From the NCBI GenBank assembly GCA_002839765.1, contig PGYR01000003.1, positions 107,388 through 147,565 of the forward strand: a stretch of 40,178 nt of DNA. The letters are read 5' to 3'. The notes under the pieces are model-generated. The model had not been told where the DNA came from and did not search any database. It worked only from the letters and a program-made list of their open reading frames with translations. The translations under genes and the position numbers were made by a program. Positions within the stretch are counted from its first letter, which is position 1; every line of letters starts with the position of its first letter. Of the stretch, positions 1 to 40,178 are shown in pieces. The stretch is from Ignavibacteriae bacterium HGW-Ignavibacteriae-4 (lineage in GTDB: Bacteria; Bacteroidota; Ignavibacteria; Kapaibacteriales; UBA2268).

Positions 1-116
1 GCCGTAGTAGTTTTGATTCTTTTATGCTCTATTAGATTACTAGCCAAACTTTGTAAAGTTGCCTTTCTATGACTAGCCGTTCTATTTAGTTTCTTACCAG
101 ATTTTAAGTGTCTCAT
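1..116 (-). CDS. rplQ: 50S ribosomal protein L17, N-terminal part (runs off window)
   Basis: Only the first 38 codons are inside the window. Reading leftward from the ATG at 116 gives [20 protein letters not shown] and continues with the conserved [17 protein letters not shown], which is the diagnostic N-terminus of bacterial L17, a large-subunit protein near the polypeptide exit tunnel. The start lies 25 nt after the rpoA stop, the usual last position of the alpha operon. The rest of the gene and any terminator are outside the window. Confidence 0.95.
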
Positions 117-141
117 TTTCGTACTTCAATTTAGACGTTTA

Positions 142-1158
142 TTAATTGTTAATTAACATTGATTTTGGTTCTTCTTTTAGATATTGATCTACGTTCATAC
201 CAAATTCAAGTCCTTGGTTTGCAACAAGGTCTCTTAACTCTGTCAATGATTTTTTACCAAAATTTCTGAATTTCAATAATTCAGCTTCTTTTAGTGAAAC
301 TAAGTCAGCAAGTCTGCCAATCTCTGCTCTTTTCAGACAGTTATGTGCTCTTACTGATAATTCTAATTCATCAACTGGAGTTTCAAGTATTTTCTTAATA
401 CGTTTTTTCTCTGCAGATTTCTCTTCTTCTTCAGCAGATCTACCCGAAAGTGAATCTGTTTCATAAGCATCAAAGTTAATAAAGAATTTGATGTGGTCAC
501 TTAGTATTTTAGAAGCTAAGTGAAGAGATTCTTGAGCAGTAATAGTACCATCAGTTTTCACATCTAATACTAGTCTTTCGTAATCAGTTCTTTGACCAAC
601 ACGATAAGGCTCTACATTGAAAATAACATTTCTAACTGGTGTGAATATAGAATCAATAGGTAACATACCGATAGGATAATCAACCATATTTTGTTCTTCA
701 GAAGGAACGTATCCTTTACCACGACCAATTTTTAATTCTACATCAAATTCTGCATCATCAGCCAAAGTAGCTATATGCAAGTCTTGATTGATAATTTCTA
801 TTTCGTCTGAAGCATCTTGGATATCTTTTGCAGTCCAAGTGCCAGAACCTTTAAGAGTGAAATTCACAGTTACAGGTTTTTTATCCGCATTTTTTATTCT
901 AACTTGCTTAAGGTTTAATATAATTTCAGAAACATCCTCAACAACTCCATCTATAGTTTGGAATTCGTGAAGTACTTCAGAAATCTTTAAGCCAGTAATA
1001 GCTGAGCCAGGAATAGAAGAAAGTAATATTCTTCTTAGAGAGTTACCAATAGTAACACCATAACCTTGCTCTAACGGTTGCATTACAAATTGACTGTGAA
1101 AATCCGTCGAATTTTCTTCAATTATTACCCTTTCAGGCATTTGCATTTGAATATTCAT
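142..1158 (-). CDS. rpoA: DNA-directed RNA polymerase subunit alpha
   Basis: 338 residues, normal length for alpha. The N-terminal domain (about 1-235, including GNSLRRILLSSIPG near residue 40) dimerises and seeds assembly of beta and beta-prime. After a charged linker, the C-terminal domain (about 258-325) carries VRAHNCLKRA; its Arg270 and Asn273 correspond to the DNA UP-element contacts of the E. coli subunit. There are three Met codons in the first seven residues (MNIQMQM), so the exact start could be 12 or 18 nt further in. The gene directly follows rpsK, with only 39 nt between; the rpsD gene that usually sits here is missing. Confidence 0.97.
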   Translation of the reverse strand: MNIQMQMPERVIIEENSTDFHSQFVMQPLEQGYGVTIGNSLRRILLSSIPGSAITGLKISEVLHEFQTIDGVVEDVSEIILNLKQVRIKNADKKPVTVNFTLKGSGTWTAKDIQDASDEIEIINQDLHIATLADDAEFDVELKIGRGKGYVPSEEQNMVDYPIGMLPIDSIFTPVRNVIFNVEPYRVGQRTDYERLVLDVKTDGTITAQESLHLASKILSDHIKFFINFDAYETDSLSGRSAEEEEKSAEKKRIKKILETPVDELELSVRAHNCLKRAEIGRLADLVSLKEAELLKFRNFGKKSLTELRDLVANQGLEFGMNVDQYLKEEPKSMLINN

Positions 1159-1197
1159 AATTATATACAGTTTTTTTAGTTGAGTCGAAAAATCGAA

Positions 1198-1578
1198 TTA
1201 AACTCTACGTCTTTTAGGTGGTCTACACCCATTATGTGGGACAGGAGTTTTGTCAATTATAGAATGAATTTCTAGACCCGAGTTAGAAAGTGCTCTTACA
1301 GCAGCTTCACGTCCGGAACCTGGACCTTTGACTACGACGTCAACTTTACGTAGTCCCATATCGAAAGCTTCTTTACCAGCTAATTCAGCTGAAATTTGTG
1401 CAGCGTATGGAGTGTTCTTTTTTGATCCTTTAAAACCATTTTTTCCTGAAGAAGACCAAGCTAAAGTATTTCCATAAGTATCAGTAATTGTTACTAGTAC
1501 ATTATTGAAAGATGCTTTAACAAATGCTTTTCCATGGACATCCGATACGACTTTCTTTTTTTGTCTTTTTTTAGCCAA
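1198..1578 (-). CDS. rpsK: 30S ribosomal protein S11
   Basis: 126 residues. The core matches S11 throughout, including [25 protein letters not shown] and the basic C-terminus [13 protein letters not shown]11 sits on the platform of the small subunit and contacts mRNA upstream of the E site. The reading frame has no ATG upstream. The start that gives the conserved MAKKRQKKK is a TTG at 1578, with a weak AGGT about 9 nt before it. It is 16 nt downstream of the rpsM stop. In many bacteria rpsD follows; here rpoA does. Confidence 0.95.
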
Positions 1579-1594
1579 CGTGGATACCTACTTA

Positions 1595-1969
1595 TTATTT
1601 AGTTACTTTTTTCTTGTTTGCGATAGTTTTTCTTCTACCCTTACGAGTACGTGCGTTAGTTTTAGTACGTTGTCCACGGCATGGTAATCCTCTTCTATGA
1701 CGAAGACCACGGTAACATCCGATATCCATCAAACGCTTAATGTTCATCTGAGTTTGAGATCTCAATGCCCCTTCAACTCTGTAGTTTTCTATGATATCAC
1801 GGAGAGTTGCAACTTCTGCATCTGACCAATCATGTACTTTTTTACTTTCGTCGATACCAGCTTCAGCTAAAATGTCTTTAGCTATTTTATTACCTATACC
1901 AAATAGGTAAGTCAAACCGATAACGCCTCTTTTATTCTTTGGTAAATCTACACCAGCTATACGTGCCAT
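1595..1969 (-). CDS. rpsM: 30S ribosomal protein S13
   Basis: 124 residues, full length. Shows the S13 opening [14 protein letters not shown], the helix-hairpin-helix-like segment [14 protein letters not shown], and the [20 protein letters not shown] motif region before a lysine-rich tail that reaches toward the P-site tRNA. S13 lies in the head of the small subunit and forms bridges to L5. A good Shine-Dalgarno AGGAG lies at 1976-1980, six nt before the ATG. It lies between rpmJ and rpsK in standard alpha-operon order. Confidence 0.97.
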
Positions 1970-1981
1970 AATCTTCTCCTA

Positions 1982-2098
1982 TTACCCTTGACGTTGTTTA
2001 AATCTTGGATTTTTCTTGTTTATTATATATACTCGTCCCTTTCTCTTTACGATTTTATCGTCCGGGTTACGCTTTTTAACAGAAGCTTGTACTTTCAT
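1982..2098 (-). CDS. rpmJ: 50S ribosomal protein L36, zinc-free (C-minus) type
   Basis: A 38-residue gene too short for most ORF cutoffs. Translation from the ATG at 2098 starts [20 protein letters not shown] and ends NPRFKQRQG with a TAA at 1982. The ends match L36, but none of the cysteines of the zinc-ribbon form is present: the CxxC site is replaced by RNPDDK and the second half reads VYIINKKNP. It is therefore the zinc-independent paralogue type, as also common in Bacteroidota. It lies between infA and rpsM, its usual place. Confidence 0.95.
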
Positions 2099-2113
2099 TT
2101 TAAAAACCTAATA

Positions 2114-2332
2114 TTATTTGTATCTATATACTATACGACCTTTTGACAGATCATAGGGCGACATTTCTACTCTTACTTTATCGCCTTGTAATATCTTTAT
2201 AAAGTGCATACGCATTTTGCCAGAAATATGTGCATGTATAACGTGCCCATTTTCGAACTTCACTTTAAATTGTGTATTAGGTAGAGTTTCCTCTACTATA
2301 CCATCTAACTCTATTAACTTTTGTTTTGCCAT
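2114..2332 (-). CDS. infA: Translation initiation factor IF-1
   Basis: 72 residues, exactly the family length. A single S1-like OB fold: [20 protein letters not shown], then [24 protein letters not shown] and [22 protein letters not shown], all hallmark IF-1 segments. IF-1 binds the A site of the 30S subunit during initiation. It follows secY after 70 nt; the adk and map genes often found between secY and infA are not here. The 70 nt gap shows no strong structure. Confidence 0.97.
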
Positions 2333-2402
2333 TTTCTCTTTTCTACTATTTCAGTACCGTAAACTAACGAATTTCTATTTAGATAATTGCATTTGTGCAG
2401 TA

Positions 2403-3752
2403 CTAAAATCCACCTATTCCAGCTCTACCTTTCATCTTACCAGTCTTCATGAAACCATCATAATGTCTCATCATCAAGTGTGATTCGATTTGTTGCAATG
2501 TATCTAATCCAACACCAACTATGATAATCAAACTAGTTCCACCAAAAAACGATGCAAACAATGAAGTGATTCCAAATATGTTTTGAACGAAAGTTGGCAA
2601 TATTGCTATCAATGCTAGGAATATTGCACCTGGTAAAGTTATTCTAGTTAATATTTTCTCAATGTAATCTGCCGTCGGTGCACCCGGTCTAATACCCGGT
2701 ACGAATCCACCTTGTCTTTTCATATTATCAGCAATTTCTTTCGGATTGAAAATAATTGCAGTATAAAAGAAAGTAAACAATACAACCATAATGAAATATA
2801 CGAAAGCATATCCAAACGAAGATGGATTAAACCAAGCAGCAAATCCTTGCATAGCTGGTACATTCGGGAAGAATGAAGCAATAGTATTAGGTATAAACAT
2901 TAATGATTGAGCAAAGATAATAGGCATAACACCAGCAGTATTCACTCTAAGAGGAATAAATTGTGTAGTACCACCAAATACTCTTTTACCAACTTGTCTT
3001 TTAGCATACTGCACTGGTATTCTTCGTGCCCCTTGGGTAATCAATACAATAGAAGCAATTATACCAAATAAGAATGCAAATATAATAATCTCTAAGAACC
3101 AAGGTCTAGAACCAACTGAAATCAGTTCCCATTCTTGTAAAAGGGCAGCAGGCAATGCAGCAATAATACCGATAAAGATAATCAAAGATATACCGTTACC
3201 AACACCTCTTTCTGTTATTTGCTCACCTAACCACATCAAGAACACAGTCCCTGCAGTTAATACTATAATAGTAGATAGGAAGAATAAAACACCAGCATCA
3301 GGAACTACTGGAGCTCCATTAGCAGCTGTTTGGTTAACTAATTTAACCGCAACACCTATTGACTGTAAACCCGCTACAAAAACAGTAGCAAATCTTGTCC
3401 ATTGATTAATCTTTCTTCTACCATCTTCACCCTCTTTTTGCATTTTCTGAATTTGAGGGAAAACAACACCAGCTAATTGAAATATAATTGATGATGTTAT
3501 ATAAGGCATGATACCTAATGCAAAAATTGCAGCATTAGAAAACGCACCACCCACAAATAGATCAAAGAAGCCAAACAAATCGTCAGCTCCGCCAGTTCCA
3601 ATAGTTGATTTCAATACATCTACATCTATACCAGGTATAGTTATGAATGCACCTACTCTTACAACCAATAAAATTAGTAGGGTAAAGAATATTCTTTTTC
3701 TTAATTCTTCAATCTTGAATATATTACTAAAAGTCTCTCCAAATTTAGCCAT
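2403..3752 (-). CDS. secY: Preprotein translocase subunit SecY
   Basis: 449 residues with ten predicted transmembrane helices, the channel-forming subunit of the Sec translocon that works with SecE (also in this window, 34174-34365). Recognisable segments include the first helix followed by the plug region (GIDVDVLKS), GIMPYITSSIIFQL, QWTRFATVFVAGLQSIGVAV, and the cytosolic loop FNPKEIADNMKRQGGFVPGIRPG. The start overlaps the end of rplO by 8 nt (3745-3752), so translation of the two is probably coupled. Confidence 0.97.
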   Translation of the reverse strand: MAKFGETFSNIFKIEELRKRIFFTLLILLVVRVGAFITIPGIDVDVLKSTIGTGGADDLFGFFDLFVGGAFSNAAIFALGIMPYITSSIIFQLAGVVFPQIQKMQKEGEDGRRKINQWTRFATVFVAGLQSIGVAVKLVNQTAANGAPVVPDAGVLFFLSTIIVLTAGTVFLMWLGEQITERGVGNGISLIIFIGIIAALPAALLQEWELISVGSRPWFLEIIIFAFLFGIIASIVLITQGARRIPVQYAKRQVGKRVFGGTTQFIPLRVNTAGVMPIIFAQSLMFIPNTIASFFPNVPAMQGFAAWFNPSSFGYAFVYFIMVVLFTFFYTAIIFNPKEIADNMKRQGGFVPGIRPGAPTADYIEKILTRITLPGAIFLALIAILPTFVQNIFGITSLFASFFGGTSLIIIVGVGLDTLQQIESHLMMRHYDGFMKTGKMKGRAGIGGF

Positions 3753-4206
3753 TAAGATTTACCGCCCCCCCGGCTGTTTCTATCTTTTCTTTCGCCGTAG
3801 AGCTAAATTTGTCAGCAGTTATAGTAGCAGCCGATGTTAGATTACCATCACCTAATACTTTCAGTGGAATTCTCTTTTTAGTGATTAATCCAACAGCTAT
3901 AAGTGCAGCTTTATCTATATTTTTAGCATCTACTTTATTTTCATCTATTAATAATTGTAATTGGCCTAAATTCACAACAGAAAACTTCAATGAGAATTTG
4001 TTATGGAATCCAAATTTAGGAACTCTACGATTGATTGGCATTTGCCCACCTTCGAAACCTATTCTAATAGTAGCACCAGAACGAGATTTTTGTCCTTTAT
4101 GCCCTTTACCAGAAGTTCCACCGTAACCAGAACCTTCACCGCGACCAACTCTTTTTTTACTATGTGTAGAGCCTTTCGGCTTTATTAAATTTCCAACATG
4201 TTTCAT
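3745..4206 (-). CDS. rplO: 50S ribosomal protein L15
   Basis: 153 residues. The glycine-rich N-terminal half, with KRVGRGEGSGYGGTSGKGHK and GFEGGQMPINRRVPKFGF, is typical of L15, which threads into 23S rRNA. The C-terminal globular part (about 75-153) is less conserved. Follows rpmD by 20 nt and overlaps secY by 8 nt. Standard spc-operon place. Confidence 0.96.
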   Translation of the reverse strand: MKHVGNLIKPKGSTHSKKRVGRGEGSGYGGTSGKGHKGQKSRSGATIRIGFEGGQMPINRRVPKFGFHNKFSLKFSVVNLGQLQLLIDENKVDAKNIDKAALIAVGLITKKRIPLKVLGDGNLTSAATITADKFSSTAKEKIETAGGAVNLNG

Positions 4207-4226
4207 TTTAAAACCGGTAATATTTT

Positions 4227-4412
4227 TTATTCACTAACTTGTTCTACTTTCACTAAATGTCTAACAACATTAACCATACCTCGAGTTTGCTCATTATCAG
4301 GGAGTACATTAGAGTAATGTGGTCTTCCCAATCCTAGTGCTTCGATTGTTAATTTATGTTTGCTTTTAGACTTAATGCAACTTTTTATCTGAACTACTTT
4401 TATTTTAGACAT
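4227..4412 (-). CDS. rpmD: 50S ribosomal protein L30
   Basis: 61 residues, normal for the bacterial short form. KVVQIKSCIKSKSKHKLTIE and ALGLGRPHYSNVLPDNEQTR followed by GMVNVVRHLVKVEQV match L30. It sits between rpsE and rplO with 16 and 20 nt gaps, as in most spc operons. Some bacteria lack this protein, so its presence is worth recording. Confidence 0.95.
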   Translation of the reverse strand: MSKIKVVQIKSCIKSKSKHKLTIEALGLGRPHYSNVLPDNEQTRGMVNVVRHLVKVEQVSE

Positions 4413-4428
4413 GATTTTCTCTTTAAGA

Positions 4429-4932
4429 TTATCCGTAGATTACTTTTTCTACTGAAATGCCTCTTCTAGAAGCAACTGAATTAATGTCTTCAACTCTTTG
4501 TAACCCGTTCAATGCTGCTTTTATAGCATTATGCGGATTAGAAGAACCAAGATTCTTAGTTAATACATCTTGAATACCAGCCAATTCTAATACAGCACGG
4601 ATACCACCAGAAGCGATAACGCCAGTACCAGGAGTAGCAGGTTTGATTAATACTTTACCAGCTCCATATTTACCCGTCACTTCGTGAGGGATAGTTCCAT
4701 TTTGAATGGTAACACTGATAAGACTTTTCTTTGCAACATCGGTAGCTTTTGAAATAGCATCTACAACTTCTGATGCTTTACCTAGACCGTAACCAACGTG
4801 ACCATTGCCATCGCCAACTACTACTAGAGCAGAGAAATTAAATCTACGTCCACCTTTTACTACTTTCGCTGTTCTTCCAACGTAAACTAGTTTATCATTT
4901 AAGTTTAATTCTGAAGCTTTTACTTTGCTCAC
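4429..4932 (-). CDS. rpsE: 30S ribosomal protein S5
   Basis: 167 residues from a GTG at 4932. An in-frame TTG at 4938 is an alternative, but the Shine-Dalgarno AGGAG at 4942-4946 is 9 nt from the GTG and only 3 nt from the TTG, so I choose the GTG. The N-terminal double-stranded-RNA-binding-like domain contains [33 protein letters not shown] and the later [13 protein letters not shown]; the C-terminal part contains [16 protein letters not shown]5 helps form the mRNA entry pore and has roles in decoding fidelity. Confidence 0.95.
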
Positions 4933-4959
4933 TTTCAAATACTCCTTTGAGTGATCTTT

Positions 4960-5331
4960 TTAAAATTGAAGTCCACCTTCTCTCGCAGAATCAGCTAATG
5001 CTTTAACTCTACCGGTGTATAAATTACCGTTTCTATCGAAACGTACTTGCTTTATATCTTTTGCTACTGCTCTTTCGGCAATTGCTTTACCTACTAATTG
5101 ACTCAATTGTGTTTTAGTCATATCAGATTTAATCTGAGATTTAACTTCTGGATCAATTGTAGATGCTGATACTAGAGTTACTGCGTTCGTATCATCAATT
5201 ATTTGTACAAATATATTTGTCAAACTTTTGAAGACTGAAAGACGAGGTACTGAAGCAGTTCCACGAATCTTAGACTTGATACTTCTTTTTCTTCTAGCTT
5301 TTCTTTTGTATTTCAAACTTGTAGTATTCAT
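4960..5331 (-). CDS. rplR: 50S ribosomal protein L18
   Basis: 123 residues. The basic N-terminus (KYKRKARRKRSIKSKIRGT) precedes RLSVFKSLTNIFVQIIDD, a pattern characteristic of L18, and the C-terminus reads FDRNGNLYTGRVKALADSAR followed by EGGLQF. L18 binds 5S rRNA together with L5 and L25. It is followed by rpsE and preceded by rplF, in standard order. Confidence 0.96.
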   Translation of the reverse strand: MNTTSLKYKRKARRKRSIKSKIRGTASVPRLSVFKSLTNIFVQIIDDTNAVTLVSASTIDPEVKSQIKSDMTKTQLSQLVGKAIAERAVAKDIKQVRFDRNGNLYTGRVKALADSAREGGLQF

Positions 5332-5354
5332 AACTTCTCTAACTATTATAAGTT

Positions 5355-5894
5355 TTATTTAGATGCAGACTTACCTGCTTTTCTTCTAATTATTTCACCA
5401 TCGTATCTTACGCCCTTACCTTTGTAAGGTTCTGGTGGTCTAAGTTTTCTTAATTTAGAAGAAACTTCTCCAACCAATTGTTTATCTGAACCAGAAATCA
5501 CAATAGATGTTTGCGTTGGAGTTTGGAATTCAATACCATCAGGAGGAATAACTAAGATAGGATGTGAAAATCCTAAACTCAATACTAGTCTAGTGCCTTT
5601 TAATTCAGCTCTATAACCTACACCTTCTATGATAAGAGTCTTTTTGAACCCTTCGTGAACACCATTAACAGCATTGTTAATCATCGAACGAATCATACCA
5701 TGCTTAGATTTAACGGACTTAGTCTCGTTAGCTCTAGTTACTGTTATTACATTATCATTTATTTCTAATGAAATACCTTCAGGTAGATTTACTGCTCTTT
5801 CGCCGTTAGGGCCTTTTGCAGTCACAGTTCCTTCATTATGAGTTACTGATACCTTTTCGGGAATCTCTATTATTTGTTTACCTATTCTAGACAC
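5355..5894 (-). CDS. rplF: 50S ribosomal protein L6
   Basis: 179 residues, two alpha/beta domains as usual. Begins MSRIGKQIIEIPEKVSV from a GTG start at 5894 and ends with the rRNA-binding signature PPEPYKGKGVRYDGEIIRRK plus a short basic tail. L6 sits near the factor-binding site and sarcin-ricin loop. It follows rpsH by 18 nt. The GTG start has no nearby in-frame ATG. Confidence 0.96.
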   Translation of the reverse strand: MSRIGKQIIEIPEKVSVTHNEGTVTAKGPNGERAVNLPEGISLEINDNVITVTRANETKSVKSKHGMIRSMINNAVNGVHEGFKKTLIIEGVGYRAELKGTRLVLSLGFSHPILVIPPDGIEFQTPTQTSIVISGSDKQLVGEVSSKLRKLRPPEPYKGKGVRYDGEIIRRKAGKSASK

Positions 5895-5912
5895 TAGATT
5901 TCTCCAATTATA

Positions 5913-6308
5913 TTACCATACGGTGCAAATTACTTCGCCACCGACATTATGCTTTCTAGCTTCTTTGTCTGTCAATACACCTCTAGAAGTAGAGATAATT
6001 GCCATACCTAAGCCATTCTTTACTCTCGGTATCTGATCAGAAGGAACATATATCCTTCTACCAGGCTTACTTACTCGAGTAATTTGATTGAAAGCAGGCT
6101 TTTTCTTAAAATATCTTAATTCTACTTTGATTTCGCCTTGTACACCACTCTCTACTTCTTGGTATCCTGATATGAAACCTTGTTCAAGAAGGATTTTAGA
6201 GAGAGCTACTTTCATATTAGAACGAGGTATGTTCACATATCTGTGACCTGCATTACCACCGTTTCTAATTCTTGTCAAGAAATCTGCTATTTGATCTGTT
6301 ACTGCCAT
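5913..6308 (-). CDS. rpsH: 30S ribosomal protein S8
   Basis: 131 residues. MAVTDQIADFLTRIRNGG at the N-terminus and the C-terminal STSRGVLTDKEARKHNVGGE with EVICTVW are diagnostic. S8 binds helix 21 of 16S rRNA; in E. coli it also represses its own operon at the L5 gene. I see no obvious helix-21 mimic near rplE here, but I could not fold the RNA. Gaps to rpsN and rplF are 18 nt each. Confidence 0.97.
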   Translation of the reverse strand: MAVTDQIADFLTRIRNGGNAGHRYVNIPRSNMKVALSKILLEQGFISGYQEVESGVQGEIKVELRYFKKKPAFNQITRVSKPGRRIYVPSDQIPRVKNGLGMAIISTSRGVLTDKEARKHNVGGEVICTVW

Positions 6309-6326
6309 AGTTTTTAACCTAAGAAA

Positions 6327-6596
6327 TTACCAACTTGCTTTTTTAATTCCGGGCAACTTGCCCTCTAACGCCAACTGTCTGAATACGTGTCTCGTTAGCC
6401 CATATTTACGATAGACTGCTCTACTTCTGCCAGTTACAGAGCATCTGTTAACTACTCTAGTAGGAGATGAGTTCTTAGGAAGTTTTTGTAAACCCTCAGA
6501 ATCTCCTGCTTTTTTCAAAGCTGCTCTCTTCTCTGCGTATTTAGATACAAGTCTTTTTCTTTTCTCGTTTCTAGCTATTACACTTTTTCTAGCCAT
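6327..6596 (-). CDS. rpsN: 30S ribosomal protein S14, zinc-free long type
   Basis: 89 residues with [17 protein letters not shown] at the start and [19 protein letters not shown] near residue 60. This is the longer, C-minus S14: the two CxxC pairs that bind zinc in the 61-residue form are absent, and only one cysteine remains. S14 is in the 30S head and its C-terminus ends [10 protein letters not shown] as expected. Gene order rplE-rpsN-rpsH is standard. Confidence 0.97.
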
Positions 6597-6611
6597 TCTA
6601 AAAGTACCTGT

Positions 6612-7244
6612 TTATTGATTTTTCGTTTTAAATGGAAATCCAAATTCAGTAAGAAGAGCTCTTGCTTCTTCATCAGTTTTAGCTGTAGTTACGAATGTAA
6701 TATCCATACCAGTTATTCTGTTTACTTTATCTACGTCTATTTCCGGGAATATAATCTGTTCTTTTATACCTAAAGTATAATTACCTCTACCATCGAAACT
6801 TTTATCGGGAAAACCTCTAAAATCTCTGATACGTGGAGCTGTGATATTTACGAATCTATCCAAGAACTCATACATTCTTATTTTTCTTAGAGTAACAGAA
6901 GCACCTATTGGCATACCGTCTCTAAGTTTAAAATTTGAGATTGCTATTTTAGCTTTTCTTACTACAGGTCTTTGACCAGTTATAAGCTCTAGCTCATTGA
7001 TAGCAGCTTGCAATAATTTAGGATCTTGAGTTGCTCTACCAACACCCATATTCAAGCTTATTTTTTTCAATTTCGGCACTTCCATTACAGATTTGTAATT
7101 AAACTTTTTCTGCATTGCCGGAACTACATTTTCTTTGTAATGGACTTGGAATTGTGCTACTGGAATTTCTTCGTTCCTTGCAGCGTCTTCAAATCTTTGT
7201 CCTTCAAATGCGAATATGTCTCTTTTAGATATCGCTTTTGCCAT
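6612..7244 (-). CDS. rplE: 50S ribosomal protein L5 with N-terminal extension
   Basis: 210 residues against about 180 for typical L5. The conserved core begins around residue 30 ([32 protein letters not shown]) and runs to [21 protein letters not shown]5 binds 5S rRNA and bridges to S13. The first 28 or so residues ([20 protein letters not shown] onward) are extra. The ATG at 7244 is 25 nt after rplX, and there is no ATG in frame between it and the core, so the extension is probably translated unless a GTG or similar codon is used. Confidence 0.95.
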
Positions 7245-7269
7245 GACTTTTATATCCCGTGAATTATCT

Positions 7270-7500
7270 TTATTTCGATTGTATCAATTTGACATTAGAG
7301 TAGTGCAACGGTGCACTTTTAGTTACTCTTCCGCCTTGTTGGTTTTGTTGACTTGGTTTCTCGTGTTTGATTTTCTCATTCACGCCTTCAACTAAAACTT
7401 TCATTTTGGAAGGGTATATTTCTAATACTCTTCCTTCTTTTCCTTTATCAACACCAGTAATTACTTGTACCGTGTCGCCTTTCTTTATCTTTAGTTTCAT
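7270..7500 (-). CDS. rplX: 50S ribosomal protein L24
   Basis: 76 residues, on the short side for L24 (about 100 in E. coli). The KOW motif is clear: [20 protein letters not shown] near residues 3-22, and [20 protein letters not shown] follows. The shorter C-terminus ends [14 protein letters not shown]24 is an assembly initiator for the large subunit. It follows rplN by 17 nt. Confidence 0.95.
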
Positions 7501-7517
7501 TTTCTAGACTCTTCTTA

Positions 7518-7886
7518 TTAAAGTACTTCGGGAGCAAGAGATATAATTTTCATATATTGCTTCTCACGAAGCTCTCTAGCAACTGGTCCAAAGATACGTG
7601 TTCCTTTCGGATCACCTTTTTGATTTAAAATAACAGCAGCGTTGTCGTCAAATCTTATATAAGAACCATCACTTCTTCTTTGTTCTTTAGCAGTTCTTAC
7701 TATGACAGCTTTTACGACTTCACCTTTTTTGATACCACCATTAGGTATTGCTGACTTTACTGAGGCAACTATTATGTCGCCGATGCGAGCATACTTTTTA
7801 CCATGTCCACCTAACACTCTGATGCATCTAATCTTTTTTGCACCCGAATTATCGGCAACAGCTAAGTTTGTTTCTTCTTGTATCAT
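7518..7886 (-). CDS. rplN: 50S ribosomal protein L14
   Basis: 122 residues, exactly typical. [33 protein letters not shown] and [20 protein letters not shown] followed by GPVARELR are universally conserved L14 segments. L14 forms intersubunit bridges near helix 44. It lies 17 nt downstream of rpsQ, in standard spc order. Confidence 0.98.
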
Positions 7887-7903
7887 TTTAGTTTCCTATA
7901 AAT

Positions 7904-8188
7904 TTACTTAGCTTTCTCAAGAATTTCAATAAGATTCCATCTCTTAGTTTTGCTAAGTGGTCTGATCTCTTGAACTTTTACTATATCTCCAATACCGCAC
8001 TCGTTATTTTCATCGTGTGCCGTAATCTTCTTAGATTTTTTATAGTACTTTCTATATAACGGGTGAGCTATTTGTCTCTCCGTTTTTACAGTAATAGTTT
8101 TATCAGCTTTATCTGATACTACTATTCCTTGAAATACTTTTTTTCTTGAAGATGTTTCTACGTTTGCATCTTTTATTTGCTCTGCCAT
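7904..8188 (-). CDS. rpsQ: 30S ribosomal protein S17
   Basis: 94 residues, with an OB fold: [39 protein letters not shown] and [18 protein letters not shown]. About 14 residues precede the usual start of homology, a slightly longer N-terminus than the E. coli protein. S17 is a primary 16S rRNA binder. It follows rpmC by 9 nt. Confidence 0.96.
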
Positions 8189-8197
8189 AGCTTTTCC

Positions 8198-8404
8198 TTA
8201 CTTAGAACTTCTCTGTCTTAAAATAGTTTTCATTTTTGCAATATCACGTCTTAGGATTTTCAAATAAGTAGTATCCTGCAACTGCTTTAAAGCATGTTGA
8301 AACTTTTGCTTTGCAAGTGTTTCTTGCGATTCCTCTACCAAGTTTACTAATTCTTGGTCTGATAATTCTCTTAAATCTTTTGCTAATCTTGGTTTCATTA
8401 CCAT
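8198..8404 (-). CDS. rpmC: 50S ribosomal protein L29
   Basis: 68 residues forming the usual two-helix hairpin (KDLRELSDQELVNLVEESQE and FQHALKQLQDTTYLKILRRD). L29 lies at the exit tunnel, next to L23. The ATG at 8404 overlaps the rplP stop by one base (TAATG arrangement), pointing to coupled translation; a second in-frame ATG at 8398 (MVMK) is a possible alternative start. Confidence 0.95.
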   Translation of the reverse strand: MVMKPRLAKDLRELSDQELVNLVEESQETLAKQKFQHALKQLQDTTYLKILRRDIAKMKTILRQRSSK

Positions 8405-8823
8405 TAACCTCTTAGGTCAACACGTGATACAAATTTCGTTTTAACAGGTAGTTTATGAGCAGCCAAACGCATTGCTTCTTTTGCTCTTTCTTCTGTTACA
8501 CCATCTATCTCAAACAATATTCTGCCGGGTCTTACTACAGCTTCCCAACCTTCTGGGGAACCTTTACCTTTACCCATTCTAGTTTCAGCAGGTTTCTTAG
8601 TAAATGGTTTGTCAGGAAATATTCTTATCCATACTTTACCATCTCTTCGTAGATATCTGTTAATTGCAATACGGGCAGATTCTATTTGTCTATTATTAAT
8701 AGACACTGGCTCCAAAGCTTTTAATCCAAAAGATCCAAAAGTTACTAATGAACCTCTTATCGCTTTACCTTTTCTTCTGCCTCTATGCGTCTTTCTGTGT
8801 TTTACTCTTTTCGGGCTTAACAT
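8404..8823 (-). CDS. rplP: 50S ribosomal protein L16
   Basis: 139 residues. [20 protein letters not shown] opening, [20 protein letters not shown] in the middle, and [20 protein letters not shown] near the C-terminus are all L16 signatures. L16 helps position A-site tRNA and is near the peptidyl transferase centre. It ends in the one-base overlap with rpmC. Confidence 0.97.
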
Positions 8824-8843
8824 TGTATTGTTCCAATTTTTTC

Positions 8844-9476
8844 TTAAACAGCGGTTGTTATATCGCCTTTACAAATCCAAACTTTCACTCCAATAGCACC
8901 ATATATAGTGTGTGCAGTAGCAGTACCGTAATCGATCTCTGCTCTTAACGTATGAAGTGGTGTACGTCCTTCTTTGTATTGTTCTGTTCTTGCCATTTCA
9001 GCTCCGCCCAATCTACCAGAAGCCATAACTTTTATTCCTTCGGCTCCCATTCGAGTAGCAGCTGATACTGCTTGTTTTAATGCTCTTCTGAATGATATTC
9101 TACCTTCTAGTTGTTGAGCAATATTCTCAGCAACTAATATAGCGTCTAATTCAGGTCTTTTGATTTCATTTATTAGTAACTTTACATCTTTACCAGTTAC
9201 TTGCTTGATTTCTTCTTCTAATTGAGTAATATCTCTTCCTGAACGTCCGATTATAACACCAGGTCTTGAAGTATTGATAGTTACTCTTAATTGTTTAGCC
9301 GTTCTTTCAACAATTATTCTAGATATTCCAGCACCTTTCTTTCTACTTTTGATATAGTTTCTTACTTTTATATCTTCAAGTATCTTTTCAGCCATATTTT
9401 TCTCATCGAACCAATTGGCATCGTGGCTTCTATTTATACCTAGTCTTATCCCTATTGGATTAGTTTTTTGTCCCAA
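8844..9476 (-). CDS. rpsC: 30S ribosomal protein S3
   Basis: 210 residues (E. coli 233, longer at its tail). The KH domain has the GxxG loop at residues 77-80 ([12 protein letters not shown]), and the C-terminal domain has [20 protein letters not shown] and [16 protein letters not shown]3 is part of the mRNA entry channel. The start giving the invariant MGQKTNPIG is a TTG at 9476; no in-frame ATG lies between it and the rplV stop just upstream. GAGGGG lies about 8 nt before. Confidence 0.95.
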
Positions 9477-9480
9477 GACT

Positions 9481-9876
9481 TTACCCCTCTGAATTTACTT
9501 TTTCAGTTTCTAGCAATGATTGATTATGGTCTAATGTTTGCAACTCTATCGTCAAGTGATTCGATCTTTTACGAATCCTAAATGCTCTCCCCATAGGAGC
9601 AGGTCTAATTCTTTTCATAGACGGCCCTTGGTTTGAAAAGATGGCTTTGATAACTATTTCTCTGTTATCATAAGACATACCTTCTTCTTTAGCTTTATTA
9701 TTCAAATTTGAGATTGCTGAACGTAAAACGTCTTTTGTCATTCTTGCAGCCAAATTAGGAGTACTGCTAAGTATATTTAATGCTTCCTCAGCCGACTTTC
9801 CACGTATTATATCTATAACCAAACGCATTTTACGTGGTGAAGATTTAATATATTTTTTTAGTGCTCTTGCTTGCAT
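9481..9876 (-). CDS. rplV: 50S ribosomal protein L22
   Basis: 131 residues, slightly longer than E. coli (110) because of an acidic C-terminal tail after the conserved core. SSPRKMRLVIDIIRGKSAEE, LRSAISNLNNKA and the tunnel-loop region KRIRPAPMGRAFRIRKRSNH are typical. The beta-hairpin of L22 lines the exit tunnel, where some macrolides bind. No deletion is visible in the loop. Confidence 0.96.
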   Translation of the reverse strand: MQARALKKYIKSSPRKMRLVIDIIRGKSAEEALNILSSTPNLAARMTKDVLRSAISNLNNKAKEEGMSYDNREIVIKAIFSNQGPSMKRIRPAPMGRAFRIRKRSNHLTIELQTLDHNQSLLETEKVNSEG

Positions 9877-9903
9877 TTTGTCATTTACCTAATTAATTGC
9901 TTC

Positions 9904-10173
9904 TTATTTCTTTCTGTGACCTGAGTGGCCTCTATAATTCCTAGTAGGAGAAAATTCACCGAATTTATGTCCAACCATATTCTCTGTTACGTAAACCGGA
10001 ATAAAACTTTTTCCGTTGTGAACAGCTATCGTATGTCCTACAAAATCAGGAGTTATTGTAGATGCTCTAGCCCATGTTTTGATCACAGATTTTTTTTGTG
10101 ATTCGTTAGCAGCATCAACTTTCCTTTGAAGTTTGTAATGAACAAATATACCTTTCTTTAATGATCTAGACAT
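9904..10173 (-). CDS. rpsS: 30S ribosomal protein S19
   Basis: 89 residues. [40 protein letters not shown] and [20 protein letters not shown] followed by [13 protein letters not shown] are diagnostic. S19 is in the 30S head and pairs with S13. It follows rplB by 3 nt only. Confidence 0.98.
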
Positions 10174-10176
10174 ACC

Positions 10177-11028
10177 TTACTTTCCTTGCTTTTTGTTTTT
10201 ACGTCTTCGAATTATCATCTTATTACTAGCACTCTTAAGTTTTCTAGTTTTTGCACCCTTAGCGTTTTTACCCCAAGGAGATCTAGGGTGTAATCTACCA
10301 CCACCAGATTTAGATCTACCTTCACCACCACCCATAGGGTGATCGACTGGATTCATCGCCATACCACGAGTTTGTGGTTTGATACCTCTCCATCTATTAC
10401 GTCCGGCTTTACCTTGGATGATATTCTCATGTTCTGGATTACTTACTCTACCTAAAGTAGCGTAGCATGTTTTCAGAATTAATCTTATCTCACCTGATGG
10501 CAATTTTACTTGTGCATATTTTTTGTCGAACCCTACTACTTGAGCAGATTGACCAGCACTTCTTACTAATTGACCACCTTTACCAGGTTTCATTTCGATA
10601 TTGTGAACACTGAAGCCCGTAGGTATTTTTTCCAATGGTAGTGCATTACCTGGATTCAATTCAGAATCTGGTCCTTGCTCTAATACATCGCCAACCTTTA
10701 ATCCAAATGGACATAGTATATATCTTTTTTCTTCGTCTTTATAAGAAACTAGTGCTATAAAAGATGATCTGTTCGGATCGTACTCGATAGTTTGTACAGT
10801 AGCTTTATCGCCGAATCTGTTACGTTTCCAATCGATGATTCTATATCTTCTCTTATGTCCACCACCTCTATGACGAGATGTAATTCTTCCAGTATTATTT
10901 CTACCACCACTCTTCTTAATTGGAGTCAGTAGAGGTTTGTAAGGTTTATCAGTTGTAAGTTCTTCGTACTTATTTACTGAATAGTGCCTTGTACCTGGAG
11001 TTATTGGTTTTAATTTTCTAATACCCAT
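10177..11028 (-). CDS. rplB: 50S ribosomal protein L2
   Basis: 283 residues. [20 protein letters not shown] is the rRNA-binding segment and the conserved C-terminal loop near the peptidyl transferase centre reads [20 protein letters not shown]. In many bacteria that motif is HPHGGG; the second His is Met here, a variant I associate from memory with Bacteroidota-type L2. The tail is strongly basic ([14 protein letters not shown]). Standard position after rplW. Confidence 0.97.
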
Positions 11029-11046
11029 AGTAATTCAATCTTTGTT

Positions 11047-11343
11047 TTATTCTTGTGCACCTGAAACTAATTCTATTTCATGGCCTTCAGCCAGAGTTAC
11101 GTATGCTTTTTTGTAAGTACTTGTTCTACCTACTTGCAAACCTTGCTTAGTAAATCTTCTTTTCACTTTACCTTTTACCTTTAATGTTCTTACGTTTCTT
11201 ACAACGACTTCGAACATATCTTCGACAGCATCTTTAATCTGTGGTTTAGTAGATCTTGTATCTACTTCAAACACATATTGTCTGCTTTCAGCAAGTGACA
11301 TACCTTTTTCGGTAATTATCGGTCTTTTTAAAACTATAGCCAT
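11047..11343 (-). CDS. rplW: 50S ribosomal protein L23
   Basis: 98 residues. VLKRPIITEKGMSLAESRQY, FEVDTRSTKPQIKDAVEDMF and VRNVRTLKVKGKVKR show the L23 fold. L23 sits at the tunnel exit and docks trigger factor and SRP. It follows rplD by 9 nt. Confidence 0.95.
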   Translation of the reverse strand: MAIVLKRPIITEKGMSLAESRQYVFEVDTRSTKPQIKDAVEDMFEVVVRNVRTLKVKGKVKRRFTKQGLQVGRTSTYKKAYVTLAEGHEIELVSGAQE

Positions 11344-11352
11344 AATATTATC

Positions 11353-11976
11353 TTAGTTTAATACTTGTTCAATTTTTTCTATAGACCCTTTGAATAATAA
11401 TATTTTCTTATGAGATAGTATATCATAAGTAGATATTTGATCAGCAGGCTTGATATTCAGCTTGTTAATATTTCTAGCAGATCTGTATAGATGCTCATTG
11501 TGTTCAGGAATTATGAACAAGATAGAGTTATCAGTCAATTCTAGATTTTTAATAACATTAGCTATTTCTTTTGTTTTGAATTCATTCAAGTTAAAGTCTT
11601 CAACTATTTTAAAGTTGTTCTCAGCTATCCTAGAAGATAGTGCAGAACGACGAGCTAATCTATTAACTTTTTTATTCAATTTCTTGTGGAATAACTGTGG
11701 TTTTGGACCATGTATTGTTCCACCACCAACCCATACAGGTGATCTAGTTGAACCAGCACGTGCAGTTCCACGACCTTTTTGTTTCCATGGTTTTCTCCCA
11801 CCACCACTAACTTCAGAACGGATCTTTGTCTTTCTAGTTCCTTGTCTTCTGTTAGCTAAGTGAAATACTACTGCCATGTGCATAGCTGCTTCATTTGGAG
11901 TAATTCCAAAGATACTGCTATTCAGGTCAATCGTACCTGCGCTCTGTCCATCTTTATTGTAAACTTCTGCTTGCAT
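11353..11976 (-). CDS. rplD: 50S ribosomal protein L4
   Basis: 207 residues from the ATG at 11976. An in-frame TTG two codons upstream is possible but unneeded. The tunnel loop contains NRRQGTRKTKIRSEVSGGGR and KPWKQKGRGTARAGSTRSPV, which are diagnostic of L4. In E. coli L4 also represses the S10 operon by acting on its leader; here rpsJ has only a 29 nt gap after tuf, so no comparable leader is present. Confidence 0.96.
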   Translation of the reverse strand: MQAEVYNKDGQSAGTIDLNSSIFGITPNEAAMHMAVVFHLANRRQGTRKTKIRSEVSGGGRKPWKQKGRGTARAGSTRSPVWVGGGTIHGPKPQLFHKKLNKKVNRLARRSALSSRIAENNFKIVEDFNLNEFKTKEIANVIKNLELTDNSILFIIPEHNEHLYRSARNINKLNIKPADQISTYDILSHKKILLFKGSIEKIEQVLN

Positions 11977-11986
11977 TTTCAAATGC

Positions 11987-12607
11987 CTATTTGTAAATTT
12001 CTAAATAAGAGTTACGTGTACCCGGTACACTACCTTTTACAAGGATTATGTTTTTATCAGGGAATACGTCAACAATTTCCATGTTTGCTATTGTTACAGT
12101 GTCTCCACCCATTCTTCCTGCCATTCTCAATCCTTTCATTACACGAGAAGGATCAGAAGATTGACCGATTGAACCAGGGTGTCTTTGTCTGTTCTTTTGA
12201 CCGTGAGTCGCCATACCAACACCTTTGAAGTTATAACGTTTCATAACCCCTTGGAAACCCTTTCCTTTTGAAGTTCCCTTAACTTTGACGAAATCACCAA
12301 CTTGGAATTGCTCTACAGTTAGGCATGCACCTACCGCAAGTTCATCTTCCATATCTCTGAATTCTTTTAGAACATAAGCAGGCTTAACACCAGCTTTATC
12401 AAAATGACCTTTTAATGGTTTGTTAACATTCTTATCAGATTTCTCATTATAAGTCATCTGTACAGCGTTGTAACCATCTGTTTCGTCAGTTTTGACCTGA
12501 CTTACGTAGCAAGGTCCAGCTTCTACTACTGTACATGGAACGTGTGTACCATTTTCAGTAAAGTAACTTGTCATACCTTTTTTCTTGCCAAGGATAGCAG
12601 CTTTCAT
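11987..12607 (-). CDS. rplC: 50S ribosomal protein L3
   Basis: 206 residues. Begins MKAAILGKKKGMTSYFTENG; KGTSKGKGFQGVMKRYNFKG and HPGSIGQSSDPSRVMKGLRM are the central L3 segments, whose extension approaches the peptidyl transferase centre. It follows rpsJ by 9 nt and precedes rplD by 10 nt, in S10-operon order. Confidence 0.97.
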   Translation of the reverse strand: MKAAILGKKKGMTSYFTENGTHVPCTVVEAGPCYVSQVKTDETDGYNAVQMTYNEKSDKNVNKPLKGHFDKAGVKPAYVLKEFRDMEDELAVGACLTVEQFQVGDFVKVKGTSKGKGFQGVMKRYNFKGVGMATHGQKNRQRHPGSIGQSSDPSRVMKGLRMAGRMGGDTVTIANMEIVDVFPDKNIILVKGSVPGTRNSYLEIYK

Positions 12608-12616
12608 TTTCTAACC

Positions 12617-12925
12617 TTATACCTTTACTTCTACATCTACGCCAGCTGGTAACTCGATTTTCATCAGAGCATCTACTGTTTTTTGCGAAGAACTAAATAT
12701 GTCAATTAATCTTTTGTGAACTCTAGTTTCAAATTGCTCACGTGATTTTTTATCTACGTGGGGTGATCTGTTAACAGTGTAAATAGTTTTGCAAGTGGGT
12801 AGTGGTATCGGACCCGATACCACTGCGCCAGTTTGCTTTACAGTTTTTACGATTCTGTCGCTAGACTTATCAATCAAATTATGATCGTATGACTTTAACT
12901 TTATTCTTATTTTTTGTGTTGACAC
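12617..12925 (-). CDS. rpsJ: 30S ribosomal protein S10 (NusE)
   Basis: 102 residues. [40 protein letters not shown] and [19 protein letters not shown] are the S10 hallmarks. Besides its place in the 30S head, S10 binds NusG and NusB in transcription-translation coupling. The start for MSTQKIRIK is a GTG at 12925, with no ATG nearby. It follows tuf by 29 nt. Confidence 0.96.
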
Positions 12926-12954
12926 TTTTAAAACCTATAGTTTGTGCGAGTATA

Positions 12955-14163
12955 TTACTCAACAATTTTAGTTACAACGCCAGCACCTACAGTTCTACCG
13001 CCTTCACGAATCGCAAATCTTAAACCTTCTTCCATAGCGATAGGAGCGATAAGTTCAATGTTGATTGCATCTAAGTTGTCACCAGGCATAACCATCTCAG
13101 TTCCTTCCGGAAGTGTCAATGAACCTGTAACATCAGTAGTTCTGAAGTAAAATTGTGGTCTGTAACCAGAGAAGAATGGAGTGTGACGTCCGCCTTCTTC
13201 TTTTTTCAAAACGTAAACTTGTGCTGAGAATTTGTGGTGAGGAGTAATAGCACCTGGTTTACAGATTACCATTCCTCTTTCCAATTCTTCTTTCTCTACA
13301 CCACGAAGTAAAAGACCTACGTTGTCACCAGCTTGACCTTGATCCAACAACTTACGGAACATCTCTACTCCAGTACATGTTGTTTTCTTTTTCAAACCAA
13401 ATCCAACTATTTCTACTTCATCGTTTACATTAACGATTCCTCTTTCGATTCTACCAGTTCCTACTGTACCACGACCAGTGATAGAGAATACGTCCTCTAC
13501 TGGCATCAAGAATGGCTTATCAGTCGCTCTTTCAGGAGTTGGAATATAACTATCTACAGCATCCATCAATTCATATATACAAGCGAAACGAGGATCTTCT
13601 GGAGTAGTTGAATCATCTGTACCAGCAGTTAATGCTTGTAATGCAGATCCTTTGATAATTGGAATATCATCGCCAGGGAAATCATAAGAAGTTAATAATT
13701 CTCTAACTTCCATTTCAACTAATTCTGCTAATTCTTCATCAGCAATATCAATTTTATTCATAAATACAACCATCTTAGGAACACCAACTTGACGTGCTAA
13801 AAGAATATGCTCTCTAGTTTGAGGCATAGGTCCGTCAGTAGCAGCTACAACTAATATAGCTCCGTCCATCTGTGCTGCACCAGTGATCATGTTCTTAACA
13901 TAATCCGCGTGACCAGGACAATCTACGTGTGCATAGTGTCTTGCTTCAGTTTCATATTCTACGTGAGAAGAAGCAATAGTTATACCACGAGCTTTTTCTT
14001 CAGGTGCGTTGTCGATTTGATCAAAACTTCTTTTTTCACCTAGTCCTTTTTTCGCTAGTGAAACAGTGATAGCAGCAGTTAATGTTGTTTTTCCATGATC
14101 TACGTGACCAATTGTACCAACGTTAACGTGGGGCTTACTACGGTCGAATTTTTCTTTAGCCAT
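12955..14163 (-). CDS. tuf: Elongation factor Tu
   Basis: 402 residues. The GTPase motifs are intact: GHVDHGKT (P-loop, about 19-26), [14 protein letters not shown] (switch I, catalytic-site Thr kept), [12 protein letters not shown] (switch II) and NKID. Domains II and III follow, ending [16 protein letters not shown]-Tu carries aminoacyl-tRNA to the A site. A textbook AGGAG sits at 14170-14174, six nt before the ATG. This is the only tuf in the window; the second copy often found between the thr and trp tRNA genes is absent. Confidence 0.98.
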
Positions 14164-14208
14164 TTTTAGCTCCTATAAATAATTGTTATTTTTAATGTTT
14201 ATTTTTTT

Positions 14209-16248
14209 CTATTTATTTACAATTTCGTAATGAGAGAAAGTCATATTATAATTTGCTCTACCTTGCGAAACTGATCTTAGTTTGGTTACATATCCAAACA
14301 TTTTTGATAATGGAGCTTGTGCTCTCACTACCTGTAAGTCATTTTTCTGACTGATACCCTCTATTCTACCATGTCGGGAATTCAAATCAGCAATCACATC
14401 ACCCAAATAGTCATCGGGTGTTGTTACTTCTACAGAAAATATTGGTTCTAGTATATTTGTACCTGCTTGGCGGGCTGCTTCTCTTACAGCAGCTGATGCG
14501 GCTAGTTTACTACCTAAATCGGTAGTCAAATCGGAGTCAAAGTAGATATCCAACAAAGTAATTTTTACTTTTGTCATTGGATAACCTTGAGGACCGACTT
14601 GAAGAGCCTGCACCGAACCTAATTCGGCAGCTTTAATATACTCAAGTGGAACTTTTTTGTCCACCTTGTTTTCAAACTCAACAGTTTCGGAGTTGTCGTT
14701 TTTTTCTATCTTTAAAAGAACTTTCCCGTAATGCTTTTTACCGGACAAATCTCTATCAAACTCAGCTTCATATTCTACTGTATCCATGATACACTCTCTA
14801 TAAGCAACTTGTGGTTGACCTACACGAACAGGAAGTTTAAATTCACGAGTCAATCTATCGACTATTATCTCAAGATGTAACTCCCCTACTCCACTTATGA
14901 TTAATTGACCATTGTCTTCATCATATTTGTATTTAAATGTAGGGTCTTCAATTTGCAATTTCTCAAGAACTTCTACTAACTTATCTTGATCAGCGGTCGT
15001 CTTTGCTTCCAAAGATTGATTGATTACTGGTTCAGAAAAGTTAATTTTCTCATACATAATTGGATTTTTACTATCACATAGCGTATCGCCTGTTTTAGTA
15101 AATCTCAAAGATGGTATAGCTACTATATCACCTGCATGAGCTTCCGGTATTTCATTTCTCTTATTAGAAAATATTTGAAGAATTTTTAGGATTTTTTCTT
15201 TTTTTCCTTCAGTTGGATTCAAAACTGAATCACCAACCTTTAAAACTCCTGAATACACTCTAATAAAAGTAACTTTACCTACATAAGGGTCTGAATTGAC
15301 TTTGAATGCTAGTGCTGAAAAGCTTTCTTCATCACTTGGCTTTCTTGTAAGATGCTTATCTTCATCTTCTATATCAAAACCGTCCATATATTTTACATCT
15401 AATGGAGATGGAAGATAATCAATAACTGCATCAATCAACGGTTGAACTCCTACATTTTTCAATGAAGAACCAACATGCACTGGTATAATAGATAAGTTCA
15501 ACACACCAATTCTAATTCCAGCTTTAATCTCATCAACTGTTAAATCACCATTCTCTAGATATTTTTCTAATAGCTCTTCATTTTGTTCAGCGACAGCCTC
15601 AAGTAGATTACCTCTCAACTCTTCACATTTACTAAGTAGATTTGCTGGAATTTCTTCTTTTTCAAACTTTGCACCGTAAGAAGCAATGTCATACTTATAA
15701 GAAACCATTTCTATCAAATCTATAATTCCTTCAAAATTGTCCTCAGCACCTATCGGGTACTGTACTGGAATTGGATTAGCTTTTAACTTCTCTTTTATAG
15801 ATAATACAGCTTTATCAAAATCAGCACCTAGTCTATCCATCTTATTAATATAAGCAATTCTAGGAACATGATACTCATCAGCTTGACGCCATACCGTTTC
15901 TGTTTGCGGTTCTACACCACCAACTCCACAGAACACAGCAATCGCACCATCTAAAACTCTAAGAGATCGTTGTACCTCAGCAGTAAAATCAACATGACCA
16001 GGCGTATCTATTATATTAATCTTGTTACCCTTCCATTCAGTTGGGATAGCAGCAGATTGTATAGTAATACCTCTTTCCTTCTCTTGTTCCATAAAGTCCA
16101 TGAAAGCAGTACCTTCATCAACTTCACCTATCTTATGCAGATAGCCTGTATAAAACAAGATGCGTTCGGTAGTAGTTGTCTTACCAGCATCAATGTGAGC
16201 CATTATTCCAATATTTCTGACTTTCTCTATAGGAACAGTTCTTGGCAT
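14209..16248 (-). CDS. Elongation factor G paralogue of the EF-G2/recycling type (spdEFG2/mtEFG2-like)
   Basis: 679 residues from the ATG at 16248 ([20 protein letters not shown]). The frame stays open for 43 codons further, but that stretch covers the spacer and reaches into rpsG. The GTPase domain is intact: AHIDAGKT 17-24, RGITIQSAA 59-67, DTPGH 81-85, NKMD 135-138. Domain IV is not canonical. Where translocating EF-G has a QSGG-GQ(Y/F)G loop it reads [14 protein letters not shown] (497-510), and where the second tip loop has DGS-H-VDSS it reads [16 protein letters not shown] (566-581), without the His. Human mitochondrial EF-G2, a ribosome recycling factor, has a similar DRTLGDKRH loop. 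It occupies the classic fusA slot between rpsG and tuf. I am sure it is an EF-G family member; the recycling role is inference. Confidence 0.85.
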
Positions 16249-16294
16249 TTTAGTTTTTTTTCTTTTAAAGATTTCAAAGAACAATAAATTCAGA

Positions 16295-16762
16295 TTACCA
16301 TCTAAAATGAGCGAATGCTTTGTTAGCTTCGGCCATTCTATGCATATCTTCTCTTCTCTTAACAGAAGCACCTTCACCTTTCGAAGCTGCTATAATTTCG
16401 CTAGCTAATTTACTAGCCATTGATTTTTCTCTACGAGCAGATGAGAATGATTTGATCCAACGTAACGCTAAAGCAACTCTTCTGTCTTCTCTAACTTCCT
16501 GAGGTACTTGGTAAGTTGCACCACCTACTCTACGTGATTTTACTTCCAACATAGGAGCAACATTAGTCAAAGCTTCTCTAAATACTTCTAGAGGGTTCTT
16601 TTCAGTCTTTTCACCAACTTCAGTGAAAGCCTTGTAAACTAATTTACTTGCAACTGCTTTTTTACCATCATCCATAATGATATTGATAAATTTTGCAACT
16701 ATCAAATCATTGTATTGAGGATCAGGACTAATTCTACGTTTTTCTGCTTGTTTCTTTCTCAT
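16295..16762 (-). CDS. rpsG: 30S ribosomal protein S7
   Basis: 155 residues. [60 protein letters not shown] and the C-terminal [19 protein letters not shown] match S7 throughout. S7 nucleates the 30S head and borders the E-site. In E. coli it also represses the str operon. It follows rpsL by 13 nt. Confidence 0.98.
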
Positions 16763-16775
16763 TTCAATTCTTTAT

Positions 16776-17147
16776 TTACTTAGGTTTTTTAGTGCCGTAT
16801 TTAGAACGACCTTGTTTTCTTCCTTCTACACCTTGTGTATCAGCAGTACCTCTAACGATGTGGTACCTAACACCTGGTAAATCTTTTACTCTACCGCCTC
16901 TAACTACTACTATAGAGTGCTCTTGCAAGTTATGACCTTCACCGCCAATATAAGCTGAAACTTCAAAACCTGAAGTTAGTCTAACACGAGCTACTTTTCT
17001 AAGCGCAGAGTTTGGTTTCTTAGGTGTAGTAGTATACACTCTAGTACAAACACCTTTTCTTTGGGGACAATTCACCAAAGCAGCAGACTTACTTTTCTTG
17101 ATCTGCTTCTTTCTTCCTTTTCTGACTAATTGACTTATAGTAGGCAC
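16776..17147 (-). CDS. rpsL: 30S ribosomal protein S12
   Basis: 123 residues. The two decoding-centre loops read [19 protein letters not shown] and [15 protein letters not shown], with the lysines that mutate in streptomycin resistance unchanged and the Asp that RimO modifies present. The start is a GTG at 17147, with GGAG seven nt upstream. A Bacteroidota-type promoter at 17194-17224 lies just upstream, so rpsL is probably the first gene of the long operon running to rplQ. Confidence 0.97.
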
Positions 17148-17193
17148 TAAAGTTCTCCGTTATTTTTTTTATTGCCGTATTAAATAGAGGATG

Positions 17194-17224
17194 CAAAGTT
17201 AATAGTTTTATTTGCAATCTCAAA
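17194..17224 (-). promoter_or_regulatory. Promoter of the rpsL operon, Bacteroidota -33/-7 type
   Basis: On the minus strand TTTG (17224-17221) is followed after 19 nt by TAACTTTG (17201-17194), an exact match to the known Bacteroidota primary-sigma consensus TTTG-N19..21-TAnnTTTG. The predicted transcript start near 17187 gives a leader of about 40 nt before the rpsL GTG. The position between the EF-G gene and rpsL is just where an operon promoter is expected. Confidence 0.8.
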
Positions 17225-17249
17225 ACTATTTCGACATTTTTCTAATAAT

Positions 17250-19343
17250 TTATGATTTTTGAGCTTCTGCTTCTTCGTAAGCTCTAATAATTTCTTCTTG
17301 AACAGACTTCGGAACTCTCTCGTATTTCGCGAATTCCATCGTAAATTCACCTTTTCCTTGAGTCGCTGAACGTAAATCAGTAGAATAACCAAACATTTCC
17401 TTCAAAGGCACTTCAGCTTCAACTACAACATAAGTAGCATCCATTGTAGTTGTAAGAATCAAACCACGTCTTTGGTTAATTTGACCGATTACTACACCTT
17501 GGAATTCCTCAGGACAACTAGTTTCTAGTTTCATTATTGGTTCTAAGATTACAGGACCAGCTTTTCTTAGAGATTCTCTAATAGCTGCTTTTGCAGCAAT
17601 TTTAAATGCTCCATCTGATGAATCAACCGCGTGTGTTGAACCGTCATTAAGTAATGCTTTCACACCAACTACTGGTTGACCAATTAAAACACCTTCTTTA
17701 AGTTGTTCCTGGAAACCTTTATCTACGGCTGGTATATATTCTCTAGGAACTGAACCACCGACTATCTTATTCTCGAATAAGTAAGTTTCTTCTGCACTTG
17801 CTTCCATAGGTTCAAATCTACCCGCTATACGCGCATATTGACCAGAACCACCCGATTGCTTCTTGTGAGTATAATCATAATCAATAGGCATACTAATTGC
17901 CTCTCTATAAGCAACTTTAGGTTCACCTACGATGACATCAGTTTTAAACTCACGTTTTATTCTTTCTATGTAGATTTCTAAGTGAAGCTCACCCATTCCT
18001 TTGATTATTGTATCACCTGATTCGTCATCACGAGCTACTTGGAATGTAGGATCTTCTTTAGTAAATCTATTTAACGCTTTTGAAAAATTCACTTGACCTG
18101 CTTTATCTTTAGGCTTAACAGTTAACTCAATAACTGGATTAGCAATATACATTGTCTCCATAGAGTAATGCAATTTGCCGTCACCAAAAGTATCACCAGA
18201 GGCACAATCAATACCAAATGTAGCTACGATATCTCCAGCTTGCGCTGTTTCAATCTCTACCATTTCGTCTGAGTGCATTCTTACTAATCTAGGAATTTTA
18301 TATTTCTTATCTGTACTAGTATTAAATATGTTTTCACCCTTTGTCAATACACCTTGGTATATTCTCATATAAGTAAGTTGACCAAATTGACCATCTTCTA
18401 ATTTGAATGCCAAAGCCACTAATGGCTTATCAGGATTAATATCTAAAGGAACTTTTTTCTCTTCTTGATCCAAATCTAATGCGAAGTTTTCTACTTCTTT
18501 CGGATTTGGCAAATAATCAATAACAGCATCCAATAAAGTTTGGACACCTTGGTTTTTAAGAGCAGTACCAACTAGAACAGGAGTAATATCCTGAGAAATA
18601 GTTGCTTTTCTAATTGCTGATTGCAACTCTTCAATTGTGAAATCTTCTTCCATTAAGAATTTTTCTGCAATTTCATCACTGTAGTCAGCTAATGACTCTA
18701 TCATTTTTACTCTTTTCTCTTTTGCACGAGCTAATTTATCTTCAGGAATTTCCTTTTCAATAATTATCTCTCCGTCATCACCTTCAAAGTAAAGAGCTTT
18801 CATTTTCAATAGGTCAATAATACCATTGAATTTGTCTTCCAACTCAACTTCCATTGTAATTTGAACGGGATTATGCTTCAACTTATCTTTAAGTTGACTA
18901 ATTACTCTATCAGGATTAGCACCAGATCTATCACATTTATTTATAAACGCAAGACGTGGTACACCATAGCGACGCATTTGTCTATCTACAGTAATAGATT
19001 GTGATTGCACACCAGCTACTGAACATAGTACCAATACAGCACCGTCCAATACTCTTAGTGAACGCTCTACTTCAACTGTGAAGTCAATGTGACCAGGAGT
19101 ATCAATAACGTTAATAGAATAACCTTTCCACTCACAGAAAGTAGCTGCAGATTGGATAGTGATACCTTTTTCTCTTTCCAGCTCCATGCTGTCCATTTTA
19201 GCACCGACACCATCTTTACCACGAACTTCAGAAATTTTGTGAATTTTACCAGTATAGAATAATATACGCTCAGAAACTGTTGTTTTACCAGAATCAATAT
19301 GAGCAGCTATACCAATATTACGAAGTTTTTCAATATTAAACAT
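17250..19343 (-). CDS. Elongation factor G, mitochondrial EF-G1/spdEFG1-like translocase
   Basis: 697 residues. GTPase motifs: AHIDSGKT 14-21, [20 protein letters not shown] 41-60, DTPGH 81-85, NKCD 135-138. The segments [29 protein letters not shown] and [13 protein letters not shown] are strikingly close to human mitochondrial EF-G1. Domain IV keeps both translocation loops: [12 protein letters not shown] (493-504) and [15 protein letters not shown] (567-581) with His571, the counterpart of E. coli His583. It is therefore the likely translocase of this cell. It has its own promoter (19438-19469), ends 102 nt before the rpsL start, and differs from the paralogue in the fusA slot. Family assignment is strong from remembered sequences; a tree would settle it. 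Confidence 0.9.
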
Positions 19344-19391
19344 TTTAATAGACCTACGAAATTTTTTATTTTTCTAATTTTTTTTTGTTTA

Positions 19392-19427
19392 GAAGTCTCA
19401 AACACACATTTTACTTTTTGAGATTTC
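19392..19427 (-). promoter_or_regulatory. Inverted repeat in the 5' leader of the EF-G1-like gene
   Basis: TCTCAAA (19396-19402) and TTTGAGA (19417-19423) form an inverted repeat, extended by three more pairs after one mismatch, with a 14 nt loop. It begins a few nt after the predicted transcript start near 19431, so it would form a hairpin at the very 5' end of the EF-G mRNA. No T-run follows on the minus strand, so it does not look like a terminator. It could equally be a protein-binding site. Confidence 0.45.
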
Positions 19428-19437
19428 ATACAGATAA

Positions 19438-19469
19438 CAAAATTAAGCAGAATACTTTTAATCTACAAA
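19438..19469 (-). promoter_or_regulatory. Promoter of the EF-G1-like gene, Bacteroidota -33/-7 type
   Basis: On the minus strand TTTG (19469-19466), a 20 nt spacer, then TAATTTTG (19445-19438), which fits TTTG-N-TAnnTTTG exactly. Transcription would start near 19431, giving a leader of about 88 nt that contains the 19392-19427 inverted repeat. The region is divergent with the lipoprotein gene at 19558, for which no comparable promoter is visible. Confidence 0.75.
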
Positions 19470-19557
19470 ATAAATATCATTTTTTTTGAATAATTTTTAT
19501 TTATTTCCAATTTTCTTAAATTAGTTAATCTAGATTTTCAACTTAGGATATAATGTA

Positions 19558-21144
19558 ATGAAAAGGATTATCATATCAATATTACTATTATTAGTTGCTA
19601 GCTGTAGTGATGACGTTGCACCAACAACGCCGGAATCAACAACGAGTAGTGTCAAAGGCAAAGTGATTAATTATATTACTGATTTACCTATCGAAGGAGT
19701 TTTTGTTTCTACTAATCCATTAACACGTTCTGTAAAAACAGATTCGGAAGGAGTTTTTATCTTGGAAGATATTGATAATGGGGAGTATGAAATAATCTTA
19801 CAGAAATATGGTTACTCTGAGTATAGTAGTACAATCAAAGTAAATGAGAATACAGCTACAAATCAATTAGTTTTTCCACTCAAACCTGATTCTTCTAGTA
19901 TCAAGAAACCATTTAAACCTGAATTAATTTCTCCTTTGGATAAAGCAACAATTTCAACTAATGAGTTAATATTCCGATGGTTCACAGAAGATATAGAAAA
20001 TAAAGAAGTAACTTATAGTGTGGAATTTGGGACATCCCCCGATGAACTAACTGTAATTGCTACAAGATTGGAAAATAGCTCGTTTAGTTTCGAGTTTAAT
20101 TTTCAAAAGAAGACAAATTATTACTGGAAAGTTGTCGCTTCAAATCAGTTTCACTCCATAAGTAGTGACGTATTTGAGTTTCAATACGGAATAAACAATC
20201 AACCAAACAAACCAATACTATTACAACCTACTATGGGTAAAGTAATTAATAGTAAGAATGTTGAGTTCTTATGGTCATGTTCAGATCCGGATGGAGACGA
20301 ATTAAAATATGATATATATCTAGGAGTAAATAAGAATCAACTAATTTTATTGAATTCTAACATGACTAATACTTCTTTTAAACTTGATTATAACTTCAAT
20401 GAAGTTGACAATTACTTTTGGAAAATAGAAGCAAAAGATGAAAGTTCATCTATAAACAGCGATATTTTTCAATTTACATATAAAGATACTTCATCAATTG
20501 ATTTTCAATCCATAGTTGGATATTGGAAGTTGGATGGGAATGCTAAAGATTCCGGTCCTAATCATTATGATGGGACTGCTGAAGGTGTAAATTATGTAGA
20601 CGATAGACAAAATATATCATCTGGAGCAGGATATTTCAAAGGAAATGGTAGCTTTTACCATTCAAAAGTATTATTAAGTAAGAATATAGAATTAACAAAT
20701 TCATTTTCAATTGCCTTATGGGTTAAACAATTATCCTCTTTGGGAGAAAATGCAGGAGTTGGAAATTATGATTGTGTTTCTCAATGGGGAGGTGCAGGAG
20801 TAGGATTAGCTGCATATAATTTGGGAATAGACAAAAATAAGCTTGTATATTTCACAACATACGGCAGTAAAGGTGAAATAAAGCATGAAGTCTTCAATGA
20901 TGAATTAAAAGTTGATATTTGGTATCATTTAGCAATTACTTTTAACAATGGTACAGTTAGATATTATTTGAATGGCAGTTTGAATGGGATTGTTTCTGGA
21001 TTTCCAGAGCCACAAAAATCAACTTTGAATCCATCAATAGGTGGTCGACAAGATCAACTCAGTTCGTTTCATGGGGCAATAGATGACGTACTTATATATA
21101 AGAGAATACTTAGTGAAGAAGAAATAAAGAATTTGGCAAAATAG
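19558..21144 (+). CDS. Lipoprotein with CarboxypepD_reg-like, two FN3-like and one LamG-like domain
   Basis: 528 residues. A lipoprotein signal peptide ends in LLLLVASC with Cys16 as the lipid-modified residue. A CarboxypepD_reg-like beta-sandwich follows (about 32-108: VKGKVINYITDLPIEGV, TDSEGVFILEDIDNGEYEI). Two repeats with the same layout (about 116-209 and 217-307; compare NYYWKVVASNQ with NYFWKIEAKDE) look like fibronectin-type-III domains. The C-terminal 315-525 region (YWKLDGNAKDSGPNHYDGTA, SFSIALWVK, ALAITFNNGT-like WYHLAITFNNGTVRYYLNG, DDVLIYKRILSEEEI) is a LamG/concanavalin-like jellyroll. Probably a cell-surface adhesion or carbohydrate-binding protein. It lies on the opposite strand to the translation genes and has lower GC. 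Function unproven. Confidence 0.85.
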   Translation: MKRIIISILLLLVASCSDDVAPTTPESTTSSVKGKVINYITDLPIEGVFVSTNPLTRSVKTDSEGVFILEDIDNGEYEIILQKYGYSEYSSTIKVNENTATNQLVFPLKPDSSSIKKPFKPELISPLDKATISTNELIFRWFTEDIENKEVTYSVEFGTSPDELTVIATRLENSSFSFEFNFQKKTNYYWKVVASNQFHSISSDVFEFQYGINNQPNKPILLQPTMGKVINSKNVEFLWSCSDPDGDELKYDIYLGVNKNQLILLNSNMTNTSFKLDYNFNEVDNYFWKIEAKDESSSINSDIFQFTYKDTSSIDFQSIVGYWKLDGNAKDSGPNHYDGTAEGVNYVDDRQNISSGAGYFKGNGSFYHSKVLLSKNIELTNSFSIALWVKQLSSLGENAGVGNYDCVSQWGGAGVGLAAYNLGIDKNKLVYFTTYGSKGEIKHEVFNDELKVDIWYHLAITFNNGTVRYYLNGSLNGIVSGFPEPQKSTLNPSIGGRQDQLSSFHGAIDDVLIYKRILSEEEIKNLAK

Positions 21145-21196
21145 CTCATTAAAAAATAATAGATTATAACTATTAGTATTAACCTATAAAGAAATT

Positions 21197-21469
21197 ATGA
21201 AATATAACTCCAGTCTTATAAAGAAGATACTGTCTTCTATAACAGTTTTCATTTTTATTAAAATGGCTATAGTCCTATTTACCAATGGGAATCAAGGTTT
21301 TGATTCAATTGATTCAATTTTTAATATGGCTTTTGGAGTAATTCTAATAATATTTATCTTGTTTAAGTTCTTTCTAAAAGTAAATCAAAATGAGAATAGC
21401 GCATTTGTTAAAAGGGAAAATAGCTCCTCTCCACCTTCGCTAGATAACAAGCCACTACATCCTAAGTAG
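21197..21469 (+). CDS. Hypothetical small membrane protein
   Basis: 90 residues, not recognised. Two hydrophobic stretches (about 10-29 and 41-61) suggest two membrane helices, with a polar, Ser/Pro-rich C-terminal tail (about 64-90). It is 52 nt after the LamG lipoprotein gene and on the same strand, possibly cotranscribed. It could be a spurious ORF, but start and coding bias look acceptable. Confidence 0.5.
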   Translation: MKYNSSLIKKILSSITVFIFIKMAIVLFTNGNQGFDSIDSIFNMAFGVILIIFILFKFFLKVNQNENSAFVKRENSSSPPSLDNKPLHPK

Positions 21470-21563
21470 AGAAATGAAGTGGAAATAAATAATCTTATTT
21501 TTTCTCATTATCTTAACATTTTTTATATTAGGTAATATACATCTACTAACTGAAGTTTTAAAT

Positions 21564-21917
21564 ATGAGAAAATCACAATTGTTATTGTTGTTATTACTTT
21601 CATTAGTATTAGCAAGCTGTGAAGAGAAAGTTATAGATCCTGATGATTATAAAGGTAATCTTTTAGGCTATGTTTATGACTTTAATACTGATGAACCTTT
21701 AGTAAATTGTAACGTAACTCTAAAGCCAACTGTTGGTTCACAAAGAACTTTAAGCAGTGGCCAATTCTATTTTTTAAATATTTTAGAAGGCAGCTACAAC
21801 GTAACAGTAGAAAAGATAGGGTACAAAACTTACGAAGGTAACGTGATAATAACGAGAGAAGAGAGAACCACGGTGAGTATAGTATTAAAAAAAGAAGTAA
21901 CCGAAGAAGAGAAATAG
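21564..21917 (+). CDS. Small lipoprotein with one CarboxypepD_reg-like domain
   Basis: 117 residues. A Leu-rich signal peptide ends in LVLASC (Cys19 lipidated). The rest is a single CarboxypepD_reg-like domain (about 30-111): LLGYVYDFNTDEPLVNCNVT, SSGQFYFLNILEGSYNVTVE and KIGYKTYEGNV. It has the same architecture as the N-terminus of the larger lipoprotein at 19558, without the later domains. Such domains are common in surface proteins of Bacteroidota. Role unknown. Confidence 0.8.
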   Translation: MRKSQLLLLLLLSLVLASCEEKVIDPDDYKGNLLGYVYDFNTDEPLVNCNVTLKPTVGSQRTLSSGQFYFLNILEGSYNVTVEKIGYKTYEGNVIITREERTTVSIVLKKEVTEEEK

Positions 21918-21941
21918 TTAAACAATATTAAATGGATTATT

Positions 21942-22661
21942 ATGAAGAAAATATCGGGTTTTGTAATAGCTATAACTTACCTTTTATTAGTATCTTGTAG
22001 TGAAGAAACTCCAAGTACACCATCTAAAGTAGAGTCTTTTGATTTTCCTTTAGCGATTGGTAATGAATGGACTATGAACTTTTATGATTTAGATGAAAAT
22101 AATGATCCAACTGGTGAAGCCTATTTCACTGATACTTATACTGTAACGCATAAGCTCACATACCGTGAAAAAGAGGCTTATGAAGTAGATAACTATGTAC
22201 TACAAATAAAATATTTGAGTAAAGATAATAATGCTATCTTTGGTCATGTCGATTATGAATCACTTAGTAGTGATGGTAAGAATTACTTTCCGGATGATTG
22301 GATGACTTTTTATAGCTTTTCTCAAGATGAATGGCAAATCTATACTAAGCAAATAAAAGTAGAACAAGAGGAGTATACAGCTTCCGGAACTATGACTATG
22401 ACTGGTAAGAAAACAAGAAGTTTCTCGAAGGAAATCAATGGCAAAACTGTTAAAATATACGAGTTCATAGGTATATTAAATGCTGTTGGAAGTGAAATAC
22501 GTAATGGTATAGAAACAGAAATCAACCAAAAGGACACTACTTACTTTGCAATAGCAGACAGTATTGGTCTATATTACGTAAAAGAACCGGATTACCCAAC
22601 TGAAATAGACCCAACTGATTATGGAAGAATGTATTTGCTTGGAGAATATAGTATAAAGTGA
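21942..22661 (+). CDS. Lipoprotein of unknown function
   Basis: 239 residues. Signal peptide ends in LLLVSC, Cys19 being the lipidation site, followed by a Ser/Pro/Thr linker. The mature part starts with FDFPLAIGNEWTMNFYDLDE, a pattern I know from small secreted proteins of this group (a 'plain' beta-rich domain beginning with YxPLxxGNxW). No catalytic motif is visible. It starts 24 nt after the preceding lipoprotein and looks cotranscribed. Confidence 0.75.
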   Translation: MKKISGFVIAITYLLLVSCSEETPSTPSKVESFDFPLAIGNEWTMNFYDLDENNDPTGEAYFTDTYTVTHKLTYREKEAYEVDNYVLQIKYLSKDNNAIFGHVDYESLSSDGKNYFPDDWMTFYSFSQDEWQIYTKQIKVEQEEYTASGTMTMTGKKTRSFSKEINGKTVKIYEFIGILNAVGSEIRNGIETEINQKDTTYFAIADSIGLYYVKEPDYPTEIDPTDYGRMYLLGEYSIK

Positions 22662-22687
22662 TTTTAATGTTTCATAAGTGAGACGTC

Positions 22688-22909
22688 ATGCTCAAATTTA
22701 TTTATAGAAAAGCATTATTAGCAGGTTTAGCATCTCTAACCTATTTTATTGTAATACCAAATATTTTTGTAATAGATAACACAAACGAACAATTGTATAT
22801 AATTGTTGGTAAAGTTCTAATGTCTTTAATTGGAATTTTGACTTTGAAAAGTATTTATTCTGATTACAAACATCGCAAAACAAGAAAAGTAGAGTTAAAA
22901 AAGAGATGA
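22688..22909 (+). CDS. Hypothetical small membrane protein
   Basis: 73 residues, unrecognised. Two predicted membrane helices (about 9-30 and 37-58) and a strongly basic C-terminal tail (YKHRKTRKVELKKR), which should face the cytoplasm. It is the last plus-strand gene of the island, 26 nt after the lipoprotein gene, and is followed by the terminator at 22946-22980. Confidence 0.55.
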   Translation: MLKFIYRKALLAGLASLTYFIVIPNIFVIDNTNEQLYIIVGKVLMSLIGILTLKSIYSDYKHRKTRKVELKKR

Positions 22910-22945
22910 GTAACCAAATCATCCGAAGTTAGAAAAATGAGATAT

Positions 22946-22980
22946 AAAAAAAGCCGAATCAGTATTAACTTATTCGGCTT
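22946..22980 (-). terminator. Intrinsic terminator after rpoC (probably bidirectional)
   Basis: A perfect 9 bp stem (AAGCCGAAT at 22951-22959 with ATTCGGCTT at 22972-22980) and 12 nt loop. On the minus strand a run of T follows (22952-22946), giving a strong rpoC terminator 25 nt past the rpoC stop. On the plus strand it also lies after the last island gene, with a weaker T-rich tail, so the same hairpin may serve both convergent units. Confidence 0.85.
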
Positions 22981-23005
22981 TGTAATTTAATATTAAGACA
23001 GAAGA

Positions 23006-26000
23006 TTAAGCTTCTATTTTCTCTTCTTTCACTTCTTCAACTGGCTTCGGGTTGTGACCGAATATATTACCGATAGTACTTGCTATATGCATATCTTGGT
23101 ACTTTCTCAAACCAGTACCAGCAGGTATTAGTTGACCTAAGATGATATTTTCCTTCAAGCCTTTCAAGTAATCAACCTTAGCTGATATAGCAGCGTCAGA
23201 AAGAACTGCAGTCGTTTGTTGGAACGAAGCAGCAGACAGCCAACTTTCAGTTTTCAGAGATGCCTGAGTGATACCCAATAGTATTGGTTCACCGATAGAC
23301 GGCTCTGCAGGTCTGAAATCTGGTGGAGTCTTGCCTTTTTTCTTCAAGTCCTTAACAACAGCTTTTACTTTTCTTCTTGGATACAGATAATTCTCGTTGT
23401 AGTTAGAATCACCTTTGTCAGTAACGACTACTAATGATTTAACAGCTTCGTTGTCATCTATAAACTTAATCTTATCAAAGTTTTCGTTTTCTAGCATATG
23501 TGTATCGCCAGAGTCAATGATTTTCACTTTCTGAAGCATTTGTCTTACAATTACTTCTATGTGCTTATCATTCAGCTTAACACCTTGCATACGGTAAACT
23601 TCTTGTATTTCGTTTACTAAGTATTCTTGTACAGCGTTTGGACCTTTGATTTTCAATATATCATGAGGGTTAATTGAACCTTCAGAGATTCTATCACCAG
23701 CACGTATAAAGTCTTTCTCTTGAACCAATATATGACGTCCTACAGGTACTAAGTATTCTGATTCTGTCTTCTCATCGAGTGAAGTGATTCTCACAACACG
23801 TTGATTACGCTTAGGTTTTTCAAATGATACGATACCATCAATTTCAGTTACAATAGCTGGATTATGAGGAGAACGAGCTTCGAAGAGTTCAGTTACCCTA
23901 GGCAAACCACCCGTGATATCTCTTGTACGACCCATGTCTCTTGGAATCTTAACTAATTGAGTACCAGATCCAATATCTTCATTGTTCTCAACTCTCAGTT
24001 GAGCACGAGAAGGTATATTGTAAGTACGTATTACTTCACCAGCTTCATCTAATATCTCAATAGTTGGAGATTTAGTTCTATCTCTTGAATCAATAACAAC
24101 TTTCGTGATGTGACCAGTTTGCTCATCATTGACTTCACGGTAAGTAACGTTAGGTAATAAATCTTTATAATTTACTTTACCCGCAACTTCCGAAACGATA
24201 GATGAGTTATATGGATCCCATTCGTATATTAGTTGGCCTTTAGTAACCGTATCACCATCTTGAACTTCGATAGTAGCACCATAAGTAGCATCATAAGATG
24301 TTATCTTACGGTTAGATTCTGGATCAATTAGATTGATAACACCGCTTCGAGAAACAACGATTGATATTTCACCTGATTCGCCCATATAAGAAACAGTTCT
24401 CATATTCTCGAATTGTAAAACACCATCAAACTTAGCGTTAACTGTTGATTGTGAAGCTACTAATGAAGCCGAACCACCTGTGTGGAACGTTCTTAGTGTA
24501 AGCTGTGTACCCGGTTCACCGATTGACTGTGAAGCTATAGTACCAACTGCTTCCCCAACGTCCACAAGACGTGAAGTTGACATGTTACGTCCGTAACACT
24601 TAGCACAAACACCACGACGGTTTTCGCAAGTTAATACAGAACGTATGTTTATTTTCTCTACTGACGAACCTTCTATCTTCTGAGCAATAGTTTCATCGAT
24701 AATTTCACCAGCGTTAACTAGTAGTTCTTCAGTAATATTATCATGTACATCTACTAGAGCCACACGGCCTAATATTCTTTCGTAAAGCGGTTCTTTAACC
24801 TCTTCCCCATCTTTAAGTGCTTCCATCTCAACACCCCTGATAGTACCACAGTCACGATCAGTTATGATCATATCTTGTGCTACGTCATGCAACCTACGAG
24901 TCAGATAACCCGCATCTGCTGTTTTCAATGCTGTATCGGCTAGACCTTTACGAGCACCGTGAGTAGAGATAAAGTACTCAAGGATAGATAGACCTTCCTT
25001 GAAGTTAGAGATAATTGGGTTTTCGATTAGCTCACCTGTAGAACCAGAAACTGATTTCTTAGGTTTCGCCATCAGACCACGCATACCAGCTAACTGACGG
25101 ATTTGCTCTTTTGACCCTCTCGCTTGAGAGTCAAGCATCATCCAGAAAGAGTTAAACCCTTGTTTGTCTTTTGCTATTTCAGAATAAAGTTTATCGGCTA
25201 CTTTGTTAGTCGCATTTGACCAAGTATCGATAATCTTATTATATCTTTCACCACCACTTATTACACCATTGATATAAGCAGACTCAATACCTTCTACTTT
25301 CTTATCGGCATCATTGATGATTTTTGTTTTCAATTCAGGAATCTTAACATCGTGAATACTTACAGATAGACCACCACGAGTTGCATAGAAGAACCCAAGT
25401 TCTTTTAGCTTGTCTAAGAATTTGACAGTTACATCTAGTCCAGTAGTTCTGAAACATGAACCGATTATTTGTCTTAATCTTTTCTTAGTCAATAACTCAT
25501 TAATGAAGCCCATAGCAGGAGGAACTATGTCGTTAAACATTGCTCTACCAACTGTAGTTTCAACCATTTTACCCTCCCAACGAAGCTTAATTTTAGCATG
25601 CAATTCGACAACTTTGTTGTCATAAGCTAATTTCACTTCTTCAGTATTACCGAACATCTTACCTTCGCCTTTGGCATCTGGTTTGTGTTTAGTAAGGTAA
25701 TATACACCTAATACCATATCTTGCGATGGAACGGCAATAGGATCACCATTCTGCGTATGCATAATATTATGAGGTGCAAGAATAAGTAAGAATGCTTCCA
25801 ATTGCGCTTCGTAACTAATTGGTAGATGGACTGCCATCTGATCACCGTCAAAATCGGCGTTGAATGCTGTACATACTAACGGGTGAAGCTGAATCGCTTT
25901 ACCTTCGACCAATCTAGGTTGGAATGCTTGGATACCCAAACGGTGAAGCGTAGGAGCACGGTTAAGCATAACAGGGTGACCCTGAATTACTTTTTCCAAT

Positions 26001-27256
26001 ATATCCCAAACTTCATCAGTCTTTCTTTCTACTAATTTTTTAGCTGACTTAACTGTTTTCACATATCCACGCTCTATCAACTTACGTATGATAAACGGTT
26101 TGAAAAGCTCAACAGCCATATCTTTTGGAAGACCACATTCGTGTAGTTTCAATTCAGGACCAACAACGATAACCGAACGACCAGAATAGTCAACACGTTT
26201 ACCAAGTAAGTTCTGACGGAATCTACCAGATTTTCCTTTCAATGTATCTGCTAATGATTTCAATGCTCTTTGCGAATCACTACGTACTGCTCTTCTCGAG
26301 TTATCGAATAGTGCATCTACTGATTCTTGAAGCATACGTTTCTCATTTCTAAGAATAACTTCAGGAGCTTTGATATCTATTAGTCTTTTTAATCTATTGT
26401 TTCTGATGATAACCCTTCTGTAAAGGTCATTCAAATCAGAAGTCGCAAATCTACCACCTTCCAAAGGCACAAGTGGTCTTAGGTCTGGTGGAATAACGGG
26501 AATAATATCTAAAACCATCCAATCTGGATCATTTGGCATTTCTTTCTCAGCATTCGGACCGAATGAATCTAAGATAGTCAAACGCTTTAGGATATCTTTC
26601 TTTCTAGTTTGCGAAGTTTCAGTTTTTAATCTTTCTTTCAATCTATGATAGTCTTCTATAGGTTTTACCCTTTTTAGAAGTTCTTTTATTGCTTCTCCAC
26701 CAATTAGAGCAACGAATTTTGCTTCGTCCTCATCATCTAATTCAAAGTGTTCAGGAGGCAATGAATCTATTACTTCTAGATATTGTTCCTCAGTCAACAA
26801 ATCCTTATTTTGAAGACCTGTTCCACCTGGTTGAACAACGACATAAGACTCGTAGTAAGCTATACGCTCTACGTCTTTAGTCGTCATACCCAATATACCT
26901 GCTATCTTACTAGGCAGTGTACGTAGGAACCAAACGTGAACAACAGGAACTGCAAGCATAATGTGTCCCATACGTTCACGACGTACAGATTTTTGAGTAA
27001 CTTCTACTCCACATCTATCACACACAATACCTTTGTATCTTATTCTTTTATACTTACCACACGCACATTCCCAATCTTTGATCGGGCCGAAGATTTTTTC
27101 ACAGAAAAGTCCATCCTTCTCTGGTCTAAATGAACGGTAATTGATAGTTTCCGGTTTAGTGACTTCACCTCTTGACCTATTTAATATGTCATCTGGCGAG
27201 GCAATCTTGATGGAAATCTTATCATAACCTTTTTTCGGTAATGGTATTGATTGCAT
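23006..27256 (-). CDS. rpoC: DNA-directed RNA polymerase subunit beta-prime
   Basis: 1416 residues. First zinc site C64, C66, C79, C82 (CACGKYKRI...VCDRCG), catalytic NADFDGD at 466-472 with the three Mg-binding Asp residues, and the second zinc site near [13 protein letters not shown]. The bridge helix/trigger loop region is present ([19 protein letters not shown]). Full length for a Bacteroidota-type subunit without large gaps. AGGAG is 7 nt before the ATG but lies inside a perfect palindrome (27255-27270). It follows rpoB by 29 nt. Confidence 0.98.
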
Positions 27257-27270
27257 AGGAGTACTCCTAT
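27255..27270 (-). promoter_or_regulatory. Palindrome pairing the rpoC ribosome-binding site with the start region
   Basis: ATAGGAGTACTCCTAT is a perfect 16 nt palindrome that contains the rpoC Shine-Dalgarno AGGAG (27264-27268) and reaches into the ATG at 27256. In mRNA it would fold into a six-pair stem with loop GUAC and hide the ribosome-binding site. Such an element could couple rpoC translation to that of rpoB upstream. This is inference from sequence only. Confidence 0.5.
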
Positions 27271-27285
27271 TTATTTTTTTTTAGT

Positions 27286-30200
27286 TTATTCAATTTCTAT
27301 ATCTAAACAAAGACCTTGTAATTCCCTTACTAATACGTTGAATGATTCAGGTATATTAGGGTTCGGTAAGTTATCACCTTTTACAATCGCTTCGTACATT
27401 TTTGCTCTACCTTGTACATCATCTGACTTGAGAGTAAGCATCTCTTGTAGAGTATGAGCAGCTCCATAAGCTTCTAGTGCCCAAACTTCCATCTCTCCTA
27501 ATCTCTGACCACCAAATTGTGCTTTACCACCAAGAGGTTGTTGAGTAATAAGTGAGTATGGGCCGATAGAACGTGCGTGAAGTTTATCTTCCACTAAGTG
27601 AGATAGTTTCAGCATATAAATATACCCAACTGTCACTTCTTGATCAAACTCTTCTCCAGTTCTACCATCTATAAGCTTAGTTTTACCATTACGTGGTAAG
27701 CCAGCTTCCTCTAAGAAGTCTCCAACTTCTTCCCAAGTTCCACCATCGAAAATAGGAGTAGCAAAGTGTACACCCAATTTATCGCCAGCCCAACCTAGTG
27801 CAGTCTCATACAATTGTCCCAAGTTCATACGCGAAGGTACACCAAGTGGATTTAGTACGATATCGACAGGAGTTCCGTCTGGTAAGAATGGCATATCTTC
27901 TAGTTTTACAACTTTAGAAACAATACCTTTGTTACCGTGACGACCCGCCATCTTATCACCAACTTGTAGTTTACGCTTTTTAGCGACATAAACTTTAGCC
28001 ATCTGTAAGATACCTGGTTGCAATTCATCACCAGCCGCTAACTTATTTTTCTCAGTTTTGAAGTCAGTTTTGACATCATTTCTGTATTTCAAATAGTTAA
28101 CATATAGATCTTTCAGCAAAGAAGAAGTTCTTTCGTCTTCTACTATACCTGCATCAACATCTAATAATTCTGGTTTTAACAATCCTTCTTCAAATTTATC
28201 AAGTAAATCAGCAGTTGTCACATTTGATCCACCACGATATACGTTTACGTTATTGTTCAGCTTCATACCCAAGATTTTTTTATCTACCAGTATTCCACCT
28301 AATCTGCTGATGAATTCTTCATCCACTTGCTTAACGACTTTACGTTCTCTTCTAGCGATTGCTTCTTTACGTTTTCTTTCTCTTGTTCTGATTTCTTTGT
28401 CAGTAGTCAATACTCTTCTTGAGAATAGTTTTGTATTAATTACAACACCTTTTAGACCTGGGCTACCTTTTAGAGAAACATCTTTTACATCACCAGCTTT
28501 ATCACCAAAGATTGCTCTTAGTAATTTTTCTTCTGGAGTTGGGTCTGTTTCACCTTTAGGAGTAATCTTACCGATAAGGATATCACCCTCACCTACTTTA
28601 GCTCCCGAACGGATAATACCATGTTCATCAAGGTCTTTCGTTGATTCTTCACTTACGTTCGGAATTTCACGAGTAAATTCTTCTTCACCACGCTTAGTAT
28701 CTCTCACTTGTAGTGTAAATTCTTCTATGTGAATAGAAGTAAATACATCTTCGGCTACAAATCTCTCAGATACGATAATCGCATCCTCAAAGTTGTACCC
28801 TCTCCAAGGCATAAATGCTACTAAAACGTTTTGTCCAAGACCTAGTTCAGCTTGTTCAGTAGAAGCACCATCACAAAGTGGTTGACCAGTTACAATTTTT
28901 TGACCAGCTAATACTAGCGGTTTTTGGTTGATACAAGTATCTTGGTTAGTTCTAAAGAACTTTAATAATTTGTAAGTTTTAACTTCTTCAAACTCGAAGC
29001 CAGTTAATCTATCGTCTTCAGTTCTCTTATCTTCGTAGCGAACACGAATTTCTTTCGCACTCACATACTCAACAATACCATCAGATTCAGCTAATATCAT
29101 AGTCTTAGAATCTTTCGCCGCTTTTGCTTCCATACCAGTACCTACTATAGGTGCTTTTGGTTTCAACAACGGTACTGCTTGACGTTGCATATTCGCACCC
29201 ATCAGGGCACGGTTGGCATCATCATGCTCTAAGAAAGGAATCATAGATGATGCAAGAGAAGTAATCTGATCTGTTGATACGTCTATAAAATCTACTTCTT
29301 CAGCAGAAACTAATACGAAATCACCAGATTGACGAGCTTTCACTCTATCACCGATCAATTTTCCATTTTCATCTGTAAGTGTAGAACAAGTACAGATAAC
29401 TTTACCATCTTCTTTCTCAGCAGTCAAATATTCGATTTCTTCAGTTACTATTCCATTAATTACCTTACGGTATGGAGTTTGGATAAATCCTAAAGTATTG
29501 ATTTCTGCGTGAATCGCAAGAGATGAGATTAGACCAATGTTCGGTCCCTCAGGAGTCTCGATAGGACATAGACGACCATAATGTGTATAGTGAACGTCAC
29601 GTACCTCGAAACCTGCTCTTTCTCTTGTTAGACCACCTGGGCCTAATGCAGAAGTTCTTCTCTTATGAGTAATCTCTGCTAATGGATTCGTTTGATCCAT
29701 AAACTGAGATAACTGGTTAGTACCAAAGAATTGGTTCACAACTGAACTTATAGTTCTAGCATTTACTAACTCAGAAGGAGTTAGATTCTCGCCATCGTGA
29801 ATACTTAATCTTTCTTTGATAGTACGAGCCATACGAGCAAGACCAACATTGAATTGAGAACCCAATTGCTCACCAACAGTTCTGACACGACGATTACCTA
29901 AGTGATCAATATCGTCACCAGTATGCTTAGCAGTGTGAAGCTCAATGAGTTGTTTGATAATCTCAACGATATCAGTATTAGTTAAAGTAGTAACACTCTC
30001 ATCGATATCAAGACCCAAACGGTCGTTCAATCTGTATCTACCTACTATTCCTAAATCATATCTTTTTTCGCTGAAAAACAATCTTTCTAATAATAACTCA
30101 GCTGTTTCCACATCTGGAGGCTCACTTGATCTTAGCGTTCTATATATTGATTCCAAAGCGTCATCTCTATTACGAGAAGTATCTTTAGTTATAGTACGAG

Positions 30201-31149
30201 CGATAAGCGGCTCATCAGTAGGGTCAATAAAACCGTAAAGTTTTATATCTTCAGCATCTGATTCTTTTAATTTTTTGTATAATTCTTCATCTAATACCAT
30301 ATCACGAGTGGCAATGATCTCACCAGTAGCCATATCGATTACATCCGATGCAATCTTACGACCAATGTGCTCATCAGCAACATCTTCTAATTTGAAGTCA
30401 TTTGCTAGACCGAAAAGTGATAGAATATCTTCATCTGAAGAATATCCGATAGCACGAAGTAATGTAGTAACAGGGAACTTTTTCTTTCTATCGATATACG
30501 CATACATAATTTCGTGTATATCAGTAGTAAACTCGACCCATGACCCTCTGAAAGGTATGATACGAGCTGAATAGATACGTGTTCCGTTAGGGTGAACTGC
30601 GTCATCAAAAAACACACCAGGTGAACGGTGAATTTGTGATACGATTACTCTCTCTGCACCATTTATAATAAAAGTACCTTTAGGAGTCATAGAAGGAATG
30701 TTACCAAGATATACTTCTTGTTCAACAGCTTCTATATAGTCTTCAGATTCTTTATCAGCTTTACTAGATAATCTAAGTTTAGCCTTAAGTGGTTTAGAGT
30801 AAGTAAGTTCTCTTTCTCTACATTCTTCTTCTGCATATTTAGGTTTTTCAATTGTATATTCGATGAATTCCAATTGAAATATTTCTGAATTATCCAAAAT
30901 AGGGAAATTCTGATGGAAAGACTGTTGAAGTCCCTTCATCTCTCTTTTATGAGGAGGAACATTCTCTTGCAAGAAGTCGTCATACGCTTCTAACTGAATG
31001 TTCAACAAATCCGGATAATTAGATTTAGAAATATTAGATTTTGCAAAGGTAACTCTATCTCTTAGTCTGTGGATACCACGAGAAGTTGACAACTTCGGGT
31101 ATTTTTGGACTAACGTAGAATTAATAGTTTCCTTAGTAATGGCACTCAT
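27286..31149 (-). CDS. rpoB: DNA-directed RNA polymerase subunit beta
   Basis: 1287 residues. The rifampicin-binding cluster reads [20 protein letters not shown] and continues [20 protein letters not shown]; Asp485, His495 and Ser500 (E. coli 516, 526, 531) are wild-type, while the 522 position is Ala491. The C-terminal clamp segment contains [20 protein letters not shown]. The start codon ATG at 31149 has GGAG about 10 nt upstream. A 200 nt gap with two hairpins separates it from rplL. Confidence 0.98.
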   Translation of the reverse strand: [1287 protein letters not shown]

Positions 31150-31195
31150 ATTTGAAGTACTCCGATTTCTTCGTGTTCTTTATACAGGAAAAGGA

Positions 31196-31237
31196 TTTTT
31201 TGACAAAGCACCTAACTTAAGGTATTTGGTCAAAAAA
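31196..31237 (-). promoter_or_regulatory. Hairpin in the rpoB leader
   Basis: An imperfect inverted repeat: TTTTTTGAC and GTCAAAAAA form a perfect 9 bp outer stem, with an inner stem ACCT/AGGT around a TAAGTT loop. It lies 46 nt upstream of the rpoB start. On the minus strand the 3' side is A-rich, so it is not a terminator for rpoB transcription. It may be an mRNA stability or translation element. Confidence 0.4.
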
Positions 31238-31303
31238 CCCTGGATCTATATCAGAATATGTTTTTTATTAGATAAATTTATCAATACTTTTAGTAAAATA
31301 TAT

Positions 31304-31335
31304 CGACTAAGCAATAAAGTAATATTGCCTAGCCG
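31304..31335 (-). terminator. Attenuator-like hairpin between rplL and rpoB
   Basis: A 13 bp stem (31335-31323 with 31316-31304 on the minus strand) and six-base loop, 14 nt past the rplL stop, followed by ATATATTTTAC, a weak T-tract. Two stem positions are G-U pairs in the minus-strand RNA but would be A-C mismatches in plus-strand RNA, which fits selection on the rplL-rpoB transcript. The weak tail suggests partial termination or an RNase processing site, as known between rplL and rpoB in E. coli. Confidence 0.6.
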
Positions 31336-31349
31336 ATTAATTCATAGAA

Positions 31350-31727
31350 TTATTTTAACGTAACTTTAGCACCAGCTTCTTCAAGCTTAGCTTTTAGTTC
31401 GTCAGCTTCTGCTTTATTAGCACCGTCTTTCACGATACAAGGAGCAGATTCAACTTTTTCTTTAGCTTCTTTCAAGCCAAGACCAGTGATTTCTCTAACT
31501 GCTTTGATAACATTAAGCTTGCTAGCTCCAATGTCAGTCAATTCAACGTCAAAGCTATCTTTAACTTCTTCAGCACCAGCAGCGTCTCCGCCAGCAGCAG
31601 CAGCCATCATCATAGGTGCAGCAGCGCTAACACCAAATTTTTCTTCTAAAGCTTCTTTCAAAGCTGCAGCTTCTACTAAAGTTAAAGCACCGATTTGCTC
31701 TACTAGCTTTTCTACTATTTCAGACAT
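31350..31727 (-). CDS. rplL: 50S ribosomal protein L7/L12
   Basis: 125 residues. N-terminal dimerisation helices (about 1-33), an Ala/Gly-rich hinge ([20 protein letters not shown]), and a C-terminal domain with [20 protein letters not shown] and [12 protein letters not shown], which contacts GTPase factors such as the two EF-Gs of this window. AGGAG lies 6 nt before the ATG (31734-31738). It follows rplJ by 43 nt. Confidence 0.97.
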
Positions 31728-31770
31728 ATTAAACTCCTAATAAAAAAATATTGTTTACTAATTTATAAAA

Positions 31771-32301
31771 TTAAGCGACATCGCTTTTTGATTTAACACC
31801 TTCGTGAATCACGTAGGCAAGATCACGCATTACTGCACTAATAGCACCATGGATACCAGAAGCTGGAGCGTTGATAGAACCAACGATTGCAGCCATGATT
31901 TCTTCTTTCGTAGGCAAGGAAGCCAATGTTTTAAGCTGAGTACTATCGAAGTACTTACCATCTATGATGGCTGCTTTTAACTTTGGTCTTTCTTTTGTTT
32001 CGAAAGCTTTTTTGATGATTTTAGCAGGAGTAACTGGATCTTCATAACCGAATACCATACCCGAATAACCCTTGAAATCCGTCTCAGGGAAAGCAAATTT
32101 CTCATTGCCTTCGATAGCGCGACGGAACGCAGTGTTCTTAGCTACTTTGTAATCAAAACCACCTTGACGCAATTCCGAACGAAATTTGTTCGATTCTGCA
32201 ACGGTCATGAATTCAAAGTCAATTAGATAAGCAGCACTAGCTTTCTCAAGATATCCTTGTATCTCTTCGACTATTTGTTTTTTCTTCTCTAATGTAATCA
32301 T
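31771..32301 (-). CDS. rplJ: 50S ribosomal protein L10
   Basis: 176 residues. KKQIVEEIQGYLEKASAAYL and KFRSELRQGGFDYKVAKNTA are in the rRNA-binding N-terminal domain, and a C-terminal helix (about 137-170) would hold L7/L12 dimers. L10 and L12 form the stalk base. In many bacteria L10 represses its own operon through the leader ahead of rplJ; here 92 nt separate it from rplA and include two small hairpins. Confidence 0.95.
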   Translation of the reverse strand: MITLEKKKQIVEEIQGYLEKASAAYLIDFEFMTVAESNKFRSELRQGGFDYKVAKNTAFRRAIEGNEKFAFPETDFKGYSGMVFGYEDPVTPAKIIKKAFETKERPKLKAAIIDGKYFDSTQLKTLASLPTKEEIMAAIVGSINAPASGIHGAISAVMRDLAYVIHEGVKSKSDVA

Positions 32302-32320
32302 TGTTTAGTTACCTTTTGTT

Positions 32321-32353
32321 ATCCAATAATGGATTAAATGTAGAAGCATTTAA
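32321..32353 (-). promoter_or_regulatory. Possible L10 autoregulatory leader between rplA and rplJ
   Basis: The 92 nt gap (32302-32393) holds two adjacent small inverted repeats: TTAAATG/CATTTAA with loop of 6 (32334-32353) and ATCCA/TGGAT with loop of 4 (32321-32334). They share one base, so only one may form fully. The position matches the L10 leader known in other bacteria, but I cannot see a kink-turn motif clearly. Confidence 0.35.
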
Positions 32354-32393
32354 CTTAGAGTGCGTAAATTTTTTGTTTATTTTCTTCTTATTT

Positions 32394-33092
32394 TTAGCTT
32401 AATTTAAAACTACTTTCATCTATACTCAAGCTAGGACCCATAGTCGAGCTAACGTAAACATTCTTAACGAATTTACCTTTAGCTGATGATGGACGGCTTT
32501 TCAATATAGTTTCATAGAATAAGCTAACGTTATCTTTCAAAGCTTCAGCAGAGAAAGTACATTTGCCAACAGCACCAGCTATATTACCAGATTTGTCAAC
32601 ACGATACTCTATCTTACCAGCTTTTAGTTCTTCGACTGCTTTAGCAACGTCAAAAGTAACTGTTCCTACCTTCGGATTAGGCATTAGTCCACGAGGCCCT
32701 AAAACACGACCTAGTTTACCTACTTCACCCATTACGTCAGGAGTAGCAACTATTACATCTACATCAGCCCAACCAGATTTGATTTTCTCAACGTATTCGT
32801 CAAGACCAGCGTAATCTGCACCAGCATCCAATGCTTCTTTATCTTTAGGAGTTTTAGCAAATACTAATACTCTTACTGATTTACCAGTACCGTGAGGTAA
32901 TGATACAGTACCACGGATATTTTGGTCAGATTTACGAGGATCAACCCCTAAGTTCATAGAGATCTCGAAAGACTCGTCGAATTTTGCAGATGGGTTTGAT
33001 TTGATAAATTCAATGGCTTCATCTACGGAATACTTTTTCTTCTTGTCTATTTTAGTAGCAATTGCTGCGTACTTTTTACCATGTTTGTTCAT
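32394..33092 (-). CDS. rplA: 50S ribosomal protein L1
   Basis: 232 residues from the ATG at 33092 ([20 protein letters not shown]). The frame can be extended four codons to a TTG at 33104, but the ATG matches the family better. [40 protein letters not shown] and [15 protein letters not shown] are L1 signatures. L1 forms the mobile E-site stalk and can act as translational repressor of rplKA. It follows rplK by 30 nt. Confidence 0.95.
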
Positions 33093-33122
33093 TTTGTTTT
33101 CCAATAATTATAATAGATAAAA

Positions 33123-33548
33123 TTAACCTTTGAAGTTAACACCCATAGCTCTAGCTGTTCCTTTGATCATATCAACAGCTGATTCCATAGATGAACAATT
33201 CAAATCTTCCATTTTAATTTTAGCTATTTCCTCGCACTGTGCACGAGTGATAACTCCAACCTTTGTTTTATTGGGTTCACCCGAACCACTTTTCAACTTT
33301 AGTATATTCTTGATTAGTACTGCAGCAGGAGGCGATTTGGTAACAAACGTAAAAGACTTGTCAGCAAAAAACGTAACTTGCGCAGGAATGATAAGTCCTT
33401 TATCATTCTGCGTAGAAGCGTTAAATGCTTTTACGAATTCCATACCATTCAAACCTCTTTGACCGAAAGCAGGACCTACTGGTGGGGCCATTGACGCTTC
33501 ACCGGCTTTTAACTGCAGCTTGAATGTACCAGCAACTTTTTTAGCCAT
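33123..33548 (-). CDS. rplK: 50S ribosomal protein L11
   Basis: 141 residues, the typical length. [20 protein letters not shown] has the conserved Pro pair of the thiostrepton-sensitive hinge, and [15 protein letters not shown] follows; the C-terminal domain includes [18 protein letters not shown]11 with 23S helix 43/44 forms the GTPase-associated centre used by EF-G. It lies 22 nt after nusG. Confidence 0.96.
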
Positions 33549-33570
33549 TATAAACTCTTTTGATTAGATA

Positions 33571-34152
33571 TTAATTATTATCAGTCGGATTTTCTATTTC
33601 AACTTGACTAAAGTCAAGTTCAACTGGAGTTTTACGTCCTAGAATTCCAACTTCTACTTTCAATTTTTGTTTTTCGTTATTTACTTCTTTAACAGAGCCA
33701 GAGAACGTATTGAACGGTCCATCGATTACCTTCACAGGATCTCCGATTTGGAACTGAGTATCAATAGTTGCAATGTCTTTTCTTTCTTCTAGTCTGCCGA
33801 TTATTCTACTTACTTCATCTTTACGAAGAGGCGTAGCATCATTACGACGACCAACAAAGCTGACTACAGAAGGTAAATTCTGAATAACATCTTGTACTTT
33901 GAGGTCTAAGACCGCGTGCAAGATGATGTAACCAGGTAGAAAATTCCTTGTTTTAGTACGACGTTTACCACCTCTTACCTCGAACACAGTTTCCTCAGGT
34001 ATAATAACTTCTAGTATTCTATCGTCGATTCCAATTCTCTTAGATTCAACTTCGATTAAGTTCTTTACCTTGGCTTCGTGTCCCGTAAAAGTACGTATAG
34101 CGTACCAATTGGGTTTTTTCCGTTCTTCTTCTAGTGCCTGTGGATCATGCAT
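33571..34152 (-). CDS. nusG: Transcription termination/antitermination protein NusG
   Basis: 193 residues. The NGN domain begins at NWYAIRTFTGHEAKVKNLIE and includes NFLPGYIILHAVLD and VVSFVGRRNDATPLRKDEV; the KOW domain is near the end (FQIGDPVKVIDGPFNTFSGS). NusG binds RNA polymerase and, via KOW, S10 or Rho. The 15 extra residues before NWYA are common. It starts 21 nt after secE, as in most bacteria. Confidence 0.97.
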   Translation of the reverse strand: MHDPQALEEERKKPNWYAIRTFTGHEAKVKNLIEVESKRIGIDDRILEVIIPEETVFEVRGGKRRTKTRNFLPGYIILHAVLDLKVQDVIQNLPSVVSFVGRRNDATPLRKDEVSRIIGRLEERKDIATIDTQFQIGDPVKVIDGPFNTFSGSVKEVNNEKQKLKVEVGILGRKTPVELDFSQVEIENPTDNN

Positions 34153-34173
34153 ATATAAATCTTTCTTTTTTAC

Positions 34174-34365
34174 TTAGAATGAAGAAAACAGTGTATTAAC
34201 GCCATTAGATATTATCCAGTCAAATACTGAAACAATCAGCGTTATAATAAGAGATACTACAACGACAATTTGACTTGACTTCCAAAGGTGTTCCCTTGTA
34301 GGCCAAGCAACTTTTTTCATCTCTGCAGTTACTTCTTCAGTTACTTTTTTTATTTTAGCTATCAT
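34174..34365 (-). CDS. secE: Preprotein translocase subunit SecE
   Basis: 63 residues with a single membrane helix, the short type of SecE. The amphipathic segment EEVTAEMKKVAWPTREHLWK is the family signature, followed by a membrane helix (about 32-54) and a short outside tail. It clamps SecY (2403-3752). It lies 25 nt after tRNA-Trp and before nusG. Confidence 0.95.
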   Translation of the reverse strand: MIAKIKKVTEEVTAEMKKVAWPTREHLWKSSQIVVVVSLIITLIVSVFDWIISNGVNTLFSSF

Positions 34366-34390
34366 AAAAAACTCTTTATTTAAAAGTTAG

Positions 34391-34463
34391 CACGGGTGGT
34401 AGGACTTGAACCCACAGCCAATGGTTTTGGAGACCACTACTCTACCAATTGAGCTACACCCGT
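34391..34463 (-). tRNA. tRNA-Trp (anticodon CCA)
   Basis: A 73 nt cloverleaf on the minus strand. Acceptor ACGGGTG pairs with CACCCGT, the discriminator is G, the D arm starts GCTC, anticodon loop CTCCAAA, and the T-loop TTCAAGT. CCA is not encoded. It lies just upstream of secE, 29 nt after tRNA-Thr. Confidence 0.97.
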
Positions 34464-34492
34464 GTGTAAGTCCATGTTTCTATCCTTTCTTG

Positions 34493-34565
<73 letters not shown>

Positions 34566-34580
34566 CACACACATTATATA

Positions 34581-34611
34581 GAAAAAAAATTGAGATATTT
34601 AGTATCTCAAT
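34581..34611 (-). terminator. Terminator-like hairpin between tRNA-Gly and tRNA-Thr
   Basis: A perfect 10 bp stem (34611-34602 with 34596-34587), loop of five, followed on the minus strand by eight T (34588-34581, partly within the stem). By shape this is an intrinsic terminator for the tRNA-Tyr/tRNA-Gly transcript. No clear promoter of the type seen elsewhere lies between it and tRNA-Thr; the TATAAT at 34577-34572 is only 6 nt before the tRNA. It may act as an attenuator. Confidence 0.7.
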
Positions 34612-34656
34612 TCCTAATTTCTTTTTCGCTGGCTACTCAATACACGATAGTTTTAG

Positions 34657-34729
34657 AGCGGGAGACGAGACTCGAACCCGCGACCCTCAGCTTGGAAGGC
34701 TGATGCTCTACCAACTGAGCTACTCCCGC
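34657..34729 (-). tRNA. tRNA-Gly (anticodon TCC)
   Basis: 73 nt on the minus strand. Acceptor GCGGGAG/CTCCCGC, anticodon loop CTTCCAA, T-loop TTCGAGT, discriminator T. The T stem has two G-U pairs. CCA is not encoded. It is 24 nt downstream of tRNA-Tyr. Confidence 0.97.
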
Positions 34730-34753
34730 ATTCTATGTAATATCTAATATTTG

Positions 34754-34836
34754 TGGGCAGGGAAGGATTCGAACCTCCGTAGGGATTTCCCAGCAGATTT
34801 ACAGTCTGCCCCGGTTGACCGCTTCGGTACCTGCCC
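34754..34836 (-). tRNA. tRNA-Tyr (anticodon GTA)
   Basis: 83 nt on the minus strand, with the long variable arm expected of bacterial tRNA-Tyr. Acceptor GGGCAGG/CCTGCCC, anticodon stem GCAGA/TCTGC with loop CTGTAAA, T-loop TTCGAAT, discriminator A. CCA is not encoded. First gene of the tRNA/secE unit, about 12 nt from the predicted transcript start. Confidence 0.97.
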
Positions 34837-34853
34837 AAATATTATTGAGCTTA

Positions 34854-34884
34854 CAAAATTAGTTGATTGAAATTTAATATCCAA
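34854..34884 (-). promoter_or_regulatory. Promoter of the tRNA-Tyr cluster, Bacteroidota -33/-7 type
   Basis: On the minus strand TTGG (34884-34881) is followed after 19 nt by TAATTTTG (34861-34854), an exact -7 element and a -33 with one mismatch. The predicted start near 34848 leaves a short leader before tRNA-Tyr. It probably drives at least tRNA-Tyr and tRNA-Gly, and by readthrough secE-nusG-rplKAJL-rpoBC. Confidence 0.7.
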
Positions 34885-34889
34885 GTTTT

Positions 34890-34907
34890 TTTGAAAATAT
34901 TTTCAAA
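34890..34907. promoter_or_regulatory. 18 nt perfect palindrome in the divergent region
   Basis: TTTGAAAATATTTTCAAA reads identically on both strands. It lies just upstream of the tRNA promoter -33 and about 90 nt before the plus-strand gene at 34995, a position suited to an operator or activator site. In an AT-rich spacer such palindromes may also arise by chance. Confidence 0.4.
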
Positions 34908-34994
34908 TTATTCTTGATTTATTCTTTTTTCAATACTAAATTATCATATTTTGTCAGAACAAGGTTTGCAATCTAATTAAAAGTTTTTGATTTA

Positions 34995-36125
34995 ATGAAT
35001 TTTTTATTCAAATTTTTTGTAAAAGATCAATTAATTTTCAATTCTAGTTGGGAAGACCCTGCTATTGACCGGAAATTATTAGACTTAAATTTTGAAAGTG
35101 ATGTACTCACGATCACTAGTGCCGGGGACAATTTACTCGACTATCTTCTCGATTCCCCACACTCTATCACTTCCGTTGATCTTAATCCTGCTCAGAATGC
35201 CCTTGCTGAATTCAAGATTGCAACCATCAAGAGTACTAGTTACGATACGCTTTTCGATTTGTTCGGATATGGTAAATATAAAGAAATTGAATCTTTACTC
35301 ACCGATTTGAAACCTCTCCTCTCCCCTACTGTATATCAGTTTTGGAAAAAGAAGAAACACTATTTTACTTCTAAGTTACCCTTTTATCACTATGGGACAT
35401 CGGGTCTAATCGCTCGGGGGTTCTACTATCACCTCAAATTGAACAAGAAACTTAGAAATAAAGTTTCTGAGATGGTTAACTGTCCGACACTAGAAGAACA
35501 ATATCTGCTACATTTAGAATTAGAGAAAATGCTCTTCGATAATTTTGTAGCAAAATTCTTACTTAAGAATAAATTTACACTTTCATTCTTAGGAATACCA
35601 GATGCACAAGCCACCTTAGTGGACGTCCACAATGACTACCATAAAATGTACGACTTTATAGTTGGTTCACTTAGAACTGTATTCAAAGAGTTTCCTTTAT
35701 CACGAAACTACTTCTGGTATCTATATATAAAGGGGCAATACTCCAAAGAAACATGCCCGAATTATTTGAAAGAAGAAAACTTTGAATTGCTAAAACAGAA
35801 TGTAGATAAAGTGAAGTTAGTTACTGATACTTTCTACAATGAATTAGTGAGAAGTCCAGACAACAGTTATTCGCACATCATACTTCTAGACCATTTCGAT
35901 TGGTTTTGGCAAGACAAAGAGACCCAACTAAAAGTATGGAAAGAAATAAAACGAGTTGCAAAACCAAAAGCCAAGATTCTCTTCCGCTCGGCAGCTAGCA
36001 ATAGGAACTACCTAATACCTGAGATTCAAAATGAGATAGATTATAGAGATGACCTGACCAGTGGCTTCACTAATCGTGGTAGAGTTGGCACTTATGGTAG
36101 TGTTAACTTTGGGGTTATGAGGTGA
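34995..36125 (+). CDS. BtaA-like/DUF3419 S-adenosylmethionine-dependent protein
   Basis: 376 residues. FNSSWEDPAIDRKLL (15-29), VLTITSAGDNLLDYLLDSP (37-55) and VDLNPAQNALAEFK (61-74) match the DUF3419/BtaA family. BtaA proteins transfer the 3-amino-3-carboxypropyl group of S-adenosylmethionine to diacylglycerol, the first step to betaine lipids (DGTS). The later region has HIILLDHFDWFW and ends NRGRVGTYGSVN. The methyltransferase BtaB, which completes the headgroup, is not next to it. Its TGA overlaps the GTG of the next gene by four bases. Family assignment is good; substrate here is inferred. Confidence 0.75.
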   Translation: MNFLFKFFVKDQLIFNSSWEDPAIDRKLLDLNFESDVLTITSAGDNLLDYLLDSPHSITSVDLNPAQNALAEFKIATIKSTSYDTLFDLFGYGKYKEIESLLTDLKPLLSPTVYQFWKKKKHYFTSKLPFYHYGTSGLIARGFYYHLKLNKKLRNKVSEMVNCPTLEEQYLLHLELEKMLFDNFVAKFLLKNKFTLSFLGIPDAQATLVDVHNDYHKMYDFIVGSLRTVFKEFPLSRNYFWYLYIKGQYSKETCPNYLKEENFELLKQNVDKVKLVTDTFYNELVRSPDNSYSHIILLDHFDWFWQDKETQLKVWKEIKRVAKPKAKILFRSAASNRNYLIPEIQNEIDYRDDLTSGFTNRGRVGTYGSVNFGVMR

Positions 36126-36589
36126 GTTTATCTTTAGAGACTATATATGAAAGAATTTTACTTTATCTGGTCCTAATTGGGTTATGTGTTATCATTGTTC
36201 CATTAACCATTTTTATAACTGTCCTAATAGCATCGATTATAGGCGAAGTTTTTATTAAAAGCTTACTCCTATTTTCTGGCCTAACAATAGGATTTGCAAT
36301 ATCTTTCATATTATTACACTATATTTTCAGACTATCTAGACGCCATGTAATTTTAAAGACCATAATCTATTTAGCGTTAGTATTTATGTCTTTTTCGGTT
36401 TTTATTTATGTCATTGACAATATAATTTCAATACCCGATGAATATAAAATAATTAATCTTTTTCTATTTACAATTGTTTCTTACGAGTCGTCTTCAATGA
36501 TATATAAACTATTAGCTAAGACAAGTATAATCGATAAAATTTATTACTTCAGAAAATCTAAAGAGCAGGAAGATGGAGAGTCTTCATAA
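36122..36589 (+). CDS. Hypothetical membrane protein
   Basis: 155 residues from a GTG that overlaps the stop of the BtaA-like gene (GTGA), so the pair is likely translationally coupled. Four hydrophobic segments (about 11-40, 43-66, 77-100, 107-128) suggest a four-helix inner-membrane protein with a charged C-terminal tail. I do not recognise the family. Coupling with a lipid-modifying enzyme gene suggests, but does not show, a membrane-lipid role. Confidence 0.6.
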   Translation: MSLSLETIYERILLYLVLIGLCVIIVPLTIFITVLIASIIGEVFIKSLLLFSGLTIGFAISFILLHYIFRLSRRHVILKTIIYLALVFMSFSVFIYVIDNIISIPDEYKIINLFLFTIVSYESSSMIYKLLAKTSIIDKIYYFRKSKEQEDGESS

Positions 36590-36883
36590 TAAATCCCCCA
36601 ACCCCCTTAAAATTTAAGGGGGCTACGCCACACTGTTCACATCACACTGAGCGAAACGGAGTGTAGAGAAGCAGCAGTTCAATAATTATTCCGCCCTCGA
36701 CTCCGCTCAGGCATCATAATTTGTAAAATTTCGCCACACTGTTGCTTTGAAGTATTTTCTATCAGCTCACGATAGACGTACATATAATATAGTTGAATCA
36801 GGAAATATCTTCAAGAAATAACATAATAAATAGTTATTACGTATATTTGTAAACCAATATGCTGAAAATACAAACGAATATAA
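36590..36883. repeat. Intergenic stretch with short repeats and palindromes
   Basis: 294 nt without a gene, in part richer in GC than its surroundings. It contains a 21 nt inverted repeat (CCCCCTTAA/TTAAGGGGG, 36602-36622) without a T-run, two copies of CGCCACACTGTT (36626-36637 and 36732-36743), CTGAGCG (36647-36653) with its inverse CGCTCAG (36704-36710), and ACACT/AGTGT (36644-36664). The composition resembles dispersed intergenic repeats of related genomes (from memory). A -7-like TATATTTG (36842-36849) lies before the next gene but lacks a clear -33. Confidence 0.55.
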
Positions 36884-37387
36884 ATGAAATTGCTTAGATA
36901 TCTGATACTTATAGGTGTTATAAGCGCTATCTCACTCACCGCACAAGTGACTGATTTCCAGCGTGGATTAGAAGCTTTCAATGCTAAAAATTACGAAAAA
37001 GCCTTCCACAATCTTGAGAAATACGCGAGCGATTCCAATGATTGCATCTCACAATACATAGTCGGTTATTGCTACGCTGATACTAGCTTATCGATAGCGA
37101 ATGACTCACTAGCTGAGCATTATCTACTACTTGCATCAGAGCAAAAATACGGTAGAGCTATGGGGATGTTATCTGTCAGGTACTTCGAGAAGCAGAGTTA
37201 TGACAAACATTGGACTATTATGGCTTATGTATGGGCAGAGCTAGCAGCTTACTATGACCCAATTCAAAGTGTAAACTCTAGGAGACAAGTTATCAGAGAG
37301 TCACTAGACGAAAGCGAGATAGAGAAAGCTAAAAAGATAATTGAAGAAAAGAAAAAAATACTTGATCAGATAGAAATCTGTATGTAA
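36884..37387 (+). CDS. Secreted Sel1/TPR-like repeat protein
   Basis: 167 residues. N-terminal signal peptide (about 1-20, ending SLTAQ). Helical repeats follow: FQRGLEAFNAKNYEKAFHNL (TPR-like), SQYIVGYCYADT, AEHYLLLASEQKYGRAMGML (Sel1-like), then a segment with MAYVWAELAAYYDP and a basic helical tail. Such proteins usually act as scaffolds in the periplasm; no enzyme motif is seen. Convergent with the clpB-like gene. Function unknown. Confidence 0.65.
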   Translation: MKLLRYLILIGVISAISLTAQVTDFQRGLEAFNAKNYEKAFHNLEKYASDSNDCISQYIVGYCYADTSLSIANDSLAEHYLLLASEQKYGRAMGMLSVRYFEKQSYDKHWTIMAYVWAELAAYYDPIQSVNSRRQVIRESLDESEIEKAKKIIEEKKKILDQIEICM

Positions 37388-37413
37388 AAAAGGGAAAAGC
37401 TCTCACTTCTCCC
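37386..37413 (-). terminator. Intrinsic terminator after the ClpB-like gene
   Basis: Stem of eight pairs (37413-37406 with 37399-37392), six-base loop, then six T on the minus strand (37391-37386). One stem position is G-U in the minus-strand RNA and A-C in the plus-strand RNA, fitting selection on the minus-strand transcript. Located 13 nt after the stop of the ClpB-like gene, between convergent genes. Confidence 0.75.
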
Positions 37414-37426
37414 CTTTCCAAAGTTA

Positions 37427-38743
37427 TTAATTTCCCATTTTGAAGATAAACTTACCGTCTCCGTCAGTATCTACTATTATACTACCGTGTTCCTTCAACT
37501 CCCCTGACAGTACGTGCATAGAAAGTGGGTCGGTAATCTTTTTCTGAATTGTCCGCTTTATCGGTCTAGCACCATAATTCACATCATAGCTTATCTCAGC
37601 TAACCATTTTAGAGCTTCTTCTGTTATTTCTAATTTCAGATTCTGCTTTGCTAATCTCTTAGCTAGTATATCGAATTGCAGTTTAGCGATATTCGCTACT
37701 TCCTCTTTTAGTAATGGTTTGAACATCACTATTTCGTCTATTCTGTTGAGGAATTCTGGACGCATTACCTGCTTCATCTTCCCGACTATCTGCTCTCTCG
37801 CTTCTGCTAGCAAAGTCTCACGATTGTCCGAGTTCATCTCACTCATCTTGCTTGTCAAAAACTCTGTACCCAGATTCGATGTCATTATTATAATAGTATT
37901 CTTGAAATTCACTGTTCTGCCTTTGCTATCCGTCAAGCGGCCATCATCTAGCACTTGCAGCAAGATATTGAATACATCGGGATGTGCCTTCTCTATCTCA
38001 TCAAGTAGGATAACGCTATATTGCTTACGGCGAACATTCTCAGTTAGTTGACCGCCCTCATCATAGCCAATATATCCGGGAGGTGCACCTATCAACCGAG
38101 TCACGGAGAATTTATCCATGTACTCGCTCATATCCAATCGGATAATCGCATTCTCATCATCGAACAGATATTCGGCTAATGCCTTTGCTAGCTCGGTTTT
38201 ACCCACACCAGTTGTACCTATGAAAATGAAAGACCCTATCGGTCTGTTCTCATCTTGTAGGCCTGCCCTAGAGCGGCGAATTGAGTTAGAAACAGCGGAT
38301 ACAGCTTCTTCCTGACCGATTACCCTCTCGTGGAGCAATTCTTCCATTTTGATTAGCTTTTGCTTCTCACTTTCTATCATCTTAGATACGGGTATGCCCG
38401 TCCATTTGGAGACTATCTCGGCTATGTCTTCTTCGGTTACTTGCTCTTTCAGCAGGTGGCTGTTCTTTTGTAATTCTTCTAATTCTTGAGTCGCCTTTGT
38501 AACTCTTGACTCTAGCTGATGTATTTTACCATAACGGATTTCAGCTACTTTATCTAGATTGCCTTCTCTCTCGTATCTGTCGGCTTCTGTTTTCAACGAG
38601 TCTATATCTTCTTTGAATGTACGAATCTCATGGAGTTTCCCTTTCTCGGATTCCCACTTAGCTTTCAGCACGTTGCGTGTTTCTTTTAGATTTGATAGTT
38701 CTATTTCTAGTTCTTTTAGTCTTTCTTTGGTAGATGCACTCAT
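37427..38743 (-). CDS. C-terminal half of ClpB disaggregase (part of M domain plus AAA2 only)
   Basis: 438 residues, about half of ClpB (about 860). It begins inside the coiled-coil M domain (KERLKELEIELSNLKETRN, AEIRYGKIHQLESRV) and continues through the entire second AAA module: Walker A GTTGVGKT 176-183, pore loop GYIGY 223-227, Walker B VILLDE 244-249, sensor-1 TSN, arginine finger RPEFLNR 328-334, sensor-2 GARPIKR 391-397. The N domain and first AAA module are missing, and the 109 nt upstream does not encode them. All motifs are intact, apart from Thr for the usual Pro in Walker A, so it may be a functional short form or a young truncated gene. Ends at a good terminator. Confidence 0.85.
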   Translation of the reverse strand: MSASTKERLKELEIELSNLKETRNVLKAKWESEKGKLHEIRTFKEDIDSLKTEADRYEREGNLDKVAEIRYGKIHQLESRVTKATQELEELQKNSHLLKEQVTEEDIAEIVSKWTGIPVSKMIESEKQKLIKMEELLHERVIGQEEAVSAVSNSIRRSRAGLQDENRPIGSFIFIGTTGVGKTELAKALAEYLFDDENAIIRLDMSEYMDKFSVTRLIGAPPGYIGYDEGGQLTENVRRKQYSVILLDEIEKAHPDVFNILLQVLDDGRLTDSKGRTVNFKNTIIIMTSNLGTEFLTSKMSEMNSDNRETLLAEAREQIVGKMKQVMRPEFLNRIDEIVMFKPLLKEEVANIAKLQFDILAKRLAKQNLKLEITEEALKWLAEISYDVNYGARPIKRTIQKKITDPLSMHVLSGELKEHGSIIVDTDGDGKFIFKMGN

Positions 38744-38852
38744 CTTTCGTCTCTCTGTTTTAACTTTTATTTGTCTGTAATATAGACGATTTTCAGATTG
38801 AATAATTTTGCTGAAGTAAAATGAGAACCAAATGAAAGGTTCTACTTCTCCT

Positions 38853-40166
38853 TTACTCCTTTATGAATTTCTTGGTGAAAATCTCACTTCCTAATTCAAG
38901 TCTAATAAAATAGGTCGCAGGGGGTAGGTCAGATATATTATAATCGATAGTATAATTTTGATTTTCGATAATACCTTCATCTATTATATCTATTTCGTTC
39001 CCTACTAAATCTATTATGCTTAGTTTAATTAGTTCATTTGTTACAGTATTAAAATGAATACTAATATTATTAGAAGCAGGGTTGGGAGTCACCGTTAAGT
39101 TTAATCTATTATTATCTGTACCTTCGACTGATGATGTCCCTGTGTGACTAGGAAAAAGAACTAACCAACTACCAATATTAGTAGTTAAATAATCGTTATT
39201 ATTTGAGAAACTTAAATTTTGCCAACTACCAAGAAAGTATTCATGAATTTTTTCTTTCTTTTGTAAATTATAGATTTTTAAATTTTGACCATGTGTAATA
39301 CCTACAACTGATTCATCATGATTAAATTCAATATCAAAAGCTTCAACAAAATCATGAGTGTCAAAAACTAGTTTACCATAAAACTGTTTTGTATTAAAAT
39401 CATAAAAATTAATTTCCCCACCTTTATTGTTCCAAGCTATCTTTGACCTGTCATTCATAACGACAAGTTTATCTACGTGACTATAATTATCTGTTGTTAT
39501 TTGAAAAGCAAATAATGAGTCAACTAATTCTTTTGTATCTCTTCTATATACTAAATAACTAAAAATATCCTTCTCATACTTTGGGTGCATTCCAGGTGTA
39601 TTTGCATTATTATCATTGACTCGAATATAGAAGTATTCGTCATTATTCCCTACATAATCATACTCATGAATTGACCTTCCCCATTTCTGGTTGTCTTTTT
39701 CAAACTCTTTCATAATCTCAAAACTATCTAATATCTGCTTCTGATTAATATCCCAAAAATATATTACTTTTGGATAATGACCTTTTGTTGCCATAAACTC
39801 ATTTTTAGATTTGGCGGTTCTTATTCTTCCTAAGAATGTTTCTTGTTTCTGAAACCCCTCTACTACCTCTCTCGTTTGCCAATTAAGCAATTTGGGTGTG
39901 CTATCTTTCGAGAATACAAGGAATTCCTCATTGTAGTTATAGTCTCCTAATAATTCAGTAGGAACAGAGAACTCCATTACTCCTTTTTGTACCTCCCAAA
40001 ACTCAATAGCATTAGTCCAGGCAATTACATATTTGTCATCTGGAGTAAAATCAACATCTCTAGCACCAGCACTCATTGTTCGATACCACAGCGTATCTAT
40101 TTCTATAGCACTGGCGGGTAAAACCATTGATAAAATAGTTAATAAGGTTAGTAGTAAGTTCTTCAT
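38853..40166 (-). CDS. Secreted beta-propeller-like protein with T9SS type A sorting domain
   Basis: 437 residues. Sec signal peptide (about 1-20, ending PASA), then a central region (about 25-340) with WD40/propeller-like repeats such as RDVDFTPDDKYVIAWTNAIE, KVIYFWDINQKQILDSF, INFYDFNTKQFYGKL and LKIYNLQKKEKIHEY. The last 80 residues (358-437) are a type IX secretion sorting domain: TVTPNPASNNISIHF, IIDLVGNEI, LPPATYFIRLELGSEIFTKK. It is therefore exported by T9SS across the outer membrane. GGAG and AAGGA lie upstream of the ATG. Target or ligand unknown. Confidence 0.85.
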   Translation of the reverse strand: MKNLLLTLLTILSMVLPASAIEIDTLWYRTMSAGARDVDFTPDDKYVIAWTNAIEFWEVQKGVMEFSVPTELLGDYNYNEEFLVFSKDSTPKLLNWQTREVVEGFQKQETFLGRIRTAKSKNEFMATKGHYPKVIYFWDINQKQILDSFEIMKEFEKDNQKWGRSIHEYDYVGNNDEYFYIRVNDNNANTPGMHPKYEKDIFSYLVYRRDTKELVDSLFAFQITTDNYSHVDKLVVMNDRSKIAWNNKGGEINFYDFNTKQFYGKLVFDTHDFVEAFDIEFNHDESVVGITHGQNLKIYNLQKKEKIHEYFLGSWQNLSFSNNNDYLTTNIGSWLVLFPSHTGTSSVEGTDNNRLNLTVTPNPASNNISIHFNTVTNELIKLSIIDLVGNEIDIIDEGIIENQNYTIDYNISDLPPATYFIRLELGSEIFTKKFIKE

Positions 40167-40178
40167 TTCCTTTACTCC

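What the first reader, a model, noticed from the sequence alone, without database searches (positions are those of the whole stretch)
37427..38743. Stand-alone second half of ClpB with intact AAA2 motifs
The gene starts cleanly in the M domain, has its own terminator, and the upstream 109 nt bears no remnant of NBD1. All catalytic motifs are present. A half ClpB could form rings with AAA2 only, act as a partner for full ClpB, or be a decaying copy.
Basis: partly seen in the sequence, partly recalled or inferred. Interest (0 to 1): 0.58.

Follow-up and report, generated by a model that had tools for sequence, protein, structure and literature searches.

The report
ClpB disaggregase naturally split in two
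This gene is one half of the ClpB protein-rescue machine, which a whole bacterial order, and apparently also the green sulfur bacteria, encode as two separate genes cut at the same place, so the machine most likely works as two proteins that fit together.

Summary
In detail: 37427-38743 (-) encodes 438 aa equal to the second half of ClpB, starting inside the M domain, catalytically intact. None of the three readings offered (AAA2-only ring, helper of a full ClpB, decaying copy) is the best. No full-length ClpB was found in this genome; its exact complement lies on another contig: 436 aa with N-domain, AAA1 and the first M-domain helix. The halves match positions 1-427 and 431-848 of the 853-position ClpB model. 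Both are under strong purifying selection (dN/dS 0.01-0.05). In the window's order both halves share an upstream CGTCT element that full-length clpB genes of the class lack (0 of 45), though most halves lack it too. The cut falls between M-domain helices 1 and 2, inside regulatory motif 1. Best reading: a two-polypeptide ClpB reassembling into the usual disaggregase, as artificially divided Thermus ClpB does. Assembly and activity are inferred. Nine literature searches found no natural split ClpB. New variant of a known kind.

The parts
37427..38743 (-). C half of ClpB: M-domain helices 2 and 3, tail of the NBD1 small subdomain, complete AAA2; 438 aa
38471..38737 (-). M-domain part of the protein (residues 3-91): predicted long helix 3-59 and helix 63-91
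   Evidence: AlphaFold2 model, mean pLDDT 87.8
38348..38470 (-). residues 92-132: end of the NBD1 small subdomain and NBD1-NBD2 linker (IAEIVSKWTGIPV), a piece that in ClpB belongs to the first AAA domain
   Evidence: alignment to ClpB; linker pattern in 28 of 30 split sets; [quoted passage not shown]
37730..38245 (-). AAA2 ATPase domain (Pfam AAA_2, residues 167-338)
38195..38218 (-). Walker A of AAA2, GTTGVGKT (residues 176-183)
38066..38077 (-). AAA2 pore loop GYIG (residues 223-226)
37997..38008 (-). Walker B of AAA2, LLDE (residues 246-249)
37475..37714 (-). AAA2 small subdomain (Pfam ClpB_D2-small, residues 344-423)
38783..38793 (-). AAAATCGTCTA, 40 nt before the start codon; the N-half gene has AAAACCGTCTA 34 nt before its own start; candidate shared promoter element
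37385..37420 (-). 3' hairpin, likely a terminator shared with the convergent gene 36884-37387
   Evidence: not listed by the consensus scan

Best explanation
The gene is the C-terminal half of a two-gene ClpB. Its partner, outside the window (own genome, contig C21:13787-15097, +, 436 aa), supplies the N-domain, AAA1 and M-domain helix 1; the window gene supplies M-domain helices 2 and 3, the last piece of the AAA1 small subdomain, and AAA2. The two chains most likely fold together (the AAA1 small subdomain and the M-domain coiled coil are each completed by both chains), make one ClpB-like protomer, and six such pairs form a hexamer that threads aggregated proteins with DnaK's help. Shown: the two genes, their exact complementarity, conservation, selection, absence of a detected full-length ClpB, a shared upstream element. 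Inferred: physical assembly, hexamer, ATPase and disaggregase activity, cooperation with DnaK.
For: Complement found in the same genome: N half matches ClpB model 1-427 (663 bits) and the window half 431-848 (622 bits); cut-off 1232, so neither half alone passes. Against E. coli ClpB the N half aligns to 1-432 and the C half from 436. In 30 of 30 representative sets the residues kept on both sides of the cut total 59 or more, against 52-64 between the same two landmarks in 43 full-length proteins: nothing was lost. Of 40 genomes nearest the window, 37 hold both halves if pieces are counted; G014 has N pieces only, G004 and G024 neither. In 119 genomes of the class, 109 gave a ClpB C-half place: 44 in frames of 396-610 aa, all in f1, f2, f9, f13, f15, f19, f22, and 65 in the other families, 64 of them in frames of 665-930 aa and one cut by a contig end. 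Halves apart in single-contig genomes: G033, G303, G347. dN/dS: C half 0.024-0.049 in 6 pairs of 4 congeners, N half 0.013-0.032 in 3 pairs of 3 (dS is near saturation in several pairs). AAA1 and AAA2 motifs kept in the sets looked at. The window half predicts as helix 3-59, helix 63-91, then AAA2 and matches ClpB structures. CGTCT 24-62 nt upstream: 8 of 29 C halves and 13 of 38 N halves of the order, 3 of 121 other genes in the same loci, 0 of 45 full-length clpB of the class. Precedent: Thermus ClpB divided into N-NBD1-M and NBD2 is reconstituted in trans (Beinker 2005, as cited in passages of PMC7343390 and PMC4239642; the 2005 paper itself not read).
Against: No experiment. No two-chain model could be made here. 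The precedent was cut after the M domain, not inside motif 1. A minority of genomes in the split families lack one half or show it broken: G118 has C without N, G024 neither; G025 and G034 have the C half in two pieces, G009 has a TAA inside it, G094 a TAG; in the phylum sample 92 of 103 genomes of split families passed for both halves (counted). Draft assembly explains some, not surely all. Most halves lack the CGTCT element. DnaK, DnaJ and GrpE were not searched for.
Confidence: 0.85

Rival explanations
1. The C half has become an independent AAA2-only machine (a bacterial analogue of single-ring Skd3/CLPB), and the N half does something else.
For: It has its own start, terminator-like hairpin and full AAA2 motif set, and single-AAA2 relatives such as human CLPB exist (structure hits).
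Against: The half keeps the M domain and the tail of the AAA1 small subdomain, which are useful only with AAA1; the NBD1-side gene is kept alongside it in nearly all relatives. Isolated ClpB NBD2 lacks ATPase and disaggregase activity, attributed to lack of hexamer formation (passage of PMC7343390).
Confidence: 0.08
2. The half assists or regulates another Hsp100 ring, ClpC in this genome, since no full-length ClpB was found.
For: Full-length ClpC is present.
Against: Unsplit relatives in the class also have ClpC with an ordinary full-length ClpB, so ClpC needs no half ClpB; the pair tiles ClpB, not ClpC.
Confidence: 0.03
3. A decaying or duplicated copy.
For: A few genomes show broken or missing halves (G009, G025, G094, G118, G024).
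Against: dN/dS 0.01-0.05 for both halves, intact motifs in 30 chosen sets, spread over ten families of the order.
Confidence: 0.02
4. Assembly or sequencing artefact.
For: One apparent split (G191, family f18) is a frameshift of that kind.
Against: Dozens of genomes, single-contig ones included, with the halves far apart.
Confidence: 0.01

Closest known systems
ClpB (bacterial Hsp100 disaggregase; TIGR03346; E. coli and Thermus ClpB)
   Same: Domain order, both AAA modules, M domain and motifs, when the two genes are taken together
   Different: Two genes and two chains, cut between M-domain helices 1 and 2; in full-length ClpB it is one chain
Artificially divided Thermus thermophilus ClpB (Beinker 2005, seen only as cited in PMC7343390 and PMC4239642)
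   Same: N-terminal chain plus NBD2 chain acting in trans
   Different: Laboratory construct; there the whole M domain stays with NBD1 (NBD1-M), here most of it goes with NBD2
Human CLPB/Skd3
   Same: An AAA2-type ring ATPase without its own AAA1
   Different: Skd3 has ankyrin repeats fused to one AAA domain and could not be reconstituted in trans from two parts (passage of PMC7343390); it lacks the partner chain
Chlorobaculum tepidum proteins recorded as ClpB 1 and ClpB 2 (recalled from UniProt, not looked up)
   Same: By recall each is about 440 aa, as in the f36 halves measured here
   Different: As recalled they are named as two ClpBs, not as two halves of one

Membership tests
ClpB (TIGR03346) | Both AAA modules, N-domain and M domain on one chain of about 860 aa, over the equivalog cut-off of 1232 bits | tested here: not met
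   622 bits for the window half, 663 for the N half; each covers about half the model
ClpB (TIGR03346) | All domains present in the cell | tested here: met
   Clp_N, AAA, AAA_lid_9 in the N half; AAA_2, D2-small in the C half; model positions 1-427 and 431-848
ClpB (TIGR03346) | Long M domain with motif 2, absent from ClpA and short in ClpC | tested here: met
   E[IL][RQ]YG pattern in 30 of 30 C halves; two long helices in the model
ClpB (TIGR03346) | Catalytic motifs in both AAA modules | tested here: met
   the aromatic of the AAA1 pore loop is Y in 8 and F in 22 of 30 sets
ClpB (TIGR03346) | Hexamer with DnaK-dependent disaggregase activity | not testable with these tools
   needs purified proteins
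AAA2-only disaggregase (Skd3/CLPB type) | No AAA1 in the functional unit | tested here: inconclusive
   C half keeps M domain and AAA1-tail residues, and an AAA1 gene accompanies it

The most novel reading that the evidence does not exclude
ClpB has been cut more than once in evolution at the same point, the hinge inside M-domain motif 1 that makes the repressing contact between neighbouring subunits, giving heteromeric disaggregases (six pairs of chains) in which repression or assembly is controlled by the association of two separately encoded chains rather than by one continuous M domain.
Probability: 0.3. Interest if true: 0.85.

Novelty: new variant of a known kind. Interest (0 to 1): 0.7.

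Why it matters
ClpB is a textbook single-chain double-ring motor. A lineage-wide natural version in two chains shows that covalent linkage of the two rings is dispensable in living cells, over evolutionary time, and not only in a test tube. The cut sits in motif 1, whose head-to-tail contact with motif 2 of the next subunit holds E. coli ClpB repressed, and whose deletion gives hyperactive ATPase and cell toxicity (passages of PMC4023160). Natural split ClpBs therefore make a clean test of how M-domain repression and ring-to-ring coupling work. It also corrects a gap: annotation by the ClpB equivalog model misses both halves, and one survey says that only one Chlorobi species contains ClpB (passage of PMC1887533).

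Tried and rejected
Full-length ClpB in the genome: searched by AAA_2, AAA_lid_9 and both halves; only ClpC and the two halves found. The assembly is a 110-contig draft, so a gap cannot be ruled out absolutely.

Single origin of the split: FastTree and an IQ-TREE quick tree on the joined halves put the split proteins in three places (3 changes at least). The AU test does not reject one clade for all 30 split rows (p 0.059, lnL 61.7 lower), nor one clade for the two groups within the window's class (held tree 17.9 lnL higher, p 0.73), nor the window's group with the f34/f36/f49 group (p 0.082). So two origins is my guess, one to three are open. The groups were named after the tree was seen.

Re-fusion: unsplit f20, f23, f24 and f29 proteins carry 7-9 extra residues at the cut point, which could be fusion scars or loop growth; not resolved.

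Trans-splicing or split inteins: no extra sequence at the cut ends was seen; no dedicated search was made.

Upstream element: a stricter pattern gave 4 sites against 7 of the reversed pattern and missed the C half; the three other sites have no gene close downstream. The looser pattern gave 18 sites against 37 of the reversed control, so it is not enriched genome-wide; of the 18, only two lie within 160 nt before an ORF of 80 aa or more, the two ClpB halves. The pattern was read off these two sites, so that count is post hoc; the test on other genera is the fairer one: 4 of 25 and 10 of 35 against 3 of 121 (p 0.017 and 1.8e-5; related genomes are not independent). Chlorobia-like halves: 0 of 12 N and 0 of 7 C. 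Named full-length clpB: 1 of 76. First regular expressions for AAA1 motifs were too strict and were checked by eye.

They did not name the window's class.

Full report
What is there. The window gene 37427-38743 (-) is an intact 438-aa ORF with the AAA_2 and ClpB_D2-small domains. It aligns with ClpB from the M domain to the C-terminus: model TIGR03346 positions 431-848 of 853, E. coli ClpB from residue 436. Nothing of NBD1 lies in the 109 nt upstream.

The missing half. The own genome (3.36 Mb, 110 contigs) has no other ClpB by these searches; the next best match is ClpC on contig C66. A search for the NBD1 lid domain found a second gene on contig C21:13787-15097, 436 aa, with Clp_N, AAA and AAA_lid_9. 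It matches model positions 1-427 at 663 bits and E. coli ClpB 1-432. The two scores add to 1285 bits, just over the ClpB cut-off of 1232, which neither reaches alone; annotation by that model would miss both.

Distribution. Among the 40 nearest genomes the C half stands in its own frame in 35 and in two pieces in two more (G025, G034); the N half stands in its own frame in 35 and in pieces in three (G001, G014, G017); 37 of 40 have both, counting pieces; G004 (82% complete) and G024 have neither, G014 only the N pieces. One of the 35 C halves (G009) has a stop inside. Ten families of the order are covered (f1-f10; f3 is intact in G183). In 119 genomes of the class 109 gave a C-half place: 44 split (f1, f2, f9, f13, f15, f19, f22) and 65 in twelve other families, 64 of them in frames of 665-930 aa and one cut by a contig end; no family was mixed. 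The other ten had none over the ClpC level. Outside the class, f34, f36 and f49 are split in the rows displayed (the lists are cut). In the phylum sample both halves passed in 21 of 25 genomes of the order, 59 of 64 of f36 and 12 of 14 of the remaining split families (counted). Contig lengths of 2,154,946 (G380), 2,289,249 (G347), 2,364,842 (G356) and 3,293,456 (G303) equal what I recall for Chlorobaculum tepidum, Chlorobaculum parvum, Chlorobium luteolum and Chloroherpeton thalassium, so this clade is very probably Chlorobia. The phylum is Bacteroidota in the broad sense, since same-phylum genomes sit beside Rhodothermus and Pedobacter in the tree. The window's class was not named; an Ignavibacteria/Kapabacteria lineage is my guess.

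Not an assembly effect. In single-contig genomes the halves are far apart: G033 (406605 and 2463326), G303 (496718 and 2145834), G347 (2197081 and 2175018). One apparent split, G191 in f18, is a frameshift and was dropped.

Where the cut is. N halves end RQLEIERxALLREL plus a few residues; C halves start with a short leader and TxxRLxEIEKEL. Between two landmarks (the DSxP serine and the conserved W) full-length proteins have 52, 55 or 58-64 residues (15, 22 and 6 of 43); in 30 of 30 split sets the two ends together hold 59 or more (four C starts are probably called too far upstream). The AlphaFold2 model of the window half (31 sequences, mean pLDDT 87.8, pTM 0.73) begins with one helix, 3-59, then 63-91, then a helix 104-115, then AAA2; Foldseek returns ClpB and ClpC structures. 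So the cut is between M-domain helices 1 and 2. [quoted passage not shown] The cut, at E. coli 432-436, is inside motif 1 (E410-Y455 in passages of PMC4023160) and next to K431 and E432, sites used there to probe the contact between neighbouring M domains.

Function is kept. In four congeners dN/dS of the C half is 0.024-0.049 (six pairs); of the N half 0.013-0.032 (three pairs, dS up to 4.8, near saturation). AAA2 Walker A, Walker B, pore loop and sensor 2 are kept in 30 of 30 sets, the arginine finger in 29, the linker in 28. AAA1 Walker A reads GEPGVGKT or GDPGVGKT, the pore loop YRG or FRG, and ERRF is present in 30 of 30.

Common control. Upstream of the two genes of this genome stand AAAATCGTCTA (40 nt before the start) and AAAACCGTCTA (34 nt). 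CGTCT within 24-62 nt of the start is found in 8 of 29 C halves and 13 of 38 N halves of the order, 3 of 121 other genes of the same loci, 0 of 45 full-length clpB genes of the class, 1 of 76 of named genomes, and 0 of 19 Chlorobia-like halves; shuffles expect 0.3 and 0.5; antisense 1 of 29 and 0 of 38. Without the window's genus, where the motif was noticed, it is 4 of 25 and 10 of 35. This suggests shared control in this order; it resembles the -10 of some ECF sigma factors as I recall them. It is absent from most halves and proves nothing on its own.

How the fission may have happened. In four f22 genomes the halves are still co-linear, 5.7-7.6 kb apart on one strand. In the two read in full, five genes in the opposite orientation lie between them (a third gene group follows the N half in one). 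That is what insertion of a gene block into clpB would leave. In other families the halves have moved apart. The tree puts split proteins in three places, but AU tests leave one to three origins open.

Mechanism. Thermus ClpB divided into N-NBD1-M and NBD2 is reconstituted in trans, while isolated NBD2 is inactive (passages of PMC7343390 and PMC4239642; the 2005 paper was not read). I take the natural pair to work likewise, with the difference that most of the M domain comes with NBD2 and that AAA1's small subdomain is finished by the other chain, which should make the pair obligate. This is inference.

Literature. Nine searches of an open-access library listed no paper on a natural split ClpB; subscription papers and preprints are not covered. 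From passages, PMC1887533 says that C. phaeobacteroides is the only Chlorobi species containing the ClpB protein. UniProt entries ClpB 1 and ClpB 2 of C. tepidum are recalled, not checked.

Noticed in passing
L259 (G054) 1679-9274 and L260 (G063) 1418-7269: Five genes in opposite orientation (by eye: membrane protein, methyltransferase, epimerase, glycosyltransferase, PAS kinase; no family search) sit between co-linear clpB halves in family f22, a likely relic of how the gene was split.
   Followed up: partly
unsplit clpB of f20, f23, f24, f29 (L285, L317, L286, L298, L318): Seven to nine extra residues exactly at the cut point of the split lineages: tolerant loop or scar of re-fusion.
   Followed up: no
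window 38783-38793 and G000:C21:13743-13753: Near-identical AAAA(T/C)CGTCTA upstream of both ClpB half genes, which lie on different contigs.
   Followed up: partly
window 34995-36125: DUF3419 protein (PF11899, E 1.6e-98); recalled as the family of BtaA betaine-lipid enzymes, not tested.
   Followed up: no
window 34390-34836: tRNA-Trp, -Thr, -Gly and -Tyr genes on the minus strand upstream of two ORFs that look like secE and nusG by eye.
   Followed up: no
L028 (G009), L081 (G094), L322 (G025): C halves with a stop or frameshift-like break in single genomes of split families; sequencing error or real loss not told apart.
   Followed up: no
G024 and G118 (family f2): G024 has neither half and G118 has the C half without an N half by search: possible loss or assembly gap.
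   Followed up: partly
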